From Ethanoligenens harbinense YUAN-3 (lineage in GTDB: Bacteria; Bacillota; Clostridia; Oscillospirales; Ethanoligenentaceae), in the NCBI RefSeq assembly GCF_000178115.2, contig NC_014828.1:372001-436000 (forward strand): 64,000 nucleotides of DNA. The letters run 5' to 3'. Both the position numbers and the translations under genes were made by a program. Below are positions 1 to 64,000 of the stretch, in pieces (the first letter of the stretch is position 1; every line of letters starts with the position of its first letter). Under the pieces are notes generated by a model. It was not told the origin of the DNA. It saw only the letters and a list, made by a program, of their open reading frames with translations, and searched no databases.

Positions 1-212
1 GCCTGCAGATGCCGGAGCTGGACTATACGCAGTTTCTGCTCATTTTGGACGTGTTCCGCGAAACCGGGCTGGCGGCGTTTTCGCGGGGCGAAGGCGGCCT
101 GGCGGTGCGTGTGGAAACGGATATGAAGGTGCGGCTGGAAGACAGCCCGCTCATGCGGCGGCTGATGGGCGCAGGCGGGCATAGCCCGCATGTAAGCTCA
201 GGGCGGGTATAG
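1..212 (+). CDS. recJ: C-terminal end of probable single-strand exonuclease RecJ (5' partial)
   Basis: The open frame enters from the left edge and ends at TAG 210-212. The visible residues include LDVFRETGLA and a tail reading KVRLEDSPLMRRLM. This fits the C-terminal domain of Firmicute RecJ, which ends with an 'LDVFxELGL' helix followed by 'KxxLExSPLLRxL'. Position just upstream of a Rel gene is the usual Firmicute order (recJ, sometimes apt, then rel), and that context carries much of the call. The DHH catalytic domain lies outside the window, so the 5'-3' ssDNA exonuclease function cannot be checked here. An unrelated protein with a similar tail is possible. Confidence 0.55.
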   Translation, partial: LQMPELDYTQFLLILDVFRETGLAAFSRGEGGLAVRVETDMKVRLEDSPLMRRLMGAGGHSPHVSSGRV

Positions 213-334
213 TCTCGGGTTTAGGCGGGCCTGCGGGGTCGGACCGCGCACAGCCTGAACGGACGGTGCGTTTGGCGGCCTGAACGATATATATCATCGA
301 CAGGGAAGGCGCTTTGGCGTTTGGGGTGGCAAAT

Positions 335-2524
335 ATGGATGAGATGTTGGCAGGGTTGCTGCAAAAAATAAAAGAGAGCGGCATGCCGTATGACGTGCCG
401 AAAATCACGGCGGCATATGAGCTGGCGCACAGGGCACACGACGGGCAGTTCCGCAAATCGGGCGACCCGTATATCATCCATCCGGTGGCGGTGGCGACGA
501 TTCTGGTCAACCTCGGGCTGGACACCGATTCGCTTTGTGCCGCGCTGCTGCACGATGTGGTGGAGGACACGGGCGTGCCCCTCGAGAACATCCGCAAGCA
601 GTTCGGCAGCGATGTGGCCCTGCTGGTGGACGGTGTGACCAAAGTAGGCCGGGTAGCGCATTATTCCCGCGAGGAGCAGCAGGCGGAGAGCATTCGTAAG
701 ATGCTGCTGGCCATGGCGAAGGATATTCGCGTTATCCTCATCAAGCTGGCCGACCGGCTGCACAACATGCGCACGCTCGATGCGATGACCTCGCAGAAGC
801 AGTTGGATATCTCGCTGGGCACCATGGAGGTCTACGCCCCCATCGCGCACCGGCTCGGCATCCGCACCGTGAAGGACGAGTTGGAGGATCTCTCCATCCG
901 GCACCTCGACCCCGTCGCCTATCACGAGATCGAGGTGGCGCTCAAAAAGCGTAAGGATGAGCGCGAAGCCATTCTTCAGTCCATTCAGAACCGCATCGCC
1001 GAGCGCCTGCAGAGCCTGCACATGAACGTGCACATCGAAGGGCGCGTCAAGAGCATCTACGGCATCTACCGCAAGGTGTATATGAAGGGGCGGGCGTTCG
1101 AGCAGATTTATGACATCTATGCCGTGCGTGTGATCGTGGACACCGTGAATGAATGCTACAATATCCTTGGCGTGATTCACGACCTGATGAAGCCCGTTCC
1201 CGGCCGCTTCAAGGATTATATCTCCACCCCAAAACCCAATATGTACCAGTCGCTCCACACCACCGTCATCGGCAAGGAGGGCGTGCCCATCGAGGTGCAG
1301 ATCCGCACCTGGGACATGCATCACACCGCGGAATACGGCATCGCGGCGCACTGGAAATACAAGCTGGGCATCCAGAGCAGCAAGGACAAAGGCTCGCTCG
1401 AATCCCGGCTGGAGTGGGTGCGCCAGCTGCTGGAGGTGCAGACCGACGTCAAGGACGCGGAGGATTTCATTCACTCGCTCAAGACCGATCTCGCGCCCGA
1501 CGAGGTGTATGTCTTCACGCCGCGCGGCGATGTCATCAACCTGCCGGCCCGGTCCACCCCCATCGACTTCGCCTACGCCATCCACAGCGAGGTGGGCCAC
1601 CGCATGACGGGCGCGAAGATCGACGGCAAGATCGTGCCGCTTACCTATGAGCTCCAGACCGGGCAGATCGTGGAGGTGCTCACCACCTCCGCGACGGGGC
1701 ACGGTCCCAGCCGCGACTGGCTGAACATCGCACGCACCAGCGAGGCGCGCAGCAAGATCCGCGCGTGGTTTAAAAAAGAGCGGCGCGAGGAGAACATTGC
1801 CGAGGGCCGCTCGGAGATCGAGCGCGAGTTTAGGCGCATCGGCATTTTGCTGAGCGGCGCCGCGCTTGAGGAATTCCTGGAAGGCGTGGCGAAGCGGCAG
1901 CATTTCAACGGCACCGACGAATTCCTGGCGGCCATCGGCTACGGCGGCATCGTGCTTTCCAAGGTCATCCCGCGCATCAAAGACGACTATGTCAAGCAGG
2001 TGCACCCGGAGAAGATCCAACTGCCCGAGAACGTCACGCCCCGCCACAGTGCGGGCGGCATCATCGTGGAAGGGCTGGACAACTGTCTGGTCAAGCTTTC
2101 CCGCTGCTGCAACCCGCTGCCGGGGGACGAGATTGTCGGGTTTATCACGCGCGGTTTCGGGGTGTCCATCCACAAGCGGGACTGCCCCAATGTGGTCAAG
2201 AACCTCAAAAACCCCGAATACGACGGACGGTTCGTGCACGCGCACTGGGCCGAGCACCTGAACACGCCGTTTAAGGCGGGGCTGCGTATCCTCTCCGGCG
2301 ACCGCTACGGTCTGCTGGCGGATATTACCTCTGCGCTGGCCGCCATGCACATCGGCATCCACGCGGTCAACGCGCGCGAACTGAAGAATGGCGCGGTGGA
2401 AATTCTCATCACCGTGGACGTGGCAGGCACCAAGCAGCTTGAAAACGTACTGAACCGGATGCGCCACATCGAGGGCGTGCAGGAAGTCACCCGTTCCGGC
2501 AGCGCGGGCCCGGAAGCCGGCTGA
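335..2524 (+). CDS. relA: Bifunctional (p)ppGpp synthetase/hydrolase (Rel)
   Basis: Cytosolic stringent-response enzyme that makes and degrades (p)ppGpp. Counting from TTG 314, the HD hydrolase motif HDVVEDT is at about residues 80-86. The synthetase motif RFKDYISTPK is near 298-307 and is followed by NMYQSLHT. A TGS domain (VYVFTPRGDVINLP) starts near 395. A Cys-containing RIS/ZFD segment (SRCCNPLPGDE, then RDCPNV) lies near 595-625, and an ACT domain fills the last 75 residues. An intact HD motif with a full synthetase indicates the long bifunctional Rel type. ATG 335 (729 aa) is preferred because GGGGTGG sits 5 nt upstream; TTG 314 behind AGGGAAGG is an alternative giving 736 aa. The DUF1015 gene follows after 53 nt and is probably cotranscribed. 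Confidence 0.95.
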   Translation: MDEMLAGLLQKIKESGMPYDVPKITAAYELAHRAHDGQFRKSGDPYIIHPVAVATILVNLGLDTDSLCAALLHDVVEDTGVPLENIRKQFGSDVALLVDGVTKVGRVAHYSREEQQAESIRKMLLAMAKDIRVILIKLADRLHNMRTLDAMTSQKQLDISLGTMEVYAPIAHRLGIRTVKDELEDLSIRHLDPVAYHEIEVALKKRKDEREAILQSIQNRIAERLQSLHMNVHIEGRVKSIYGIYRKVYMKGRAFEQIYDIYAVRVIVDTVNECYNILGVIHDLMKPVPGRFKDYISTPKPNMYQSLHTTVIGKEGVPIEVQIRTWDMHHTAEYGIAAHWKYKLGIQSSKDKGSLESRLEWVRQLLEVQTDVKDAEDFIHSLKTDLAPDEVYVFTPRGDVINLPARSTPIDFAYAIHSEVGHRMTGAKIDGKIVPLTYELQTGQIVEVLTTSATGHGPSRDWLNIARTSEARSKIRAWFKKERREENIAEGRSEIEREFRRIGILLSGAALEEFLEGVAKRQHFNGTDEFLAAIGYGGIVLSKVIPRIKDDYVKQVHPEKIQLPENVTPRHSAGGIIVEGLDNCLVKLSRCCNPLPGDEIVGFITRGFGVSIHKRDCPNVVKNLKNPEYDGRFVHAHWAEHLNTPFKAGLRILSGDRYGLLADITSALAAMHIGIHAVNARELKNGAVEILITVDVAGTKQLENVLNRMRHIEGVQEVTRSGSAGPEAG

Positions 2525-2577
2525 GCGGCCCGCCGTGGGACGCAAATCATACAGACCAGACGTTAGGAGTGCGAATC

Positions 2578-3867
2578 ATGGAAAAAAAGCTGCAATGGGG
2601 GGCGTTCGGCCCCGCGGATATTTTGCTGCCGCGTGGCTGCAGCATGCAGAAATGGAGCGTGGTGGCCTGCGACCAGTACACCAGCGAGCCGGAATATTGG
2701 GATGAAGTGGAGAAATTTGTGGGTGACGCGCCTTCCACGCTGCGGCTGATGTTCCCGGAGGTCTACCTCGACAAGGAGGACCCCGCCGCGCGCATCCAAG
2801 AGATTCACGCCGCCATGCGCGCTTATCTGGACGCGGGGCGTTTTTCCAGGCTGAAAGACAGCTTTGTCTATCTGGAACGCAGGCTGCCTTCCGGCGCGGT
2901 GCGGCGCGGCCTGGTGGGCGCGGTCGATCTGGAACAGTATGATTACAGCCCGGGTTCCGCTTCGCCCATCCGTCCCACCGAAGGCACGGTGGTGGCGCGC
3001 ATCAAGCCCCGGATGCAGATCCGCGAGGGCGCGCCCATTGAACTGTCGCATGTGATGCTGCTGATCGACGATCCGGACGGCACGGTCATCGAGCCCATCG
3101 CCCGGCACAAGGGCGCGCTCGCGCCGCTTTACAATTTCGATCTGATGCAGAACGGCGGGCATCTGAGCGGCTGGTGGCTGCCGGCCGACCAGGCGGGCGC
3201 GGTGCGGCAGGCGCTGGCGGCGTTGGCTTCCCCCGAGGCCTTTGCCAAAAAGTACGGCCTGCCGGACAGGCCGGTGCTTGCTTATGCGTCGGGCGACGGC
3301 AACCATTCGCTGGCCACGGCCCGCGCGTGCTACGAGCATCTCAAGGAAAAGATCGGCGACGCGGCGAAGAGCCACCCCGCGCGGTACGCCATGGTGGAAC
3401 TCGTCAACATCCACGACGAATCGCTCATCTTCGAACCCATCCACCGGGTGCTGACCGGGGTGGACGCCGCCAAGCTGCGCCATGATTTCATCACCGCCAT
3501 GGCGGCGGACGGCGGCTCGCTGGACAGCGGCGACCCGGCGCGCCGGGTGCGCTTTCTGCATGAGGGCGGCGATGTGACGGCCTATCTGGGCGGCGACGTT
3601 CTGCCGGTGGGCATGGTGCAGGATTTCCTGGATGGCTGGATGCAGGAGAACGGCGGAAAGATCGACTATGTCCATGGCGACGAGGTGACCGCCCGGCTGG
3701 GCACACAGCCGGGCGCGGCGTCGTTTTTGCTGCCCGCCCTCGGCAAATCGGCGCTGTTCGCGTCCGTCGCGCGGGACGGCGCGCTGCCCCGCAAGACGTT
3801 CTCGATGGGCGATGCCAATGAAAAGCGGTTCTATCTGGAATGCCGCCGCATCACGGAGGACGCGTGA
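2578..3867 (+). CDS. DUF1015 family protein
   Basis: A 429-aa cytosolic protein of the DUF1015 (COG4198) family, whose biochemical role I cannot state. Diagnostic segments are CDQYTSEPEYW (about 31-41) and the highly conserved SGDGNHSLATA near residues 238-248. In other anaerobes this family is, as I recall, often found beside serine-biosynthesis genes; here it lies between rel and dtd. ATG 2578 is chosen because AGGAG at 2565-2569 is 8 nt upstream; the apparent GTG 2569 overlaps that site. Its stop overlaps the dtd start (GTGA), so the two are translationally coupled. No signal peptide or membrane segment is visible. Confidence 0.85.
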   Translation: MEKKLQWGAFGPADILLPRGCSMQKWSVVACDQYTSEPEYWDEVEKFVGDAPSTLRLMFPEVYLDKEDPAARIQEIHAAMRAYLDAGRFSRLKDSFVYLERRLPSGAVRRGLVGAVDLEQYDYSPGSASPIRPTEGTVVARIKPRMQIREGAPIELSHVMLLIDDPDGTVIEPIARHKGALAPLYNFDLMQNGGHLSGWWLPADQAGAVRQALAALASPEAFAKKYGLPDRPVLAYASGDGNHSLATARACYEHLKEKIGDAAKSHPARYAMVELVNIHDESLIFEPIHRVLTGVDAAKLRHDFITAMAADGGSLDSGDPARRVRFLHEGGDVTAYLGGDVLPVGMVQDFLDGWMQENGGKIDYVHGDEVTARLGTQPGAASFLLPALGKSALFASVARDGALPRKTFSMGDANEKRFYLECRRITEDA

Positions 3868-4325
3868 GGGCGGTTATCCAGCGCGTGCGCCATGCGTGCG
3901 TGCGGGTGGACGGCCAGGTGACCGGGCAGATCGGCACGGGGCTGTTCGTGCTTCTCGGCGTGGAGCAGGCGGATACTCTAAAGGACGCGCAGGCGCTGGC
4001 GACCAAGACCGCCGGGCTGCGCATCTTTTCAGACGAGTCGGGTAAAATGTGCCTGGGCGCGTCCGACGTGGGCGGCGGCTTTCTGGTAGTGTCCAATTTC
4101 ACGCTCTATGGGGACTGCCGCAAGGGCAGGCGGCCGGATTTCACCCGCGCGGCGGGCGCGGCGCAGGCGCAGGCGCTTTACCGCGCGTTTGTGCAGGCGC
4201 TCTGCGAAGCCTGCGCCCCCGCCGGTCTGCCGGTGGAGACGGGACTGTTCGGCGCGGACATGCGCATCGAGATGGACGGCGACGGCCCGGTGACGCTGGT
4301 GCTGGACACGGCGGAATGGAGGTAA
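3864..4325 (+). CDS. dtd: D-aminoacyl-tRNA deacylase
   Basis: Hydrolyses D-amino acids mischarged on tRNA (and Gly-tRNA-Ala in characterised homologues). It starts MRAVIQRV, the standard family N-terminus, from GTG 3864, which overlaps the previous stop as GTGA with GGAGGA just upstream; 153 aa. The active-site segment reads SNFTLYGDCRKGRRPDF (from residue 77), where the usual SQxT motif carries Asn for Gln. The Gly-Pro motif appears as DGDGPV near residues 138-143. The neighbours (rel upstream, MBL hydrolase and hemZ downstream) form the common clostridial arrangement. Confidence 0.95.
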   Translation: MRAVIQRVRHACVRVDGQVTGQIGTGLFVLLGVEQADTLKDAQALATKTAGLRIFSDESGKMCLGASDVGGGFLVVSNFTLYGDCRKGRRPDFTRAAGAAQAQALYRAFVQALCEACAPAGLPVETGLFGADMRIEMDGDGPVTLVLDTAEWR

Positions 4326-4329
4326 CGGC

Positions 4330-4965
4330 ATGCATATCCAGTATCTGCGGGTGGGGCGGTTGGAGACCAACTGCTACATCGTTTGCAACGACGAGACCAA
4401 ACGGTGCGCGGTCATCGACCCCGGGGCGGACGCGGCTCGCATCATCGACGCCGTGCGCCGGAGCGGCTGCGCGCCCGACATGATTTTGCTCACCCACGGG
4501 CATTTCGATCACATCGGCGCCGTGCGGGAGCTGCTGGCAGAGTTCGGCTGCAAGCTGGCGGCGCCGAAAGCGGAGCTGGACTTCCTGAACAATCCGCACC
4601 GCAACCTGCATTCCTCCATGAGTGGGGAGGATTTCGTGCCGTTCGCGCCGGACATCCTGTTTGAGGACGGCGACACGGTGGAGGCTGCCGGATTGTCTTT
4701 TAAAGCGCTGCACACGCCGGGGCACACGCCCGGCTCCTCCTGCCTGCTCTGCGACGACGTGCTCTTTACCGGGGACACGCTGTTTGCCGGCAGCGCGGGC
4801 CGCACCGATTTTCCGGGCGGCGACCCCGCCGCCATGCGCGCGTCTTTGCGCAAGCTGGCTATGTTGGCGGGCAACTATCAAGTGCTGCCGGGGCACGGGC
4901 CGTTTTCCACATTGGAGAAAGAACGTGTGGAAAACCCCTATCTGGAGGGTGCGGCGGACGCATGA
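4330..4965 (+). CDS. Metallo-beta-lactamase-fold hydrolase (glyoxalase II-like, YqgX type)
   Basis: A 211-aa cytosolic hydrolase with the dinuclear metal motif THGHFDHIG (His56, His58, Asp60, His61). Downstream ligands are in HTPGHTPGS and in the GDTLFAG and LPGHGP segments. This layout matches YqgX-type proteins of the glyoxalase II group; the substrate cannot be read from sequence, so thioester hydrolysis is only a family-level guess. GGAGG at 4318-4322 lies 7 nt before ATG 4330. The stop overlaps the hemZ start as ATGA, indicating tight coupling within the rel-dtd-hemZ unit. Confidence 0.9.
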   Translation: MHIQYLRVGRLETNCYIVCNDETKRCAVIDPGADAARIIDAVRRSGCAPDMILLTHGHFDHIGAVRELLAEFGCKLAAPKAELDFLNNPHRNLHSSMSGEDFVPFAPDILFEDGDTVEAAGLSFKALHTPGHTPGSSCLLCDDVLFTGDTLFAGSAGRTDFPGGDPAAMRASLRKLAMLAGNYQVLPGHGPFSTLEKERVENPYLEGAADA

Positions 4966-6452
4966 AACTCTATCTGCTTGGGCACGCTATGCGGTACGAG
5001 GCGGGAAACCTCTGCTTTCTCTTTTTCCCCGGCGAAAAGATCGACGAAGAAACCGACCTGGCCGCGCGCGGCGATTTTTACGCGATCACGCGTATCCGGC
5101 GGGGCAGGACGCATACCCGCGCGCTGGTTCTGCTTGTGCAGGGCGGCAAAACCGCCCGTGCCCACGTGTTTTTCCAAAATGACGCGCCCGATCCCGTCAA
5201 GGCGGGCGAACACGCGCTGGGCCGGGCGTTTATCGAGGCGGGCGAACGGCTTTGCGGATTCCGCCCGCCGTGGGGCATCCTCACCGGCATCCGCCCCGTG
5301 AAGCTGATGCGGGAACTGCTCGCTTCGGGCATGGATGAAGAACAGGCCGCGCGCCGTTTTACGGAAGAACTGCGTGTCTCCCCACAGAAGACCGCCCTCT
5401 GCGTGCGCACCGCCGGAGAGGAAACGCGCATCACCGCGCTTTCCACGCTGCGGTCGGCCAGCCTGTATATCTCCATTCCGTTTTGTCCCACCCGCTGCCT
5501 GTACTGCTCATTCATCTCGCACGATGTGGAAAAGACGAAAAAGCTCCTGCCTGCCTATGTGGACAGACTTTGTGAGGAACTGGCGGCGGTGGGCGCGTTG
5601 GTGCGGCGGCTTGGTCTGCGGCTGGAGACCATTTATATGGGCGGCGGCACGCCCACCTCGCTTTCCGCGCCCATGCTCGCGCAGGTCTTCGACGCGGTGC
5701 GCGCCGCGTTCTCATTGGACAGTTTGCGTGAATATACTGTGGAAGCCGGGCGGCCGGACACCATCACGCCCGAAAAGCTCGCCGCCATCCGTGCGGGCGG
5801 CTGCACCCGCCTGTGCATCAACCCGCAGACGCTGGATGCGGACATATTGCGGCGCATCGGCCGGGCGCACACGCCGGAGCAGTTTTTTGAGGCGTTCCAT
5901 ATGGCGCGCGGGGCGGGTTTTTCCTCGATCAACACCGACCTCATCGCGGGCCTGCCGGGCGACACGCCCGCCGGTTTTTCCCGCACGCTCGATGCGCTGC
6001 TGCCCCTCGCGCCCGAGGGCGTGACGGTGCACACGCTGGCCATGAAGCGTTCCTCCCGGCTGGTGTCCGAAGGCGGGGCGCGGTACGACGCACGCGGCGG
6101 CGAGGTGGAACGCATGCTGGAAGACGCCTACGCCCGGCTGGATGCGGCGGGACTCGCACCGTATTATCTCTACCGCCAGCGCAATACGGCGGGCAATCTC
6201 GAAAACACCGGCTTTGCCAAACCCGGGCATGAGGGGTTGTATAACGTCTTCATCATGGATGAGACGCACACCATTCTCGCGGCGGGCGCGGGCGGCGTGA
6301 CCAAGATGCGGCAGCCGGGCGGTACCCGCATCGAGCGGGTGTTCAATTTCAAATATCCGTATGAGTACCTTGCGCGGTTCGACGAGGTGCTTGCACGCAA
6401 GCAACAGGTGGAGGCATTTTATGGCGGCAGGTTTGCCAAAGATTCTCGTTGA
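4962..6452 (+). CDS. hemZ: HemZ-type radical SAM protein (oxygen-independent coproporphyrinogen oxidase-like)
   Basis: A 496-aa radical SAM enzyme related to HemN; family members are annotated as coproporphyrinogen III dehydrogenases. The cluster motif is CPTRCLYC (Cys175, Cys179, Cys182), followed by the GGGTPTSL segment typical of HemN/HemZ. The extra N-terminal region of about 150 residues and the total length fit HemZ (about 500 aa) rather than short HemW. It overlaps the MBL gene by 4 nt and the following kinase gene by 32 nt. Whether it makes haem cannot be decided here; no other haem gene is in the window. Confidence 0.9.
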   Translation: MKLYLLGHAMRYEAGNLCFLFFPGEKIDEETDLAARGDFYAITRIRRGRTHTRALVLLVQGGKTARAHVFFQNDAPDPVKAGEHALGRAFIEAGERLCGFRPPWGILTGIRPVKLMRELLASGMDEEQAARRFTEELRVSPQKTALCVRTAGEETRITALSTLRSASLYISIPFCPTRCLYCSFISHDVEKTKKLLPAYVDRLCEELAAVGALVRRLGLRLETIYMGGGTPTSLSAPMLAQVFDAVRAAFSLDSLREYTVEAGRPDTITPEKLAAIRAGGCTRLCINPQTLDADILRRIGRAHTPEQFFEAFHMARGAGFSSINTDLIAGLPGDTPAGFSRTLDALLPLAPEGVTVHTLAMKRSSRLVSEGGARYDARGGEVERMLEDAYARLDAAGLAPYYLYRQRNTAGNLENTGFAKPGHEGLYNVFIMDETHTILAAGAGGVTKMRQPGGTRIERVFNFKYPYEYLARFDEVLARKQQVEAFYGGRFAKDSR

Positions 6453-7446
6453 GGATGTCAATCGCCGGGCGGCGGACGCGAAACAGTTTTTTCAGGAGTG
6501 CAACGCGCGTTACGAACACGATCTGGCGCAGGTGGTGGAGGACATCGCGCAGCGCGCGGGGCGCCACCGGCAGTTCATCCTGCTGGCGGGGCCGTCCGCC
6601 TCGGGGAAGACGACCACCTCGCTTAAGCTCAAGGCGGGCCTGATGGCGCGGGGCATTCGCGCCGTCACCGTTTCGCTGGACGATTTTTTTAAAGACCGCG
6701 CCGAAACGCCGCTTCAGCCGGACGGAAAGCCGGACTATGAATCGCCCGCGGCGCTCGATCTGGACCTGTTCACGCAGGTCACGGAAGAACTGCTGGAAAA
6801 GGAGAAGGCGTCGTTCCCGATCTTTGATTTCAAGCTGGCGCGCCGCGGCGAGAAAATGCGCCGGTTGGAGCTTCCGCAGGGCAGCGTGGCGGTAGTGGAG
6901 GGGCTGCACGCGCTCAATCCGCTGGTGGCGTCCTGCCTGCCCGACGAGCGCGTGTTCCGGCTGTATGTCAGCGTCAGCTCCGAGTTTGCGGACGCCGACG
7001 GCAACGTGCTGTTGAGCGCGCGCGACATCCGGCTGGTGCGCCGGGTGCTGCGCGACTACCGGTTCCGCGCGTCCAGCGCGGCGCATACATTGGAATTGTG
7101 GGAAGATGTCTGCCGGGGCGAGGATGCGTTTGTCCGGCCGTTCAAGCCGCTGGCGGACAGGACGCTCGACACGGTGTTTGCCTGCGAACCCTGCCTGTTT
7201 GCGGGCATGGCTCTCTGGCACTTTGAGAGCGCGTGGGAGGACGGTCCGTTCACCCACGAGGCCAGGCGGCTGGTGGCCGCCATGAAGCAGTTTCCCCGTA
7301 TCTCCCAGCGCGTCATCCCCCCCGCCTGTCTGCTGCGGGAGTTTCTGGGCGGCAGCCTGTACCTCAACAAAAAGACCATCCGCCGCCGCCGCGGGTACGG
7401 TTCGCGTCCGCATGCGGCCGGGCAGGCACCTGCAACGGGCGGCTGA
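6421..7446 (+). CDS. Uridine kinase-like P-loop nucleoside kinase
   Basis: A 341-aa cytosolic protein with a Walker A motif GPSASGKT at residues 57-64 and the DDFF motif (VSLDDFFKDR) typical of the uridine kinase/phosphoribulokinase superfamily. A later VVEGLHALNP segment fits the family's Walker B region. It corresponds to the nucleoside-kinase homologues that follow hemZ in many Clostridia; here the N-terminal TGS domain of some relatives is absent. ATG 6421 is used because GGTGGAGG lies just upstream inside the hemZ end. Substrate is not proven; uridine/cytidine is the family default. Confidence 0.8.
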   Translation: MAAGLPKILVEDVNRRAADAKQFFQECNARYEHDLAQVVEDIAQRAGRHRQFILLAGPSASGKTTTSLKLKAGLMARGIRAVTVSLDDFFKDRAETPLQPDGKPDYESPAALDLDLFTQVTEELLEKEKASFPIFDFKLARRGEKMRRLELPQGSVAVVEGLHALNPLVASCLPDERVFRLYVSVSSEFADADGNVLLSARDIRLVRRVLRDYRFRASSAAHTLELWEDVCRGEDAFVRPFKPLADRTLDTVFACEPCLFAGMALWHFESAWEDGPFTHEARRLVAAMKQFPRISQRVIPPACLLREFLGGSLYLNKKTIRRRRGYGSRPHAAGQAPATGG

Positions 7447-7559
7447 GCAGGCACAGCCCGTGTCGCACATGCTCGGGCGAAAGTCCTGGAAACAGGCGGC
7501 GCGGCGGCTGAAAACCACGCGGCTGCAAGAAAAAACCGCGCGGTGTCCTGCCGCGCATA

Positions 7560-7588
7560 TTGTGTGCGCCGGCAGGGAATGGTATAAT
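7560..7588 (+). promoter_or_regulatory. Sigma-A type promoter for the zinc-ribbon gene
   Basis: TTGTGT (7560-7565), a 17-nt spacer and TATAAT (7583-7588), with a TGG extended -10 immediately upstream. It precedes the gene at 7633 by about 40 nt of leader, which carries AAAGGAG. Confidence 0.75.
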
Positions 7589-7632
7589 ATGTTTACGCAA
7601 GAAAGCGCGACAGGATAAAGGAGTGATTGGCC

Positions 7633-7989
7633 ATGGGACTGTTGGAAGATGCGGTCATCACGGCGAAAGGCGCCGTGGATTTTGCCGGCAAAAAAACCGG
7701 TGAGATCGTAGAACTTTCCCGCCTGAAGATCTCGGCTGCCGAGATTGAGGGCAAGATCAAGAACCTGTATGAATCACTGGGCCGTTCCGTCTACAACGCG
7801 GCAAAATCGGAAACCGACGCCACCACGCTGGTAAAGGAAAAAACCACTCAGATCGACACCCTGCTCGTCGATCTTTCCGCCGTGCAGGACAAGATCGGCG
7901 AATTGCGCGAAGAGAAAAAGTGCGCATCCTGCGGCACCGCGAACCCACAAGACGCCAATTACTGCAAAAAATGCGGCACACAGCTTTAA
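7633..7989 (+). CDS. Small coiled-coil protein with C-terminal zinc ribbon
   Basis: A 118-aa protein. The first 95 residues are mostly charged helix (MGLLEDAVITAKGAVDFAGK, then an E/K-rich stretch) and likely coiled coil. The tail carries CASCG and CKKCG (Cys97, Cys100, Cys111, Cys114), a classic zinc ribbon. ATG 7633 is preferred over TTG 7627 because AAAGGAG at 7617-7623 is 9 nt from ATG but only 3 nt from TTG. It has its own promoter. No pathway can be assigned; similar proteins are widespread and uncharacterised in Firmicutes. Confidence 0.75.
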   Translation: MGLLEDAVITAKGAVDFAGKKTGEIVELSRLKISAAEIEGKIKNLYESLGRSVYNAAKSETDATTLVKEKTTQIDTLLVDLSAVQDKIGELREEKKCASCGTANPQDANYCKKCGTQL

Positions 7990-8328
7990 GCCTTGTTTTT
8001 AAAGTCCCAGACCGTGTCTGTTTCGATTAAAATGCCACCGCATTTCGTTGCAAATACTTGGAATACGGCAGGGATTACGCCTTGCGCGGGCGACATTTTC
8101 TTTCGGAAATCCGCCAATTTTGGATGTGCAAATAAGACCTATGCCTTGTTTAAAAAAGAAAAGCCGTGCCTGTTTCGGCACAGAGGCTGACAGGCTGGCG
8201 TTTTTTCCGGGCGCAGCCGCCCATTCCGCCGACGCAGCGCGCGGGCGGGGTGGGCGGCTGTGTGCTTCTATCCCCAAATCATGCGGAGGGCACCCCGTGT
8301 CTTCCGAAAGAAAAGGACGGAGAATCTC
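7990..8328 (+). other. Gene-free interval with an imperfect internal duplication
   Basis: No convincing gene is seen in these 339 nt. Two related segments occur: GCCTTGTTT (7990-7998) followed by CCGTGTCTGTTTCG (8012-8025), and GCCTTGTTT (8143-8151) followed by CCGTGCCTGTTTCG (8164-8177). In the second copy GTGCC and GGCAC form a short hairpin whose A-rich left flank suits termination on the minus strand. No clear promoter for the downstream phosphorylase was found. Confidence 0.4.
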
Positions 8329-9147
8329 ATGGGTCATGCAGAACATGCGCGCCGCGCCGCCGAGACCATCCGGGACGCTTCCCCCCTGCGCCCGCAGACG
8401 GCCGTGGTGCTTGGCTCCGGGCTGGGCGGGTTTGTGTCCGCCGTGCGGGACGCCGTGGAGCTGCCATATGCGGACATTCCGCATTTTCCGTGTGCCACGG
8501 CGCCGTCCCATGCGGGCCGGCTGTTGATCGGCACGCTGGCGGGCCGGCCGGCCTATGTGTTTTCGGGGCGCTTCCATTATTACGAAGGGCTGTCGTTTAA
8601 GCGCGCCGCGTTTTATGTACGCGTCCTTCATGCGCTGGGGGTGCGCGACCTGCTGCTCACCAACGCGGCGGGGCTCATCAACCTGGATTTCGCCCCCGGC
8701 GACCTGATGCTGGTGCGCGACCATATCAACTTTTCGGGGCAGAGCCCGTGCCGTGGTCGCAATCTGGACACGCTCGGCGAGCGCTTTTTTGATATGTCGG
8801 ACGCATACAGCGGCGAGCTGCGCGCGCTGGCGCACGCGGCCGCGGAGGAAACGGGCGTGCCGCTGCGCGAGGGTGTCTATGCGTACATGACCGGGCCGCA
8901 GTATGAAACGCCCGCCGAGATCCGGGCGTTGGGCATTCTGGGCGCGGACGCGGTGGGCATGTCCACCGTGCCGGAGGTGATCGAGGCGGCGCACTGCGGC
9001 CTGCGCACGCTCTGCATCTCCTGCCTGACCAATTACGGCGCGGGTCTTTCGCCCGATCCGCTGCGCGGCGACGAGGTTAATGAAAACGCCGCCGCGCGCG
9101 CGGGGGATTTGTCCGCCCTGCTTCTGGCAATCCTTGCGCGGCTGTAG
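8329..9147 (+). CDS. punA: Purine nucleoside phosphorylase (trimeric type)
   Basis: A 272-aa cytosolic enzyme that phosphorolyses purine (deoxy)ribonucleosides to base and (deoxy)ribose 1-phosphate. Family landmarks in order are GSGLGG (29-34), SHAGR (60-64), GRFHYYEG (80-87), LLTNAAG, GPQYETPAE and GMSTVPE, ending with LTNYGAG. These define the PNP/MTAP family of the trimeric, inosine/guanosine-preferring type. ATG 8329 has a purine-rich GGACGGAG site upstream. It appears to be a single-gene unit; an unrelated promoter-like sequence begins 52 nt after the stop. Confidence 0.93.
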   Translation: MGHAEHARRAAETIRDASPLRPQTAVVLGSGLGGFVSAVRDAVELPYADIPHFPCATAPSHAGRLLIGTLAGRPAYVFSGRFHYYEGLSFKRAAFYVRVLHALGVRDLLLTNAAGLINLDFAPGDLMLVRDHINFSGQSPCRGRNLDTLGERFFDMSDAYSGELRALAHAAAEETGVPLREGVYAYMTGPQYETPAEIRALGILGADAVGMSTVPEVIEAAHCGLRTLCISCLTNYGAGLSPDPLRGDEVNENAAARAGDLSALLLAILARL

Positions 9148-9199
9148 GGCGCGCGTGCCGGAGGCGGAAAGTTATTTGCCCCGCAATGCGCATAGATAC

Positions 9200-9228
9200 T
9201 TGAAAAATCGAAAAAGATAAGGTAAGAT
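9200..9228 (+). promoter_or_regulatory. Candidate sigma-A promoter for mazG
   Basis: TTGAAA (9200-9205), 17-nt spacer, TAAGAT (9223-9228), in an A-rich stretch between punA and mazG. The -10 matches consensus at four of six positions. The leader to ATG 9404 would be about 170 nt. Confidence 0.45.
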
Positions 9229-9403
9229 AAAGGTACTTTGTTTGCCCAACACTTGGTTTTCCGCCATTTCCCGCTGTGTGGCTGCACATGCAGGGCAGGC
9301 AGAGGCGTGGGCGGAAACACGTACGATGTGTATACAGGGCATGAACAGGGGCGCGGATGCAGGAAATCTGGTTTTCGTTCTCCGGCAGTGGTGCGGTGGA
9401 AAC

Positions 9404-10168
9404 ATGGAATTTCAGTTGAAAGAGCGGTATCGGTTCGACGACCTGCTGGCGCTCATGGTGCTTTTGCGCAGTGAGAACGGCTGCCCGTGGGACCGCGCGC
9501 AGACACACGCGTCTGTGCGCGTCAACCTGTTGGAGGAAGCCTACGAGGCGGCGGAGGCGTTGGATGAGGACGATCCCGTCCACCTCTGTGAGGAACTGGG
9601 GGACGTGCTGCTCCAGGTGGTGTTTCACGCCCGCATGGAAGAAGAAGCGCATCGGTTTTCCATGCAGGACGTGGTGGACATGCTCTGCAAAAAACTGGTG
9701 GAACGCCACTCGCATGTGTTCGGCGATCGGAACGCGGCTTCGCCGGAGCAGGCGCTGCAGGGCTGGGACGAAGCCAAGCGGCGCGCCCGCGGCCAGCAGA
9801 CGCAGGCCGAGGCGATGGAGGGCGTGTCCCACGCGCTCCCTGCCGCCATGCGCAGCGCCAAGGTGTGGAAAAAAGCGGTCAAAGCCGCTTCCCCCTCACC
9901 CGACGTTTCCGCGCTGCTGAGCGAGGCCCGGCGCGGGCTGGACAGGCTGGGGCCGGTTCTGGAGGCATCCGATGGAGACGCCGCCGCGCAGGCATTGGGT
10001 AAAGCGCTGTTTGCACTCTGCGCGCTTGCGTCTTCCGCGGGCGTCGAGCCGGAACAGGCGCTCGCCCGTGCGTGTGACGGGTATGTTCGCGCGTTTGCGA
10101 AACAGGAACAGATGGCGGACGGAAACGCCGCCCTTGCCGCCCTCCGGGAGGAGAGACCTGTATTGTAA
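9404..10168 (+). CDS. mazG: MazG nucleotide pyrophosphohydrolase with degenerate second domain
   Basis: Stand-alone MazG of 254 aa, hydrolysing (d)NTPs to NMPs and pyrophosphate in known homologues. The first domain keeps the EExxE..ExxD metal site (Glu44, Glu45, Glu48, Glu64, Asp67 in LLEEAYEAAE and EELGDVLL). The second MazG-like repeat (from about residue 140) has lost it: the expected EELGD position reads QALGKALF and the EExxE helix reads SEARRGLD. B. subtilis YabN carries an extra methylase domain that is absent here. GGTGGA precedes ATG 9404. The order mazG-hup-rqcP-yabP-yabQ-divIC-yabR mirrors the B. subtilis yab region. Confidence 0.9.
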   Translation: MEFQLKERYRFDDLLALMVLLRSENGCPWDRAQTHASVRVNLLEEAYEAAEALDEDDPVHLCEELGDVLLQVVFHARMEEEAHRFSMQDVVDMLCKKLVERHSHVFGDRNAASPEQALQGWDEAKRRARGQQTQAEAMEGVSHALPAAMRSAKVWKKAVKAASPSPDVSALLSEARRGLDRLGPVLEASDGDAAAQALGKALFALCALASSAGVEPEQALARACDGYVRAFAKQEQMADGNAALAALREERPVL

Positions 10169-10232
10169 CCCCGTTCTGACGGGTTTCAATAAAGATCATG
10201 AAGATTACCAATGATTTTTGGAGGGAACAACC

Positions 10233-10508
10233 ATGACAAAAGCTGAGTTGATTGCGAAAGTTGCCGAAAAATCCGGGCTTTCCAAAAAAGATGCGGAAAA
10301 AGCGACCGGCGCCCTGATCGATTCCATTGTGGAGTCGCTCGTGGCCGAAGAAAAAGTGCAGCTGGTGGGTTTCGGCACATTTGAAGTGCACCACCGGGAA
10401 GCGCGCAAGGGCCGCAACCCCCGCACCAAAGAAGAGATCACCATTCCGGCGTCCGCTTATCCGGTTTTCAAGGCGGGCAAACCGTTTAAAGACGCTGTTT
10501 CCAAGTAA
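10233..10508 (+). CDS. hup: HU-family DNA-binding protein
   Basis: A 91-aa nucleoid protein. It starts MTKAELIAKVAEKSGLSKKD and carries the HU/IHF signature GFGTFEVHHREARKGRNPRT near residues 46-65. The flexible arm ends in KAGKPFKDAV as in bacterial HU. ATG 10233 is chosen with GGAGGG about 8 nt upstream; the in-frame TTG at 10218 lies before that site. It bends DNA non-specifically and forms dimers. It follows mazG by 64 nt and precedes rqcP by 27 nt, as in other Firmicutes. Confidence 0.95.
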   Translation: MTKAELIAKVAEKSGLSKKDAEKATGALIDSIVESLVAEEKVQLVGFGTFEVHHREARKGRNPRTKEEITIPASAYPVFKAGKPFKDAVSK

Positions 10509-10535
10509 AAAAGAGCCCGCCCGTGGGAGAACACC

Positions 10536-10781
10536 ATGCGGCTCGACAAGTTTTTGAAAGTTTCACGTATCATCAAACGGCGGACCGTGGCCAACGAGGC
10601 CTGTGATGCGGGCCGCGTGCTGGTGGGCGGAAAACCCGTGCGCGCATCTTATGAAGTCAAACCCGGGGATGTGCTGGAAATCACGTTGGGCGGCAAACCG
10701 TTCCGTGCCGAAGTGCTGGAGGTTGCCGAGCATGTGACCAAAGAGGGCGCGTCTTCCCTATACAGGGTTCTGGATGCATAA
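10536..10781 (+). CDS. rqcP: RqcP (YabO), S4-domain ribosome quality-control protein
   Basis: An 81-aa S4 RNA-binding protein starting MRLDKFLKVSRIIKRRTVAN, the canonical alpha-L motif, with GRVLVGGKPVRASYEVKPGD following. Length and position (after mazG/hup, before yabP) match B. subtilis YabO, now RqcP, which helps RqcH add C-terminal alanine tails on stalled 50S-peptidyl-tRNA complexes. Related Hsp15 proteins are longer. A strong terminator 56 nt after the stop suggests this ends the transcript. Confidence 0.9.
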   Translation: MRLDKFLKVSRIIKRRTVANEACDAGRVLVGGKPVRASYEVKPGDVLEITLGGKPFRAEVLEVAEHVTKEGASSLYRVLDA

Positions 10782-10836
10782 AAGCGAGTGTCGGCTCCTG
10801 TTCCCGTAAGAAAGCATCGTATCGGTCAAAACCGAG

Positions 10837-10869
10837 AAAGCCGCCGCGGCAACTGCCGGGGCGGCTTTT
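10837..10869 (+). terminator. Intrinsic terminator after rqcP
   Basis: AAAGCCGCC pairs with GGCGGCTTT around an inner CGGC/GCCG helix with AACT loop, ending in TTTT. It separates the mazG-hup-rqcP unit from the membrane-protein gene at 11003. Confidence 0.8.
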
Positions 10870-11002
10870 GGTGTGCGCCTGCGGGAATGCGGGGCATGGA
10901 ACGCTTTTCGTCCCTTCCGGAACGATTGCGGACAGCCTCTCATACAATGGACAAGGATGGCAAGAAGCCATCTGTATTTCCACTCGTTTGAGGAGGATAA
11001 CC

Positions 11003-11464
11003 ATGTATAGCCGCAATGAACTGTTGGTTATTGGTTTGTTCGTTTTGAGTTTGCTGATCGCGGCCGGGGCAGCCACCATGCTGGCGTTGCACCTTCTCTT
11101 TTTGCCCTTTTTCGTTCCGCTGGCTGTTAGCTTGGCGTTTGGCGTCGTGTTCGCGGGCCTGATCATTGTTCTGGCGGCCGCAGGCGGCAGAGAAAACGCC
11201 GAACATCACCGGAGGGTCCTCTGTGGCTGCGGTAACGCCTATCTGCGCCCGGCGATCGTGTCGGCCGTCGTGGCGCTTGTCGTGGCGCTGATCTTCAGCG
11301 GCACGCCCCCGTTTATTCCCGTACTTTCAGCCGCGCTGTTCGGGCTGACGGTTCTGTTCCTGCTGTTCGCCATTTTCCTGCTGGCCGCATTCATTTTCTG
11401 CGTGCTGGACAGCACCTGCCATTACTGCCCCTGTGGCGACGACGCCCGCAGCGAAGATCGCTGA
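11003..11464 (+). CDS. Unrecognised small membrane protein, Cys-rich tail
   Basis: A 153-aa protein I do not recognise. Hydrophobic stretches suggest four membrane helices, at about residues 7-30, 32-58, 80-98 and 104-134. Between the pairs is a short polar loop with HHRRVLCGCGN, and the tail reads CHYCPCGDDARSEDR. The cysteines (CxC, CxxCxC) could bind metal or be oxidised; this is inference. AGGAGGA lies 5-6 nt before ATG 11003. It sits between rqcP and yabP, normally close neighbours, and is bracketed by two terminators (10837-10869 and 11535-11580), so it looks like an independent one-gene insertion. A TACAAT at 10943-10948 could be its -10, without a good -35. Confidence 0.7.
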   Translation: MYSRNELLVIGLFVLSLLIAAGAATMLALHLLFLPFFVPLAVSLAFGVVFAGLIIVLAAAGGRENAEHHRRVLCGCGNAYLRPAIVSAVVALVVALIFSGTPPFIPVLSAALFGLTVLFLLFAIFLLAAFIFCVLDSTCHYCPCGDDARSEDR

Positions 11465-11534
11465 TCCGGCAGTGGATGTGCGGATGCTTTAATATGGGGG
11501 TTCGGGTTTTACCGGGTTCCGTCATTTGTGTTCC

Positions 11535-11580
11535 ACCGCCCGCGGCTCTGCTGCGGGCGGTGCCCGTTTGCCGTTTTTTT
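11535..11580 (+). terminator. Intrinsic terminator after the membrane-protein gene
   Basis: CACCGCCCGC (11535-11544) and GCGGGCGGTG (11553-11562) form a perfect 10-bp stem with a 9-nt loop; a T7 run follows at 11574-11580. Confidence 0.75.
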
Positions 11581-11581
11581 G

Positions 11582-11610
11582 GCATATCGGGCCGGGCATG
11601 CGCATAGAGT
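11582..11610 (+). promoter_or_regulatory. Predicted sigma-E promoter for yabP-yabQ
   Basis: GCATATC (11582-11588), a 14-nt spacer and CATAGAGT (11603-11610) match the B. subtilis sigma-E consensus (KMATATT-N14-CATACAMT) at six of seven and six of eight positions. It lies 60-65 nt before yabP, whose B. subtilis orthologue is expressed in the mother cell under sigma-E. Confidence 0.65.
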
Positions 11611-11672
11611 GATACTGCCCGGATATGGGCAACGAAATCCGTCTGACGGAAAAATGCGCGGGGGGAAAAATG

Positions 11673-11960
11673 ATGGCGGTGCAACAGGAAAGCCAGATGC
11701 CAAAAAAAGTACATAATATCATTCTGGAGGACAGGCGGCTGCTCACCGTGTCCGGCGTGACCGACGTGGACAGCTTCGACGAGGAGACGGTGGTGCTGTT
11801 CACCGAGCTGGGCGAACTGACGGTGCACGGTTACAACCTGCACATGAACAAGCTCAGTGTGGAGACCGGCGAGGTCAATGTCGAAGGGGATATCACATCG
11901 TTGTCCTATCGGGATGAAGTGCCCCGCGGCGGCGGGCTCTTTGGCCGGATCTTCAAATAA
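11673..11960 (+). CDS. yabP: Sporulation protein YabP
   Basis: A protein of about 95 aa with the YabP core: HNIILEDRRLLTVSGVTDVD, then SFDEETVVLFTELGELTVHG and LHMNKLSVETGEVNVEGDI, ending LFGRIFK. In B. subtilis it is a mother-cell product needed for normal cortex/coat assembly. GGGGGG before the start suits ATG 11673 (7 nt) slightly better than ATG 11670 (4 nt); ATG 11625 would add an unconserved extension and lies too close to the predicted transcription start. It is followed after 12 nt by yabQ. Confidence 0.88.
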   Translation: MAVQQESQMPKKVHNIILEDRRLLTVSGVTDVDSFDEETVVLFTELGELTVHGYNLHMNKLSVETGEVNVEGDITSLSYRDEVPRGGGLFGRIFK

Positions 11961-11972
11961 GGGGGATGGCAG

Positions 11973-12509
11973 TTGACCGTTTCGGTGTCTTCCCAGATGA
12001 TGCTGTTCTTGTTTTCCATGGGGATCGGCGGCGCGTTCGGCCTGGTGTACGATGTGCTTTACCTTGGCCGCCTGCTCTCACCCTGCGGCAGAGTCCTGTC
12101 CTTTTTGTGGGACTGCCTGTATCTGCTGGCCTGCGGATTGTTCACGTTTTTATTCCTGTTGGCGGGCAACGCGGGAGAAGTGCGGTTTTTCCTGCTGGAA
12201 GGGGAACTGCTGGGTTTCCTGTTTTACCGTTTCACGCTGGGCGTGCTCGTGTCAAAAGCGATGCGGTGGTTCGCCGCCCGAACACGCAGCGCCGCCGCGG
12301 AAGCCGGCAGGCGGCTGAAACGTCCCGTGGCATGTGCAGGCAGGCGATTCGGCCTCTTTGTTTCCCAAAAATGCGGGCAAATGAAAAAAAGACTGCCGAA
12401 AGACCGCAAAGTTGTGAAAAGGTGCTTGAAACCTGCGCGCAAAGTGATGTATAATTTATTCCATAGAACTCATTATAAGACGGCTGGGCCCAATACGCCT
12501 AAGAAATAA
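11973..12509 (+). CDS. yabQ: Spore cortex protein YabQ
   Basis: A 178-aa membrane protein with three or four hydrophobic segments in the first 95 residues (GIGGAFGLVYDVLYLGRLL, SFLWDCLYLLACGLFTFLFLL and LLGFLFYRFTLGVLV), followed by a very basic Arg/Lys-rich tail. This plan matches YabQ, a sigma-E-dependent outer spore membrane protein needed for cortex. The start is TTG 11973 with AAGGGGGAT 7 nt upstream. Its 3' end contains a strong sigma-A promoter for divIC, so sporulation and vegetative transcripts overlap here. Confidence 0.85.
   Translation: MTVSVSSQMMLFLFSMGIGGAFGLVYDVLYLGRLLSPCGRVLSFLWDCLYLLACGLFTFLFLLAGNAGEVRFFLLEGELLGFLFYRFTLGVLVSKAMRWFAARTRSAAAEAGRRLKRPVACAGRRFGLFVSQKCGQMKKRLPKDRKVVKRCLKPARKVMYNLFHRTHYKTAGPNTPKK
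12426..12455 (+). promoter_or_regulatory. Sigma-A promoter for divIC inside the yabQ 3' end
   Basis: TTGAAA (12426-12431), 18-nt spacer, TATAAT (12450-12455). It gives divIC vegetative expression independent of the sporulation promoter upstream of yabP; leader about 65 nt. Confidence 0.75.
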
Positions 12510-12527
12510 TGTTTCAGGGGCTGACAG

Positions 12528-12803
12528 ATGAAAAAGCATAAGAGTATCATTTTCCGCATGGCGCTCGGGGTATTCGTTCTGTATATCGTCGTCACCCTGA
12601 TTAACCAGCAGGTGCAGATCGGTCAGCGCAAGGCCGTGCTGGCACAACTGGAGACGCAATATAAGCAGCAGCAGGGGCAGAACGCCGAGATCGAGCGCGC
12701 CCTGTCTGAAAACAACGACCAGTATATGGCCGGTGTCGCGCGGGACAAGCTTGGCTACACCAAATCCAATGACCGGATTTATATCAATGTGGCGGGCAAC
12801 TGA
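12528..12803 (+). CDS. divIC: Septum formation initiator (DivIC/FtsB family)
   Basis: A 91-aa bitopic protein: basic N-terminus MKKHKSIIFR, one membrane helix (about 11-25, MALGVFVLYIVVTLI), then a coiled coil (about 30-65) and the conserved end DKLGYTKSNDRIYINV ('lGyvkpgE' motif of the family). DivIC joins FtsL and DivIB in the division complex. Position after yabQ and before an S1 protein is the same as B. subtilis divIC. Short length and a single N-terminal anchor fit the family. Confidence 0.9.
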   Translation: MKKHKSIIFRMALGVFVLYIVVTLINQQVQIGQRKAVLAQLETQYKQQQGQNAEIERALSENNDQYMAGVARDKLGYTKSNDRIYINVAGN

Positions 12804-12940
12804 CAGGCGATTTCCGGCTGTTTTCATAGACTGTGACCGGGGGGATTTTCTGCGCGCGGGAGCGGCTGCAAGCAGCTGAGGGGGCCCGTGTGGCAGAACG
12901 GTTTCGATTTACCGCGTTTTAGGGAGGATAAGCAGGTTTT

Positions 12941-13372
12941 ATGCAGCTTGAGGTTGGAGCCGTATTGGAAGGAAAAGTGACGGGCATTACCAAGTTCGGC
13001 GCTTTTGTGGAATTGCCGGGCGGCAAAACAGGCATGGTGCACATCTCCGAAGTGGCGCCCACATTCGTCAAGGAAATCCGCGATTTTGTGCAGGAAAACC
13101 AGACGGTGAAGGTTAAAGTGCTGGCCATTACCGATGACGGGAAAGTCAGCCTTTCCATGAAACGGGTGGAAGCCGCACCGGCGCCGAGGCGTCCGGTGGC
13201 CGGAGGAGGGCGTCCGGGCGGATACGAATGGTCCCCGCGCCGGAACGACAACCTGTCGTTCGAAGAAATGATGAACAAATTCAAACAGTCCAGCGACGAA
13301 AAGCTGTCCGACCTGAAAAAATATATTGATCCCAAGCGCGGGAATGTTTCCCGACGTGTCGGCACAAAATAA
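12941..13372 (+). CDS. yabR: YabR-like S1 RNA-binding protein
   Basis: A 143-aa protein with one S1/OB domain at residues 3-73: LEVGAVLEGKVTGITKFGAF, GMVHISEVA and KVLAITDDGKVSLSMK. A Pro/Gly/Arg-rich linker and a charged C-terminal helix (LSFEEMMNKFKQSSDEKLSD) follow, as in B. subtilis YabR and other general-stress-13 type proteins. Binding to RNA or the 30S subunit is a family-level inference. GGGAGG is 13 nt upstream of ATG 12941, slightly long. A 137-nt gap separates it from divIC. Confidence 0.85.
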   Translation: MQLEVGAVLEGKVTGITKFGAFVELPGGKTGMVHISEVAPTFVKEIRDFVQENQTVKVKVLAITDDGKVSLSMKRVEAAPAPRRPVAGGGRPGGYEWSPRRNDNLSFEEMMNKFKQSSDEKLSDLKKYIDPKRGNVSRRVGTK

Positions 13373-13712
13373 ACCGGGTGCACAGGTGTTTTCCGATCAT
13401 CTCTTGCGCGGGTGCGCCGGTCTTGTCAAAGCCGTTCCGAACTGTGGATACGCGAGGTGCAGCCGATCTTGCTGCGGGGCGTTGCGCCCGCAGCAGGCCG
13501 GGGGCCGGGCGCGCACGGGGGTTTGGGGCCGCTTTTTTTATTTCCCCGTTCCACAGGTAAAAAAACAGCCGCCTTGCGGCGGCCAAAATCAAATGAGTTT
13601 TGGGGAAGTGAAAGGGTATGAAGGGAGTTGCATATATAGATTACCATAAATAGAAAAAAATGTAAACACATATATGCAAAAAAATTTTTGAATTTTTAAA
13701 GGTGGGGTTTGT
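13373..13712 (+). other. Gene-free interval with hairpins and an AT-rich tract
   Basis: No gene is supported in these 340 nt. GCTGCGGG (13471-13478) pairs with CCCGCAGC (13487-13494), but no U-tract follows closely. GCCGCC-TTGC-GGCGGC (13568-13583) is preceded by an A-run, so it would work as a terminator only on the minus strand. From about 13630 to 13700 the sequence becomes strikingly AT-rich just before trxB; it must hold the trxB promoter, but I could not pick a convincing -35/-10 pair. Confidence 0.4.
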
Positions 13713-14615
13713 ATGGTGGATGTTTTGATTGTCGGCGGCGGGCCGGCGGGCATTACGGCGGCGGTATATGCCGCGCGCGCAGGGCTTTCCACGATGATCC
13801 TGGAGCGGATGGGCGTGGGCGGACAGGCCGCCACAACCTACGAAATAGAAAACTGGCCGGGAAACACGCTCATCTCCGGGTTCGACTTTTCCTCCAATCT
13901 GGAGAAGCACGCCAAGGCGGTGGGTTCCCAACTGGTGTATGGGGATGTCACGGAGTTTGAACTCGGCGGCAAGGTCAAAAAAGTGCACACGGCAAAAGAG
14001 ACCTATGAGGCCCGGGCGGTGGTGCTGGCCATGGGCGCAGAGCGCCGCCTGCTGGGCGCGGCGGGTGAAAAGGAATTCACCGGGCGGGGTGTTTCCTATT
14101 GTGCCACCTGCGACGGCAACTTTTTCCGCCAAAAAGCGGTGGCGGTTGTCGGCGGCGGGAACAGCGCGGTGGAAGATGCCATCTATCTGGCCAATATCTG
14201 TGAAAAGGTGTCGATCATCCATCGCCGTGACCAGTTCCGGGCCGAAGGGTATCTCCAGCGGAAGCTGGACGGGCTTTCCAACGTGGAAAAAATCTTTGAC
14301 ACCGGAGTGGAGCGTATCGAAGGGGAAAATGCCGTGACTGGCCTGGCGCTGAAAAACAGCAAAACCGGTGAAACGCGTGAGCTGCCGGTGGCGGGCGTGT
14401 TTATCGCCGTTGGGACCAGGCCGCGCACCGAATTGCTGGCCGATGTACTCCCGCTGGACAAGGGCGGCTACGTGGATGCGGACGAATCCTGCATCACGCC
14501 GCTGCCGGGTGTGTTCGTGGCGGGGGATATCCGCCAAAAGGCCCTGCGGCAGCTTGTTACCGCCGCTGCCGACGGTGCCAACGCCGCCAATGCCGCCATC
14601 CACTACCTCAACTGA
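13713..14615 (+). CDS. trxB: Thioredoxin-disulfide reductase
   Basis: A 300-aa FAD/NADPH flavoprotein that reduces thioredoxin. The FAD Rossmann motif GGGPAG is at residues 8-13. The redox-active disulfide is CATC (Cys130-Cys133, in VSYCATCDGNFF). The NADPH fold shows VVGGGNSAVEDA followed by HRRDQFRA, whose arginines suit NADPH, and the C-terminal FAD motif is GVFVAGDIR then LRQLVTAAADGA. Length is typical of the low-molecular-weight type. GGTGGGG precedes ATG 13713. Two tandem terminators follow, indicating a single-gene transcript. Confidence 0.95.
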   Translation: MVDVLIVGGGPAGITAAVYAARAGLSTMILERMGVGGQAATTYEIENWPGNTLISGFDFSSNLEKHAKAVGSQLVYGDVTEFELGGKVKKVHTAKETYEARAVVLAMGAERRLLGAAGEKEFTGRGVSYCATCDGNFFRQKAVAVVGGGNSAVEDAIYLANICEKVSIIHRRDQFRAEGYLQRKLDGLSNVEKIFDTGVERIEGENAVTGLALKNSKTGETRELPVAGVFIAVGTRPRTELLADVLPLDKGGYVDADESCITPLPGVFVAGDIRQKALRQLVTAAADGANAANAAIHYLN

Positions 14616-14620
14616 ACGGG

Positions 14621-14640
14621 GCGGGCGCTGCCCGCGTTTT
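14621..14640 (+). terminator. First of two tandem terminators after trxB
   Basis: GCGGGC-GCT-GCCCGC followed by G and TTTT. The flank GTTCAGG is repeated after the second terminator. Confidence 0.7.
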
Positions 14641-14683
14641 GTTCAGGGGAGTATGGATTGTACGGGATGCTGCACAGCCTGAA

Positions 14684-14704
14684 GCGGGCGCAGCCCGCGT
14701 TTTT
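14684..14704 (+). terminator. Second of two tandem terminators after trxB
   Basis: GCGGGC-GCA-GCCCGC followed by G and TTTTT, then GTTCAGG again. It is nearly identical to the element 63 nt upstream. Confidence 0.7.
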
Positions 14705-14764
14705 GTTCAGGAAGCGCGATGGTTCGGCAGGCGCATAGTCTGTTGGTTCGTAAAACATGCTGTT

Positions 14765-14792
14765 GCCGCGCCGCCGCTCTCGGCGGCGCGGC
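14765..14792. repeat. Perfect 11-bp inverted repeat before the amidohydrolase gene
   Basis: GCCGCGCCGCC and GGCGGCGCGGC flank a 6-nt loop. No U-run follows on either strand, so it is not a standard terminator; the amidohydrolase start is 25 nt downstream and the transcript leader may contain it. Confidence 0.5.
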
Positions 14793-14817
14793 CTGTATTC
14801 ATATAGAGGAAAAAAAC

Positions 14818-15972
14818 GTGTTGATTCAAAATGCGCGCATCTTTACCATGGAAGGTGCAGTGATCGAAAACGGCTGGCTGGAAACCGAGGGGGGGCGCAT
14901 CCGGGCACTGGGCGGCATGGAAACGATCCCCGCGGCGGCGGGCGACGTATTCGACGCAAAAGGCGGCAGTTTGCTGCCGGGGCTGGTAGACGCGCATACC
15001 CATCTGGGTATGTGGGAGGACAGCCTGGGCTTCGAAGGGGACGACGGCAACGAGAAGACCGACCCGTCCACCCCGCATCTGAGCGCGGTGGACGCGGTCA
15101 ATCCGCTTGACCGCTGTTTTGCCGAGGCGCGCGAGGCGGGCATAACCACCGTGGTCACAGGGCCGGGCAGCGCCAATCCCGTGAGCGGGCAGCTCATTGC
15201 GATGAAGACCGCCGGCCGGCGCATTGACGACATGCTGCTCAAGGCGCCGGTTGCCATCAAGTTTGCATTGGGCGAGAACCCCAAAACGGTCTATCACGAC
15301 CGTGATGAAACACCCACCACGCGCATGGCCACGGCCGCCATCATCCGTGAGCAGCTGCTCAAGGCGATGCGTTACCGTCAGAAACTGCTGGCCTGCCGGG
15401 AAAACGACGAGCTGGAAGAACCGGAGTTCGATTATAAATGCGAAGCCCTGCTGCCGCTGCTGGCCAGAGAAGTGCAGGCGCATTTCCATGCGCATCGCGC
15501 AGACGATATCTTTACCGCGCTGCGCATCGCCAAAGAGTTTGAACTGGATGCGGTGATTGTTCATGCCACCGAAGGGCACCTGATTGCGGAAGAGCTGGCG
15601 GCGGAACAGGCGAAGATCCTGTCCGGCCCGTTTTTGTGCGACCGTTCCAAACCGGAGTTGAAAAACCAGTCGCCGGTTTCGCCGGGGCAGATGATGAAGG
15701 CCGGCTTACATCCTGCCATCATCACCGATCATCCGGTCGTGCCGGTGCAATACCTGCCGCTCTGCGCCGCGCTGGCGGTGCGGGAAGGGATGGAGCACGA
15801 TGCCGCGCTGCGCGCCATCACCATTCGCCCGGCGGAGATTCTGCATCTGGAAAACCGCGTAGGTTCGCTGCGTCCGGGCAAGGACGCCGATCTGGTCGTG
15901 TTCGACGGCGATCCGCTGGATTTTTATGCGCATACCGTGTTCGTGGCGGTCGGCGGCCGTCGCGTCAAATAA
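14818..15972 (+). CDS. Amidohydrolase family protein (imidazolonepropionase-like)
   Basis: A 384-aa TIM-barrel metal hydrolase. It has the N-terminal composite strand MLIQNARIFT, the metal motif LLPGLVDAHTHLG (His60, His62), later His-bearing segments HFHAHRADD and VIVHATEGH, the terminal Asp in IITDHPV, and the closing LRPGKDADLVVFDGDP. These define the subtype I amidohydrolase fold close to imidazolonepropionase-like proteins of Clostridia; the substrate is unknown. GTG 14818 is chosen with AGAGGA 7 nt upstream; TTG 14821 is an alternative. Eleven nucleotides separate it from the broken acetyltransferase gene, so the two probably formed one operon. Confidence 0.85.
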   Translation: MLIQNARIFTMEGAVIENGWLETEGGRIRALGGMETIPAAAGDVFDAKGGSLLPGLVDAHTHLGMWEDSLGFEGDDGNEKTDPSTPHLSAVDAVNPLDRCFAEAREAGITTVVTGPGSANPVSGQLIAMKTAGRRIDDMLLKAPVAIKFALGENPKTVYHDRDETPTTRMATAAIIREQLLKAMRYRQKLLACRENDELEEPEFDYKCEALLPLLAREVQAHFHAHRADDIFTALRIAKEFELDAVIVHATEGHLIAEELAAEQAKILSGPFLCDRSKPELKNQSPVSPGQMMKAGLHPAIITDHPVVPVQYLPLCAALAVREGMEHDAALRAITIRPAEILHLENRVGSLRPGKDADLVVFDGDPLDFYAHTVFVAVGGRRVK

Positions 15973-15983
15973 AGGAGGTTGTC

Positions 15984-16431
15984 ATGGAGATCCGGGAGGT
16001 CACAGCGGACAAAAAGCGGCTTTTGCCGCTGCTTCTGCTGGCCGATCCCTGCGAGGCCATGATCGACGGTTATCTGGCGTCCGGCAGGCTGTTTGTGGCT
16101 GAGCAGGATGGGGCGCCGGTGTGCACGGCGGTGGTCTCGGAACGGGCCCGATGCCGCCTGTGAACTGAAAAACCTGGCAACAGACACGCCATATCAAAAC
16201 AATGGATATGCGTCGGCCATGCTGCGGTATTTGTTCGTCTGTCTTAGCGGGCGATATCACGCGATGTACGTGGGCACCACGCCGAAAATCGCCCCGTTTT
16301 ATCAGAGGTTCGGCTTTGTATATCATCACACCGTTCCCGGGTTTTTCACATGGAATTATCCCGAACTGGTCTATGAAGACGGTGTTTGCTGTACCGACAT
16401 GCTGTATTTGAAAAAAACATGGGCGGAATAA
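15984..16431 (+). pseudogene. GNAT N-acetyltransferase, frameshifted
   Basis: AAAGGAGG precedes ATG 15984, which opens MEIREVTADKKRLLPLLLLA and runs in frame to CTAVVSE. This frame then stops at TGA 16161-16163. The +1 frame from about 16141 continues the same protein: NGPDAACELKNLATDTPYQN, then NGYASAMLRY (acetyl-CoA site) and FYQRFGFVY, ending KKTWAE at 16431. Joined, the frames give a normal GNAT of about 148 aa. The break at about 16138-16143 is equivalent to losing two bases (for example two A in GAAAAC) or gaining one. Either a real pseudogene or a sequencing error; the rest is well conserved. Confidence 0.75.
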
Positions 16432-16468
16432 GGATTTTCTGTTTTCAACCGGAGAAAAAGGAGGGCAT

Positions 16469-17770
16469 ATGGCGGACCATCAGCCTTTCATCGTCCAAAC
16501 GGGGCAATCTCACGCCGTGCGCGATGGGTGTTCCGCGCGGATGGACGAAGCCGGCGCGCAGGCTGCGGAAACGCAGCCGCGGCCGACCTATACGCAGATG
16601 GTGATACATAAAACGCTGGGCGTTTATTTTGCCAGACCCTATTCGCTGGCGGCTTGTTCGGAGCTGGTGCGCCGGCTTCGTTCGCTGGCGTTCATTCTGC
16701 TGGCGGCGGCGGGCATCGCCGGTCTGGTGCTGGGTGCGGGTGCACCGGCTTTTTCCGTCGTCTGGGTGGCGTGCGGCATCGCGCTGGTGCTTTGGGGCAT
16801 CGGCGTTTTCCTGTTTGGGTTTGCGCGCTCTTTGCTCATGTGGCCGGCGGCTGTCGGCTGTGCCGCGCTCTATACCGGCGTGCGGTTCGCACTTTCGTGG
16901 GCATGGGGGCTGTCCCCGGTTTTGTTTGCCGCGCTGGCGGCTTTCCTGCTGGCGGTTTTGGCCGGCGTGATCTTTCGGCTGGCCAAGCGGTTCGTCATCG
17001 CGTCCAGCGTAACGTTCTGGCAGTATGAGCGCGACGGCATCCTGTGCGCGGCTGACCTTCCGTTGGGCGAGATGCCTCCGGTGGCCGGATATACCGTGTT
17101 TTTGCGCGGGGAGGTTCCTGTCTCGTTCGATGCGGAGCAGGAACCTGCGGAGGAAGTTGACATCCTTCTGGAGGACTGCGTTTTTTTCTGCCGGCGGAAG
17201 CGGCTGGTTTTCTGCGGATATGCGCTGGACGCGCGGCAGAAGCGGCTGACGCTGTACCTTTACGCGCGTGGAGTCCGGCAAAGCAGGCGCGCGTTCAAAC
17301 GGTTTTTGAAACGCAGGGGGCTGGAGGCATCGGTGACCTGCAGCACCGATGCGGACTGGCAGCGCTTCCATGAAGAGGTCTATCCGGACGACACGGAATA
17401 TCAGCAGATCCACAACCGGTTTTTATACGACAATATGGAGGCGGACGGCTTTGATTTTTCACAGGCCGTGCCGCAGGTCTATACGTTTTATTTTGCCCGG
17501 CGGGAAGACGCGCGTGCCTTCGCGGAGCAGGCTGTGCCGCTCGGCTACGAGGGCAGCCGGTATTATGACCGGGAGCGGGAAGCGAGTGTGGACGGCGACG
17601 GTCCCGCTTTTGCGCATGCCGTCTGCGTGCAGTTGACTGGTCGGGTGGGCCTTGCGCGTATGGATTGCAACACCGGCCGCGCCGTGGAGCTTGCCAGACA
17701 ATTTCACGGGCGGTTCTACGAGTGGGAGGTCGGGGTGCTGGAGCCGGATGCTTCGACGGCATCAACATAA
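16469..17770 (+). CDS. Membrane protein with C-terminal RraB-like domain
   Basis: A 433-aa protein. Residues about 1-65 are hydrophilic. Four or five membrane helices follow at roughly 70-175 (SLAFILLAAAGIAGLVLGAG, WVACGIALVLWGIGVFLFGF and LFAALAAFLLAVLAGVIF among them). A cytosolic region then leads to a C-terminal segment (about 320-430) reading NRFLYDNMEADGFDF and VYTFYFARREDARAFAEQA. That segment resembles RraB, the regulator of RNase E activity, and related domains. The RraB assignment rests on pattern memory and needs a profile search. AAGGAGGG is upstream of ATG 16469, and a terminator follows. Confidence 0.6.
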   Translation: MADHQPFIVQTGQSHAVRDGCSARMDEAGAQAAETQPRPTYTQMVIHKTLGVYFARPYSLAACSELVRRLRSLAFILLAAAGIAGLVLGAGAPAFSVVWVACGIALVLWGIGVFLFGFARSLLMWPAAVGCAALYTGVRFALSWAWGLSPVLFAALAAFLLAVLAGVIFRLAKRFVIASSVTFWQYERDGILCAADLPLGEMPPVAGYTVFLRGEVPVSFDAEQEPAEEVDILLEDCVFFCRRKRLVFCGYALDARQKRLTLYLYARGVRQSRRAFKRFLKRRGLEASVTCSTDADWQRFHEEVYPDDTEYQQIHNRFLYDNMEADGFDFSQAVPQVYTFYFARREDARAFAEQAVPLGYEGSRYYDREREASVDGDGPAFAHAVCVQLTGRVGLARMDCNTGRAVELARQFHGRFYEWEVGVLEPDASTAST

Positions 17771-17806
17771 ACCGGGGGCTATAGGCCGGTATGATGCGAC
17801 GGAAAG

Positions 17807-17837
17807 CGGCCCCGGAGCGGGCCGTGTTCTGTTTTTT
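17807..17837 (+). terminator. Intrinsic terminator
   Basis: CGGCCC-CGGAGC-GGGCCG, then GTTCTG and T6. It ends the transcript of the RraB-like membrane gene. Confidence 0.65.
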
Positions 17838-17858
17838 AAGGTTTTTTGGGACAAGGTC

Positions 17859-17887
17859 TTGCCATTCGCCATTCGACCTGCTATAAT
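17859..17887 (+). promoter_or_regulatory. Sigma-A promoter for hpf
   Basis: TTGCCA (17859-17864), 17-nt spacer, TATAAT (17882-17887). The leader to ATG 17999 is about 105 nt. Confidence 0.8.
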
Positions 17888-17998
17888 ATAGAAAATTCCA
17901 TATAAATTCGGACGAATGCAAAGCATTTTATGTCCAAATTACACAACTGCGGCTTTTTGAAAGCCGGCGCGATACGCGTACAATAAGGAGATGGTCCC

Positions 17999-18544
17999 AT
18001 GCATGTCAACATTACAGGCCGCAAAACGCATCTCAAAGATCCCTTCAAAGAAAAGGTCACCAAGAAAGTCGGTAAATTCGACCGCTTTTTTGAACCCGAC
18101 GCGACGGCATTTGTGACCGTTACGGTTGAGGGAGACCGGCAGACTGTCGAGATCACCATCAAGAACAAGGGCATCGTGTTCCGGTCGGAAGAAACGTCGC
18201 TGGATATGTCCGCCTCGCTCGATGTTGCCGTCGATCATATTCTGCGCCAGATCCATAAAAACAAATCCCGGCTTGAAAAACGGCTGCGTGTCGGCGCGTT
18301 TGACAGTGTGCCGGAGCTGCCGGATATTCCGCCGATGGAGGCCGTGCCGACGTTTGACGTGGTGAAGGTGAAATCGTTCCCCGTCAAGCCGATGGACGTG
18401 CAGGAGGCCATCCTGCAGATGAACCTTTCCGGGCACCTGTTCTTTGCGTTCCAGAATGCAAAGACCGAAACGGTCAATATTGTCTACAAGCGCAGCAAAG
18501 GCGGCTACGGTCTGCTGGAGCCTGTGGCGGACGATGAGGAATAA
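17999..18544 (+). CDS. hpf: Long-form ribosome hibernation promoting factor
   Basis: A 181-aa protein. The N-terminal S30AE domain (1 to about 100, MHVNITGRKTHLKDPFKEKV) binds the 30S decoding centre. A linker (ELPDIPPMEAVP) leads to the C-terminal dimerisation domain (about 120-181: VVKVKSFPVKPMDVQEAILQ, HLFFAFQNAKTETVNIVYKR). Two domains and this length identify the long HPF of Firmicutes, which forms 100S ribosome dimers in stationary phase. AAGGAG is 8 nt before ATG 17999. It has its own promoter and a strong terminator, so it is a single-gene unit. Confidence 0.95.
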   Translation: MHVNITGRKTHLKDPFKEKVTKKVGKFDRFFEPDATAFVTVTVEGDRQTVEITIKNKGIVFRSEETSLDMSASLDVAVDHILRQIHKNKSRLEKRLRVGAFDSVPELPDIPPMEAVPTFDVVKVKSFPVKPMDVQEAILQMNLSGHLFFAFQNAKTETVNIVYKRSKGGYGLLEPVADDEE

Positions 18545-18577
18545 TTGCCGGCGCGCGACGGACCACCGGTTTTAACG

Positions 18578-18612
18578 AGGGCGGACGGTTGCTTCAACCG
18601 TCCGCCCTTTGT
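18578..18612 (+). terminator. Intrinsic terminator after hpf
   Basis: AGGGCGGACGGTTG and CAACCGTCCGCCCT form a perfect 14-bp stem with a CTT loop, followed by TTGTG. Confidence 0.8.
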
Positions 18613-18723
18613 GTTGTCGGCGCGTGTGGTGTTCTTATCCGGAGCCTTGATAAACATCGCAAAGGGATTTCCGGCGCCGTGCTGTCCCGGAAAGCCGACC
18701 GGCACTGCAGTGCAAGAGCAGTG

Positions 18724-19857
18724 TCATCTGACACCGGGGGACTTGGTAAGTCCGCCGAAGTCGAACGTACCGTCGGACGGATGGTATAGCACCGTACCCG
18801 ACAGTCGGGCATCCCCCTCAAGTGCCGAGGGGGCGGGGTGGTCGGTGACCTGCATGTCTACATCCAGCTTGAGGGTGTCGCTGCCCGTCCATGAAAGGTT
18901 TTGGATGTTGCTGTAATAGACGCCGTGCCAATCCGGATTGGCGGGCGCGCCTTCACGGTAGAGGGTGTAGCCCTTTTTTTGCAGAGGCGCGGCCATCGTG
19001 CCGATGAGCTCGCCGGAGAGTGTGTCGGGCTGTCCGAGCGTGATGATGAACCCCCACGACCCCTTGCGGCCGGTCAGGTTGACGGCCACATGCTTCCCGT
19101 CGGGGGAAACGGCCGCCTGTGCGATGGACGAGGTATAGCCGTCCACGCTCAGCGTATCCAGATAGAGCTTACCGTCCCGGAGGGTCCACAAGCGGTGTCC
19201 GCCGCCCAGCGTGGCTTCAAAATGGTCGGCAAACGCCAGTGTTTTGCGGTCGCTGCTGGCGGAAATGTGCGGGCTGGAAAACGAGCCATCCAGCACGTCC
19301 AGCGTGAAAGTGCAGGCATTTCGCACGTTTTTGGAAGGCGAGGTTTTCTCCAGCTCCCGCAGCAGGGGTACGGCCTGCTCTTTTGCCGACGGCACACCGC
19401 AATAGCCGATGAGCGCATAGGCGCTTTCCCACTGCACAACATAGCTGGTCTCTTTTAACCCTTTCAGATAGAGGTTTGCGCCGTATTTTTGCAGCAGCGC
19501 GGTTTCTTCGCCCGCATCCTCAGAAACGGGATCGTTTGCGTCGTAGAATGCAAAATCGGGCGGGTTTTGGGCCAGGGGATAGGCTTTTTCCCAATAGAGA
19601 TGGATCTCGTCCGCGGCGGCGGAATCGACGGTCTGCACCGTGCCGGCCGGCGGCAGATACGGGCCGCTGCCGGCGGTGAAAAGCGGGCCTTTCAGCACCG
19701 GAGCGGAGGGGGCGCCAGAGCCCTCCGAAGCCGCGCTTTGGCCGGACTGCGGTGCGCTGATTCGGGCGGAAATGGCCGGAGTGGTGTGATGCGGCGCGAT
19801 GGAGCAGCCTGCCAGCAGAAGCAGGCCGCATCCGAGTGCGAGCAGCTTTTTTTTCAT
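18724..19857 (-). CDS. Putative lipoprotein with a PD40-like repeat
   Basis: A 377-aa predicted lipoprotein: MKKKLLALGCGLLLLAGC carries a lipobox (LAGC, Cys18). A Ser/Ala/Pro-rich linker follows. The middle has a helical segment (SYVVQWESAYALIGYCG, PLLRELEKTS) and the C-terminal half is beta-rich with AAVSPDGKHVAVNL, a WD40/TolB-type blade motif. The function is unknown. Start 19857 is chosen because GGGAG is 7 nt upstream; the in-frame ATG at 19878 has none. It is convergent with hpf and divergent from the methyltransferase gene. Confidence 0.8.
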   Translation of the reverse strand: MKKKLLALGCGLLLLAGCSIAPHHTTPAISARISAPQSGQSAASEGSGAPSAPVLKGPLFTAGSGPYLPPAGTVQTVDSAAADEIHLYWEKAYPLAQNPPDFAFYDANDPVSEDAGEETALLQKYGANLYLKGLKETSYVVQWESAYALIGYCGVPSAKEQAVPLLRELEKTSPSKNVRNACTFTLDVLDGSFSSPHISASSDRKTLAFADHFEATLGGGHRLWTLRDGKLYLDTLSVDGYTSSIAQAAVSPDGKHVAVNLTGRKGSWGFIITLGQPDTLSGELIGTMAAPLQKKGYTLYREGAPANPDWHGVYYSNIQNLSWTGSDTLKLDVDMQVTDHPAPSALEGDARLSGTVLYHPSDGTFDFGGLTKSPGVR

Positions 19858-20003
19858 GTTTCGTCTCCCGTCTTTCATGTCATAAGATGGATTGTCCGCT
19901 CTCTTCCAGTCTAGCAGGCGGGCAGGACAAATACGGTGTGCAAACCGTTACGAAGTGGTGAAAAAAAGATGACAGGCTGCCGCCCCAGCGAGTGAGAGCA
20001 CGG

Positions 20004-20032
20004 TTGTATCGGCTGGGAAAATCGGGTATAAT
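20004..20032 (+). promoter_or_regulatory. Sigma-A promoter for the RNA methyltransferase gene
   Basis: TTGTAT (20004-20009), 17-nt spacer, TATAAT (20027-20032); the leader is about 85 nt. Confidence 0.75.
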
Positions 20033-20126
20033 AAACCGATATGGCAGTACGCACCGGCATGTTTCGGCAGTTTTTTCGGGAGATGTCCGGTAAACTGGGC
20101 GTATGTGCGGATGGGATGGAGAGACA

Positions 20127-21254
20127 ATGGCGTATACAGTGGTTTGCCCCTGCCTGTTTGGGCTGGAGAGCCTGGTGGCGGAGGAAGCGCGTGCACTTGG
20201 CTTTGCCGACGCGGCCGCGGCCGACGGGCGCGTGACATTCACGGCGGACAAAGACGGCATCGCGCGCGCCAACATTGGCCTGCGCTGTGCCGAACGGGTG
20301 CTCGTGCGGCTGGGCGAATTCCCCGCTCGCAGTTTCGAGGAGCTGTTTGAGGGGGTGCGCGCCCTGCCGTGGGAGGAATTCGTGGGCAAACACGACGCAT
20401 TCCCGGTGAAAGGCTGGTCGCTCAAATCCACGCTGCACAGCGTGCCGGACTGCCAGGCCATCATCAAAAAAGCGGCTGTGGAGCGGCTGAAGACCCGCCA
20501 CCATGTGGAATGGTTCGAGGAGACCGGCCCGCTGGTGCAGATCCGTTTTTCCATTCACAAGGACATTGTGGATATCTGTCTGGACACCTCGGGCGACGGC
20601 CTGCACAAGCGCGGCTACCGCCCCAAGTCCAACGAGGCGCCGCTGAAGGAGACGCTGGCGGCGGCGATCGTGCGCCTGTCCCGCCCGTTTGCGGACAAGC
20701 TTTTTTGCGATCCCATGTGCGGCTCCGGCACGCTGGTCATCGAGGCGGCCATGCTGCTGCAGAACATCGCGCCCGGCCTGAACCGCAGCTTTGCCGCCGA
20801 GCGTTGGGGCTGGCTGCCCGCCGCGGTGTGGCGGGAGGCACGCGCCGCCGCGCGGGATGCGGTGGATCGCAAGCCCTGCCTGATCGAAGGCAGCGACATC
20901 GACCCCGCCGCCGTGGCGTTGGCGCGGGAAAACGCCGGTCGCGCGGGCGTGGGGGAAAGCATCCGCTTTGCCCGGCGCGATGTGCGCGATTTTTCGCCCG
21001 AGCAGGCGCGCGGCGAGGTGGTGTGCAACCCGCCATACGGCGAGCGCATGCTGGAAGTGCGCCAAGCGGAGGAACTCTATGCCGAGTTGGGTGCGCTCTA
21101 CCGCAGGTTGCCGCAGTTTCAGTTCTATATCATCAGCCCCAGCGACCGGTTCGAAGCGCTGTTCGGCGCGCGTGCCGACAAACGCCGCAAGCTGTATAAC
21201 GGCATGATCCGTTGCGAATTGTTTCAGTATTTTCGTCCGCGTGTGAAAAAATAG
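20127..21254 (+). CDS. THUMP-domain class I SAM-dependent RNA methyltransferase (YpsC/RlmL N-terminal type)
   Basis: A 375-aa protein. The N-terminal THUMP region (MAYTVVCPCLFGLESLVAEE to about 160) binds RNA. The Rossmann methyltransferase part has CDPMCGSGTLVIEAAMLLQN (SAM site), IEGSDIDPAAVALARENAGR and the catalytic VCNPPYGERM (NPPY). Homologues methylate 23S rRNA (m2G2445 for E. coli RlmL) or are uncharacterised YpsC proteins; the target here is inferred. ATG 20127 is used with GGAG 5 nt upstream; ATG 20103 lies upstream of that site. Confidence 0.9.
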   Translation: MAYTVVCPCLFGLESLVAEEARALGFADAAAADGRVTFTADKDGIARANIGLRCAERVLVRLGEFPARSFEELFEGVRALPWEEFVGKHDAFPVKGWSLKSTLHSVPDCQAIIKKAAVERLKTRHHVEWFEETGPLVQIRFSIHKDIVDICLDTSGDGLHKRGYRPKSNEAPLKETLAAAIVRLSRPFADKLFCDPMCGSGTLVIEAAMLLQNIAPGLNRSFAAERWGWLPAAVWREARAAARDAVDRKPCLIEGSDIDPAAVALARENAGRAGVGESIRFARRDVRDFSPEQARGEVVCNPPYGERMLEVRQAEELYAELGALYRRLPQFQFYIISPSDRFEALFGARADKRRKLYNGMIRCELFQYFRPRVKK

Positions 21255-21335
21255 GCAAAAAACACAAAGAATTCCGTGTTTGTCTGTATGCTGTTTGGCA
21301 GATTGACGAAAATGCAAATATTCCCGCAAGGCCCC

Positions 21336-21364
21336 TTGATTTTTATGGGGCGCGTGATTACAAT
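21336..21364 (+). promoter_or_regulatory. Sigma-A promoter of groESL
   Basis: TTGATT (21336-21341), 17-nt spacer, TACAAT (21359-21364), immediately upstream of the CIRCE operator. Confidence 0.85.
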
Positions 21365-21368
21365 AGTC

Positions 21369-21395
21369 TTAGCACTCAAGGAAATGGAGTGCTAA
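21369..21395. promoter_or_regulatory. CIRCE operator (HrcA binding site)
   Basis: TTAGCACTC-N9-GAGTGCTAA is an exact match to the CIRCE consensus. It starts 4 nt after the -10 box, covering the transcription start, so HrcA would block initiation and heat would relieve it. hrcA itself is not in the window. Confidence 0.97.
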
Positions 21396-21436
21396 TTGTT
21401 TGCAGGTATAAAATTCGTTCAAGGAGGAATTTGAAA

Positions 21437-21721
21437 ATGGCACTGAAACCTCTTGCGGACAGAGTCGTTATTAAACTGGTCGAGGCGGAGGAAACCACCC
21501 GGGGCGGCATCATCCTGCCGGACAACGCCAAGGAAAAACCCCAGGTGGCGGAAGTGGTCGCGGTGGGTCCCGGCGGCCTGGTGGACGGCAAGGAAGTGCA
21601 GATGTATCTGCAGCCTGGCCAGAAGGTCATCGCCAGCAAATATGCCGGCACCGAAGTGAAGGTCGATGGGGAAGAATACACCATCGTGCGGCAGAACGAC
21701 ATTCTGGCCGTTGTGGAATAA
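21437..21721 (+). CDS. groES: Co-chaperonin GroES
   Basis: A 94-aa subunit of the heptameric lid of GroEL. It starts MALKPLADRVVIKLVEAEET, has the mobile-loop segment TTRGGIILPDNAKEKPQVAE and ends YTIVRQNDILAVVE. AAGGAGG is about 10 nt before ATG 21437. It is transcribed from the CIRCE-controlled promoter with groEL 98 nt downstream. Confidence 0.98.
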   Translation: MALKPLADRVVIKLVEAEETTRGGIILPDNAKEKPQVAEVVAVGPGGLVDGKEVQMYLQPGQKVIASKYAGTEVKVDGEEYTIVRQNDILAVVE

Positions 21722-21813
21722 GAGCCTGTCCGTAAATCGGAAAAGGCAGGCCCGTTCGCAAACAGTCTGATCAGGTGCCCGGAAGGCAACCCTGTAAATT
21801 ACGGGAGGTATAG

Positions 21814-23463
<1,650 letters not shown>

Positions 23464-23528
23464 GCTGTTCCTGTTCACGGTTTTTCCCCAAGGGCCGTTT
23501 TTTCCAGCAGATAGATGGCTCACAGCGC

Positions 23529-23560
23529 AGAAGGCGCGGGACGCAGGTCCCGCGCCTTCT
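23529..23560. terminator. Strong hairpin after groEL (probable terminator)
   Basis: AGAAGGCGCGGGAC and GTCCCGCGCCTTCT form a perfect 14-bp stem with a GCAG loop. No U-run follows directly (GGCGTTTGCG), so termination efficiency is uncertain. Confidence 0.55.
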
Positions 23561-23592
23561 GGCGTTTGCGGTGCGGGCTGCGGAAATGCGGG

Positions 23593-23621
23593 TTGCATTT
23601 CAATCCACGCCCTTTTATAAT
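23593..23621 (+). promoter_or_regulatory. Sigma-A promoter of proS
   Basis: TTGCAT (23593-23598), 17-nt spacer, TATAAT (23616-23621). The leader to ATG 23684 is about 55 nt, too short for a T-box. Confidence 0.8.
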
Positions 23622-23683
23622 AGGATAGAATGTGTAGCACGGCCGCCGGGGCGGCGGCTTTAATAGAAAGGCGGAAATACGAT

Positions 23684-25126
23684 ATGGCACAGGACGGCGG
23701 CAAAAAACTGGTGGAGGCCATCACCCCCATGGAAGAGGACTTTGCCAAATGGTATACGGACATCGTGAAAAAAGCGGAACTGGTGGATTATTCGAGCATG
23801 CGCGGCTGCCTGTTCATTCGTCCGTACGCTTACGCCATCTGGGAAAACATCCAGAAGGTGCTGGATGCGAAGTTCAAGGAAACCGGGCATGAGAATGTCT
23901 ATATGCCGCTGTTCATCCCGGAGAGCCTGCTGCAAAAGGAAAAGGACCACATCGAGGGCTTTGCGCCGGAAGTCGCGTGGGTGACGCACGGCGGTGGCGA
24001 AAAACTGGAAGAACGGCTTTGCGTGCGTCCCACCAGCGAGACGCTGTTCTGCGAGCACTATTCGCACATCGTGCACAGCTACCGCGACCTGCCCAAGCTG
24101 TACAACCAGTGGTGCTCGGTGGTGCGGTGGGAAAAGACCACCCGGCCGTTCCTGCGCTCACTGGAGTTTTTGTGGCAGGAGGGGCACACCCTGCATGAGA
24201 CGGAAGCGGAAGCCCGCGAAGAAACCACCCGCATGCTCAATATCTATGCGGATTTTTGCGAGCAGGTGCTGGCCATGCCAGTGGTGAAAGGCCGAAAAAC
24301 CGAAAAGGAAAAGTTCGCGGGCGCGGTGGATACCTGCTCCATCGAGGCGATGATGCACGACGGCAAGGCCCTGCAAAGCGGCACGTCGCATTATCTGGGC
24401 GACGGGTTCACCCACGCGTTCGATATCCAGTACACCGGGCGGGACAACACGCTCAAATACCCGTTCCAGACCTCGTGGGGCGTGACCACCCGTCTCATCG
24501 GTGCCATCATCATGGTGCACGGCGACGACAGCGGTCTGGTGCTGCCGCCCCGCATCGCGCCCACGCAGTTGGTCATCGTGCCGGTAGCCATGCACAAGCC
24601 CGGCGTGCTTGAGAAAGCAAACGAGCTGCTTGTCCGCCTGCAGAAGACGCTGCGCGTGAAGCTGGATGCATCCGATAACTCGCCTGGCTGGAAGTTTGCC
24701 GAATATGAGATGAAAGGCGTGCCCCTGCGGCTGGAGATCGGCCCGCGGGACATCGAGCAGAACCGCTGCGTGGTGGTGCGCCGCGACGACCGGCAGAAAA
24801 TCGAGGTCTCGTTGGACGAACTGGAAACGCGCCTGCCCGCTATTCTGGACGATGTGCACGAAGCGCTTTACAAAAAAGCGCTGGAGCGGCAAAACGCCAT
24901 GACCTATGCCTGCACCGACTGGGACGGGTTTGTGCGCACGGCGGACGAAAAGCCCGGCTTTATCAAAGCCATGTGGTGCGGAGACCAGGCCTGCGAGGAA
25001 AAAATCAAGACGGACGCGGGCCTGACCTCCCGGAACATCCCGTTTGAGCAGGAGCATCTGTCCGATACTTGCATCTGCTGCGGCAAGCCCGCTAAACACA
25101 TGGTCTATTGGGGCAAGGCCTATTAA
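23684..25126 (+). CDS. proS: Prolyl-tRNA synthetase, archaeal/eukaryotic type
   Basis: A 480-aa class II synthetase charging tRNA-Pro. Motif 1 region is [20 protein letters not shown]; motif 2 is [20 protein letters not shown] followed by [12 protein letters not shown]; motif 3 lies around [20 protein letters not shown]. The anticodon-binding domain starts near [10 protein letters not shown]. The C-terminus has cysteines ([19 protein letters not shown]), as in ProS type 3, which replaces the bacterial editing-domain form in many Clostridia. AAAGGCGG precedes ATG 23684. Confidence 0.97.
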
Positions 25127-25158
25127 GACGGCGCGCACGGGGAAGGTGGGGGAGACGG

Positions 25159-25515
25159 ATGCCGTATCCATGGTTGGATGAGTATCTTTTGTCTAAGATG
25201 GACGTCACCAAAGATTATAAAGAAGAGTGGAGTGCCACCCGGTATTTTGTCGGCGGAAAGATGTTCGCTATGCAGGGCGGCGATAAGACTGGCAAGCCGG
25301 TCTTTACCATGAAACTGGAACCGATGTACGGCGATTTTCTGCGCCGCACCCATCCGGATATCGTGCCGGGATATCATATGAATAAGGTGCATTGGAACTC
25401 GCTTTATCTGGATGGCGTTGTGCCGGATGACGTGGTGCGCGAGATGGCCGACCAATCGTATCAGATCGTTTTGCAGGCCTTGTCCCGGAAGATACAAAAA
25501 GAAATCATCGGCTGA
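25159..25515 (+). CDS. MmcQ/YjbR family protein
   Basis: A 118-aa protein of the YjbR (DUF419) fold: MPYPWLDEYLLSKMDVTKDY, FVGGKMFAMQ, FTMKLEPMYGDFLRRTHPDI, then GYHMNKVHWNSLYLDGVVPD and DQSYQIVLQALSRKIQKEI. The family is described as having a DNA-binding-protein-like fold; its role is undefined. ATG 25159 has GGGGGAG upstream and follows proS by 32 nt, so it probably shares the proS transcript. Confidence 0.85.
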   Translation: MPYPWLDEYLLSKMDVTKDYKEEWSATRYFVGGKMFAMQGGDKTGKPVFTMKLEPMYGDFLRRTHPDIVPGYHMNKVHWNSLYLDGVVPDDVVREMADQSYQIVLQALSRKIQKEIIG

Positions 25516-25519
25516 CCAT

Positions 25520-25566
25520 AGCAGGGAGCGCCCATGCAGATGTTTACTGCATGGGTGCTCCCTGCT
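25520..25566. terminator. Bidirectional terminator between convergent genes
   Basis: AGCAGGGAGCGCCCATGCAG pairs with CTGCATGGGTGCTCCCTGCT (one mismatch/bulge) around a 7-nt loop. It separates the YjbR-like gene from the minus-strand DUF1453-like gene. Confidence 0.75.
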
Positions 25567-25585
25567 TGTCGTGACCGGTGTCCGC

Positions 25586-26059
25586 CTATTTTGCCAGTTG
25601 CAGCGCTTTGTACGTGATGAAGATGCGCCGCCCGAAAATCGAACCGCAGGAGACCGCCAGCAGCGAAAGGGAGAGCAACGAGGCGAACGGCATCCCCACG
25701 AAAAACAGTTGGACGCTCAATTTGATAAGAATAACGGCGGCGTAGAACGCAACGCTTGCATATGAATTGCGGTAGAACACCCCTCTTGCGTCCACGCCGA
25801 ATCGCATGGATTTGCCGCGCAGTAGCCCGATCCCGAATCCCGCGCATCCGCCAACGATCGTAGCCAGCGCAATCGCGACCTGCATCGCGGGCGCGGGGGC
25901 GGGAAACTGCAGGAATGCATCTGAGGTGACGGAAAGAAATAAAACCGGCACCAGCCAGATCAGCACCAGGTTGAAGCGCTTTACTTTGCCTCGCGCGACA
26001 CTTAAAAACATGAGGATGATCACGAACAGGGAAATGGCAATGAAGATTTGCGGATTCAT
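25586..26059 (-). CDS. DUF1453/CcdC-like membrane protein
   Basis: A 157-aa protein with four predicted membrane helices (about 4-21, 29-45, 58-78 and 104-150 with an internal break). After the third helix comes GIGLLRGKSMRFGVDARGVF, a charged loop typical of DUF1453 (CcdC-like) proteins, where a 'rGkxm' turn and a G-phi-Y/F strand recur. The function is unknown; there is no cytochrome-c maturation context. AGGGGGG is 6 nt before the ATG. Family assignment is from motif memory. Confidence 0.65.
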   Translation of the reverse strand: MNPQIFIAISLFVIILMFLSVARGKVKRFNLVLIWLVPVLFLSVTSDAFLQFPAPAPAMQVAIALATIVGGCAGFGIGLLRGKSMRFGVDARGVFYRNSYASVAFYAAVILIKLSVQLFFVGMPFASLLSLSLLAVSCGSIFGRRIFITYKALQLAK

Positions 26060-26284
26060 AACAGACCCCCCTGACAGAAGCGGAATGATTGGCTTGCAAG
26101 TGTATTATAAAGGAGATACCCAGTGGTTGGAACATGCCAAACGTCACGATCCGGTATGACATTCGGCACATTCGCGCGTTGGGCAGGCATCCCCGCTGGT
26201 CAAGTGTAGGGTATCTAGGCAGATTTGTGCACACCATACAAAAACGTGCACCATATTTCTATAAACAGGCTAAAACATATTTCC

Positions 26285-26313
26285 TTGCAACAATGTGGGG
26301 TTTATGCTATACT
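26285..26313 (+). promoter_or_regulatory. Main promoter of the ribosomal protein superoperon
   Basis: TTGCAA (26285-26290), 17-nt spacer, TATACT (26308-26313) preceded by TGC (extended -10). No other comparably strong promoter was noted between here and rplQ. Confidence 0.85.
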
Positions 26314-26319
26314 GTATAG

Positions 26320-26594
26320 GCGCGCTGAAAAAAACGCGCAGATATGCGTTGAAGCGAGAGGTTGCCGCGTTTTCGCGGGTAATTTTCGTGGAGTATGTCC
26401 GATTTTAAACCGGGCGGTACCATAGTGGACGCCGGGCGCTTTTCGCGCCCTTGCGTAGCGATGCGACATTTTCCCGGATAGATTTGCACCCTGCAGCTAT
26501 CCGGTTTTTCATTATCCGGTCACGAAACACCCGGATGTGTGTTCAATTTTTATCGCATCGGCGGCAACCGGATTATTCAAGGAGGCGAACCAAG
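26320..26594 (+). promoter_or_regulatory. Long structured leader of the S10 operon
   Basis: About 275 nt of untranslated leader before rpsJ. It contains a GC hairpin GGGCGC-TTTTC-GCGCCC (26434-26450) and, 24 nt later, a terminator-like hairpin (26474-26509). A second TATCCGG at 26513-26519 could compete for the left arm of the terminator. In E. coli the S10 leader is the site of L4 attenuation; an equivalent role here is inferred from position only. Confidence 0.5.
26474..26509 (+). terminator. Attenuator-like terminator in the S10 leader
   Basis: CCGGATAG (26474-26481) and CTATCCGG (26497-26504) form an 8-bp stem with a 15-nt loop followed by TTTTT. It lies 86 nt upstream of rpsJ. Confidence 0.6.
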
Positions 26595-26906
26595 ATGGCA
26601 GTAAAGGAAAAGATTCGTATCAGGCTCAAGAGTTACGACCATCAGCTCATCGACCAGTCGGCGGAGAAGATCGTGGAGACCGCGAAGCGCACAGGCGCGC
26701 GTGTGTCCGGCCCGGTGCCGCTGCCGACCGACCGCGAGATCGTGACCATCCTGCGCGCGGTGCACAAGTACAAGGACAGCCGCGAGCAGTTCGAGACCCG
26801 CACCCACAAGCGGCTCATCGACATCCTGCGCCCGTCGCCCAAGACGGTGGACGCGCTGATGGGCCTTGAGTTGCCGGCGGGCGTCGAGATCGAGATCAAG
26901 CTCTGA
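26595..26906 (+). CDS. rpsJ: 30S ribosomal protein S10
   Basis: A 103-aa protein starting [20 protein letters not shown], with the [20 protein letters not shown] segment and the EIEIKL end of S10. It is a 30S head protein and, as NusE, a partner of NusB in antitermination. AAGGAGG precedes ATG 26595. First gene of the superoperon; 113 nt separate it from rplC. Confidence 0.98.
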
Positions 26907-27019
26907 GAAAACACGGTTTTCTCCATTGCCGGCGCGCGGGTTTGCCCGCGGCGCAGGTCATGTTGGCAAAGGGGCATGTGCCCCGTGAGGCCAACCAATA
27001 ACCAAAGGAGGCAGGTTCC

Positions 27020-27655
27020 ATGCAAAAAGGCATCATCGGTAAAAAAATCGGCATGACCCAGCTCTTCGACGAGCGCGGGAACGTTATTCCCGTCACCGTC
27101 ATCGAAGCCGGGCCCTGCGTTGTGGTGCAGAAAAAGACCGTCGAGGTCGACGGCTATGAAAGTGTGCAGCTCGGTTTTGAAGAAGTGCGCGAAAAGCTGC
27201 TGAACAAACCGGAAAAAGGCCACTTTGAGAAGGCGGGCGTCGCGTCCAAGCGCGTACTGCGCGAGTTCCGTCTGGAGGACATGAGCGCCTTGAACGTCGG
27301 CGACATCGTCAAAGCGGACGTATTCGCCGCGGGCGACCGCGTGGACGTGGCCGGCACCAGCAAAGGTAAAGGTTACGCCGGCGTTATCAAGCGCTGGGGC
27401 CACCACCGCCTGAAGATGACCCACGGTACCGGCCCGGTGCACCGCGAAGTCGGTTCCATGGGTGCCAGCACCAATATGTCCCGTGTGCCCAAGGGCAAGA
27501 AAATGGCCGGGCAGATGGGCAACGAACGTGTGACCGTGCAGAACCTTGACGTGGTCAAGGTGGACGCCGAAAACAATCTCATCGCGCTGAAAGGTGCCAT
27601 TCCCGGCCCCAAAGGCGGTATCGTCATACTCGCCGACAGCGTCAAAAAAGCCTAA
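27020..27655 (+). CDS. rplC: 50S ribosomal protein L3
   Basis: A 211-aa protein starting [20 protein letters not shown], with the central loop [20 protein letters not shown] reaching toward the peptidyl transferase centre and [27 protein letters not shown] is upstream of ATG 27020. An early 50S assembly protein binding 23S rRNA; followed after 17 nt by rplD. Confidence 0.98.
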
Positions 27656-27672
27656 GGGAAGGAGGATGCGCA

Positions 27673-28296
27673 ATGCCTAAAGCGACAGTATTCAACATCG
27701 CGGGCGAGCAGGTCGGAGAGATCGAGCTTGCCGATTCCGTGTTCGGCATCGAGCCGAACAAAACCGCGCTGCATACCGTGGTAGTCAACTACCTGGCCAA
27801 CCAGCGGCAGGGCACTCAGTCCACGCTCACCCGTTCCGAGGTTTCCGGCGGCGGCCGCAAGCCGTGGCGCCAGAAAGGCACCGGCCATGCGCGCCAGGGT
27901 TCCACCCGCGCGCCGCAGTGGAAACACGGCGGGATTGCGCTCGGCCCCAAGCCGCGCAGCTATACCTACACCGTGAACAAGAAAGTGCGCCGTCTTGCTC
28001 TCAAGTCCGCGCTTTCGGCCAAACTGGCCGCCGGGGAGCTCGTGGTGCTGGACGCCATCTCCCTCCCGGAGATCAAGACCAAACAGGTCGTCACGATCCT
28101 CAGCAAGTTTGAAACGAGCAAAAAAGCGCTGTTCGTCACCGCGGGCGTCAACGAGAACCTTGTCAAGAGCGCGCGCAACATCCCGGGCGTGAAAACCGCC
28201 AGCACGGGCAGCCTGAATGTATACGACCTGCTTGACAGCAATAAGTTCTTCATTTCCAAAGACGCGGTCGCCGCACTCGAGGAGGTGTACGCATAA
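27673..28296 (+). CDS. rplD: 50S ribosomal protein L4
   Basis: A 207-aa protein with the L4 tunnel-loop segment [20 protein letters not shown] and [19 protein letters not shown]. In E. coli L4 also represses its own operon through the S10 leader; the attenuator-like leader at 26474-26509 makes a similar role worth testing. Its TAA shares one base with the rplW ATG, indicating coupling. Confidence 0.97.
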
Positions 28297-28589
28297 TGAA
28301 AGCGCCTCAGGACGTCATCATCCGTCCGGTCATCACCGAAAAGAGCATGGCCGGCATCGCCAACAAAATCTACACCTTCCGTGTCGCGTCCGAAGCCGGC
28401 AAGGTCGAAATTGCCAAAGCGGTCGAAGAACTGTTCGGCGTGCAGGTCGCCAAGGTGAACACCATCAGTGTGCGCGGACGCTCCCGCCGGGTGGGCCGCA
28501 GCACCGGCTATACCTCCGACTGGAAGAAAGCCATCGTCACGCTCAAAGAAGGCTCGAAAGCCATCGAGTTCTTTGAAGGCCTCGCGTAA
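28296..28589 (+). CDS. rplW: 50S ribosomal protein L23
   Basis: A 97-aa protein starting [20 protein letters not shown], with the conserved KVNTISVRGRSRRVGRSTGY loop. It lies at the exit tunnel, where trigger factor and SRP dock. Translationally coupled to rplD through TAATG; GAGGAGG lies near the end of rplD. Confidence 0.97.
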   Translation: MKAPQDVIIRPVITEKSMAGIANKIYTFRVASEAGKVEIAKAVEELFGVQVAKVNTISVRGRSRRVGRSTGYTSDWKKAIVTLKEGSKAIEFFEGLA

Positions 28590-28620
28590 CGTTCCGTAAC
28601 GAAAAGGGAGTGAAACCAGA

Positions 28621-29454
28621 ATGGCAATCAGAAAATATGGCCCCACTTCCCCGGCACGGCGGAACATGACCGTTCCCACGTTCGAGGAGCTTTCCAAAGT
28701 GGAGCCGGAGAAGAGCCTGCTCGTCAGCCTTCCCAAACACGCCGGCCGCAACAGCTACGGCCGCATCACCGTTCGCCATCGCGGCGGCGGCAACCGCGTG
28801 AAATACCGCATCATCGACTTCAAGCGCGACAAGATCGACGCGCCCGCCAAAGTGCTTTCGGTGGAGTACGATCCGAACCGCTCGGCCTATATCGCCCTGC
28901 TCCAGTATGAAGACGGCGAGAAACGCTATATCCTCGCACCGCTCGGCCTCAAAGCGGGCGACACCGTCCTCTCCGGCAAGGAAGCGGACATCAAGCCCGG
29001 CAACAGCCTGGCGCTTTCCGATATCCCGGTCGGTACGTTCGTGCACAATATCGAGCTGCACCCCGGCAAAGGCGGCCAGCTTGCGCGCGCGGCGGGCATC
29101 ATGGCCCAGCTGATGGCGCGTGAGAACGGCATGGCGCTCATCCGCCTGCCGTCCGGCGAACTGCGCAACGTGCCGCAGGAATGCCGCGCCACCATCGGCC
29201 AGGTCGGCAACATCGACCATGAGAACGTCAAGATCGGTAAAGCGGGCCGCAAACGCCACATGGGCTGGCGCCCGACCGTCCGCGGTTCCGTCATGAACCC
29301 GAACGACCATCCGCACGGCGGTGGTGAGGGTAAATCCCCGATCGGCCGTCCCGGCCCGGTTACCCCGTGGGGCAAGCCGACCCTCGGTTACAAGACCCGC
29401 AAGAAGAAGCTGGCTTCCGATAAATTCATCGTCAAACGCCGCGGCGGCAAATAA
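28621..29454 (+). CDS. rplB: 50S ribosomal protein L2
   Basis: A 277-aa protein with N-terminal [20 protein letters not shown], the core segments [20 protein letters not shown] and [19 protein letters not shown] (the near-universal His-bearing signature needed for peptidyl transfer and subunit association), and the basic end. Preceded by AAGGGAG; follows rplW by 31 nt. Confidence 0.98.
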
Positions 29455-29502
29455 TTTCTGCGCGGGCCCGTGCCCGCGTGCTGAAAGGAGGACCTTTACG
29501 GT

Positions 29503-29781
29503 ATGAGCAGAAGCTTGAAAAAACCGCCTTATGTAGAAGAAGCGCTGATGAAGCGCGTTGTGGCGCTGAACAAATCCGGCGAGAAGACCGTGCTCAAGAC
29601 ATGGAGCCGCGCGTCCACCATTTTCCCGGAATTTGTCGGCCATACCATCGCCGTGCACGACGGCCGCAAGCATGTGCCCGTGTATGTCACGGAGGACATG
29701 GTGGGTCACAAGCTCGGTGAGTTTGCCCCCACCCGTACGTTCAAGGGCCATTCCGGCTCTAAAGTCAGCAATTCCAGATAA
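29503..29781 (+). CDS. rpsS: 30S ribosomal protein S19
   Basis: A 92-aa protein: [20 protein letters not shown], then [20 protein letters not shown] and [16 protein letters not shown], which together define S19, in the 30S head near the A-site finger. AAAGGAGG precedes it; 48 nt after rplB. Confidence 0.98.
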
Positions 29782-29800
29782 TGCAGGAAGGAGGAACCCC

Positions 29801-30151
29801 ATGCCAGCAGTTGCACACCTGCGCTACGCGCGTATCGCGCCCCGCAAGGTTCAGATCGTGCTCGACCTCATCCGCAACAAACCGGTTGACGTCGCCGTCG
29901 CGATTTTGAAACACACGCCGAAATCGGCCAGCGAATACCTGATCAAACTGCTCCAGTCGGCCATCGCCAATGCCGAAAACAACCACGCCATGGATGTTTC
30001 CCGGCTGTATGTGTCGGAGTGCTTTGTCTGCCCGGGCCCCATGCTCAAACGGATCCGTCCCAGAGCGCACGGCCGCGCGTTCCCCATCCTCAAGCGCACG
30101 TCCCATGTGACCATCGCGCTCGAGGAAGCTGCGGAACCGAAAAACGCTTAA
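29801..30151 (+). CDS. rplV: 50S ribosomal protein L22
   Basis: A 116-aa protein beginning [20 protein letters not shown] and carrying [20 protein letters not shown], the beta-hairpin that lines the exit tunnel and contacts macrolide sites. ATG 29801 follows GAAGGAGG by about 8 nt; 19 nt after rpsS. Confidence 0.98.
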
Positions 30152-30164
30152 GAGGAGGGAAAGT

Positions 30165-30830
30165 ATGGGCCAGAAAGTCAATCCGCACGGTTTGCGTGTG
30201 GGCGTTATCAAAGACTGGGATTCCCGCTGGTTTGCCAAGGACAATGTCTTCGGCGATCTCCTCGTGGAGGACTACAACCTGCGGAATTACCTTAAAAAGA
30301 AACTGTTTTCAGCCGGCATCCCGCGCATCGAGATCGAACGCGACGCTTCCCGCGTCCGCATTCACATCCACTGCGCAAAACCCGGCATGGTTATCGGCAA
30401 GGGCGGCGTCGAGATCGACAAGCTGCGTACCGAGCTCGAGGCCAGACTGGGCAAGCCGGTTTCCATCAATATCGTGGAAGTGCGCAGCCCGGACGTGAAC
30501 GCGCAGCTCGTGGCCGAGAACATTGCCGCGCAGCTTGAAAAACGTATTTCGTTCCGTCGCGCCATGAAGCAGTCCATCGGCCGCGCCATGAAACTGGGTG
30601 CCAAGGGCATCAAAGTCACCGTCGCAGGTCGCTTGGGCGGCGCCGAGATCGCGCGCGTGGAGCACTACCACGAAGGCACCATCCCCCTGCAGACGCTCCG
30701 CGCCGATATCGACTATGGGTTTTCCGAAGCGAAGACCACCTACGGCCGCATCGGCGTAAAAGTCTGGATCTACAAGGGCGAGGTTTTGCCGGAAGTCCGC
30801 AGAGCACCCAAGGAAGGGGGAGAGCAGTAA
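30165..30830 (+). CDS. rpsC: 30S ribosomal protein S3
   Basis: A 221-aa protein: [20 protein letters not shown], a KH domain around [20 protein letters not shown] (GKGG loop) and a C-terminal domain with [20 protein letters not shown]. It lies at the mRNA entry site with helicase function. It shares one base with the rplP start (TAATG). Confidence 0.98.
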
Positions 30831-31258
30831 TGCTGATGCCCAAACGCGTCAAGTTCCGCCGTCAGCAGCGCGGCCGTCTCACCGGCCGGGCCCTGCGCGG
30901 CAATACCGTCACCTACGGCGAGTACGGCATCCAGGCGCTGGAGCCGGCGTGGATCACGTCCAACCAGATCGAAGCCGCCCGTATCGCCATGACCCGTTTC
31001 ACCAAGCGCGGCGGCCAGGTCTGGATCAAGATATTCCCGCACAAGCCCATCACCGAGAAGCCGGCCGAGACCCGCATGGGCTCCGGTAAAGGCTCTCCCG
31101 AATACTGGGTGGCCGTGGTGAAACCCGGCCGTATCCTGTTCGAGATTGGCGGCGTGTCCGAGGAAATCGCCCGCGAAGCCACCCGCCTTGCGATGTACAA
31201 ACTGCCCATCAAATGCAAGTTTGTTAAGAAGGAAGAAACGGATGGTGAGCAGTCATGA
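30830..31258 (+). CDS. rplP: 50S ribosomal protein L16
   Basis: A 142-aa protein starting [20 protein letters not shown], with [20 protein letters not shown], the loop near the A-site tRNA and peptidyl transferase centre. Overlaps rpsC by one base and rpmC by four, so all three are coupled. Confidence 0.98.
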
Positions 31259-31455
31259 AAGCACAGGAGATCCGGACCAAATCGGTCGAAGACCTCAACA
31301 GCCAGCTCAAGGACCTCAAAGCTGAGCTTTTCAACCTTCGTTTCCAACTCGCCATCAACCAGCTGGAGAACCCCATGCGGATCAAGGCCGTGAAGAAGGA
31401 CATTGCCCGCATCAAAACGGTGTTGCGCGAAACGGAAATGCGCGAAGGCGCCTAA
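31255..31455 (+). CDS. rpmC: 50S ribosomal protein L29
   Basis: A 66-aa helical-hairpin protein: [40 protein letters not shown], then [17 protein letters not shown]. It binds 23S rRNA at the exit tunnel beside L23. Starts within the rplP end (ATGA overlap). Confidence 0.97.
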
Positions 31456-31477
31456 GGCTTTGGAAGGAGGAACATCC

Positions 31478-31738
31478 ATGAGCGAAAGAACCACACTGCG
31501 CAAAACCCGCGTGGGCCGCGTGGTGAGTGATAAAATGGACAAAACGCTGGTGGTTGCCATTGAGGACAACGTCAAGCACCCGCTGTATAAAAAGATCATC
31601 AAGCGCACGCTGCGCCTGAAAGCCCATGATGAGAACAACGAAGCCAAAATCGGCGACCGCGTTTCCATCACTGAGACCCGCCCGCTCTCCAAAGACAAGC
31701 GCTGGCGTCTGGTCAAGATCCTCGAAAGAGCGAAATAA
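31478..31738 (+). CDS. rpsQ: 30S ribosomal protein S17
   Basis: An 86-aa OB-fold protein starting [20 protein letters not shown], with [20 protein letters not shown] and [21 protein letters not shown] primary 16S rRNA binder. GGAAGGAGG is upstream of ATG 31478. Confidence 0.98.
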
Positions 31739-31766
31739 GTCATCCGTTTAGGAAGGAGGCGGCACC

Positions 31767-32135
31767 GTGATTCAACAGCAAACGTATCTGAAAGTGGCAG
31801 ATAACACCGGCGCGAAGGAACTGATGTGCATCCGTGTGCTCGGCGGCTCCCGTCGGCGCTATGCCAACATCGGCGATATCGTCGTGGCTTCGGTCAAAAA
31901 AGCAACACCCGGCGGCGTTGTGAAAAAAGGCGACGTGGTGAAAGCCGTCATCGTCCGTTCCGTCAAAGGCGTGGGCCGGCTGGACGGCACGCACATCCGC
32001 TTTGACGAAAACGCCGCGGTCATCATAAAAGAAGATAAAACCCCACGGGGCACCCGCATTTTCGGGCCGGTGGCGAGGGAACTGCGCGAGAAGGAATATC
32101 TCAAGATCCTCAGCCTTGCTCCCGAAGTGCTTTGA
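31767..32135 (+). CDS. rplN: 50S ribosomal protein L14
   Basis: A 122-aa protein from GTG 31767 (AGGAAGGAGG 8 nt upstream): [40 protein letters not shown] and [20 protein letters not shown] are canonical L14. It forms an intersubunit bridge and is the docking site of RsfS. Confidence 0.98.
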
Positions 32136-32152
32136 TGGGAGGCGCAATTGTT

Positions 32153-32470
32153 ATGAGCAAAGTGCACGTCAAAAAAGGCGACACCGTGCAGGTCATTTCC
32201 GGTAAGGATCGCGGCAAACAGGGCAAAGTGCTCGAAGTGAGCCCCAAAGAAGGCAAGGTCATCGTGGAAGGCCGCAACATGGTCACCAAGCATGTCAAGC
32301 CGCGCAAAATGGGTGAGCAGGGCGGCATTGTCAAAGCCGAGGGCGCACTGTATGCCAGCAAGGTCATGATCGTCTGCCCCAAGTGCGGAAAACCCACCCG
32401 TATCGGCCACACCATCGCCGAGGACGGGACCAAGACCAGAGTGTGCCGCAAATGCGGCGCAACTCTGTGA
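32153..32470 (+). CDS. rplX: 50S ribosomal protein L24 (zinc-finger type)
   Basis: A 105-aa protein with N-terminal KOW motif ([20 protein letters not shown]) and a C-terminal four-cysteine finger (Cys75, Cys78, Cys98, Cys101 in CPKCG and CRKCG). ATG 32153 is selected with GGGAGG upstream; the frame opens earlier at 32132. An assembly initiator on 23S rRNA. Confidence 0.97.
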
Positions 32471-32488
32471 GTTTCAGGAGGATAGCAC

Positions 32489-33028
32489 ATGGCCAGACTC
32501 AGAGAAACCTATAAAAACGAAATCGCTCCTGCGCTAATGAAGAAGTTCAATTATAAAAGCGTGATGCAGATCCCCAAAATCGAGAAAGTGGTTATCAACG
32601 TCGGCTGCGGAGACGCGCGCGACAATGCCAAGGCCATCGACGCGGTGATGGAAGAGATCGGCATGATCACCGGCCAGAAGCCGGTGGTGACCAAGGCCCG
32701 CAAGTCTGTTGCAAACTTCAAATTGCGCGAGGGCATGAACATCGGCGTGAAGGTTACGCTGCGCCAGAACAGGATGTATGAGTTCATCGACCGCCTGTTC
32801 AACACGGCTCTGCCGCGCGTGCGCGACTTCCGAGGCATCAACCCCAACTCGTTCGACGGCCGCGGCAACTACGCGCTTGGCCTGAAAGAGCAGTTGATCT
32901 TCCCGGAAATCGATTATGATAAAGTGGATAAAGTGCGTGGCATGGATGTTATTTTTGTGACCACCGCGCAGACCGACGAGGAAGCAAGAGAACTGCTCAC
33001 CCTGTTCGGCGCGCCGTTCCGTAAATAA
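32489..33028 (+). CDS. rplE: 50S ribosomal protein L5
   Basis: A 179-aa protein: [20 protein letters not shown], then [20 protein letters not shown] and [20 protein letters not shown]. It binds 5S rRNA and contacts P-site tRNA. CAGGAGG is upstream; 18 nt after rplX. Confidence 0.98.
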
Positions 33029-33040
33029 GGGGGTTGTGTT

Positions 33041-33226
33041 GTGGCAAAGTTATCAATGAAAATCAAGCAGCAGAGGACGCCGAAATTCTCCACCCGGAGC
33101 TATAACCGTTGCAAAATCTGCGGCCGGCCGCACGCCTATCTCCGTAAATACGGCGTCTGCCGTATCTGCTTCCGCAATCTTGCCTACAAAGGCGAGATTC
33201 CCGGTGTGAAAAAGGCCAGCTGGTAA
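33041..33226 (+). CDS. rpsZ: 30S ribosomal protein S14, zinc type
   Basis: A 61-aa protein from GTG 33041 with Cys24, Cys27, Cys40 and Cys43 ([20 protein letters not shown]), the zinc-bound short form of S14. The zinc-free long form was not seen in this window. 12 nt after rplE. Confidence 0.97.
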
Positions 33227-33252
33227 TACAGCTCGAAAGGAGGTTTCGACGC

Positions 33253-33651
33253 ATGCAAGTCACCGATACCGTCGCCGATATGCTTACCCGCATCCGCAAT
33301 GCAAATTCGGCTAAGCATGATACCGTCGATATCCCCGCGTCCAATTTGAAGAAGGCCATCGCCCGTATTCTGCTCGACGAGGGGTATATCCGGAATTATA
33401 CCGTTATAGAAGATAATAAGCAGGGCACTATCCGCATCAACTTGAAATATGGCCCGAGCAAGTCCCATGTCATCACGGGTCTGCGCCGGGTCTCCAAACC
33501 CGGCCTGCGCATGTACGCAAACTGCGAGGACATGCCGAAAGTGATGAAAGGCCTTGGCATCGCCATCGTTTCCACCTCCAAGGGCATCATGACCGACCGC
33601 GAGGCGCGCAAGGAAAACGTGGGCGGCGAAGTGCTGGCCTTTGTGTGGTAA
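33253..33651 (+). CDS. rpsH: 30S ribosomal protein S8
   Basis: A 132-aa protein: [20 protein letters not shown], then VISTS-like [20 protein letters not shown] and GEVLAFVW at the end. A primary binder of the 16S central domain and, in E. coli, spc-operon repressor. AAAGGAGG upstream. Confidence 0.98.
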
Positions 33652-33663
33652 GGAGGGTTTTGT

Positions 33664-34215
33664 ATGTCGCGTATCGGTAAACAGCCGATTGAAATACCGA
33701 ACGGCGTAAACGTCACGCTGGCGGAAGGCAACACGGTCATCGTGAAAGGCCCCAAAGGCGAACTGACTCAGTCGTTCCATCCCGATATCAAGATCACCAT
33801 CGAGGGCAGCGTTATCCACATCACCCGCCCCGATGATGAGAAGGAACACCGCGCGTTGCACGGTCTCACCCGCTCGCTCGTCGCCAACATGGTGCACGGC
33901 GTGGTCGAAGAGTACCACAAGGAACTCGAAATCAACGGTGTCGGTTACCGTGCCGCCAAGCAGGGTAAAAAAGTGACCTTCAATCTCGGCTATTCCCATC
34001 CGGTCATCGTTGAGGAGGTGCCGGGCATCACCATCGACGTGCCCGCGCCCAATAAGATCATCGTGCATGGCCCGGACAAACAGCAGGTCGGCCAGTTTGC
34101 CGCGGAACTCCGTGAAAAACGTCCGCCCGAACCTTATAAGGGCAAAGGCGTCAAGTATGCGGACGAAGTCATTCACCGCAAAGAAGGTAAAGCCGGTAAG
34201 GGCGGTAAGAAATAA
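33664..34215 (+). CDS. rplF: 50S ribosomal protein L6
   Basis: A 183-aa two-domain protein: [40 protein letters not shown], then [20 protein letters not shown] with [20 protein letters not shown] at the end. It lies near the sarcin-ricin loop. AAGGAGGG upstream. Confidence 0.98.
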
Positions 34216-34235
34216 GGAAGGAGCGAGAAGCCATT

Positions 34236-34595
34236 ATGATCAACAAACCCGACAACAACAAAGCACGGCTGCGGCGGCATAAGCGTGTGCGCGGAAAGAT
34301 TTCCGGCACCGCCGAGCGTCCGCGTCTGAACGTATTCCGCTCCCTCCATCACATCTACGCGCAGGTCATCGACGATGTCGCGGGCGTGACGCTTGTCGCC
34401 GCATCCACGATGGATAAAGATTTCGAAGGAACGGGCGGAAACAAAGAGGCGGCCAAAAAAGTCGGCCTTGCAATCGCCAAAAAAGCGGCGGAAAAAGGCA
34501 TTATCGAAGTGCGGTTCGACCGCGGCGGATTTGTCTATCATGGCCGTATCAAAGAACTCGCAGATGGCGCCCGTGAGGGCGGCCTGAAGTTCTGA
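34236..34595 (+). CDS. rplR: 50S ribosomal protein L18
   Basis: A 119-aa protein with a basic N-terminus ([20 protein letters not shown]), [17 protein letters not shown], and [20 protein letters not shown] near the end. It binds 5S rRNA together with L5. GGAAGGAG upstream; 20 nt after rplF. Confidence 0.98.
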
Positions 34596-34611
34596 TTGAG
34601 GAGGGATGGCT

Positions 34612-35127
34612 TTGGCACGGAATAATTTTCGTTCTAATAATAGAGAAGAATCCGATCTGAATGAAAAGGTCGTCGCAATCAACCGTGTTTCCAAAACGGT
34701 AAAGGGCGGCCGTATCTTCAAGTTTGCCGCGCTGGTCGTCGTGGGCGACGGCAAAGGCAAAGTCGGTTTCGGCATTGGTAAATCAGGCGAGGTGCCCGAC
34801 GCGATCCGCAAGGGCATCGAAGACGCGAAGAAAAACCTCTTCACGGTGGCGCTCAAAGGCACCACCATCCCGCACGAGATCGTCGGCGCGTTCGGCGCGG
34901 GCCGCGTGCTGCTCAAACCCGCCGCCCCCGGTACCGGCGTGATCGCCGGCGGCCCTGTGCGCGCCGTGGTTGAAGTGGCCGGTATCAAAGACATCCGCAC
35001 CAAAGCGTTGCGCTCCAATAACCCCTGCAATGTGGTCCGCGCGACCATCCAGGGGCTCAAGAGCATCCGGGGCGCCGAGCGGGTCGCCGAGATCCGGGGC
35101 AAAACCGTCAAGGAAATCCTGGGCTAA
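34612..35127 (+). CDS. rpsE: 30S ribosomal protein S5
   Basis: About 171 aa: [40 protein letters not shown] and [20 protein letters not shown] define S5, which acts in decoding accuracy and mRNA unwinding at the entry tunnel. The start is set at TTG 34612 because AGGAGGG (34599-34605) directly abuts ATG 34606 but is 6 nt from the TTG. Confidence 0.95.
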
Positions 35128-35142
35128 GGAGGAGCAGCCATC

Positions 35143-35322
35143 ATGGCAGAACTGAAAATCACGCTGCTCAAAAGCCTGAGTGGCAGAAAAGCGTCCCATA
35201 TCGCCACCGCGCACGCGCTTGGCCTGCGTAAGATCCGCGATGAGGTCACGCAGCCGGATAACCCCCAGACGCGGGGCAAAATCAATCAGATCAGCTATCT
35301 CGTCGAGGTAGTGGAAGCATAA
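35143..35322 (+). CDS. rpmD: 50S ribosomal protein L30
   Basis: A 59-aa protein read directly from the sequence: [20 protein letters not shown], then [20 protein letters not shown] and [22 protein letters not shown] is about 9 nt before ATG 35143. Its position between rpsE and rplO is canonical. Confidence 0.97.
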
Positions 35323-35340
35323 AAAGGAGGTGCGAAGCCC

Positions 35341-35781
35341 ATGAAGCTGTATGAACTCTCGCCCGCCGAAGGCGCGTCCAAAGACGCGTTCCGCGTAGGC
35401 CGCGGCATCGGTTCCGGCAACGGCAAAACGTCCGGCAAGGGCCATAAGGGCCAGAAAGCCAGAAGCGGCGGCGGCGTGCGCCCCGGTTTTGAAGGTGGCC
35501 AGATGCCCCTTGTGCGCCGTATCCCGAAGCGCGGTTTTACCAACATCTTCGCCAAGCCCTATGCGCACGTCAATGTGCAGGCCCTCAACGTGTTTGAGGA
35601 CGGTGCGGTGGTGGACGCAGCGGCGCTCAAAGAAGCCGGACTGGTCAAAAAGGCTCCCTACGGCGTGAAAGTGCTCGCCCAGGGTGAGCTGACCAAGAAG
35701 CTCACCGTCAAAGCTTCCGCTTTTTCCGAAGCCGCAAAGCAGAAAATCGAAGCGGCCGGCGGAACCACCGAGGTGATTTGA
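35341..35781 (+). CDS. rplO: 50S ribosomal protein L15
   Basis: A 146-aa protein: [60 protein letters not shown] and PKRGF. The Gly/Lys-rich N-terminal extension penetrates 23S rRNA. AAAGGAGG upstream; its stop is one base before secY. Confidence 0.98.
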
Positions 35782-35782
35782 G

Positions 35783-37063
35783 ATGTTTGATACGTTCCGT
35801 AATGCATGGAGATCGCCCGAACTGCGCAAAAAGCTGCTCTATACGTTGCTTGTCATCGTCATCTTCCGTATCGGCGCGGCCATCACGGTTCCCTATCTGA
35901 ACCTGACCGCGCTGCATAACGAAATAGCCAGCGGCGGCAATAGCCTTATGGGATATATCGACATCCTCACTGGCGGCGCCCTTTCGCGCGCCACCATCTT
36001 TTCCATGTCCGTCACGCCCTATATCAACGCCACCATCATCATCCAGTTGCTCACCGTGGCCATTCCGGCCTTGGAGCGCTTGAGTAAGGAAGGCGAAGTA
36101 GGGCGTAAAAAACTCAACAGTATCACCCGCTATTTCACCATGATCCTCGGCCTTGGGCAGGGCCTCGGCATGTATTTTTATCTGCGGGGTTACGGCATCA
36201 CCGAGTATAACACAGGTTTTTCCGCCGTGTTTTCCGCAGCCGTCATTGTGGCGGTGTTCACGGCGGGCAGCTGCCTGATGATGTGGCTTGGTGAACAGAT
36301 CAACGACAAAGGCATCGGCAACGGCATTTCCATTCTGCTTTTTGCCGGTATCGTCAGCCGCGGCCCGTCCATCGGCAGCGCCATCTCGAAATACTGGCAG
36401 ATCGGCGGGCAGTATCATGTGCTCATCCCGCTGCTCGTGGTGCTGGGGCTCTTCGTGGTGGTCGCCATCGTGTTCATGAACGACGCCGAGCGCCGCATCC
36501 CGGTGCAGTATGCCAAACGCGTGGTCGGCCGTAAGATGTACGGCGGGCAGAGCTCTTATATTCCCATTAAAGTGACGATGTCCGGCGTCATGCCGATCAT
36601 CTTCGCGTCTTCCATCGTGAGCATCCCGTCCATCATCGGCGGTTTCCTTCCCAAGACGTCCACTGTTTACAAGGTGTTCACCTGGTTTGGCTATACATCG
36701 TGGCTCTACGCGGTGGTCTATTTCGTTCTCATCATTCTCTTTAACTTCTTCTATGTCGCCATCCAATACAACCCCTTTGAAATTTCTAACAACCTTCGTA
36801 AAAACAACGGCGGCATCCCGGGTATCCGTCCGGGTAAACCCACCGCCGATTATATCCAGCGCGTCATCTCGCGCGTGACGCTCATCGGGGCGGTCTTCCT
36901 CGGTCTGGTGGCCGTACTGCCCATCGCGCTTTCGGCGGGCGCGGGCCTGAACATCGCGCTCGGCGGCACCAGCCTGCTCATCCTGGTGGGCGTGGCGCTG
37001 GACACGCAGCGGCAGCTCGAGTCGCAGATGATGATGCGGCATTACAAGGGATTCCTTGAGTAA
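35783..37063 (+). CDS. secY: Protein translocase subunit SecY
   Basis: A 426-aa channel protein with ten membrane helices. It starts [20 protein letters not shown], has the plug region with [34 protein letters not shown], and the cytosolic loop [15 protein letters not shown]. It forms the SecYEG pore. Embedded between rplO and adk as in most bacteria, tying membrane insertion capacity to ribosome production. Confidence 0.98.
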
Positions 37064-37112
37064 CACGGACGACCGGCGGCACGACCGCCACCGGCCCAGA
37101 CGGGAGGCAACA

Positions 37113-37751
37113 ATGAACCTGATCCTATTGGGAGCCCCGGGCGCCGGCAAGGGCACGCAGGCAGAAAACATCTGTGCACATTTCCACATTCCCACCATTT
37201 CCACCGGCAACATGCTGCGCGAAGCGGTGAAAAACGGCACGAAGCTCGGCCTGGAAGCCAAGGCCTATATGGATGCGGGCAAACTGGTGCCCGACGCCGT
37301 CCTGGTGGGCATGATCCAGGAAAAGCTGAAAGAGCCGGCGTATCAGAACGGCTTTATCCTCGACGGTTTCCCGCGCACGGTGCCGCAGGCCGAGGCGCTC
37401 GATCAAATGGGCGTGCGGATCGACACCGTGTTGGAGATCGACGTGCCGGACGAACGCATCGTGGCGCGCATGGCGGGCCGCCGGGTCTGTGAGATCTGTG
37501 GCACGTCCTATCACACCGAATACCGTCCGCCGAAAACGGAAGGTATCTGCGACGCGGACGGCGGCAGGCTGGTGCAGCGCGCCGACGATGCGCCCGAGAC
37601 CGTCAAGGCGCGCCTGGAGGTCTACCACACGCAGACCGAGCCGGTCAAGGCATATTATGCCAAGCAAGATAAACTTTCCGTGGTGGAGGGGCAGGAGGAT
37701 ATCGCCGATACCACCCGCCTGACCCTGCAAACGTTAGAAGGCCGGTCATGA
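37113..37751 (+). CDS. adk: Adenylate kinase (zinc-lid type)
   Basis: A 212-aa enzyme interconverting ATP plus AMP with 2 ADP. P-loop GAPGAGKGT is at residues 7-15, DGFPRT follows in the core, and the LID carries a metal site with CxxC (Cys126, Cys129), Cys146 and Asp149 in place of a fourth Cys, as in other Gram-positive Adk. ATG 37113 is set by GGGAGG upstream; the frame opens 57 nt earlier. Overlaps map by 4 nt. Confidence 0.98.
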
Positions 37752-38497
37752 TCATTCTGAAAAACGAGCATCAGCTTCAAAAAATGCGGGAGGCCGGCCG
37801 GATCTCTCAGCTGGCCCTGCTGGAGGGCGGCAAGCATGTCGAACCCGGCATCACCACCGCAGATCTGGATCATATCATGCATGAATTCATTGTCCGGGCG
37901 GGTGCCAAACCGTCGTTCCTCGGATACGGCGGGTTCCCGGCTACCGCGTGCATCTCGGTCAACAACGAAGTCATCCACGGCATCCCGGACAAAAAGCACA
38001 AGATCCAGAATGGCGACATCGTCAGCATCGATGTGGGCGCTATTTACGAGGGTTTCAACGGCGACAATGCATGGACGTTTCCGGCCGGCACGATCAGCGA
38101 CGAGGCGCAGGCGCTGCTGGACGCCACCCGCGAGAGTCTGTTTGAAGGTATCCGGGCGGCAAAGCCCGGCAACCGCGTCGGCGATATCGGCCATGCGGTG
38201 CAGTCCTATGTGGAGGCGCGCGGCTTTTCGGTGGTGCGCCCTTATGTGGGGCACGGCGTGGGAGAAGACATGCATGAGGAGCCGGATGTTCCCAACTATG
38301 GGCGCGTGGGACATGGCGCAAGGCTTGTTCCGGGCATGGTAATCGCGATCGAGCCCATGATCAATCAGGGCGCAAAGGAAGTCCGTACCCTGCAAAACGG
38401 CTGGACGGTCACCACGGTGGACGGCAGCCTGTCGGCACATTTTGAACACACCGTCGCCATCACGGAAAACGGCCCCGTGATTCTTACGGCCCCGTGA
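37748..38497 (+). CDS. map: Methionine aminopeptidase type I
   Basis: A 249-aa metalloenzyme that removes N-terminal Met. Segments with the metal ligands are [20 protein letters not shown] (two Asp), [18 protein letters not shown] (His), AIEPMI (Glu) and [10 protein letters not shown] (Glu). Translationally coupled to adk through ATGA; the KOW-protein gene follows by 13 nt. Confidence 0.97.
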
Positions 38498-38510
38498 TGG
38501 GGGAGGTTTC

Positions 38511-38786
38511 ATGGAGATACAGACCGGAAGCGTCGTGCTCTCCCTGGCCGGGCACGACAAGGGCGGCACCTTTGCCGTGATTGATTTTGCAGACGACAGC
38601 CATGCGCTCATAGCGGACGGCAAACGCCGCAAAACGGAAAAACCCAAACGCAAAAAGTGCAAGCATTTGCAGGTGGTAGGCCGTCTGGACCTGCCGGATG
38701 CGGGCAGGGCGACCAATCGCCAGATCAGGAAAGCGCTCGGTGCATTCGGCGCCGATGCGGCTGCGGTTTCCGGGGGAGGAATTTAG
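38511..38786 (+). CDS. KOW-domain RNA-binding protein (L14e-like)
   Basis: A 91-aa protein with an N-terminal KOW/SH3-like motif ([20 protein letters not shown]), a basic centre ([20 protein letters not shown]) and a tail [15 protein letters not shown]. The same small protein sits between map and infA in many Clostridia; it is probably ribosome- or rRNA-associated, but its role is not established. GGGAGG is upstream of ATG 38511. One nucleotide separates it from infA. Confidence 0.85.
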
Positions 38787-38787
38787 C

Positions 38788-39006
38788 TTGTCCAAAGACG
38801 ACATGATCGAGCTTGAAGGTATTGTGAGAGAAGCGCTGCCCAACGCGATGTTTCAGGTGGAGCTTCCCAATAATCACATGATTCTGGCACACATCTCCGG
38901 CAAACTGCGCATGAACTATATCCGCATCTTGCCGGGAGACAAAGTCACCGTGGAAATGTCCCCATACGACTTGACCCGCGGGCGCATCACCTGGCGCTCG
39001 AAATAA
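38788..39006 (+). CDS. infA: Translation initiation factor IF-1
   Basis: A 72-aa OB-fold protein starting (M)[19 protein letters not shown], with [40 protein letters not shown] and [11 protein letters not shown]. It binds the A site during initiation. The start is TTG 38788, with GGGGGAGGA 8 nt upstream; no in-frame ATG gives the right N-terminus. Confidence 0.97.
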
Positions 39007-39064
39007 CCGTTCAACGCGACGGCCGCTCCGCGGCCGTGTCCATCCGAAAGGGAGGAACCGTAAG

Positions 39065-39178
39065 ATGAAAGTAAGGCCTTCGGTAAAGCCCATGTGCGAA
39101 AAATGCAAGGTTATCAAACGCAAGGGGCGCATCATGGTCATTTGCGAAAATCCCAAGCATAAACAGCGGCAGGGCTGA
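39065..39178 (+). CDS. rpmJ: 50S ribosomal protein L36
   Basis: A 37-aa zinc-ribbon protein read directly from the sequence: [20 protein letters not shown] and [12 protein letters not shown], with ligands Cys11, Cys14, Cys27 and His32 (zinc type). GGGAGG precedes ATG 39065. Its place between infA and rpsM is canonical. Confidence 0.97.
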
Positions 39179-39208
39179 TCTGCCGGAAAACAATGGAGGT
39201 GTAACCAT

Positions 39209-39577
39209 ATGGCTCGTATAGCCGGCGTGAATCTGCCCAACGAAAAACGGGTGGAGATCGGTTTGACGTATATTTTCGGCATCGGCCGCAAATCAGCGGA
39301 CGACATTATCAAAGCCACCGGTATAAATCCCGACATCCGTGTCAAGGATTTGACCGAAGAACAGGTCTCCCTGCTGCGTGATATCATCGACAAAGAGTAC
39401 ACCATCGAAGGCGACCTGCGCCGCCGTGTCGCGCTGAACATCAAACGTCTGGTGGAAGTCGGCTGTTACCGGGGCGTGCGCCATCGCAAGGGCCTGCCCG
39501 TCCGCGGCCAGCGCACCAAAACGAACGCACGCACGCGCAAAGGTCCGAAGAAGACCATTGCGAATAAGAAGAAATAA
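39209..39577 (+). CDS. rpsM: 30S ribosomal protein S13
   Basis: A 122-aa protein: [53 protein letters not shown] and the basic tail [17 protein letters not shown]. It lies in the 30S head and bridges to 50S. TGGAGG upstream of ATG 39209. Confidence 0.98.
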
Positions 39578-39594
39578 TCAGGGAGGGATATTGA

Positions 39595-40008
39595 ATGGCC
39601 AACAAGGCTGTTGCCAATAAAAAGGGCGCTACCGCCACCCGCAAACGCCGTGAGCGCAAAAACATCGACCGCGGCGCCGCGCACATCCAGTCGACGTTCA
39701 ACAACACCATCGTCACCATTACCGATACCCAGGGCAATTCGATCTCCTGGGCAAGCGCGGGCGGCCTGGGCTTCCGCGGTTCCCGCAAAAGCTCCCCGTT
39801 CGCCGCGCAGATGGCGGCCGAAACCGCCGCCAAAGTGGCGATGGAGCATGGCATGAAAACCATCGAAGTCTTCGTCAAGGGCCCGGGCGCCGGCCGTGAA
39901 GCGGCCATTCGTGCCTTGCAGGCCGCGGGTCTGGAAGTGAACATGATCAAGGATGTCACGCCCATCCCACACAACGGCTGCCGTCCTCCGAAACGGCGTC
40001 GCGTTTGA
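39595..40008 (+). CDS. rpsK: 30S ribosomal protein S11
   Basis: A 137-aa protein with [40 protein letters not shown] and [18 protein letters not shown], the standard S11 platform protein. GGGAGG upstream; 17 nt after rpsM. Confidence 0.98.
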
Positions 40009-40035
40009 TTCAGAAACAGGAGGTGTTTGAATACA

Positions 40036-40662
40036 ATGGCAAGATATACGGATTCCGTTTGCAAACTCTGCCGCCGCGAAGGCCAGAAACTGTTCCTGAA
40101 AGGCGAGCGCTGCTATTCGGATAAATGTTCGGTGGGCCGCCGCAGCTACGCGCCGGGCCAGCATGGCCAGGACCGCAAGAAAGTCTCCGAGTACGGCATC
40201 CAGCTGCGCGCCAAACAGAAAGCCCGCCGCTATTACGGCGTGCTGGAGCGCCAGTTCCGCCACTACTTCGAAATTGCCGAGTCCAAGCCCGGCATCACCG
40301 GTGAGAATCTGTTGCGTCTTCTGGAGCTTCGTCTGGATAACGTGGTCTACCGTCTCGGCTTTGCCAGCTCGCACGCTCAGAGCCGCCAGATGGTGCGCCA
40401 CGGCCACTTCACCATCAATGGCAAAAAAGCCAATATCCCGTCCATGCGCGTGCGGGTCGGCGATGTGGTCGCCGTCAAAGAAGGCAGCCGCACCAACGAA
40501 TTCATCAAGAGTGTGGTGGAAGCCAATGCTTCCCGCCCGATTCCCAAGTGGCTGGAAATCAACCGCGAGGCCCTTTCGGGCACAGTAGCCGTGCTGCCCA
40601 ACCGCGAAGACATCGACCTGTCGGTTGAAGAGCATCTCATCGTCGAGCTGTATTCCAAGTAA
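40036..40662 (+). CDS. rpsD: 30S ribosomal protein S4, zinc type
   Basis: A 208-aa protein: [20 protein letters not shown] with four N-terminal cysteines (Cys9, Cys12, Cys26, Cys31) and an S4 RNA-binding domain ([40 protein letters not shown]). It nucleates 30S assembly. The in-cluster position before rpoA is as in E. coli and most Clostridia, but unlike B. subtilis. A hairpin-rich gap of 128 nt follows. Confidence 0.98.
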
Positions 40663-40677
40663 GGCGATGCCCTCGCA

Positions 40678-40700
40678 GCTTTGCCGCAGCGCGGCAAAGC
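40678..40700. repeat. Perfect 10-bp hairpin between rpsD and rpoA
   Basis: GCTTTGCCGC-AGC-GCGGCAAAGC. It lies 16 nt after the rpsD stop and is followed 24 nt later by a terminator-like hairpin. It may be an mRNA processing or stability element. Confidence 0.6.
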
Positions 40701-40723
40701 ACAGCGGACCGCCCTGCCGGGCA

Positions 40724-40741
40724 ACCGGCGCGGCCGGTTTT
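40724..40741 (+). terminator. Terminator-like hairpin before rpoA
   Basis: ACCGGC and GCCGGT pair around a 3-nt loop with TTTT at the 3' side. It lies 50 nt before rpoA; read-through must be substantial because no promoter was recognised after it. Confidence 0.45.
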
Positions 40742-40790
40742 CAGGAATCGATGCGGGCGCGTTTGCGCCTAACCGTCAGGAGGGTTGTTC

Positions 40791-41741
40791 ATGATTGAAA
40801 TTGAGAAGCCGAGGATCGAAACAGCGGAGCTCACGTCAGACGGTTCTTATGGCCGCTTTGTGGTGGAGCCGCTGGAGCGCGGCTATGGTACGACGCTGGG
40901 CAACAGCCTGCGTCGTGTGCTGCTTTCCTCGCTTCCGGGCGTGGCGGTGACACAGGTCAAGATCGACGGCGTGCAGCATGAGTTTTCCACCGTGCCGGGC
41001 GTTAAAGAAGACGTCACCGAAATCATCCTCAACATCAAGGGCCTTACGGCCAAGCTGCACAGCGACGGCCCAAAGGTTGTATATATCGACGCCGAAGGCG
41101 AATGCAAAGTGACCGCCGGGGACATCAAAACCGATTCCGAAGTGGAGATTTTGGACCCCAACATGCACATTGCCACGCTGGCGGCGGGTGCCAAACTGTA
41201 TATGGAGATCACACTGGATAAGGGGCGCGGCTATGTCGCGGCCGAGCGCAACAAGCAAAACCTCCAGCCCGCCATCGGGGTTATCCCGGTGGACTCCATC
41301 TATACGCCGGTGCTCAAAGTGAACTATGCGGTGGAGAACACGCGCGTCGGCCAGATTACCGACTATGACAAGCTCACGCTTGAAGTCTGGACGGACGCCA
41401 CCATTTCCGCAAAGGAAGCGGTGTCCATCGGCGCGAAGATCCTCAACGAACATCTGGGCCTGTTTGTGGCGCTCTGCGCGGAAACGCAGTCCACCGAGAT
41501 CATGGTCGAGAAAGACGATAAGAGCAAGGAAAAAGTGCTGGAGATGACGATTGAGGAGTTGGACCTTTCGGTGCGGTCGTTCAACTGCCTCAAGCGCGCG
41601 GGCATCAATACGGTGGAAGACCTCATCAACCGCACGGAAGACGATATGATGAAGGTGCGCAACCTTGGCCGCAAATCGCTGGAAGAAGTCATCAGCAAGC
41701 TCAATTCCCTTGGGTTTTCTTTAAAAAGGGATGAGGAATAA
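40791..41741 (+). CDS. rpoA: DNA-directed RNA polymerase subunit alpha
   Basis: A 316-aa protein. The N-terminal dimerisation domain begins [20 protein letters not shown] and includes [20 protein letters not shown] and [20 protein letters not shown]. The C-terminal domain (from about 245) has [20 protein letters not shown] and [19 protein letters not shown], which contact UP elements and regulators. CAGGAGGG precedes ATG 40791. Confidence 0.98.
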
Positions 41742-41774
41742 GTCCCTCGTCGCGCACAAAAAGGAGTGAGTGCA

Positions 41775-42116
41775 ATGCCCGGAACCAGAAAACTTGGCAG
41801 ATCGACAGACCATCGTTTGGCCATGCTCAGAGCCATGGTGACGTTCCTGTTGGAAAACGGCAAGATCGAAACCACGCTGGCTAGAGCCAAAGAAGTCCGT
41901 TCGCTCGCCGAAAAAATGATCACGCTTGGCAAAGAGACGGATCTCCATTCCAAACGGCAGATCTACTCGTTCATCACCAAAGAAGCGGTATCCAAAAAGG
42001 TGATCGACGAACTCGGCCCGAAATATAAAGAGGTAAGCGGCGGTTACACCCGCATTTACAAAATCGGCCCCCGGCGCGGCGACGCGGCGGAAATGGCCAT
42101 CATTGAACTGATCTGA
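41775..42116 (+). CDS. rplQ: 50S ribosomal protein L17
   Basis: A 113-aa protein starting [20 protein letters not shown], with [20 protein letters not shown] and [26 protein letters not shown] precedes ATG 41775 (GTG 41766 overlaps that site). Last gene of the superoperon; the ecfA/ecfT/truA genes that often follow in Firmicutes are absent. Confidence 0.98.
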
Positions 42117-42131
42117 TCTTTTTGTTGCTAT

Positions 42132-42185
42132 CCGCCCTTTTCCAAAATGCCAGCGGCGCGTTTTGGAAAAGGGCGGTTTGTTTTG
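42132..42185 (+). terminator. Terminator of the ribosomal superoperon
   Basis: CCGCCCTTTTCCAAAA (42132-42147) and TTTTGGAAAAGGGCGG (42161-42176) form a perfect 16-bp stem, followed by TTTGTTTTG. Confidence 0.85.
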
Positions 42186-42274
42186 TATCCAAATGCGCTT
42201 TCGCATGCATATTTGCCCCTGCACCGTGCAAACTACCCGCAGAACGAGCACCCCATGCGAAAGGAGCAAACACA

Positions 42275-42421
42275 ATGCCGGATAAATTTGAGCGCAAGCA
42301 AAACGGCGGCACCAGGCAAAAGGGACATACCCCCGCACCGGCGGGCGACCAGATCGGTGAAAATGCCGAAGAAGGCCGCTGGGCAAAAGAAGAAGGTAAA
42401 AAGCAAGACCGCAGATCGTAA
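42275..42421 (+). CDS. Small hydrophilic protein, unrecognised
   Basis: A 48-aa ORF: MPDKFERKQNGGTRQKGHTP, then a Glu/Lys-rich end finishing KKQDRRS. The ribosome binding site AAAGGAG is 8 nt before ATG 42275 and a terminator follows immediately, both supporting a real small gene. Composition suggests a disordered, highly charged peptide. No family recognised. It lies downstream of the superoperon terminator, so it needs its own promoter, which was not identified. Confidence 0.5.
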   Translation: MPDKFERKQNGGTRQKGHTPAPAGDQIGENAEEGRWAKEEGKKQDRRS

Positions 42422-42428
42422 GACAAAC

Positions 42429-42468
42429 ATCACCCGCTGTTCTACAGTTGAACAGCGGGTGATTTCTT
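42429..42468. terminator. Terminator between small ORF and minus-strand gene
   Basis: ATCACCCGCTGTTC and GAACAGCGGGTGAT form a perfect 14-bp stem with a 7-nt loop; TTCTTAT follows. It suits termination from both sides. Confidence 0.7.
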
Positions 42469-42486
42469 ATACCGCACAAAACAGGC

Positions 42487-42957
42487 CTATTTCTTCAGCC
42501 GTTTCGCCGTCAGGGACTGCACCGACACCTGAAACACCGCGACGGCGTCCATCATCCGCAGGTCAAACACAAAGGTCTTGCCGGGCCGGTAGTGCCGCAT
42601 GATGCACTGGAGCGCATGCGCTTTTTCGGCATCGCCCAGCAGTCGGGCGGTACCCCGGCCGATCACGCTCTCATATTCCATGCTATAGCCGCATGCCGAA
42701 TCTGCTTCCAGCAGGCGGTGTGCACCATCCATCTCAAAGGACACCCGCGGGTCTGCCGCAAGGCAGTCCAGCTTTTTGCCGGTTTTGGCGCAATGAAAAT
42801 AGAGCAGGAGTGTGTCGCAGGCCTGCTCAAATCCGAAATTCATCGGCACGATATATGGGCTGTCCGCATCAAAAAAAGCCAGGCGGCAGACATCGCAGCG
42901 TTGCATGATGGCGATTTGTTCGTCCGGATCGGTCACTTCACGGTCGTTTCTTCTCAC
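42487..42957 (-). CDS. Pyridoxamine 5'-phosphate oxidase-like flavin-binding protein (NimA/YwiA type)
   Basis: A 156-aa split-barrel protein: MRRNDREVTDPDEQIAIMQR, CDVCRLAFFDADSPYIVPMN, LLLYFHCAKTGKKLDCLAAD and VSFEMDG are the pattern of the PNPOx-like family that includes 5-nitroimidazole resistance NimA. FMN binding is likely; the substrate is unknown. The start is GTG 42957. It is 28 nt downstream of mtnN and probably cotranscribed from the promoter at 43742-43770. Confidence 0.8.
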   Translation of the reverse strand: MRRNDREVTDPDEQIAIMQRCDVCRLAFFDADSPYIVPMNFGFEQACDTLLLYFHCAKTGKKLDCLAADPRVSFEMDGAHRLLEADSACGYSMEYESVIGRGTARLLGDAEKAHALQCIMRHYRPGKTFVFDLRMMDAVAVFQVSVQSLTAKRLKK

Positions 42958-42985
42958 TGGGTGGGCCCTCTGCTTTCCGCGTTTC

Positions 42986-43669
42986 TCAGATGGCCTTCAG
43001 GATGCCTTCCACCACATGGTTGGACTGGACGGAGGCTTTCTGTTCAAATTCCTCATAGGTGATGGGCGCGGTTTCGTCTGCCAGATCGGAGATGGTGCGC
43101 ACGATCAGAAACGGTACTTCGTTGAGGAAGCATACGTGCCCGATGGCGGCGCCCTCCATCTCGCAGCACACACCGCCCAGTTCACGGATAAGTGCTTTGG
43201 TCTCGCCTGCTTCCACAAAGCAGTCGCCGGACGCAATATCCCCCATGCGAAAGCACTCCACTTCCGGTGTGGCTGTGCAGACGTTCCGGGCAATCTCCGC
43301 CAGGCGCGCATCGCAGGTGAAGCGCGCCTGGAATGGATAGTATTTTTCCAACAGGGAGGCCGGGTTAAAATCGTGGTAGAAAACCTCGTTCCCGATGACC
43401 ACATCGAGGGTGTGCAGGTCTTTGGCAATGCCGCCCGCAATGCCCATATTGATGATGCAGTCTACCCCGAACGCGTCGATAAGGTGCTGGGCGCAGGCCG
43501 CCGCGTTCACTTTGCCGATGCCGCTGCACGCAAACAGGACGGTATTGTTTCCATATGTGCCTTCCCACACTTTATAGAAATGCGGAGTGGAGAGCGGTTT
43601 GGCACCGCATTTTTGGATGATGCTCTCAATTTCGACCGGCATGGCCGACAGTACGCCGATTTTTGCCAT
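42986..43669 (-). CDS. mtnN: 5'-methylthioadenosine/S-adenosylhomocysteine nucleosidase
   Basis: A 227-aa enzyme splitting MTA and SAH into adenine and the thioribose. Landmarks: MAKIGVLSAMPVEIESII with catalytic Glu13, FACSGIGKVNAAACAQHLID, INMGIAGG, CCEMEGAAIGHVC (ribose-binding Glu) and VRTISDLADE (catalytic Asp). It recycles methyl-transfer products and, in some bacteria, feeds AI-2 synthesis. Divergent from glnA, with overlapping promoters. Confidence 0.95.
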   Translation of the reverse strand: MAKIGVLSAMPVEIESIIQKCGAKPLSTPHFYKVWEGTYGNNTVLFACSGIGKVNAAACAQHLIDAFGVDCIINMGIAGGIAKDLHTLDVVIGNEVFYHDFNPASLLEKYYPFQARFTCDARLAEIARNVCTATPEVECFRMGDIASGDCFVEAGETKALIRELGGVCCEMEGAAIGHVCFLNEVPFLIVRTISDLADETAPITYEEFEQKASVQSNHVVEGILKAI

Positions 43670-43741
43670 AGGATCACCTTCCGTTCGTGCGTTGCCGCAC
43701 GGTTTTCACGTTCTGCCGGATGGTTCCGGCAACCAATTGCC

Positions 43742-43770
43742 ATTATACCATAGAAAAGGTTGCGAAAACA
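43742..43770 (-). promoter_or_regulatory. Minus-strand promoter of mtnN
   Basis: On the minus strand TATAAT (43742-43747) is preceded by TGG (extended -10) and, 17 nt further up, by a weak TGTTTT (43765-43770). It overlaps the glnA -35 box. Confidence 0.6.
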
Positions 43771-43788
43771 GGAAAAGTATTTTATTAT
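43760..43788 (+). promoter_or_regulatory. Promoter of glnA
   Basis: TTGCGA (43760-43765), 17-nt spacer, TATTAT (43783-43788). It overlaps the divergent mtnN promoter. No obvious GlnR/TnrA palindrome was seen. Confidence 0.65.
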
Positions 43789-43850
43789 AGAAGGAGTTTA
43801 TTTGTCCGAGAGGGAAAAACGGGTCTGCCTGTTGGCTGGGAGGAATCGAT

Positions 43851-45170
43851 TTGGATCGCGAAGATGTGTTCCAGTTCATGGAAGAAAACGATGTGAAATT
43901 TATTCGTTTTCAGTTTACCGATATCAGCGGCATCATGAAAAACATCGCCATCAACTACTCCAATCTGGAAAGTGCGCTGGACGGCGTTTTGTTCGACGGG
44001 TATGCGGTGGACGGGTTTTCCCGCTCCGAAGAATCCGAGATGCTGCTGGTGCCCGAGCTGGATACGCTGAATATTTTTCCGTGGCGGCCCCAGCAGGGGA
44101 AAGTGGTGCGTTTTATCTGTGATGTGCTTTCGCAGGACGGCACGCCGTTTGCGGGTGATCCGCGCTATATTCTCAAAAAGATGGTCGCCAAAGCCGCCGC
44201 CAAAGGCTATATGTTCTTAGTGGAACCGGAATGTGAATTTTTCCTGTTCCACACCGACGAGCATGGCCTGCCCACCACCCAGACGCACGACACAGCCGGT
44301 TATTTCGATCTGGCGCCTATCGATCTGGGCGAAAACGCCCGGCGGGAGGTCTGCCTGTCGCTGGAGAACATGGGCTTTTTGGTGGAATCCAGCCACCATG
44401 AGGTGGCTGCCGGACAGCATGAAATTGATTTCCGGTATGATGATGCACTCAAAACGGCGGACAACATCGAGACGTTCCGCATGGTGGTCAAGATCATTGC
44501 GCAGAAACACGGCCTGCATGCCACGTTCATGCCCAAGCCGTTGCATAATGAGGCCGGTTCCGGTATGCACATCAATATGTCGCTGGTGCGGGGAGAACAA
44601 GACGTTTTGGCCGATCCAAACGACGAACTGGGCCTTTCCAAAGAGGGCTATTATTTTATCGGCGGCATCATGAAGCATATTCGCGGCCTGACCGCCCTGT
44701 GCAATCCGCTGGTCAACTCCTACAAACGTCTGGTGCCCGGCACCGAGGCGCCTGCCTATATCCTGTGGGCGCGCAAAAACCGCGGGCCGCTCATCCGTGT
44801 GCCGTATTTCAAAGACGGGCGCGCACGCGTCGAACTGCTCAGCCCGGATCCCGCCTGTAACCCGTATCTGTCGCTGGCCGCGTTGCTCGGCGCGGGGATG
44901 GAAGGCATTGAGAAACAGATTACACCGCCGCCGGAGATGAAAGCCAACATTCAGGATATGAGTCCGCGCGCCATCCGGGAAGCGGGTATCGAGCGCCTGC
45001 CCGCCACGCTTGGCGAGGCGCTGGACGCATTGGAGCAGGATGCGCTGCTACGGGAAATTCTGGGCGAACATGCGTTCCGCAGCTATCTGAGCACCAAACG
45101 GGCCGAGTGGGATTCATACTGTGAAACGGTGCACCCCTGGGAAACAGGCCGTTACCTGTCTATCTATTGA
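43851..45170 (+). CDS. glnA: Glutamine synthetase, type I
   Basis: A 439-aa enzyme making glutamine from glutamate, ammonia and ATP; dodecameric. Motifs: FIRFQFTDISGIMKNIAIN, VEPECEFFLF (metal glutamates), NEAGSGMHINMSL, NSYKRLVPGTEAPAYILWA and RVPYF. The length fits the shorter GSI-alpha type. The usual adenylylation Tyr motif of GSI-beta was not noticed. The start is TTG 43851 with GGGAGGA 6 nt upstream. The ANTAR regulator follows after 63 nt. Confidence 0.96.
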   Translation: MDREDVFQFMEENDVKFIRFQFTDISGIMKNIAINYSNLESALDGVLFDGYAVDGFSRSEESEMLLVPELDTLNIFPWRPQQGKVVRFICDVLSQDGTPFAGDPRYILKKMVAKAAAKGYMFLVEPECEFFLFHTDEHGLPTTQTHDTAGYFDLAPIDLGENARREVCLSLENMGFLVESSHHEVAAGQHEIDFRYDDALKTADNIETFRMVVKIIAQKHGLHATFMPKPLHNEAGSGMHINMSLVRGEQDVLADPNDELGLSKEGYYFIGGIMKHIRGLTALCNPLVNSYKRLVPGTEAPAYILWARKNRGPLIRVPYFKDGRARVELLSPDPACNPYLSLAALLGAGMEGIEKQITPPPEMKANIQDMSPRAIREAGIERLPATLGEALDALEQDALLREILGEHAFRSYLSTKRAEWDSYCETVHPWETGRYLSIY

Positions 45171-45179
45171 GAAGAGGAA

Positions 45180-45201
45180 GCGGGTGCAACGGCTCACCCG
45201 C
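45180..45201 (+). promoter_or_regulatory. Hairpin between glnA and the ANTAR gene
   Basis: GCGGGTG (45180-45186) and CACCCGC (45195-45201) enclose CAACGGCT. If the C-U apposition closes the loop, the hexaloop AACGGC has A at position 1 and G at position 4, the residues conserved in ANTAR targets. Only one hairpin of the expected pair is clear, and no overlapping terminator was seen. Confidence 0.3.
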
Positions 45202-45233
45202 GCCACACAAAACGTACATTTGGAGGGTGTAGA

Positions 45234-45779
45234 TTGAGTGACGGGATGCTTGTCGTGTGTGGACAGCGTGCTTTCTGCAAAAATCTTTGTGATCTGATCG
45301 CTTCGTCGATCGCGATCCATCCCATCGTCGCCACCTCCGGCGCGGAAGCGCGCCGCAAAACGTCCATGCATGAGATGGAGGCGGTGTTGCTGGCAGGCAA
45401 GCTGCCGGATGAAAACACGCTGGACCTCGCACTGGAACTGTCACAGAGCGGCGTGGCCGGTGTGATGATCGTCATCGACCGGGGCACGTTGTTTGAGGCG
45501 CATGAGGTGCTGGACGGCAGCGGCGTGACCATTTTGGCAAACCCCTTGACCAAAGATGCGCTGATACAGGCTATCCGTCTGGTGATGAAGGTGGCGGAAG
45601 GCGGCGGTACGCTCGACCGCGCCAAGCTGATGCTGGTGCAGCAGAAAGGGTGGACCGAACCGCAGGCGCACCGATATATCCAGAAACTGAGTATGGACAA
45701 ACGTCTGCCACGCGAGTTGGCGGCACAACTGGTCATCAAGGCGCTGGAGCGCGAACAGCAGGCCAAAGAGGAATCATAA
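45234..45779 (+). CDS. ANTAR-domain antiterminator with degenerate receiver
   Basis: A 181-aa protein. The N-terminal part (about 1-110) has a receiver-like alpha/beta pattern (MLVVCGQRAFCKNLCDLIAS, GVAGVMIVIDRGTLFEAHEV), but where the phosphoacceptor Asp is expected the strand reads MEAVLLAGKLPDE. The C-terminal ANTAR helices (about 125-170) read TLDRAKLMLVQQKGWTEPQA and LPRELAAQLVIKALE. ANTAR proteins bind paired RNA hairpins to stop termination; those next to glnA in Clostridia are linked to nitrogen control. The start is TTG 45234 with GGAGGG 6 nt upstream. Confidence 0.85.
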   Translation: MSDGMLVVCGQRAFCKNLCDLIASSIAIHPIVATSGAEARRKTSMHEMEAVLLAGKLPDENTLDLALELSQSGVAGVMIVIDRGTLFEAHEVLDGSGVTILANPLTKDALIQAIRLVMKVAEGGGTLDRAKLMLVQQKGWTEPQAHRYIQKLSMDKRLPRELAAQLVIKALEREQQAKEES

Positions 45780-45780
45780 A

Positions 45781-45813
45781 ACAGCAGCCATGCCTTGAGG
45801 GCATGGCTGCTGT
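45781..45813. terminator. Bidirectional terminator, ANTAR gene and GT39 gene
   Basis: ACAGCAGCCATGCC (45781-45794) and GGCATGGCTGCTGT (45800-45813) form a perfect 14-bp stem; CTGTTTG follows on plus, and TTTTATG on minus. Confidence 0.75.
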
Positions 45814-45838
45814 CTGTTTGTGCGTGGTTTGTTCCGGT

Positions 45839-48040
45839 TTATTTAAACAGATAGAGCGAAGCGCCGGATACACCATTGGAGGAAGAACCGGAAGTCGAGG
45901 TGCTTCCGTATGCAGATGCGTTGACGAGGGTTGCGTTCGCTTTTACATAGGAGGTGATCTCCGAACTGGAGCTCATGCCTGCTCCGCTGCTGTCGGAAAG
46001 CAGGAAATATGTGACCTTGCCCTCCTTGACCAGCTTCTTGAGCTCCGAGAGGGTGATGCCGTTGTCCGAACCGAGGAACCCGCCGTATGCTACGGCCGGG
46101 AGTCCGGTGTCCACGATGAACGCCGCCACATCGTCGGCTCTGGCCGCCACTACCAGATAGCTGCCGGCTTTATAATGCGCTACCAAATAGGTTTCCAGCG
46201 CTTTGGTGCCGCTGTCGGCCGTGGTGAGGTTTTCCTGGTTGGTGGTCATGCCCGCTGTTTGGGTGTCGGTGGCCAGTTCCGGTCCTGCATACGGCATGGT
46301 GCTGTTGATGGGCGGATACCACACTACTGTCAGGCACCAGTAGAGCGGTCCCGTCAGCATGGCTGCCAGCATGCAGCCGGTTGCGATCAGCCGGATCAGA
46401 TTTGCGCGGCGCAGCCGGGGAAGGATGCGTGGCAGGAACAGGCCGATGAGAGCCGCGCCCGTCAGCACCGCCATAAGCGGGATCATCCACCCGCGCAGCG
46501 CCGGGTAGCCGGAGATGTAGACGGTCTCGGAGACGAACATAGCCGCCAGGGAGGCGGGCAGCAGCCATTGTTTCCAACCCTGCCGATCGCGGAATGCCTT
46601 GAACATTTGCACCAGGCCGATGCCAGCCAGCCCGGCGATGCCCGGTGCGAGGATGCAGAGGTAGTACCGGTGGAAGAAGCTGGCGAAGCTGAAGAATCCG
46701 ACCATAGTGCCCAGCCACAGCGCCCAATAAAGAATCATGGCTGCTTTTTCGTTCCGTTTTTTCCAGGTCGATCTGCTTGCGCAGGCTGCGATGCCGAAGA
46801 GAGCAAGGATGATGAGCCAGGACGCCTGCCCGTACATGGTGCTGCCCCACAGACGGAACATGCCGGCGGTGCCGATGTCGTTGCCATTGCCGCTCATGCC
46901 GCCCGTGCCGCCGGGCCTGCCGCCTGTGCCGCCGTTCTGCCCGCCGGCGTTGTTGTTCGTGCTGCCGCCGTTGGCATTGTTGTTATTGGCGGTGTTTCCG
47001 TTTTGTCCGCCGGGCCCGCCAAAGCCGCCCGTACCGCCGTTCTGCCCGCCGGCGTTGTTGTTTGTGTTGCCGCCGTTGGCATTGTTGTTATTGGTGGCGT
47101 TTCCGTTTTGTCCGCCGGGCCCGCCCATGCCGCCGTTCTGCCCGCCGGCATTGTTGTTGTTCGTGCTGCCGCCGTTTTGTCCGCCGGGCCCGCCCATGCC
47201 GCCCGTGCCGCCGCCCTGCCCGAACAGCCGTTCCGCTCCGTTGTGGCCCGTGATGAGCTCCCAAACGGTGTTGTTGGTAGAGCTGCCCACATACGGGCGT
47301 TCGGACGCGGGCGTGAGGTCTACCGCCACCGTCCACGAGAGAGAAACCGCGAGCATGATGCCGATGCCTACGATGGCCGTGAGGATCCGTTTGCCGATCT
47401 TCTGTTTGGAAAATATAAGAAAAACAATGCCCATGGCCGGTACGGCAAGGTAGGCTTCCAGCATTTTGACATTGAAGCCGATGCCGACCATCAGTGCCGC
47501 CAGAAAGAAATACCGGGCCTTGCCGGTCTCAATGGAGCGGAAGAGGAACCAGGTGGCCGCCAACAACACGAAGACCAGTTGGAGGTCCATGGTATTGTTG
47601 CGCGCGGCCACCACCACCGAGGGCGTGAGCGCGAGCACCAGCGCGGAAATCAGCCCCGCCGGCCTGCCGAACCGTTTGGCCACCAGTAGGTACATCATGA
47701 GGGAACAACCGGTGCCGGCCAACGCCTGCGGCAGCAGCATGGCCCAGCCGTGGTAGCCGAAGATGAGGACAAAGATTGCCTGCACCCAAAGCCCGATAGG
47801 TGGTTTGTCCACCGAAACCACGCCTGCCGGGTCGAAGGCGACGAAAAAGAAATTGTGGACGTTTTGCGTCATGCTGCGGATGGCCGCCGCATAGTAGGCG
47901 TTGCCGTAGCCCACACTGGAAATGCTCCAGAAATTCAGCCCGAACGAAAGTGCCGCGATGCCCGCCAGAATCAGCAGGGCCCATTTTCGGGACAGTTGGC
48001 TGGAAGAACTCTTGTCTGGTAAAACGATCATATCTTGCAT
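45839..48040 (-). CDS. GT39-type membrane glycosyltransferase (YkcB/ArnT-like) with Gly/Asn repeat loop
   Basis: A 733-aa polytopic protein. The first helices and loop (YYAAAIRSMTQNVHNFFFVA, then SVDKPPIGLWVQAIFVLIFG) and LLPQALAGTGCSLMMYLLVA match the GT39/ArnT-like family that moves sugars from polyprenyl phosphate. After about eight helices comes an extracytoplasmic loop (about residues 272-390) of Gly/Asn-rich repeats, then more helices and a C-terminal soluble domain (ADDVAAFIVDTGLPAVAYGG, LSDSSGAGMSSS). ATG 48040 is used with GGGGTGAG upstream; the frame is open 246 nt further. The acceptor is unknown. Confidence 0.85.
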   Translation of the reverse strand: MQDMIVLPDKSSSSQLSRKWALLILAGIAALSFGLNFWSISSVGYGNAYYAAAIRSMTQNVHNFFFVAFDPAGVVSVDKPPIGLWVQAIFVLIFGYHGWAMLLPQALAGTGCSLMMYLLVAKRFGRPAGLISALVLALTPSVVVAARNNTMDLQLVFVLLAATWFLFRSIETGKARYFFLAALMVGIGFNVKMLEAYLAVPAMGIVFLIFSKQKIGKRILTAIVGIGIMLAVSLSWTVAVDLTPASERPYVGSSTNNTVWELITGHNGAERLFGQGGGTGGMGGPGGQNGGSTNNNNAGGQNGGMGGPGGQNGNATNNNNANGGNTNNNAGGQNGGTGGFGGPGGQNGNTANNNNANGGSTNNNAGGQNGGTGGRPGGTGGMSGNGNDIGTAGMFRLWGSTMYGQASWLIILALFGIAACASRSTWKKRNEKAAMILYWALWLGTMVGFFSFASFFHRYYLCILAPGIAGLAGIGLVQMFKAFRDRQGWKQWLLPASLAAMFVSETVYISGYPALRGWMIPLMAVLTGAALIGLFLPRILPRLRRANLIRLIATGCMLAAMLTGPLYWCLTVVWYPPINSTMPYAGPELATDTQTAGMTTNQENLTTADSGTKALETYLVAHYKAGSYLVVAARADDVAAFIVDTGLPAVAYGGFLGSDNGITLSELKKLVKEGKVTYFLLSDSSGAGMSSSSEITSYVKANATLVNASAYGSTSTSGSSSNGVSGASLYLFK
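46925..47220 (-). repeat. Tandem 105-nt repeats coding the Gly/Asn-rich loop
   Basis: Two near-identical 105-nt units (about 46935-47039 and 47040-47144) and a shortened third encode 35-aa units of the form AGGQNGGTGGFGGPGGQNG, then NTANNNNANGGSTNNN. The period is a multiple of three, so copy number can vary without frameshift. Confidence 0.8.
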
Positions 48041-48099
48041 ATGCTCACCCCGTTTGGTCGATGTTGCCGCATGCTTTTCAAGCTGCGTACAGGATACCG

Positions 48100-48131
48100 C
48101 ACAGAGGTGAAGGGTGCATGTGCCCTCTGTG
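48100..48131. promoter_or_regulatory. Inverted repeat in the GT39 / ABC divergent region
   Basis: CACAGAGG (48100-48107) and CCTCTGTG (48124-48131) form a spaced dyad between the divergent GT39 gene and the ABC operon. No protein is assigned to it. Confidence 0.35.
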
Positions 48132-48307
48132 AAATCTGCATGAAAGCGGGCACAGCCCACGTTTCGGTTCGGGAAAATGAAGCGGGGATACTGCGTGACA
48201 AAGCGCTGCACCCTCCGGATGAGCGGCGGGCACGGTGCAAAATCATCCGTTCGGTGGATTCCTTTTCCGCACCTTTCTGATAACATAGCAGGTGGAAGGT
48301 GATGAAA

Positions 48308-49246
48308 ATGGAAACGATTCTGACGGTGAAGAACCTGTCAAAGCGGTTCAAAGAAAAAGAAGTGCTGAAAGGCCTGGATTTTACAGTGGACGCAGGGGAG
48401 ATCCTCTGCCTGCTCGGGCCAAACGGTGCCGGAAAAAGCACGACCATCAACATCCTCACCGGCGTGCTGGGGCACGACGGCGGTGAGGTGCTCTATCACG
48501 GCCAAAGCATCCGCGGCCGCCTGCGCGCCTACCGGCAGCGGCTGGGCGTGGTGCCGCAGGACATCGCGCTGTATGAGGAACTCACGGCTGAGCGCAACCT
48601 GCGGTTTTTCGCCGGGCTGTATGGCCTGCGTGGGCGGGAACTCGACCGTGCGACGGACGAGGCGCTGGCGCTGGCGGGGCTGGAAGACCGGCGGCGCGAT
48701 GTGATCAAAACATTTTCGGGCGGGATGAAACGGCGGCTGAATATTGCCTGCGCTATTGCGCATCGCCCGGAGCTGGTCATCATGGACGAACCCACCGTGG
48801 GCATCGACCCACAGTCGCGCAACCACATCCTCGAAAGCATCCGCACCCTGCGCGGTCAGGGCATGACGGTGCTCTACACCACGCATTACATGGAGGAGGT
48901 GGAAGCCATCTCCTCCCGCATCATCATCATGGATCACGGGCAGATCATCGCGGAGGGCACCAAAGAGAGCCTCAAGCAGGCCTATGAGGATCAGCGGCGC
49001 TACACGCTCACAGTGGAAGGTGCGGAAGGACTGCAGGCGTCAGACCTTTACAGGGTCGAAGGAATCGTTTCGGCGCAGATCGGGGAACATGCCGTCGAAA
49101 TCACGTCGCTGCGCGGAGTGGCCAATCTCGACCGCATCATTGCCCTGTTGTATGAAAAAGGGGTGGAGATTCAAAACATTACCAGCGAGGAAGCAAGTCT
49201 GGAGACGGTATTCCTTAAGCTGACCGGCCGCACCCTGCGGGATTGA
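48308..49246 (+). CDS. ABC-2 type transporter ATP-binding protein
   Basis: A 312-aa ATPase. Walker A GPNGAGKST is at residues 37-45, the signature is FSGGMKRRLNIA, Walker B is LVIMDEPTVGID and the H-loop is LYTTHYMEEVE. The C-terminal extension of about 90 residues fits DrrA/CcmA-type exporters of drugs or lipids. ATG 48308 is chosen with GGAAGG 8 nt upstream; GTG 48299 and ATG 48302 overlap or crowd that site. Two permease genes follow immediately. Confidence 0.92.
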   Translation: METILTVKNLSKRFKEKEVLKGLDFTVDAGEILCLLGPNGAGKSTTINILTGVLGHDGGEVLYHGQSIRGRLRAYRQRLGVVPQDIALYEELTAERNLRFFAGLYGLRGRELDRATDEALALAGLEDRRRDVIKTFSGGMKRRLNIACAIAHRPELVIMDEPTVGIDPQSRNHILESIRTLRGQGMTVLYTTHYMEEVEAISSRIIIMDHGQIIAEGTKESLKQAYEDQRRYTLTVEGAEGLQASDLYRVEGIVSAQIGEHAVEITSLRGVANLDRIIALLYEKGVEIQNITSEEASLETVFLKLTGRTLRD

Positions 49247-49263
49247 CGGAAAGGAGGAAAAAT

Positions 49264-50007
49264 ATGCGGCGCTTTGGCATCATTTTTCGCATAGACCTGT
49301 TCAATGTGTTCAAAAATCCGGTGCTGGTGGGCTACAACACCTTGTTCACGGTGGCGCTGGTGTTCACGCTCGGTTATCTTAACGGCGGCGCCTATGCCGA
49401 CGGCTGGACGGCTTACCGGTATTATCTGGTGTCGTTTTTGGTCTACTCGGTGCTCACCGGCTCGATGACCGCGTCCAACGCCTTTATGGAGCGGGATATC
49501 AAAAAACCCAATCTGCGCATTCTGTTTTCACCGGCGGGCAGCTTCCCTATCTATTTTTCAAAAATTCTGGCTTCGGCGCTGTTCGATTACATTTGCCACG
49601 GAACGCTGGCGGTGGCGCTGGGCGCGCTGTTCCATTTCCCCAATTTCGGGCAGTTCTGGCTGTTGCTGTTGGTGCTCATTCCACTGGAACTGGCCTCCGC
49701 CGCGCTGGGGACGTTTTTCTGCTGTGTGCTGCACAGTGAGGAAAGCACCAGCAGTCTGCTCAGCACAGTCATCGGCGTGCTGGCGTTTTTGGGAGGGACG
49801 TTCTTTTCGCTGGACAGCATGGGTGGGGTGGTGGCGCTGATTTCCCGCTGCTCGCCCGTCAAATGGATCAATGACGCTCTGTTTGCCCTGCTTATCGACG
49901 GCAATGCCGCCGTGGCCGCCCCGCTGTTTTTCGGCGCGTTGGCGGCCGCCGCCGCGCTGACGGCGGGTTGCGTCCGCTTTTTCCACACGGAGGATTATGT
50001 ATGCTGA
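49264..50007 (+). CDS. ABC-2 type transporter permease 1
   Basis: A 247-aa membrane protein of about six helices: FNVFKNPVLVGYNTLFTVAL at the start, FLVYSVLTGSMTASNAFMER, then FWLLLLVLIPLELASAALGT and LSTVIGVLAFLGGTFFSLDS, the last resembling the ABC-2 signature region. AAAGGAGG upstream of ATG 49264. Its end overlaps the start of the second permease gene. Confidence 0.85.
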   Translation: MRRFGIIFRIDLFNVFKNPVLVGYNTLFTVALVFTLGYLNGGAYADGWTAYRYYLVSFLVYSVLTGSMTASNAFMERDIKKPNLRILFSPAGSFPIYFSKILASALFDYICHGTLAVALGALFHFPNFGQFWLLLLVLIPLELASAALGTFFCCVLHSEESTSSLLSTVIGVLAFLGGTFFSLDSMGGVVALISRCSPVKWINDALFALLIDGNAAVAAPLFFGALAAAAALTAGCVRFFHTEDYVC

Positions 50008-50960
50008 CCATTTTACGGAACGATTACAGCCGCATGCGCAAGCGTCTGGCAGGCATCCTGATCTTTACGGTCGTCACGCTTGTTGCGATGGGGCTTGCGG
50101 TCTACCTTGCCCACCAGCCGGTGAAAGGCCATATTGCGCTGGTGACGGCGAACGCCGCCGCGCCGGTCCACTCTGCCCGGCTGGATGTGACGGTGCTGCG
50201 CAAAGCGCCTCCGGAATCGGCGCTGGTGCGCGGGCAGTACGACGCGTTTGTCTTTGATGAGGGCGGCGGGCGCTACCGTGTTCAGACATTGCGCAACGCG
50301 CAGTTCAAGGCGATGGTGCAGGCCCTGCTGACCGATCCGCAGGCAAAAGTGCCCAGCCAGAGCGGCGAACGCGGCGTGGGGGAAAATGTCATCGGGTTTT
50401 CCATGCTCTTTCTGCTGATGAGCACGATCACCAACCTGCTGATGTTTGGGGAAGACAAGGAGCAGGGGCAGCTTTCCCGCATCGAGGTCACGCCGGTTTC
50501 GGGCGTCGGCTACCTGGCCGGGCACTGTGTATACGCGCTGACGATGTTTCTGCCGCCGCTTGTGCTGCTGGCGGGGCTGCAAGAGGCGGGCGTGGCCATC
50601 GGGTTTTCGCTGGGGATGTATGCGCTGCTGTTCCTGGCGCTGGCGGTGCTTGGCATCCCGCTCGCGTTGCTGCTGTACACCCTGCTTGACAAGGCGGACA
50701 ACGCCACCATGCTCGGCTCCAGCATTCTTGTATTCACCACGGTGCTGGCTGGCGGATTCTATGCCAACAGCCGAAAAAACGCCGTGCTGGATACGCTGGT
50801 CGGCGCGCTGCCGCAGAAACAGTTGCTGCTGTTTGCCGCGCAGGCGGAAAAGGGCGTGGGCGTAGCGCATGCGGGGCATCTGCTTTATGTGTTTGCGTGG
50901 GGCGTGGCGCTGTTTGCGCTTTCCGGATTTCTTCTGCGTCGCAGGCGGCAGCGCGGATAG
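50001..50960 (+). CDS. ABC-2 type transporter permease 2
   Basis: A 319-aa membrane protein with one N-terminal helix (RLAGILIFTVVTLVAMGLAV), an extracytoplasmic domain of about 115 residues, then five helices (IGFSMLFLLMSTITNLLMFG, and LPPLVLLAGL onward). This is the ABC2_membrane_3 layout. A KEQGQLSRIEVTPVSG loop between helices is typical. It overlaps permease 1 by 7 nt, so the exporter is likely heterodimeric in its membrane part. Confidence 0.85.
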   Translation: MLTILRNDYSRMRKRLAGILIFTVVTLVAMGLAVYLAHQPVKGHIALVTANAAAPVHSARLDVTVLRKAPPESALVRGQYDAFVFDEGGGRYRVQTLRNAQFKAMVQALLTDPQAKVPSQSGERGVGENVIGFSMLFLLMSTITNLLMFGEDKEQGQLSRIEVTPVSGVGYLAGHCVYALTMFLPPLVLLAGLQEAGVAIGFSLGMYALLFLALAVLGIPLALLLYTLLDKADNATMLGSSILVFTTVLAGGFYANSRKNAVLDTLVGALPQKQLLLFAAQAEKGVGVAHAGHLLYVFAWGVALFALSGFLLRRRRQRG

Positions 50961-51037
50961 CGGGCTTGCCAACCGGACGGTTTTATCATACAATCTGGGA
51001 GGTGAAAGCATTTTCCAAACGGGGAGGGGAGCGGGCC

Positions 51038-53695
51038 ATGCGGTTGCCGGATACGCTGGGCGCGGCGTTGTTGACAAAACTGAAGATGCCTGCGCCGCGG
51101 CGCGGATACATCGCGCGCCGCGGGCTGTTTGAAAAACTGGCGCGCTGGGAATCGTTCGGCGTGATCTATATCCGGGGTGCGGCGGGCATGGGCAAAACCA
51201 CGCTGGTCAGCTCGTTTTTGAAAGAACATACTGCTTTGCATGCCGCATGGTTGTCGCTGGACGCGGAGGACGACGACCTGTTTGTTTTCTGGCATGATTT
51301 CGCCGCCGCCATGGCTACGTTGCCGGGTATGGACGCCAAGCGGCTGACCGGGCTGTTTGATGCAGGCGAACTTTCCGGCGCGCAGGCGGACGTGATTGCG
51401 CGCCGGGCGCTGGAAGCGGCGGACGGCATGGAGCCCGGCTTACTGGTGCTGGACGATCTGCACCTGTTGCGGGACGAAGGCCTGCTGCACACGCTGGAAA
51501 CATTTATCGCCGCGCTGCCGGAGCAGCTGCATCTTTGTCTGCTCTCGCGCGAGGCCCCGGCGGTTTATCTCGGCGGGCTGGCGGTGGAGGGCAGGCTGCT
51601 GTTCATCGACGGCGAGGCGCTTGCAATCTCTGCGGAAGAAGGCGTGCGCTTTTTGCGCGATACGCTGGGGATGGAAGAAGCGGACGAGCGCGCCGCGCGC
51701 CTGGCCGCGCAGGCGGAGGGCTGGATCGGCGGATTGCAACTGCTCGCCGCGGCCGACGGCATGGGGGCCGCAAGCCCACGCACCGGGCGCGCGCTGGCGG
51801 GGGAGTATCTTACACATGAGATTTTTGCCACACTTTCCGGTGAAGAGCAGCGCTTTCTGACCGTGACTGCTATCCTGCCGTATTTCGACGCGGTGCTCTG
51901 CGCGACGCTGCTGGGGCCGGGTGCCTACCATGAGATCATCGGGCGGCTGGTGGGCAAAAACCTTTTCCTCATCTGCGTGGACGAAGAGTGCGGCGTTTAT
52001 CGTTACCACAGCATCCTGGGGGACTATTTGAAGCAGCAGTTCGCCGCGCTGCCCCAAGACGAGCAAACCGTGCTGCACCGGCGGGCCGCCGCAGCATTCC
52101 TTTCGCGCGGGGAGCGGCAGGCGGCTTTGCCGCACCTGCTGGCTGCAGGGGCCTATGCCGAGGCGGGGCAGCAGCTTGCGCTGCTTTCCACCCGTGCCGA
52201 GACCTGGCATTATCTCAATCGGCTGCCGCTCGAGGTGGTGATGGAGGATCCGAATCTTGCCATCCAGTCCGTCTATTATAATTTGCTGGTGCACCCCGAT
52301 ATGGAGCGCGCCAGGCAGGTGTTCCGTGCGTTCCGGGAAGACCGGGCGGGCGAGATATTTGCCCGCACGTTGGGACAGGCGGGTATCTATGTGGGGGAAA
52401 CGGTGGATTTCAAAAACCCGCCCGCGCCGGTGTCGCCCGAACAGATCGAGCAGACGGGTCTGGGCCCGCTTTCGCAGGCGCTGGCTTATGTGCAGGGCGC
52501 GTCGCTGCTGCTGGAGCGCGATGAGTATGCGGAATGCGCGCGTTTTGCTGCGCGGGCATACGATATCGCCGGAGGACGCAGCCCGTTTGTAGATTTTTAC
52601 CTGTTTTCATCGCGTGCGCAGTTGGCGGAGGAGACCGGCGAGCTAAACGAAAGCCTTCGCATGTATGGGCAGATGGCGGACGCGGTGGCGCGCTCGCCCA
52701 CCACCAGCCTACTTGGCGTCTACCACGCCATAGGGCGCACCGGGGTCTATCTCAAGCGGTTGGAAAAAGAACCGGCCGCCGCCGCGCTGGAGGAAGCCGA
52801 CCGGGGCCTGAAAGCGTTTCCCCATTTTCCGTTTTTGATGACCTATGGCTATGCCTATAACCGATTGGAATACGACCTGATCTTCGGCCCGGTTGACGCG
52901 GCGATGGACGGGCTGGAAAACTTGCTCCGCTGGAGCACACGGGATTTTCAGAGCGTCCTCGTATGCGACCGGCTGCTGCTGTATCCGTTGGTGCAGCGCT
53001 GCCTGCCCGCCGTGTGGGAGGAACGGTTCTTTGCCGAGTATCAAGCGGACGGTGGGCATATCCCGTTTTCCGCGCGGCTGGTGGGGGCGCGGCTGCTGTG
53101 GCGGCGGGGCCAACGCGGCACCGCCCTGCGGCAGGTGGAGGAGGCGCTGGCGTTCTCGCGTGCTAACCACAACCGTCTGGCGCTGGTGGGTGCGGGCCTG
53201 CTCAAAGCCGCCATGCTGCTCGAAAGCGGAGGGGAGGCGCGCACCGTGCGCAACTTGCTGCGCGAGGCGCTTCATTACGCATGGGAAAACCACATTTTGC
53301 TGCCGTTTTATGTGGAGCGTGCCGCATTGGGGGACGCGCTGCACGCTCTGCCCGGCGCGGAACTGGCATCGGGAGAGCGGGCGTTCTGGCAGGAAGTGTG
53401 TGCGTTGGCGCCTCCTGCGGCACCTGACGGAGTGGAAACGCTGAGTGCCCGGGAGTGCGAGGTACTGCGCGAACTGGCGCACGGCCTGACCAACGCGCAG
53501 ATTGCGGATAGGCTGTGTATCACACCGGCCACCGTCAAGACACACTTATGGAAAGCTGGGCGTGTCCACGCGGGTGCAGGCCGCAGAGGAAGCGCACAGG
53601 CAGGGTCTGCTGCCGTGAACCGGCGCAAACACATACGGCCCCGCGCGGCAATGCCGCACGGGGCCGTATGTGCGTATCGGGTTACAGGGACATAG
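51038..53695 (+). CDS. MalT-like LuxR-family regulator with frameshifted HTH
   Basis: A large STAND-type regulator: P-loop GAAGMGKT (47-54), Walker B LLVLDDLHLL, winged-helix and TPR-like regions, then a C-terminal LuxR HTH starting LSARECEVLRELAHGLTNAQ. The recognition helix breaks: after ATVKTH the frame reads LWKAGRVHAGAG. The +1 frame from 53547 reads YGKLGVSTRVQAAEEAHRQG and ends at TGA 53616-53618, the normal end for this family. Restoring it needs about 11 missing nt. As given, the frame runs to 53695 through the downstream terminator hairpin. GGGGAGGGG precedes ATG 51038. It follows the ABC operon by 77 nt and may regulate it. Confidence 0.8.
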   Translation: MRLPDTLGAALLTKLKMPAPRRGYIARRGLFEKLARWESFGVIYIRGAAGMGKTTLVSSFLKEHTALHAAWLSLDAEDDDLFVFWHDFAAAMATLPGMDAKRLTGLFDAGELSGAQADVIARRALEAADGMEPGLLVLDDLHLLRDEGLLHTLETFIAALPEQLHLCLLSREAPAVYLGGLAVEGRLLFIDGEALAISAEEGVRFLRDTLGMEEADERAARLAAQAEGWIGGLQLLAAADGMGAASPRTGRALAGEYLTHEIFATLSGEEQRFLTVTAILPYFDAVLCATLLGPGAYHEIIGRLVGKNLFLICVDEECGVYRYHSILGDYLKQQFAALPQDEQTVLHRRAAAAFLSRGERQAALPHLLAAGAYAEAGQQLALLSTRAETWHYLNRLPLEVVMEDPNLAIQSVYYNLLVHPDMERARQVFRAFREDRAGEIFARTLGQAGIYVGETVDFKNPPAPVSPEQIEQTGLGPLSQALAYVQGASLLLERDEYAECARFAARAYDIAGGRSPFVDFYLFSSRAQLAEETGELNESLRMYGQMADAVARSPTTSLLGVYHAIGRTGVYLKRLEKEPAAAALEEADRGLKAFPHFPFLMTYGYAYNRLEYDLIFGPVDAAMDGLENLLRWSTRDFQSVLVCDRLLLYPLVQRCLPAVWEERFFAEYQADGGHIPFSARLVGARLLWRRGQRGTALRQVEEALAFSRANHNRLALVGAGLLKAAMLLESGGEARTVRNLLREALHYAWENHILLPFYVERAALGDALHALPGAELASGERAFWQEVCALAPPAAPDGVETLSARECEVLRELAHGLTNAQIADRLCITPATVKTHLWKAGRVHAGAGRRGSAQAGSAAVNRRKHIRPRAAMPHGAVCAYRVTGT
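53631..53671. terminator. Bidirectional terminator between the LuxR-type and lipase-like genes
   Basis: ACATACGGCCCCGCGCGGCA (53631-53650) and TGCCGCACGGGGCCGTATGT (53652-53671) pair with one mismatch. It lies 13 nt after the family-typical stop at 53618, which supports that stop as the original one. Confidence 0.7.
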
Positions 53696-54740
53696 ATGCC
53701 GTTATGGCACGCATGCCGTTTTTAAACAGCAGGAGCAACTGTGAGGAATAGGCTTTGACATAAAGCGGATCGCCCTGGAACAGGCTCACCCAGAACCACT
53801 TGTTGCGCTCCTGGCGCTCATGTGACCACTTCTGGATGCCCAGGCTCCAGTTGTATACCCCGCCGCAGACAAAGCTTTTTTTCTGCACCCGCGCGGGGAT
53901 GAAGCGCCCGTTTTGATCCAGTCGGCAGGACGAGATCGCGTGGTTGCAGAAGAAATTAAGCTGGTCGTACCGGGACCGCAGGATGACCGGCGTTACCGGC
54001 GAGGTGAGCAGCGAGGAGACAAAATCATTTTCGTTCTGATAATTGAGAATCTTCCGTTTTTCAGCGGCGACGGTTTCCGCGTATTTTTCTAAAAATGCAA
54101 GGCTGAAACCCGGCGAGTTGAACGTGACGCACTGCCGGATATTGGCGCGCACCGGTTCCGGTGAAAGGAACGTGCAGATCTGCGCGACGTGCCCGCCCAG
54201 TGAGTGCCCGACGAAATAAAGCGTGTGCCCCGGCTGGCCGAACAGATCGGCGCGCTCGTCAATGTAGGCCAGCGCTTCGCGATGCTGGTCGATGAGCAGG
54301 TTGTTGGAGATGTCCAGACTGGCGTGCCAGTCGTTGAGATGGTCTTTGGGATTTTCGCTGCCGCGGAAGACCACCGCGGAGGTATGGTCGTCGATATGTA
54401 CGGTGAAGCCGTAGAGGCCGGATTCGACAGGTGTGTTGTGCGCGCAGATGCCGGTGACGATCCAGCCTGCGTAGGCGTCGTTGTTCGGATCGGTGAGAAA
54501 ATGCACCTGATCGTCATAGACCCAGGCGTGCACGCCGGTGAGCTTTGGGGGCCGGAGCGGATCGTTGGGTGTACCCAGAAGCCGACGGTAGGAAGCCAGC
54601 AGGTCCCCCACGCTGCATGTCACATGCGCCTGTCCGCGGGAAGGCCACGGCGTGCCGTCCGCGCGCAGCGGGTCGAAATATACCAGCTGCGCCAAAAAAC
54701 TAAAATCCTGTTCCGTCAGATCATTCTGCAACCCGTCCAT
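53682..54740 (-). CDS. DUF2974/lipase-like alpha-beta hydrolase
   Basis: A protein of about 352 aa with the nucleophile elbow FVGHSLGGHVAQI (catalytic Ser) and the N-terminal family segment LTEQDFSFLAQLVYFDPL typical of DUF2974 proteins related to class 3 lipases. Segments AVVFRGSENP and HASLDISNNLLIDQHREALA support this. No signal peptide, so probably cytosolic; the substrate is unknown. The start is uncertain: ATG 54740 is abutted by GGGAG, whereas TTG 54731 has that site 9 nt upstream and begins right before LTEQDF. Confidence 0.8.
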   Translation of the reverse strand: MDGLQNDLTEQDFSFLAQLVYFDPLRADGTPWPSRGQAHVTCSVGDLLASYRRLLGTPNDPLRPPKLTGVHAWVYDDQVHFLTDPNNDAYAGWIVTGICAHNTPVESGLYGFTVHIDDHTSAVVFRGSENPKDHLNDWHASLDISNNLLIDQHREALAYIDERADLFGQPGHTLYFVGHSLGGHVAQICTFLSPEPVRANIRQCVTFNSPGFSLAFLEKYAETVAAEKRKILNYQNENDFVSSLLTSPVTPVILRSRYDQLNFFCNHAISSCRLDQNGRFIPARVQKKSFVCGGVYNWSLGIQKWSHERQERNKWFWVSLFQGDPLYVKAYSSQLLLLFKNGMRAITASMSL

Positions 54741-55043
54741 CTCCCAAGAGCCGCCCGCAGGCGAATTTCCACAACAGTGTATGCCCATAGTAACATGGAG
54801 GTGTGCGCCTGTCAAATCTTAAAATGTAAAGTTTTTTGCACAGCAGACTTTGCGGTGGAAATTCCGGTATCTTCGCGGCCTGGAATTCCGGATTTCTATC
54901 CAGTCCGGCGGTTGTGCCGTGCGGTCGAAGCCGCGTTTTCCGCATGCATCTCGGGCATTTTTGAAAATCAAAAGCCATTGGCTGCGTTTTTACGCGCCGC
55001 TTCTTCCGGAATGGCGTATGCGTGCAGATGCTCGATTTCGGTT
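54741..55043. other. Interval between lipase-like and transglutaminase genes
   Basis: About 300 nt without a supported gene. It contains the lipase gene's 5' flank and the transglutaminase gene's 3' flank, both on minus. TAAGAT inside AT-rich sequence near 54817-54822 (minus strand) could be a -10, without a good -35. Two related GGAATTCCGG-like words occur near 54857 and 54882. No strong terminator was found after the transglutaminase gene. Confidence 0.35.
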
Positions 55044-57272
55044 TCAGGCAGTCAGCATGGCAAACAGGGCCGCAATCCGGCCCTTTGCCGCCGCGGCTTT
55101 GCGCGGCAGGCCGCGGCAGAACGCTTCCGCCTGCCGACAGCTTTCCGCATCCGTGGTTTCACCGCTGTAGCGCGCCTTCAGATACAGCTCCGTTGTGCCG
55201 GCAAAGCCCGTGATGCCGAGAATTCGTTCCACCTCGCGCGCATAGCGCTGGGGCGTTTCGCTGGGGCCGCAGGGGCGCCCCAGCCGTGCGAAGAACCGCA
55301 GGCAGTAAAGATACAGCGAGATGACCTGCGTGTTCCGCGGTTTCCGCCGTAGCCTGGCAAACCATACGGCGCGCCCGGCCATTCGGCCTGCCAGAGCCAG
55401 CGCGCACAATCCTATTGCTGTCAGCACGATCACCCAGGGAGAAACAGGTCCGCCCGTGGTTTTGCCGTCGGCCGCCTGCCCGGAAGAAGCCGGTGCGGCC
55501 GGTGCGGATGACGCGGCGGAAGACGGGACGGAGAGGGTGGACGGGATGGAGGAAGCAGCTTTGCTGCTCTGCGCGGATTGTACCGATGACGCGCCTACCC
55601 CGGACGCGGAAGGCCCGATGCCGGGCGTGGGGTCCTCGGTTACGTAACCGAGCAGTTGGGTATACACTTCGACCCATGCGTGCGACTGGTTGTTGGTGAC
55701 AATGTGTGTACCGTCTCCGTCTTCGCCCGGAGGGGAAACATATCCCTCCACATAACGGGCGGGATAGCCGGCCGCGCGGAGCAGCACCGTCATGGCGGTG
55801 GCGAAATGGACACAATAGCCCTCGTGTGAACGGAACAGGAAATCGTCCACAAATTCCGATCCGGCGGGCGCGGCGGGTACATCGGTGCGGTAGCGGCAGT
55901 TTTTTGCCAGCCATGCGCGGATAGCGTCCGATGCCTCCAGGGCGTTGCGGCTGTTCTGCGTGAGGGCCTTTGCCAGCGCGAGGGTGCGCTTGGTGACGGA
56001 GGCGGGCAGAGCGGTGTCGGCGGCGTATGCGGCTGTGCTTTCCTGCATCAGCGCGGTGTAGCTGTCGGGGGTGCCGGTGCGCACAGTTTCCAGAAACGGC
56101 TCGGTTCGCTGGTCGTAATCCGCTTCCAGAGAGGCAAAGGCGGTGCTCTGCATGTCGATGTACGGGTATTCCAACGTATAGCTGTTGCCGGTACGCAGTA
56201 TGGATGCGGCCTCATATGATCCGTTTTGGAACAGCGGAAACCGGATGCTGCCGGATTGCCATTGCGTGAACCCGAGCGGCAGGAACAGCGTGCGGTATCC
56301 GCCGCGCAGCAGGTGAACGGTGAGGGTGCGCAGGGATGCGGAAGCACGCTCCGGGAGCGGTTGATATGGACGAAACCGTGCGGAGCCGGAAAGGAAGGCA
56401 GATCCCATCATCGGGTGCAGGGTTTCGAATGAGGAAAAATCGGAGGCGGTCTGTGTTTTGTCCACCGTCCAGGTGCCGTCGCGATAGGTGGTATAGGCGC
56501 GCCCCTTAAGATAAAACGGCGCTATACCGGTGACCGAGAAGATCTGCGTATCGTCCGGATACAGCGGACCGCCGAGCTGCTTGGTGGTGATGTTGTCCGC
56601 AAAGCCGGACAGCCCGCCTTTGAACAGGTCCGCCAAGCCTTTGATTTGCAGGCGCTGCATGTCCTGCACGGCGGGGAGTTGTTCAAGCCCCGCCAATATG
56701 GCGAGCGTGACGAGGAACGCGGCGCCGAGAAAACCGTTCAGCGCGCCCAGGCGCCGCAGGCGATGCCGGGAAGGCGGTAGCTGCATGTCCAGAAAAAGCG
56801 CCGCGCAGAATAGGCAGAAGAGCGCCGTCACGCGGATATCCACGTCATAGCCGCCGGCGGCCAGATAGGTGATGCCGATCAGTCCGCCGGCGGCCCAGAA
56901 AAGGGTGCCGGTGCGTGTACGCACGGCATAAAACCCCAATATGGCGACCGGCATGGCGACAAGGTAAAACAGCCATGGGTAAAGCAGCGTCTGTGGGGAA
57001 GCGAGGATGTCCGTGAGGTGGAAAAGGGCATACAGGATGAGCGCGATGCCGGCGGAGACCCAGGCAAATACGGAGAAATACAGGGATTTCCGGCCGCGTA
57101 CGCACAGGATGAGCGGCAGGAGCACCGCTGTGTCCAGTCCCAGCAGGGGCCACGGGGAGTCGGTAAATGTGTGCGGGATCAAAAATGCCTTGAACAGTTC
57201 ATGCGTGAGTGCGGCCGCCGAACCCAGCAGCAGTGCCATACGGATGAGCCGATCTGCGGTCGCCTGCTTCAT
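55044..57272 (-). CDS. Membrane-bound transglutaminase-like protein (TgpA type)
   Basis: A 742-aa protein. Five or six N-terminal helices fill about 8-240. An extracytoplasmic region holds the transglutaminase core with the triad Cys near 487 (SHEGYCVHFATAM), His near 530 (NNQSHAWVEVY) and Asp near 545 (TEDPTPG). A Ser/Ala-rich linker and one C-terminal helix (VSPWVIVLTAIGLCALALAG) follow, then a basic cytosolic tail with a DUF4129-like end. MoxR-DUF58-transglutaminase is a recurrent operon. Start 57272 overlaps the DUF58 stop as ATGA, with AAGGGAG upstream. Confidence 0.9.
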   Translation of the reverse strand: MKQATADRLIRMALLLGSAAALTHELFKAFLIPHTFTDSPWPLLGLDTAVLLPLILCVRGRKSLYFSVFAWVSAGIALILYALFHLTDILASPQTLLYPWLFYLVAMPVAILGFYAVRTRTGTLFWAAGGLIGITYLAAGGYDVDIRVTALFCLFCAALFLDMQLPPSRHRLRRLGALNGFLGAAFLVTLAILAGLEQLPAVQDMQRLQIKGLADLFKGGLSGFADNITTKQLGGPLYPDDTQIFSVTGIAPFYLKGRAYTTYRDGTWTVDKTQTASDFSSFETLHPMMGSAFLSGSARFRPYQPLPERASASLRTLTVHLLRGGYRTLFLPLGFTQWQSGSIRFPLFQNGSYEAASILRTGNSYTLEYPYIDMQSTAFASLEADYDQRTEPFLETVRTGTPDSYTALMQESTAAYAADTALPASVTKRTLALAKALTQNSRNALEASDAIRAWLAKNCRYRTDVPAAPAGSEFVDDFLFRSHEGYCVHFATAMTVLLRAAGYPARYVEGYVSPPGEDGDGTHIVTNNQSHAWVEVYTQLLGYVTEDPTPGIGPSASGVGASSVQSAQSSKAASSIPSTLSVPSSAASSAPAAPASSGQAADGKTTGGPVSPWVIVLTAIGLCALALAGRMAGRAVWFARLRRKPRNTQVISLYLYCLRFFARLGRPCGPSETPQRYAREVERILGITGFAGTTELYLKARYSGETTDAESCRQAEAFCRGLPRKAAAAKGRIAALFAMLTA

Positions 57273-58453
57273 CCGGGCTCTCCCTTTGTGTCGGCGGCGC
57301 GCGGCGCTCCGTCCTGCACGGTATCCATGGAAAGGACGCGGCAGTTCATACCCGCTTGCACGAGCGGCGTAAGCCGTGCGTCCGTGTCGAATGGCGCAGT
57401 ATCTGTGACCCACAGCAGCGCCGGTTGCGCGCCTGCCTGCCGCCAAGCGAGCAGTTTACGTATCAGCGCATCGGTCAGTCGAGCGGTGCAGAGCAGTATG
57501 CCGTCGGCCTGCGTGCCGGACAGAGCGGTAGGAAGATCGTCCGCAGAGGGATGGTCCGCTGCGGCTGCCCAATGTCTCCCCAGCGCCTCCAGATCCTGTC
57601 TGCCTGCCGGATGGCACAGACGCGGACCGTCCGAGCCTGTGTAAAGGACGGTCACCTCCAACCCGCTCTCCAGCGCGGTGAGCGCCGCGCGCAGCGGTTC
57701 CTCGGCCAGCCGGTCGAATTCCGCGGGTGTACCTGCCTGCGGCGCGAGGTCGGCGGCGATGACCATACCGCGTCGTGTGGATCGTTCATACATGCGGCTC
57801 ATAAAAGCGCCGGTATGGGCGGTCAGTTTCCAGTGGATGCCGTGCAGCGGGTCGCCGGCGGCGTATTGCCGGACACCGTCGTAGTTTCCGGAGGGTATGC
57901 CGGATTGTGAAACGGCGGAGTCCCCCTCCTGCCGGTGGTACGCTGGTGCGCCCGCAGTATCCAGGCGCGGTGCGACTACGGTTTCCAGCGTGGCATGGCC
58001 GTGCATGGAAAAATTGAACAGGCCGCTGATGTCGCGTACCGTGAACCGTTCCAGCCGGATACGGCAGAGCCCCACGTGCGCGCATGCGACAGGCAGCGTG
58101 AACTGCCGCGTTTGCCCGGGTGCGAACGTCAGTGTCTGGGTGAAACGCTGTGCCTCGCAGCCCGGTTGGATGACTTCCGCTGTGACCGTTACGCAGGGCA
58201 AAGGCAGGAGGCTACGGTTTTTCAGCGTGAAAACGCCCTCCGCGGCTGCACCGCGGACCAATGCCCGTCCGCGCAGGCAAACGCTGCACTTCATCCGCAG
58301 AGCGCCCGCCAGTGCGCAGACAGCCGAGCACAGAAGCAGGGAGACGAGCAGGGCGGCGGGAAAAAATCCGCCGATGGGGCGCATGACCAGTGCAGGCAGC
58401 AGGGCGATGGCAACCAGCACGAAAAGCAGCAGGAGTTTGTATGGCAAACGCAT
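57269..58453 (-). CDS. DUF58 domain protein
   Basis: A 394-aa protein with two N-terminal helices (KLLLLFVLVAIALLPALVMR and FFPAALLVSLLLCSAVCALA) and the DUF58 core GVRQYAAGDPLHGIHWKLTA followed by SRMYER, then a von Willebrand-like region. DUF58 proteins are partners of MoxR ATPases, thought to be substrates or adaptors. AGAGGA is 6 nt before the ATG. Thirteen nucleotides separate it from the MoxR gene. Confidence 0.9.
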   Translation of the reverse strand: MRLPYKLLLLFVLVAIALLPALVMRPIGGFFPAALLVSLLLCSAVCALAGALRMKCSVCLRGRALVRGAAAEGVFTLKNRSLLPLPCVTVTAEVIQPGCEAQRFTQTLTFAPGQTRQFTLPVACAHVGLCRIRLERFTVRDISGLFNFSMHGHATLETVVAPRLDTAGAPAYHRQEGDSAVSQSGIPSGNYDGVRQYAAGDPLHGIHWKLTAHTGAFMSRMYERSTRRGMVIAADLAPQAGTPAEFDRLAEEPLRAALTALESGLEVTVLYTGSDGPRLCHPAGRQDLEALGRHWAAAADHPSADDLPTALSGTQADGILLCTARLTDALIRKLLAWRQAGAQPALLWVTDTAPFDTDARLTPLVQAGMNCRVLSMDTVQDGAPRAADTKGEPG

Positions 58454-58465
58454 GGGTATTCCTCT

Positions 58466-59416
58466 TTACGGCCGGCTCTGCACCAGGGAAGGCGCGGGAA
58501 TTCCGGCAAACACCTCGTCCAGCACATCCTGTGTGGTCCGGCCGTCCAGCCGGGCGGCACCGTTCAGACGGATACGGTGGCAAAGCGCATGCGGGGCCAG
58601 CGTGCGCACATCGTCCGGCACAACATACCCGCGCCCGCGAAGCAGCGCGTAAGCGCGCGCCAGTTGCAGGAGCGCCAGGGAGCCGCGCGGGCTCACGCCC
58701 AGCTCCACGCCCGGATGCCGACGGGTGCCGGTGATGACGGCGACGATATAACGGGCCACGCTCTCGTCCACCCGCACCTGTTCCGCCGTTTTGCGGATGC
58801 GCAGAAGGTCCGCCGCGGTGGCAACGGGGGTTAGACGCGTTTTCTGTCCTTTGCCGTCCAGCAGAATGCGCACTTCTTCCTCAAAAGCGGGGTAGCCCAG
58901 TGAGATGCGGATGAGGAAACGGTCGATCTGGGCCTCCGGCAGCGGATATGTGCCGACGAATTCGATGGGGTTCTGGGTGGCCAACACCATGAAAGGCTGC
59001 GGGAGCGGGTAGGTCTGGGAATCGACGGTGACCTGGTTTTCCTCCATGATCTCCAACAGGCCCGCCTGTGTTTTGGGCGAGGCGCGGTTGATCTCGTCCG
59101 CCAGTACGAAATGGCTGATGACCGGGCCGGGCCGGAACGTGAAGACACCGTCTTTGGGGTTGAAAACGGAAAAGCCGGTGATGTCCGACGGGAGAATGTC
59201 GGGCGTGAACTGGATACGCCGGAAGTCGCAGTCCACCGATGCGGCCAGCGCCGAGGCAAGCCGCGTTTTTCCCACGCCCGGGATATCCTCCAGCAGCACA
59301 TGGCCCCCGCAGGCAAGGGCGGTCACCACCAGTTCGATGGCATCCCGTTTGCCGACGATGACGTTCTCCACATTTTCGATGATGCGCTCTAAAATACGTT
59401 GGGCGTCCTCCATCAT
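58466..59416 (-). CDS. MoxR-family AAA+ ATPase
   Basis: About 316 aa. Walker A LLEDIPGVGKTRLA, Walker B HFVLADEINRASPKTQAGLL, sensor 1 MVLATQNPIEFVGTYPLPEA and the C-terminal lid with GVSPRGSLALLQLARAYALL are classic MoxR. It is a chaperone-like ATPase paired with the downstream DUF58 protein. ATG 59416 and 59413 are adjacent; GGAGG is 4 and 7 nt away, so 59413 is also likely. The frame's TTG-type extension to 59482 has no support. Confidence 0.93.
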   Translation of the reverse strand: MMEDAQRILERIIENVENVIVGKRDAIELVVTALACGGHVLLEDIPGVGKTRLASALAASVDCDFRRIQFTPDILPSDITGFSVFNPKDGVFTFRPGPVISHFVLADEINRASPKTQAGLLEIMEENQVTVDSQTYPLPQPFMVLATQNPIEFVGTYPLPEAQIDRFLIRISLGYPAFEEEVRILLDGKGQKTRLTPVATAADLLRIRKTAEQVRVDESVARYIVAVITGTRRHPGVELGVSPRGSLALLQLARAYALLRGRGYVVPDDVRTLAPHALCHRIRLNGAARLDGRTTQDVLDEVFAGIPAPSLVQSRP

Positions 59417-59600
59417 TTTTCCTCCAGCAGCCGCGTCTGTTCCCTGAAAAGAGGATGGACAGCACAGACGCACCTCATACATACGACGGCGAAAACAGGC
59501 ACAAACCGGGCAAAAGATCGTACAAATTGTAGAATAAACTCATAATATTACAAAAAGCGGCGGCAGGCGCACGGTCTGTCGATGATCTGATGCGGAAAAC

Positions 59601-60908
59601 CTAAGATCCGGCGTTGGTCCAGCAGGCGCGTGCGGCTTCAAGGTTCTCGGCGAACGCCTGGTCGGCGGTGCGCGAGCCGCTGAAGATCTGCAGCACGGGG
59701 GAACCCTGCGCAGGCCAGTCAAACAGGCGCTGGTAATAGACCGGCTGAGTGGAAAGCATGTAAAGGGTGTCCCCTTGCCAGAGATCGGCTGCGCTTTTCA
59801 GCAGGCGAGGCAGAGCGTTTTCCTGTTTCTTGTCCAGAAGAAAAGGGGTGGGGGTTCCGGTCGCCGAGATAAACAGGGCAAGTTCCTCATCCGAGGTGAG
59901 GTCGGAAAGGAACGTCTGCGCCAGCGATGGAGCGGCGGCTTTGGCAGGCACCACGGCGATGCCGGGGATATAGGCGGCAAGCAACGCGGCGCTTTTCGAG
60001 CCGTCCGGCGCTGGGAGCGGCATGACGCGAATATCCGTGTTTTCCTGTGAGGTGTCCGCGGCGAAAGCGGACAGATAGCCGATCGGCATCATGGCCGCGT
60101 GCCCGGCGCTGAAGGCTTTGACGGCCGCATCCTGGTTCATTGTCAGAGGTGTGCCGTAGGAGTTCTGAGGCACGAGCTGCTCAAAAGCCTGCAACCCCAC
60201 CAGGCGCCCCTGTTGCCCGTAAACGTCCGGACTCTGCATGGACAGGTAGGTCTGTATGGACGCCTGTCCCTCATATTGTGTCCACCAGGTGGCCACATTG
60301 TCCGTCCAGTCGTCCGCATGATCCGCGCTCCATGCGAACGGGGAAAGGCCGGTCTGGCGGATCTGCGTGCACAGGGTTGCAAACGCCGACATGGTTTGCG
60401 GCACCTGCCAGCCGTTTTGTGCGAACAGGTTCGCGTGGTAGAGCAGGCCGCCGGTCTGCGCGCCCCAGGGATAGATATAATATTGCCCGTTCAGCGCGCA
60501 GGAAGCGGCGACGCCGGCGCGCAGTTCGGTAAGGAGCGGCGTGCCGCCGCCGGAGCCGGTATAGAGGGTGTTCAGGTTGGCCAGCAAGCCCGCCGAAGCG
60601 TCCTGCTGCCAGTTGGTGCGGGCAAGGAAGATCAGGTCGGGCGTGTTCGGCCCGGACTGGAGCAGGGCGGTGTAATGTTGTGTCAGGTGGTTGTCCGCTG
60701 TGATCTTCAGCGCAATATCCGGATGCGCTTTGGAAAACGCTTTGGAAACGCTGTCCATCCAGTTGGTTCCGTACAGGCTGCCGTCATAGGTGATGCGCAG
60801 TGTCTTTTGGACGGGCCGGCTGGTTTCCTCCGTGTTTTTGGTGCAGGCTGTGGCCAGCAACAGCAAGCAGACGGCCAGAACCGCTGCCAGGGCCTTTTTC
60901 ATGCGCAT
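59601..60908 (-). CDS. Extracellular solute-binding lipoprotein (family 1)
   Basis: A 435-aa lipoprotein: signal MRMKKALAAVLAVCLLLLAT with lipobox LLATAC (Cys22). The body has TLRITYDGSLYGTNWMDSVS, a sugar-binding-protein pattern with LLQSGPNTPDLIFLARTNWQ, and FSAGHAAMMPIGYLSAFA (family-1 SBP signature region). It probably delivers an oligosaccharide to an ABC importer, but no permease or ATPase gene is adjacent. GGAGG is 3 nt before ATG 60908 and 9 nt before ATG 60902, so the latter may be used. Strong promoter upstream. Confidence 0.85.
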   Translation of the reverse strand: MRMKKALAAVLAVCLLLLATACTKNTEETSRPVQKTLRITYDGSLYGTNWMDSVSKAFSKAHPDIALKITADNHLTQHYTALLQSGPNTPDLIFLARTNWQQDASAGLLANLNTLYTGSGGGTPLLTELRAGVAASCALNGQYYIYPWGAQTGGLLYHANLFAQNGWQVPQTMSAFATLCTQIRQTGLSPFAWSADHADDWTDNVATWWTQYEGQASIQTYLSMQSPDVYGQQGRLVGLQAFEQLVPQNSYGTPLTMNQDAAVKAFSAGHAAMMPIGYLSAFAADTSQENTDIRVMPLPAPDGSKSAALLAAYIPGIAVVPAKAAAPSLAQTFLSDLTSDEELALFISATGTPTPFLLDKKQENALPRLLKSAADLWQGDTLYMLSTQPVYYQRLFDWPAQGSPVLQIFSGSRTADQAFAENLEAARACWTNAGS

Positions 60909-60946
60909 TTACCTCCAACGCCGTAGGATTTCCTTCTTATTCTACC

Positions 60947-60976
60947 ATTATATACGCTTATCCTGCCGGTTTTCAA
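60947..60976 (-). promoter_or_regulatory. Promoter of the solute-binding protein gene
   Basis: Minus strand: TTGAAA (60971-60976), 18-nt spacer, TATAAT (60947-60952). The leader to the ATG is about 35 nt. Confidence 0.8.
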
Positions 60977-60985
60977 GGGCAACAC

Positions 60986-61023
60986 AAAGGGCTGCCGGAA
61001 ACATATCTTTCCGGCAGCCCTTT
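60986..61023. terminator. Terminator after the radical SAM gene
   Basis: AAAGGGCTGCCGGAAA (60986-61001) and TTTCCGGCAGCCCTTT (61008-61023) form a perfect 16-bp stem with loop CATATC. On the minus strand it ends in CCCTTTG and lies 14 nt after the radical SAM stop. Confidence 0.85.
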
Positions 61024-61037
61024 TGCAACAGGTATCG

Positions 61038-62417
61038 TTACGCGTTCACGCGGTCACGCACATTCTCTTTGTTTTTGGGATCAACTTTCCAGAGATCATC
61101 GGCGGTTTCCGCCCAAAGTTCGGCCTGTTCCTTGGTTTTGGAGGTCAGCACATCCACATCTTCGGGGCTGAGGGCCTCGGTGGAATGCGCGCCGGTCGCT
61201 TTGACCATACCGGCCAGCGCTTCGGGATTATCCAGCAGCGGGCAGGGGCGCAGCATGTTTTTGTTGAACGGCTGGCCTTTGTGGTAGGCCATGAACAGCG
61301 GGGATTTCAGAATCTCCATCACGGATTTCTCGCGGATATTGTAGTTGGAGTAATGAATGAACGCGCAGGGTTCCGCGTCGCCCGCGGAGTTGATGTGGAA
61401 GTAGCGGCGGCCTGCGGCGATGCAGCCGTCCACATAGGCGCCGTCGTTCCAGAAATCCAGCACGAAGATCGGCTTGGTGGCCCGGATCTCGTTGACGCGT
61501 TTGTACATATGTGCGCGCTGTTCCGGGGTGGCGAGCAACTCCTTGTGCGCGTCCGCGCCCACCGGCATATAGGTGAAATACCAGCCGAAGAGCACACCTT
61601 TTTCAATCATGAAATCGACGAACTCGTCGCTGCCGACGTAATCGGTGTTTTTGCTGTGGTAGCAGACGGACATGCCAAACGCCAGATTGCGTGCATGCAG
61701 GATGTCCATGGCGCGGATGACGCTCTGATAAACGCCCTTGCCGCGGCGCATGTCGGTGGCTTCCTCGAAGCCCTCGATGCTGATGATCGGCACGAAATTG
61801 CCCAGGCGTTCCATTTCGGAGGCGAATTCCTCGTCAATGAGGGTGCCGTTGGTGAAGGCGGCAAAGAAACAGTCGCTGTGTTTTTCACATAAGCGCAGGA
61901 TGTCTTTTTTGCGCACCAGCGGTTCGCCGCCGGAGAAGACGTAGAAATAGATGCTGAGCTTTTTTCCCTGCTCAATGACGTTGTCCAGCTCTTCAAACGT
62001 CAGGTTGTTCTGCTTGGCATATTCCGCCGCCCAGCAGCCGGTGCATTTGAGGTTGCAGGCACTGGTAGGATCCATGAGAATGGTCCATGGGATGTTGCAG
62101 TCCAGCTTCTCAGCCATTTTCTGCTGTTCGGTGAAGCCGATGATGCTGGCGTTGACCAGAAAGTTGGTGGCAAACTTTTTGCGCTGGTTGGGATTGAGCT
62201 TGGTCAGATAGTTGATGAGATATCCGCGCCACGGGCTGCTCTCGTCATGCCACATATCGTCGAACTGCTTGATGATGTTCTGATAGAACGGGTCGCGGCC
62301 CTTCACGAGTACTTTCGCGATGCTGATGAGGCGGTCGAAGTGCTTCTCCGGCTCATGCTCCAGATATTTCACGGCTTCTGTTACCAACAACGACATCGCT
62401 TGCTTCTTGATATCCAT
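61038..62417 (-). CDS. Radical SAM protein with SPASM-like C-terminus
   Basis: A 459-aa protein. A helical N-terminal domain (1 to about 110, MDIKKQAMSLLVTEAVKYLE) precedes the cluster motif CNLKCTGC (Cys121, Cys125, Cys128). SAM-binding FSGGEPLVRK follows, then conserved IISIEGFEEATDMRRGKGVY. A C-terminal part with DGCIAAGRRYFHINSAGDAE, PCAFIHYSN and LRPCPLLDNPEA offers cysteines for an auxiliary cluster. The family is common in anaerobic Firmicutes but I know no established reaction. GGGGGAG is 8 nt before ATG 62417; the frame opens 195 nt earlier without support. It lies 52 nt downstream of the ChrB-like gene. Confidence 0.88.
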   Translation of the reverse strand: MDIKKQAMSLLVTEAVKYLEHEPEKHFDRLISIAKVLVKGRDPFYQNIIKQFDDMWHDESSPWRGYLINYLTKLNPNQRKKFATNFLVNASIIGFTEQQKMAEKLDCNIPWTILMDPTSACNLKCTGCWAAEYAKQNNLTFEELDNVIEQGKKLSIYFYVFSGGEPLVRKKDILRLCEKHSDCFFAAFTNGTLIDEEFASEMERLGNFVPIISIEGFEEATDMRRGKGVYQSVIRAMDILHARNLAFGMSVCYHSKNTDYVGSDEFVDFMIEKGVLFGWYFTYMPVGADAHKELLATPEQRAHMYKRVNEIRATKPIFVLDFWNDGAYVDGCIAAGRRYFHINSAGDAEPCAFIHYSNYNIREKSVMEILKSPLFMAYHKGQPFNKNMLRPCPLLDNPEALAGMVKATGAHSTEALSPEDVDVLTSKTKEQAELWAETADDLWKVDPKNKENVRDRVNA

Positions 62418-62469
62418 AACTGAACTCCCCCATGACCTGTTACTTCTTGTATCAAAAACCCGCACGGGG

Positions 62470-63003
62470 CTATTTTGCCAGATGATAACCGTGCATATGG
62501 TTTTCAATTTTAAGCAGCAAATTCTCCACGGCACGCCCGAGGCTCTGGTCGAGCGGCGCCTGAAAAAAACCGTGCCGCTTGAATGCCTCGTAATGGTTGC
62601 GCGCCTTTTCAAAAAAACCGGCGTCCTGCCGTTTTCGGATGTAGCCGGCCGGCTGCGGATGCTCTACTTCTTTGAGAAAATCCCGCAGAGCATTCGAAAT
62701 TTCCTGGCAGGCCAGACGCACATTGTCGTTAAATTGCCCAACCAGTTTTTCCTCATCCTGCCTGTCGATAAAATTAAACCGCAGCACCGATGCGTCGCCG
62801 CCGAACAGATGGATCTCCGCCCGCAGATTTTGCAGATAGGTATTGTTCCACATATTCATGGGCAACACGGCCAGCCCCTGCTGGTAGCAGATGGCGCCTG
62901 CCTGTTTCAGTTTTCGCCAGACATACACACGGTATTTGGACGGGTGCGATGGCAGTTTGTAGACCAACGCGGCCCAGTCCGCCGTGCCACTTTCATCACT
63001 CAA
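62470..63003 (-). CDS. ChrB N-terminal-like (PaaX-like) protein, putative regulator
   Basis: A 177-aa protein starting at TTG 63003, the only possible start because an in-frame TGA lies three codons upstream. ADWAALVYKLPSHPSKYRVY, VWRKLKQAGAICYQQGLAVL and PMNMWNNTYLQNLRAEIHLF match the N-terminal domain of chromate-resistance regulator ChrB. The C-terminal catalytic-type domain of full ChrB is absent; instead there is a helical tail with RLACQEISNALRDFLKE. No chrA transporter gene is present. It is transcribed ahead of the radical SAM gene from a consensus promoter with paired operators, suggesting autoregulation. Confidence 0.75.
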   Translation of the reverse strand: MSDESGTADWAALVYKLPSHPSKYRVYVWRKLKQAGAICYQQGLAVLPMNMWNNTYLQNLRAEIHLFGGDASVLRFNFIDRQDEEKLVGQFNDNVRLACQEISNALRDFLKEVEHPQPAGYIRKRQDAGFFEKARNHYEAFKRHGFFQAPLDQSLGRAVENLLLKIENHMHGYHLAK

Positions 63004-63055
63004 GGTAATTCACGGCTTTCCGTCCCTTCCAAGAAAGTGCCAACCCGCATTCCGA

Positions 63056-63071
63056 TGTAACAGACGCTACA
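63056..63071. promoter_or_regulatory. Second operator-like palindrome (downstream site)
   Basis: TGTAAC-AGAC-GCTACA, a 16-bp inverted repeat with one mismatch. It has the same arm sequence and length as the promoter-overlapping site 32 bp away, about three helical turns. Confidence 0.5.
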
Positions 63072-63085
63072 TTTCTCGCACATTT

Positions 63086-63114
63086 ATTGTAATACCTGTT
63101 ACAAGTGTTGTCAA
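63086..63114 (-). promoter_or_regulatory. Consensus promoter of the ChrB-like/radical SAM operon
   Basis: Minus strand: TTGACA (63109-63114), 17-nt spacer, TACAAT (63086-63091), the closest match to consensus in the window. Transcription would start near 63080, giving a leader of about 75 nt. Confidence 0.85.
63087..63104. promoter_or_regulatory. Operator-like palindrome overlapping the promoter
   Basis: TTGTAA-TACCTG-TTACAA, perfect 6-bp arms, covering the -10 box and adjacent spacer. A bound protein would block RNA polymerase. Confidence 0.6.
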
Positions 63115-63242
63115 CGTGGAGGAACGGTCGAGTTTTCAAAAGAACGACAAAGATGGTTTGACAAAATATGAATATTTTATGAATGTTGTTGGATGGATTA
63201 CAAGAATAAACGATGGACGAACCATCCGAATGCAAAAATGAA

Positions 63243-63274
63243 CGCCCGCCCGAGCACAAAGCGCCGGGCGGGCG
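63243..63274 (-). terminator. Terminator of typA
   Basis: CGCCCGCCCG (63243-63252) and CGGGCGGGCG (63265-63274) form a 10-bp stem; on the minus strand TTCATTTTTGC follows. It lies 15 nt after the typA stop. Confidence 0.75.
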
Positions 63275-63288
63275 TAAAACCGATGGTG

Positions 63289-64000
63289 TTATGATTTTTT
63301 GCTTCCGGCGCGTGCACGCTGGTTGTGGTCGAGAATGGCCTTGCGGATGCGGATGCTTTTCGGTGTGACCTCAAGCAGTTCGTCCGGCGCAAGGAATTCC
63401 AGCGATTCCTCCAGACTCATGGTGTGGGGCGGCACCAGGCGAAGCGCCTCGTCGCTGCCGGAGGAGCGCATGTTGGAAACGTGCTTGCGTTTGCAGACGT
63501 TGACGACCAGATCTTCGCTCTTGGGCGAATAGCCAACGACCATGCCCGCGTAAACCGGCGTGGCCGGGCCGATGAACAGCGTGCCGCGCTCCTGCGCGTT
63601 ATACAGACCGTAGGTGATGGATTCACCGGTCTCGAACGCGACGAGGGAGCCGTAGTTGCGGCCCGGAATCTCGCCCTTATAGGGCTCGTAGCCATAGAAC
63701 ACCGAGTTGAGAATGCCCTCACCCTTGGTATCGGTGAGAAACTCGCTGCGGTAGCCGAACAGACCGCGCGAAGGAATCAGGAATTCCACGCGCATGCGGT
63801 TGCCCATCGGCTCCATGTGCTGAAGTTCGCCTTTGCGCACGCCCATTTTTTCCATGACCGAGCCGAGCGCATTCTCAGGCACGTCAATGACCAGCTCCTC
63901 AATCGGCTCCAGTTTCTGGCCCTCTTCTTCTTTAAAAAGAACCTGCGGCGTGCTCACCTGAAACTCATACCCCTCGCGGCGCATGGTCTCAATGAGAATG
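63289..64000 (-). CDS. typA: TypA/BipA ribosome-associated GTPase, C-terminal part (5' end outside window)
   Basis: The last 236 or so residues of a translational GTPase of about 610 aa; the start lies beyond position 64000. The visible part includes IETMRREGYEFQVSTPQVLF, the EF-G domain-V-like region VPENALGSVMEKMGVRKGEL and the TypA-specific C-terminal domain LFIGPATPVYAGMVVGYSPK, NVCKRKHVSNMRSSGSDEAL and EFLAPDELLEVTPKSIRIRK. TypA aids 50S assembly and growth at low temperature or under stress. A terminator follows. Confidence 0.96.
   Translation of the reverse strand, partial: ILIETMRREGYEFQVSTPQVLFKEEEGQKLEPIEELVIDVPENALGSVMEKMGVRKGELQHMEPMGNRMRVEFLIPSRGLFGYRSEFLTDTKGEGILNSVFYGYEPYKGEIPGRNYGSLVAFETGESITYGLYNAQERGTLFIGPATPVYAGMVVGYSPKSEDLVVNVCKRKHVSNMRSSGSDEALRLVPPHTMSLEESLEFLAPDELLEVTPKSIRIRKAILDHNQRARAGSKKS

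Follow-up and report, generated by a model that had tools for sequence, protein, structure and literature searches.

The 64,000-nucleotide stretch of the Ethanoligenens harbinense YUAN-3 genome analysed here (the window) probably carries a self-regulated two-gene operon, in which a short ChrB_N protein acts as an autorepressor on paired palindromes and controls a radical SAM enzyme; we put the probability of this reading at roughly 80%. In the mechanism that we propose, the ChrB_N protein would be a dimeric DNA-binding repressor of Cas2-like fold, sitting on TGTAAC-N4-GTTACA at two places, first across the promoter spacer and the -10 hexamer and again three helical turns downstream. The bound repressor would block RNA polymerase until a signal frees it, and its release would induce both the ChrB_N gene and the co-transcribed enzyme. 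In the enzyme, the CxxxCxxC cluster probably makes a 5'-deoxyadenosyl radical, and an auxiliary cluster in the SPASM region would probably be used for electron transfer. We infer direct binding, dimerisation, induction and repression in preference to activation; the ChrB_N protein might instead be an activator of the operon. A putative repressible promoter with what looks like a dedicated repressor would offer a way to find what induces this uncharacterised family of radical SAM enzymes, and perhaps what it acts on.

Anatomy of the operon and its operators

The open reading frame listing of the window gives, along the minus strand, the end of typA/bipA, the promoter, a 177-aa ORF and a 459-aa ORF. 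The features are as follows.

63289..63999, minus strand: end of typA/bipA, with BipA_C and EFG_C Pfam matches
63109..63114, minus strand: -35 hexamer TTGACA, kept in G001 and G003
63088..63103, minus strand: operator 1, TGTAACAGGTATTACA, within the promoter spacer and extending into the -10; kept in three genomes
63086..63091, minus strand: -10 hexamer TACAAT, from the promoter scan and three-genome upstream alignment
63056..63071, minus strand: operator 2, TGTAGCGTCTGTTACA, just past the predicted transcription start
62470..63003, minus strand: short ChrB_N gene, 177 aa, TTG start; ChrB_N match of 37.3 bits
61038..62417, minus strand: radical SAM/SPASM enzyme gene, 459 aa, from Pfam, a 24-sequence alignment, and a model with fold search
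60986..61023, minus strand: perfect 16-bp hairpin 3' of the enzyme gene with a short T run, a probable terminator

An earlier account of this DNA, made from the letters without database searches (the sequence-only reading), had described these two reading frames, 52 nt apart, as one operon under a TTGACA-N17-TACAAT promoter. The ORF listing confirms the two frames and their spacing, and the operon is borne out by the common promoter, the 52-nt gap and the shared strand. The promoter matches the consensus at 11 of 12 positions and is kept in two relatives with the same spacer length, and the gaps between the two genes are short in relatives too. Orthologues of the ChrB_N gene begin in the alignment at about the same point as its TTG start, with GTG and ATG. 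The typA gene, found upstream in the same order in L101 and L099, is a conserved upstream neighbour and lies outside the two-gene unit. The strong terminator of the sequence-only reading stands as far as the hairpin is concerned, which is perfect over 16 bp (-33.5 kcal/mol, z -7.6) and was found only after the second gene of the unit; its T run is short, and for that reason the terminator consensus scan did not list it. No RiPP precursor peptide was seen; an 87-aa ORF (62996-63259) overlaps the promoter. Elsewhere in the window (55044-59482), MoxR-type ATPase, DUF58-like and transglutaminase-like genes stand in a row and look ordinary, judged by sequence only.

The 16-bp palindrome TGTAAC-N4-GTTACA, which the sequence-only reading had not described, is present twice in the promoter, with operator 2 sitting 32 bp, or about three helical turns, downstream of operator 1. 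In an upstream alignment of the three paired operons (the window's and those of G001 and G003), the -35, the -10 and both palindromes are kept while most other intergenic DNA has diverged, and the G003 operator is a perfect palindrome, TGTAACAAGTGTTACA. The palindrome derived from these three operons was then tested on 40 other non-redundant ChrB_N genes, and 27 of them carry it, perfect or with a single mismatch, in the roughly 150 bp before the gene. Markov-shuffled upstream regions gave an expectation of 0.005 genes with a site and a maximum of 1 in 200 simulations, the reversed-pattern control was found at 2 of the 40, and the upstream regions of 89 radical SAM genes that have no ChrB yielded no site. 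Among 88 other genes of the ChrB loci, nine have a site; all nine are direct neighbours of ChrB, most of them divergent from the ChrB gene by the listed coordinates, and they are plausible targets. Sites are often paired in other ChrB_N loci as well, most at a spacing of 28-37 bp. Short ChrB genes of Agrobacterium and Rhizobium are preceded by perfect sites, and a Deinococcus gene by a site with one mismatch.

Two results from this survey count against an autorepressor: 11 of the 40 test genes have no site at up to two mismatches upstream of their own start, and the palindrome was not found at the full-length, classical ChrB genes that accompany chrA on plasmids of Proteobacteria. L133 and L137 have no site before the ChrB gene but have one before the neighbouring gene, and some other test genes without a site have one at a different start, so that starts may be misjudged. 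The operator of ChrB from O. tritici is a different inverted repeat, likewise placed over the -10 (PMC3817168). As exact matches to the palindrome occur in the window's genome only at the two promoter sites, ChrB_N would seem to serve this operon alone. A wider regulon was considered and rejected, since the other one-mismatch sites of the genome are no commoner than those of the reversed control and several lie in coding sequence. Our literature search found no published TGTAAC-N4-GTTACA operator for ChrB, which does not prove its absence. The new finding is the conserved operator: it links short ChrB_N proteins to a putative repressor mechanism, gives a direct and cheap test for this class of regulators, present in 35 of 299 sampled genomes of the phylum, and opens both the regulator and the enzyme to experiment.

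The short ChrB_N protein and its relatives

Profile searches agree with the sequence-only reading that the small protein is ChrB_N-like, with 37.3 bits against ChrB_N (PF20229; Pfam cut-off 23) and a match to PaaX_M that stays below the Pfam cut-off. Pfam gave no ChrB_C (PF09828) match in the 177-aa protein, and a genome-wide search found no second ChrB_N gene in the window's genome. The AlphaFold2 model, built on 25 homologues (mean pLDDT 82), has a predicted beta-alpha-beta-beta-alpha-beta order followed by long helices, with no winged helix. Foldseek ranked PaaX first (PDB 8a39) and many Cas2 proteins next; none of the matches is strong (E 0.002 and weaker), but their pattern is consistent, and the ranking fits Pfam's Cas2-like description of PaaX_M.

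Two arginines, R25 and R30, are invariant across the 25 homologues and align with R18 and R23 of plasmid-borne classical ChrB proteins beside chrA, the O. tritici sequence itself not being part of the alignment. In O. tritici 5bvl1, ChrB is a chromate-responsive repressor of its own promoter, and R18A or R23A abolishes repression and leads to constitutive expression, which the authors read as loss of DNA binding (PMC3817168). We infer that it is the ChrB_N domain that recognises the palindrome. In the same study neither half of ChrB regulated alone, the N-terminal half included (PMC3817168), and as the window's protein has no ChrB_C, this too counts against an autorepressor. Short ChrB_N proteins apparently manage without ChrB_C.

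A chromate function of the unit was rejected, with neither ChrB_C nor ChrA present. The host genome is complete as a single 3.0-Mb contig, and a profile search for the chromate transporter family PF02417 (ChrA), positive in 9 of 14 known genomes used as a control, found none anywhere in it, so that the missing transporter of the sequence-only reading is missing from the genome as a whole. ChrB_N without ChrB_C or ChrA is ordinary, and in this phylum it is common without an adjacent ChrA. The closest relatives of the window's ChrB_N protein were found in 11 of 391 genomes of the class. Ten ChrB_N neighbours were scanned, comprising seven MFS transporters, two P-type ATPases and one separate ChrB_C gene. 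On plasmids, the genes that follow a short ChrB_N gene include one of the endonuclease/exonuclease/phosphatase family, one for a cation transporter and mcr-5, and full-length ChrB genes are followed by chrA. A tentative generalisation, which we think has a minority chance of being right, is that short ChrB_N proteins are widespread one-domain repressors whose Cas2-like ferredoxin fold reads the palindrome in place of a winged helix, the inducer in the present operon being the product or substrate of the enzyme.

Apparently split ChrB proteins, encoded as separate ChrB_N and ChrB_C genes, were observed at L113 (1498-2366), L114 (1453-2369) and L115 (926-1863), with a perfect palindrome at or near the ChrB_N start and ChrB_C confirmed by Pfam in L113 only. 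On the Aeromonas veronii plasmid AP021941.1 (L171), the short ChrB_N gene at 1986-2528 is followed directly by mcr-5, the gene for a lipid A phosphoethanolamine transferase, and is itself preceded by a palindrome with two mismatches. The ChrB_N gene beside mcr-5 has been called a chromate regulator (PMC13373230); it may control the operon that it leads, rather than chromate. ChrB_N proteins are annotated as chromate resistance, though they are mostly followed by genes unrelated to chromate, and we advise caution with this label for such genes, the copy beside mcr-5 included.

The radical SAM/SPASM enzyme and its regulator slot

The 459-aa protein is, as the sequence-only reading had it, a radical SAM enzyme, here with a SPASM region (Radical_SAM, PF04055, 69 bits; SPASM, PF13186, 25.3 bits against a cut-off of 21.5). 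The CxxxCxxC motif of the SAM cluster (C121/C125/C128) is invariant in an alignment of 24 homologues. The cysteine-rich C-terminus noticed in that reading comes down to three further invariant cysteines in the auxiliary region, C332, C351 and C392, and no more than these, fewer than in the full seven-Cys SPASM motif. No NCBIfam model is matched at its cut-off; 68 score weakly, and among the matches listed all are far below. With the enzyme model (pLDDT 86), the fold search placed SuiB, SkfB, anSME and ChlB best, viperins next and the archaeal tetraether synthase after them.

It is conceivable, though clearly less likely than not, that the enzyme is a SPASM-class maturase of peptides or proteins, of the sactipeptide, RiPP or sulfatase-maturase type. 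The four best structural matches argue for this, and SkfB is also the best PDB profile match. No precursor peptide, peptidase or exporter gene was seen in the operon or among the recurrent neighbours, and the low-scoring NCBIfam models include the maturase models, which argues against it. The bacterial membrane-spanning-lipid synthase, Mss, is also a radical SAM enzyme, and we regard it as rather unlikely that the window's enzyme is an Mss-like synthase joining lipid tails in an operon that answers membrane stress. Enzyme neighbours elsewhere include TetR and HD-domain proteins, CmpB and DUF308 membrane proteins, MATE-like transporters and tandem enzyme copies (the last two labels read from sequence), and the membrane proteins among them hint at a membrane link of the enzyme. 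The lipid reading is further favoured by the archaeal tetraether synthase (Tes/GDGT-MAS) among the structural matches and by the presence of DUF2229 (PlsA/Ger-like) proteins in the genome, and the enzyme is found in anaerobic Bacillota and Spirochaetota, the lineages from which Mss has been reported too (PMC13274423, PMC11868695). However, the tetraether synthase (VIA Z 18, profile E 9e-4) ranks lower than SuiB, SkfB and anSME in the fold comparison (Z about 24 for these three) and lower than SkfB in the profile search, and DUF2229, found in all 8 enzyme-bearing relatives, is also found in 20 of 32 without the enzyme, a link that is too weak.

Whether the two genes stay adjacent, a survey suggested in the sequence-only reading, depends on where one looks. 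ChrB_N and the enzyme are adjacent in three of four genomes of the window's family, covering two of its three genera, with typA upstream: G001, of the same genus, has the order typA, ChrB_N, enzyme (enzyme 86% and ChrB_N 55% identical), and so does G003, of another genus (63% and 30%). In the fourth, G002, the enzyme is preceded in the ChrB slot by a CmpB-type membrane protein and an HD-domain protein (L100), and no ChrB_N was found in this 60% complete genome. Outside the family, an adjacent ChrB_N was found in none of about 90 enzyme homologues. Of 92 homologues, 31 have a TetR-type gene immediately upstream in the same orientation, and in 48 of 94 a TetR relative is encoded no more than four genes away. 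In the maximum-likelihood tree the family's four enzymes form one clade with full support, the ChrB-linked enzymes falling in one clade at 100/100, and the genome's second copy falls in another clade. This second copy (G000:C1:2576232-2577587; L002; 61% identity) has neither ChrB nor TetR and adjoins an mnmA-like gene, so named from its sequence. As no ChrB is adjacent in some 90 homologues and TetR often stands there instead, the ChrB_N protein appears to be a replacement, a modular repressor that the enzyme acquired in one lineage. The simplest reading of these sequences would be that the regulator slot was refilled in that lineage, with ChrB_N where many relatives have TetR. The operon is a lineage-specific wiring of two modules, each of them widespread.

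The proposal of the sequence-only reading, an undescribed sensor-enzyme pair, thus survives as a regulator-enzyme operon and not as a widespread sensor-enzyme system. We found no papers linking ChrB and radical SAM in a literature search. A true pair, in which ChrB_N senses the substrate or product of the enzyme and feeds back on its expression, is in our view improbable: the adjacency within the family, with typA upstream, and the only exact operator pair of the genome at this very operon, with its appearance of a dedicated regulator, speak for it, but the enzyme family occurs elsewhere without ChrB and often with TetR, and ChrB_N elsewhere precedes MFS or P-type ATPase genes. A chance pairing, with the small gene having no part in regulating the enzyme, is very unlikely, for although adjacency is confined to one small family and G002 has no ChrB gene at this place, both genes share a strand and a promoter with conserved operators, a 52-nt gap separates them, and the hairpin comes only after the second.

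Several further observations concern the distribution of the enzyme. CmpB-type (PF06541) and/or HD-domain genes recur beside it in Clostridia and Spirochaetota (L100, 374-1631; L078, 11960-13144; L035, 611-1099), and in five Spirochaetota-type loci (L041, L042, L045, L061, L065) a patatin-like phospholipase gene, recognised by sequence motif only, lies 2-4 genes upstream. A full-length relative with 36% identity is carried by a conjugative IncF plasmid, pEA5_1 of Escherichia albertii (L147, 2254-3633), where it is annotated only as a radical SAM protein. The enzyme copies on two MAG contigs labelled as methanogenic archaea (L045, L081) cluster closely with those of Spirochaetota and probably reflect binning contamination.

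Comparison with known systems

ChrB of O. tritici 5bvl1 resembles the window's protein in its ChrB_N domain, in R18/R23, which correspond to R25/R30 here, in an operator over the -10 and in leading its own operon. It differs in having the sensing ChrB_C (the region of R180, R187 and H229), which the window's protein lacks, and in its palindrome, as against the double TGTAAC-N4-GTTACA of the window, whose genome has no chrA. Measured against a classical ChrB chromate regulator, the window's protein thus has the arginine pair and lacks both ChrB_C and a link to chrA. The central Cas2-like domain of PaaX, the phenylacetyl-CoA repressor (PDB 8a39), is the best structural match to the window's protein; PaaX adds an N-terminal winged helix and a C-terminal domain, both of which are absent here, and PaaX_M remains below cut-off. 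SuiB, SkfB and anSMEcpe have the core barrel and auxiliary-cluster region in common with the window's enzyme (VIA Z about 24), whereas identity is 16-20%, the N-terminal helical domain of about 105 residues is different, and, in contrast to these three, no peptide substrate gene was seen near the window's enzyme. TetR-type regulators have a fold unrelated to ChrB_N and their loci are without TGTAAC-N4-GTTACA sites, yet they sit, as in L012 of Clostridium ultunense, where ChrB_N sits here, immediately before a gene of this enzyme family.
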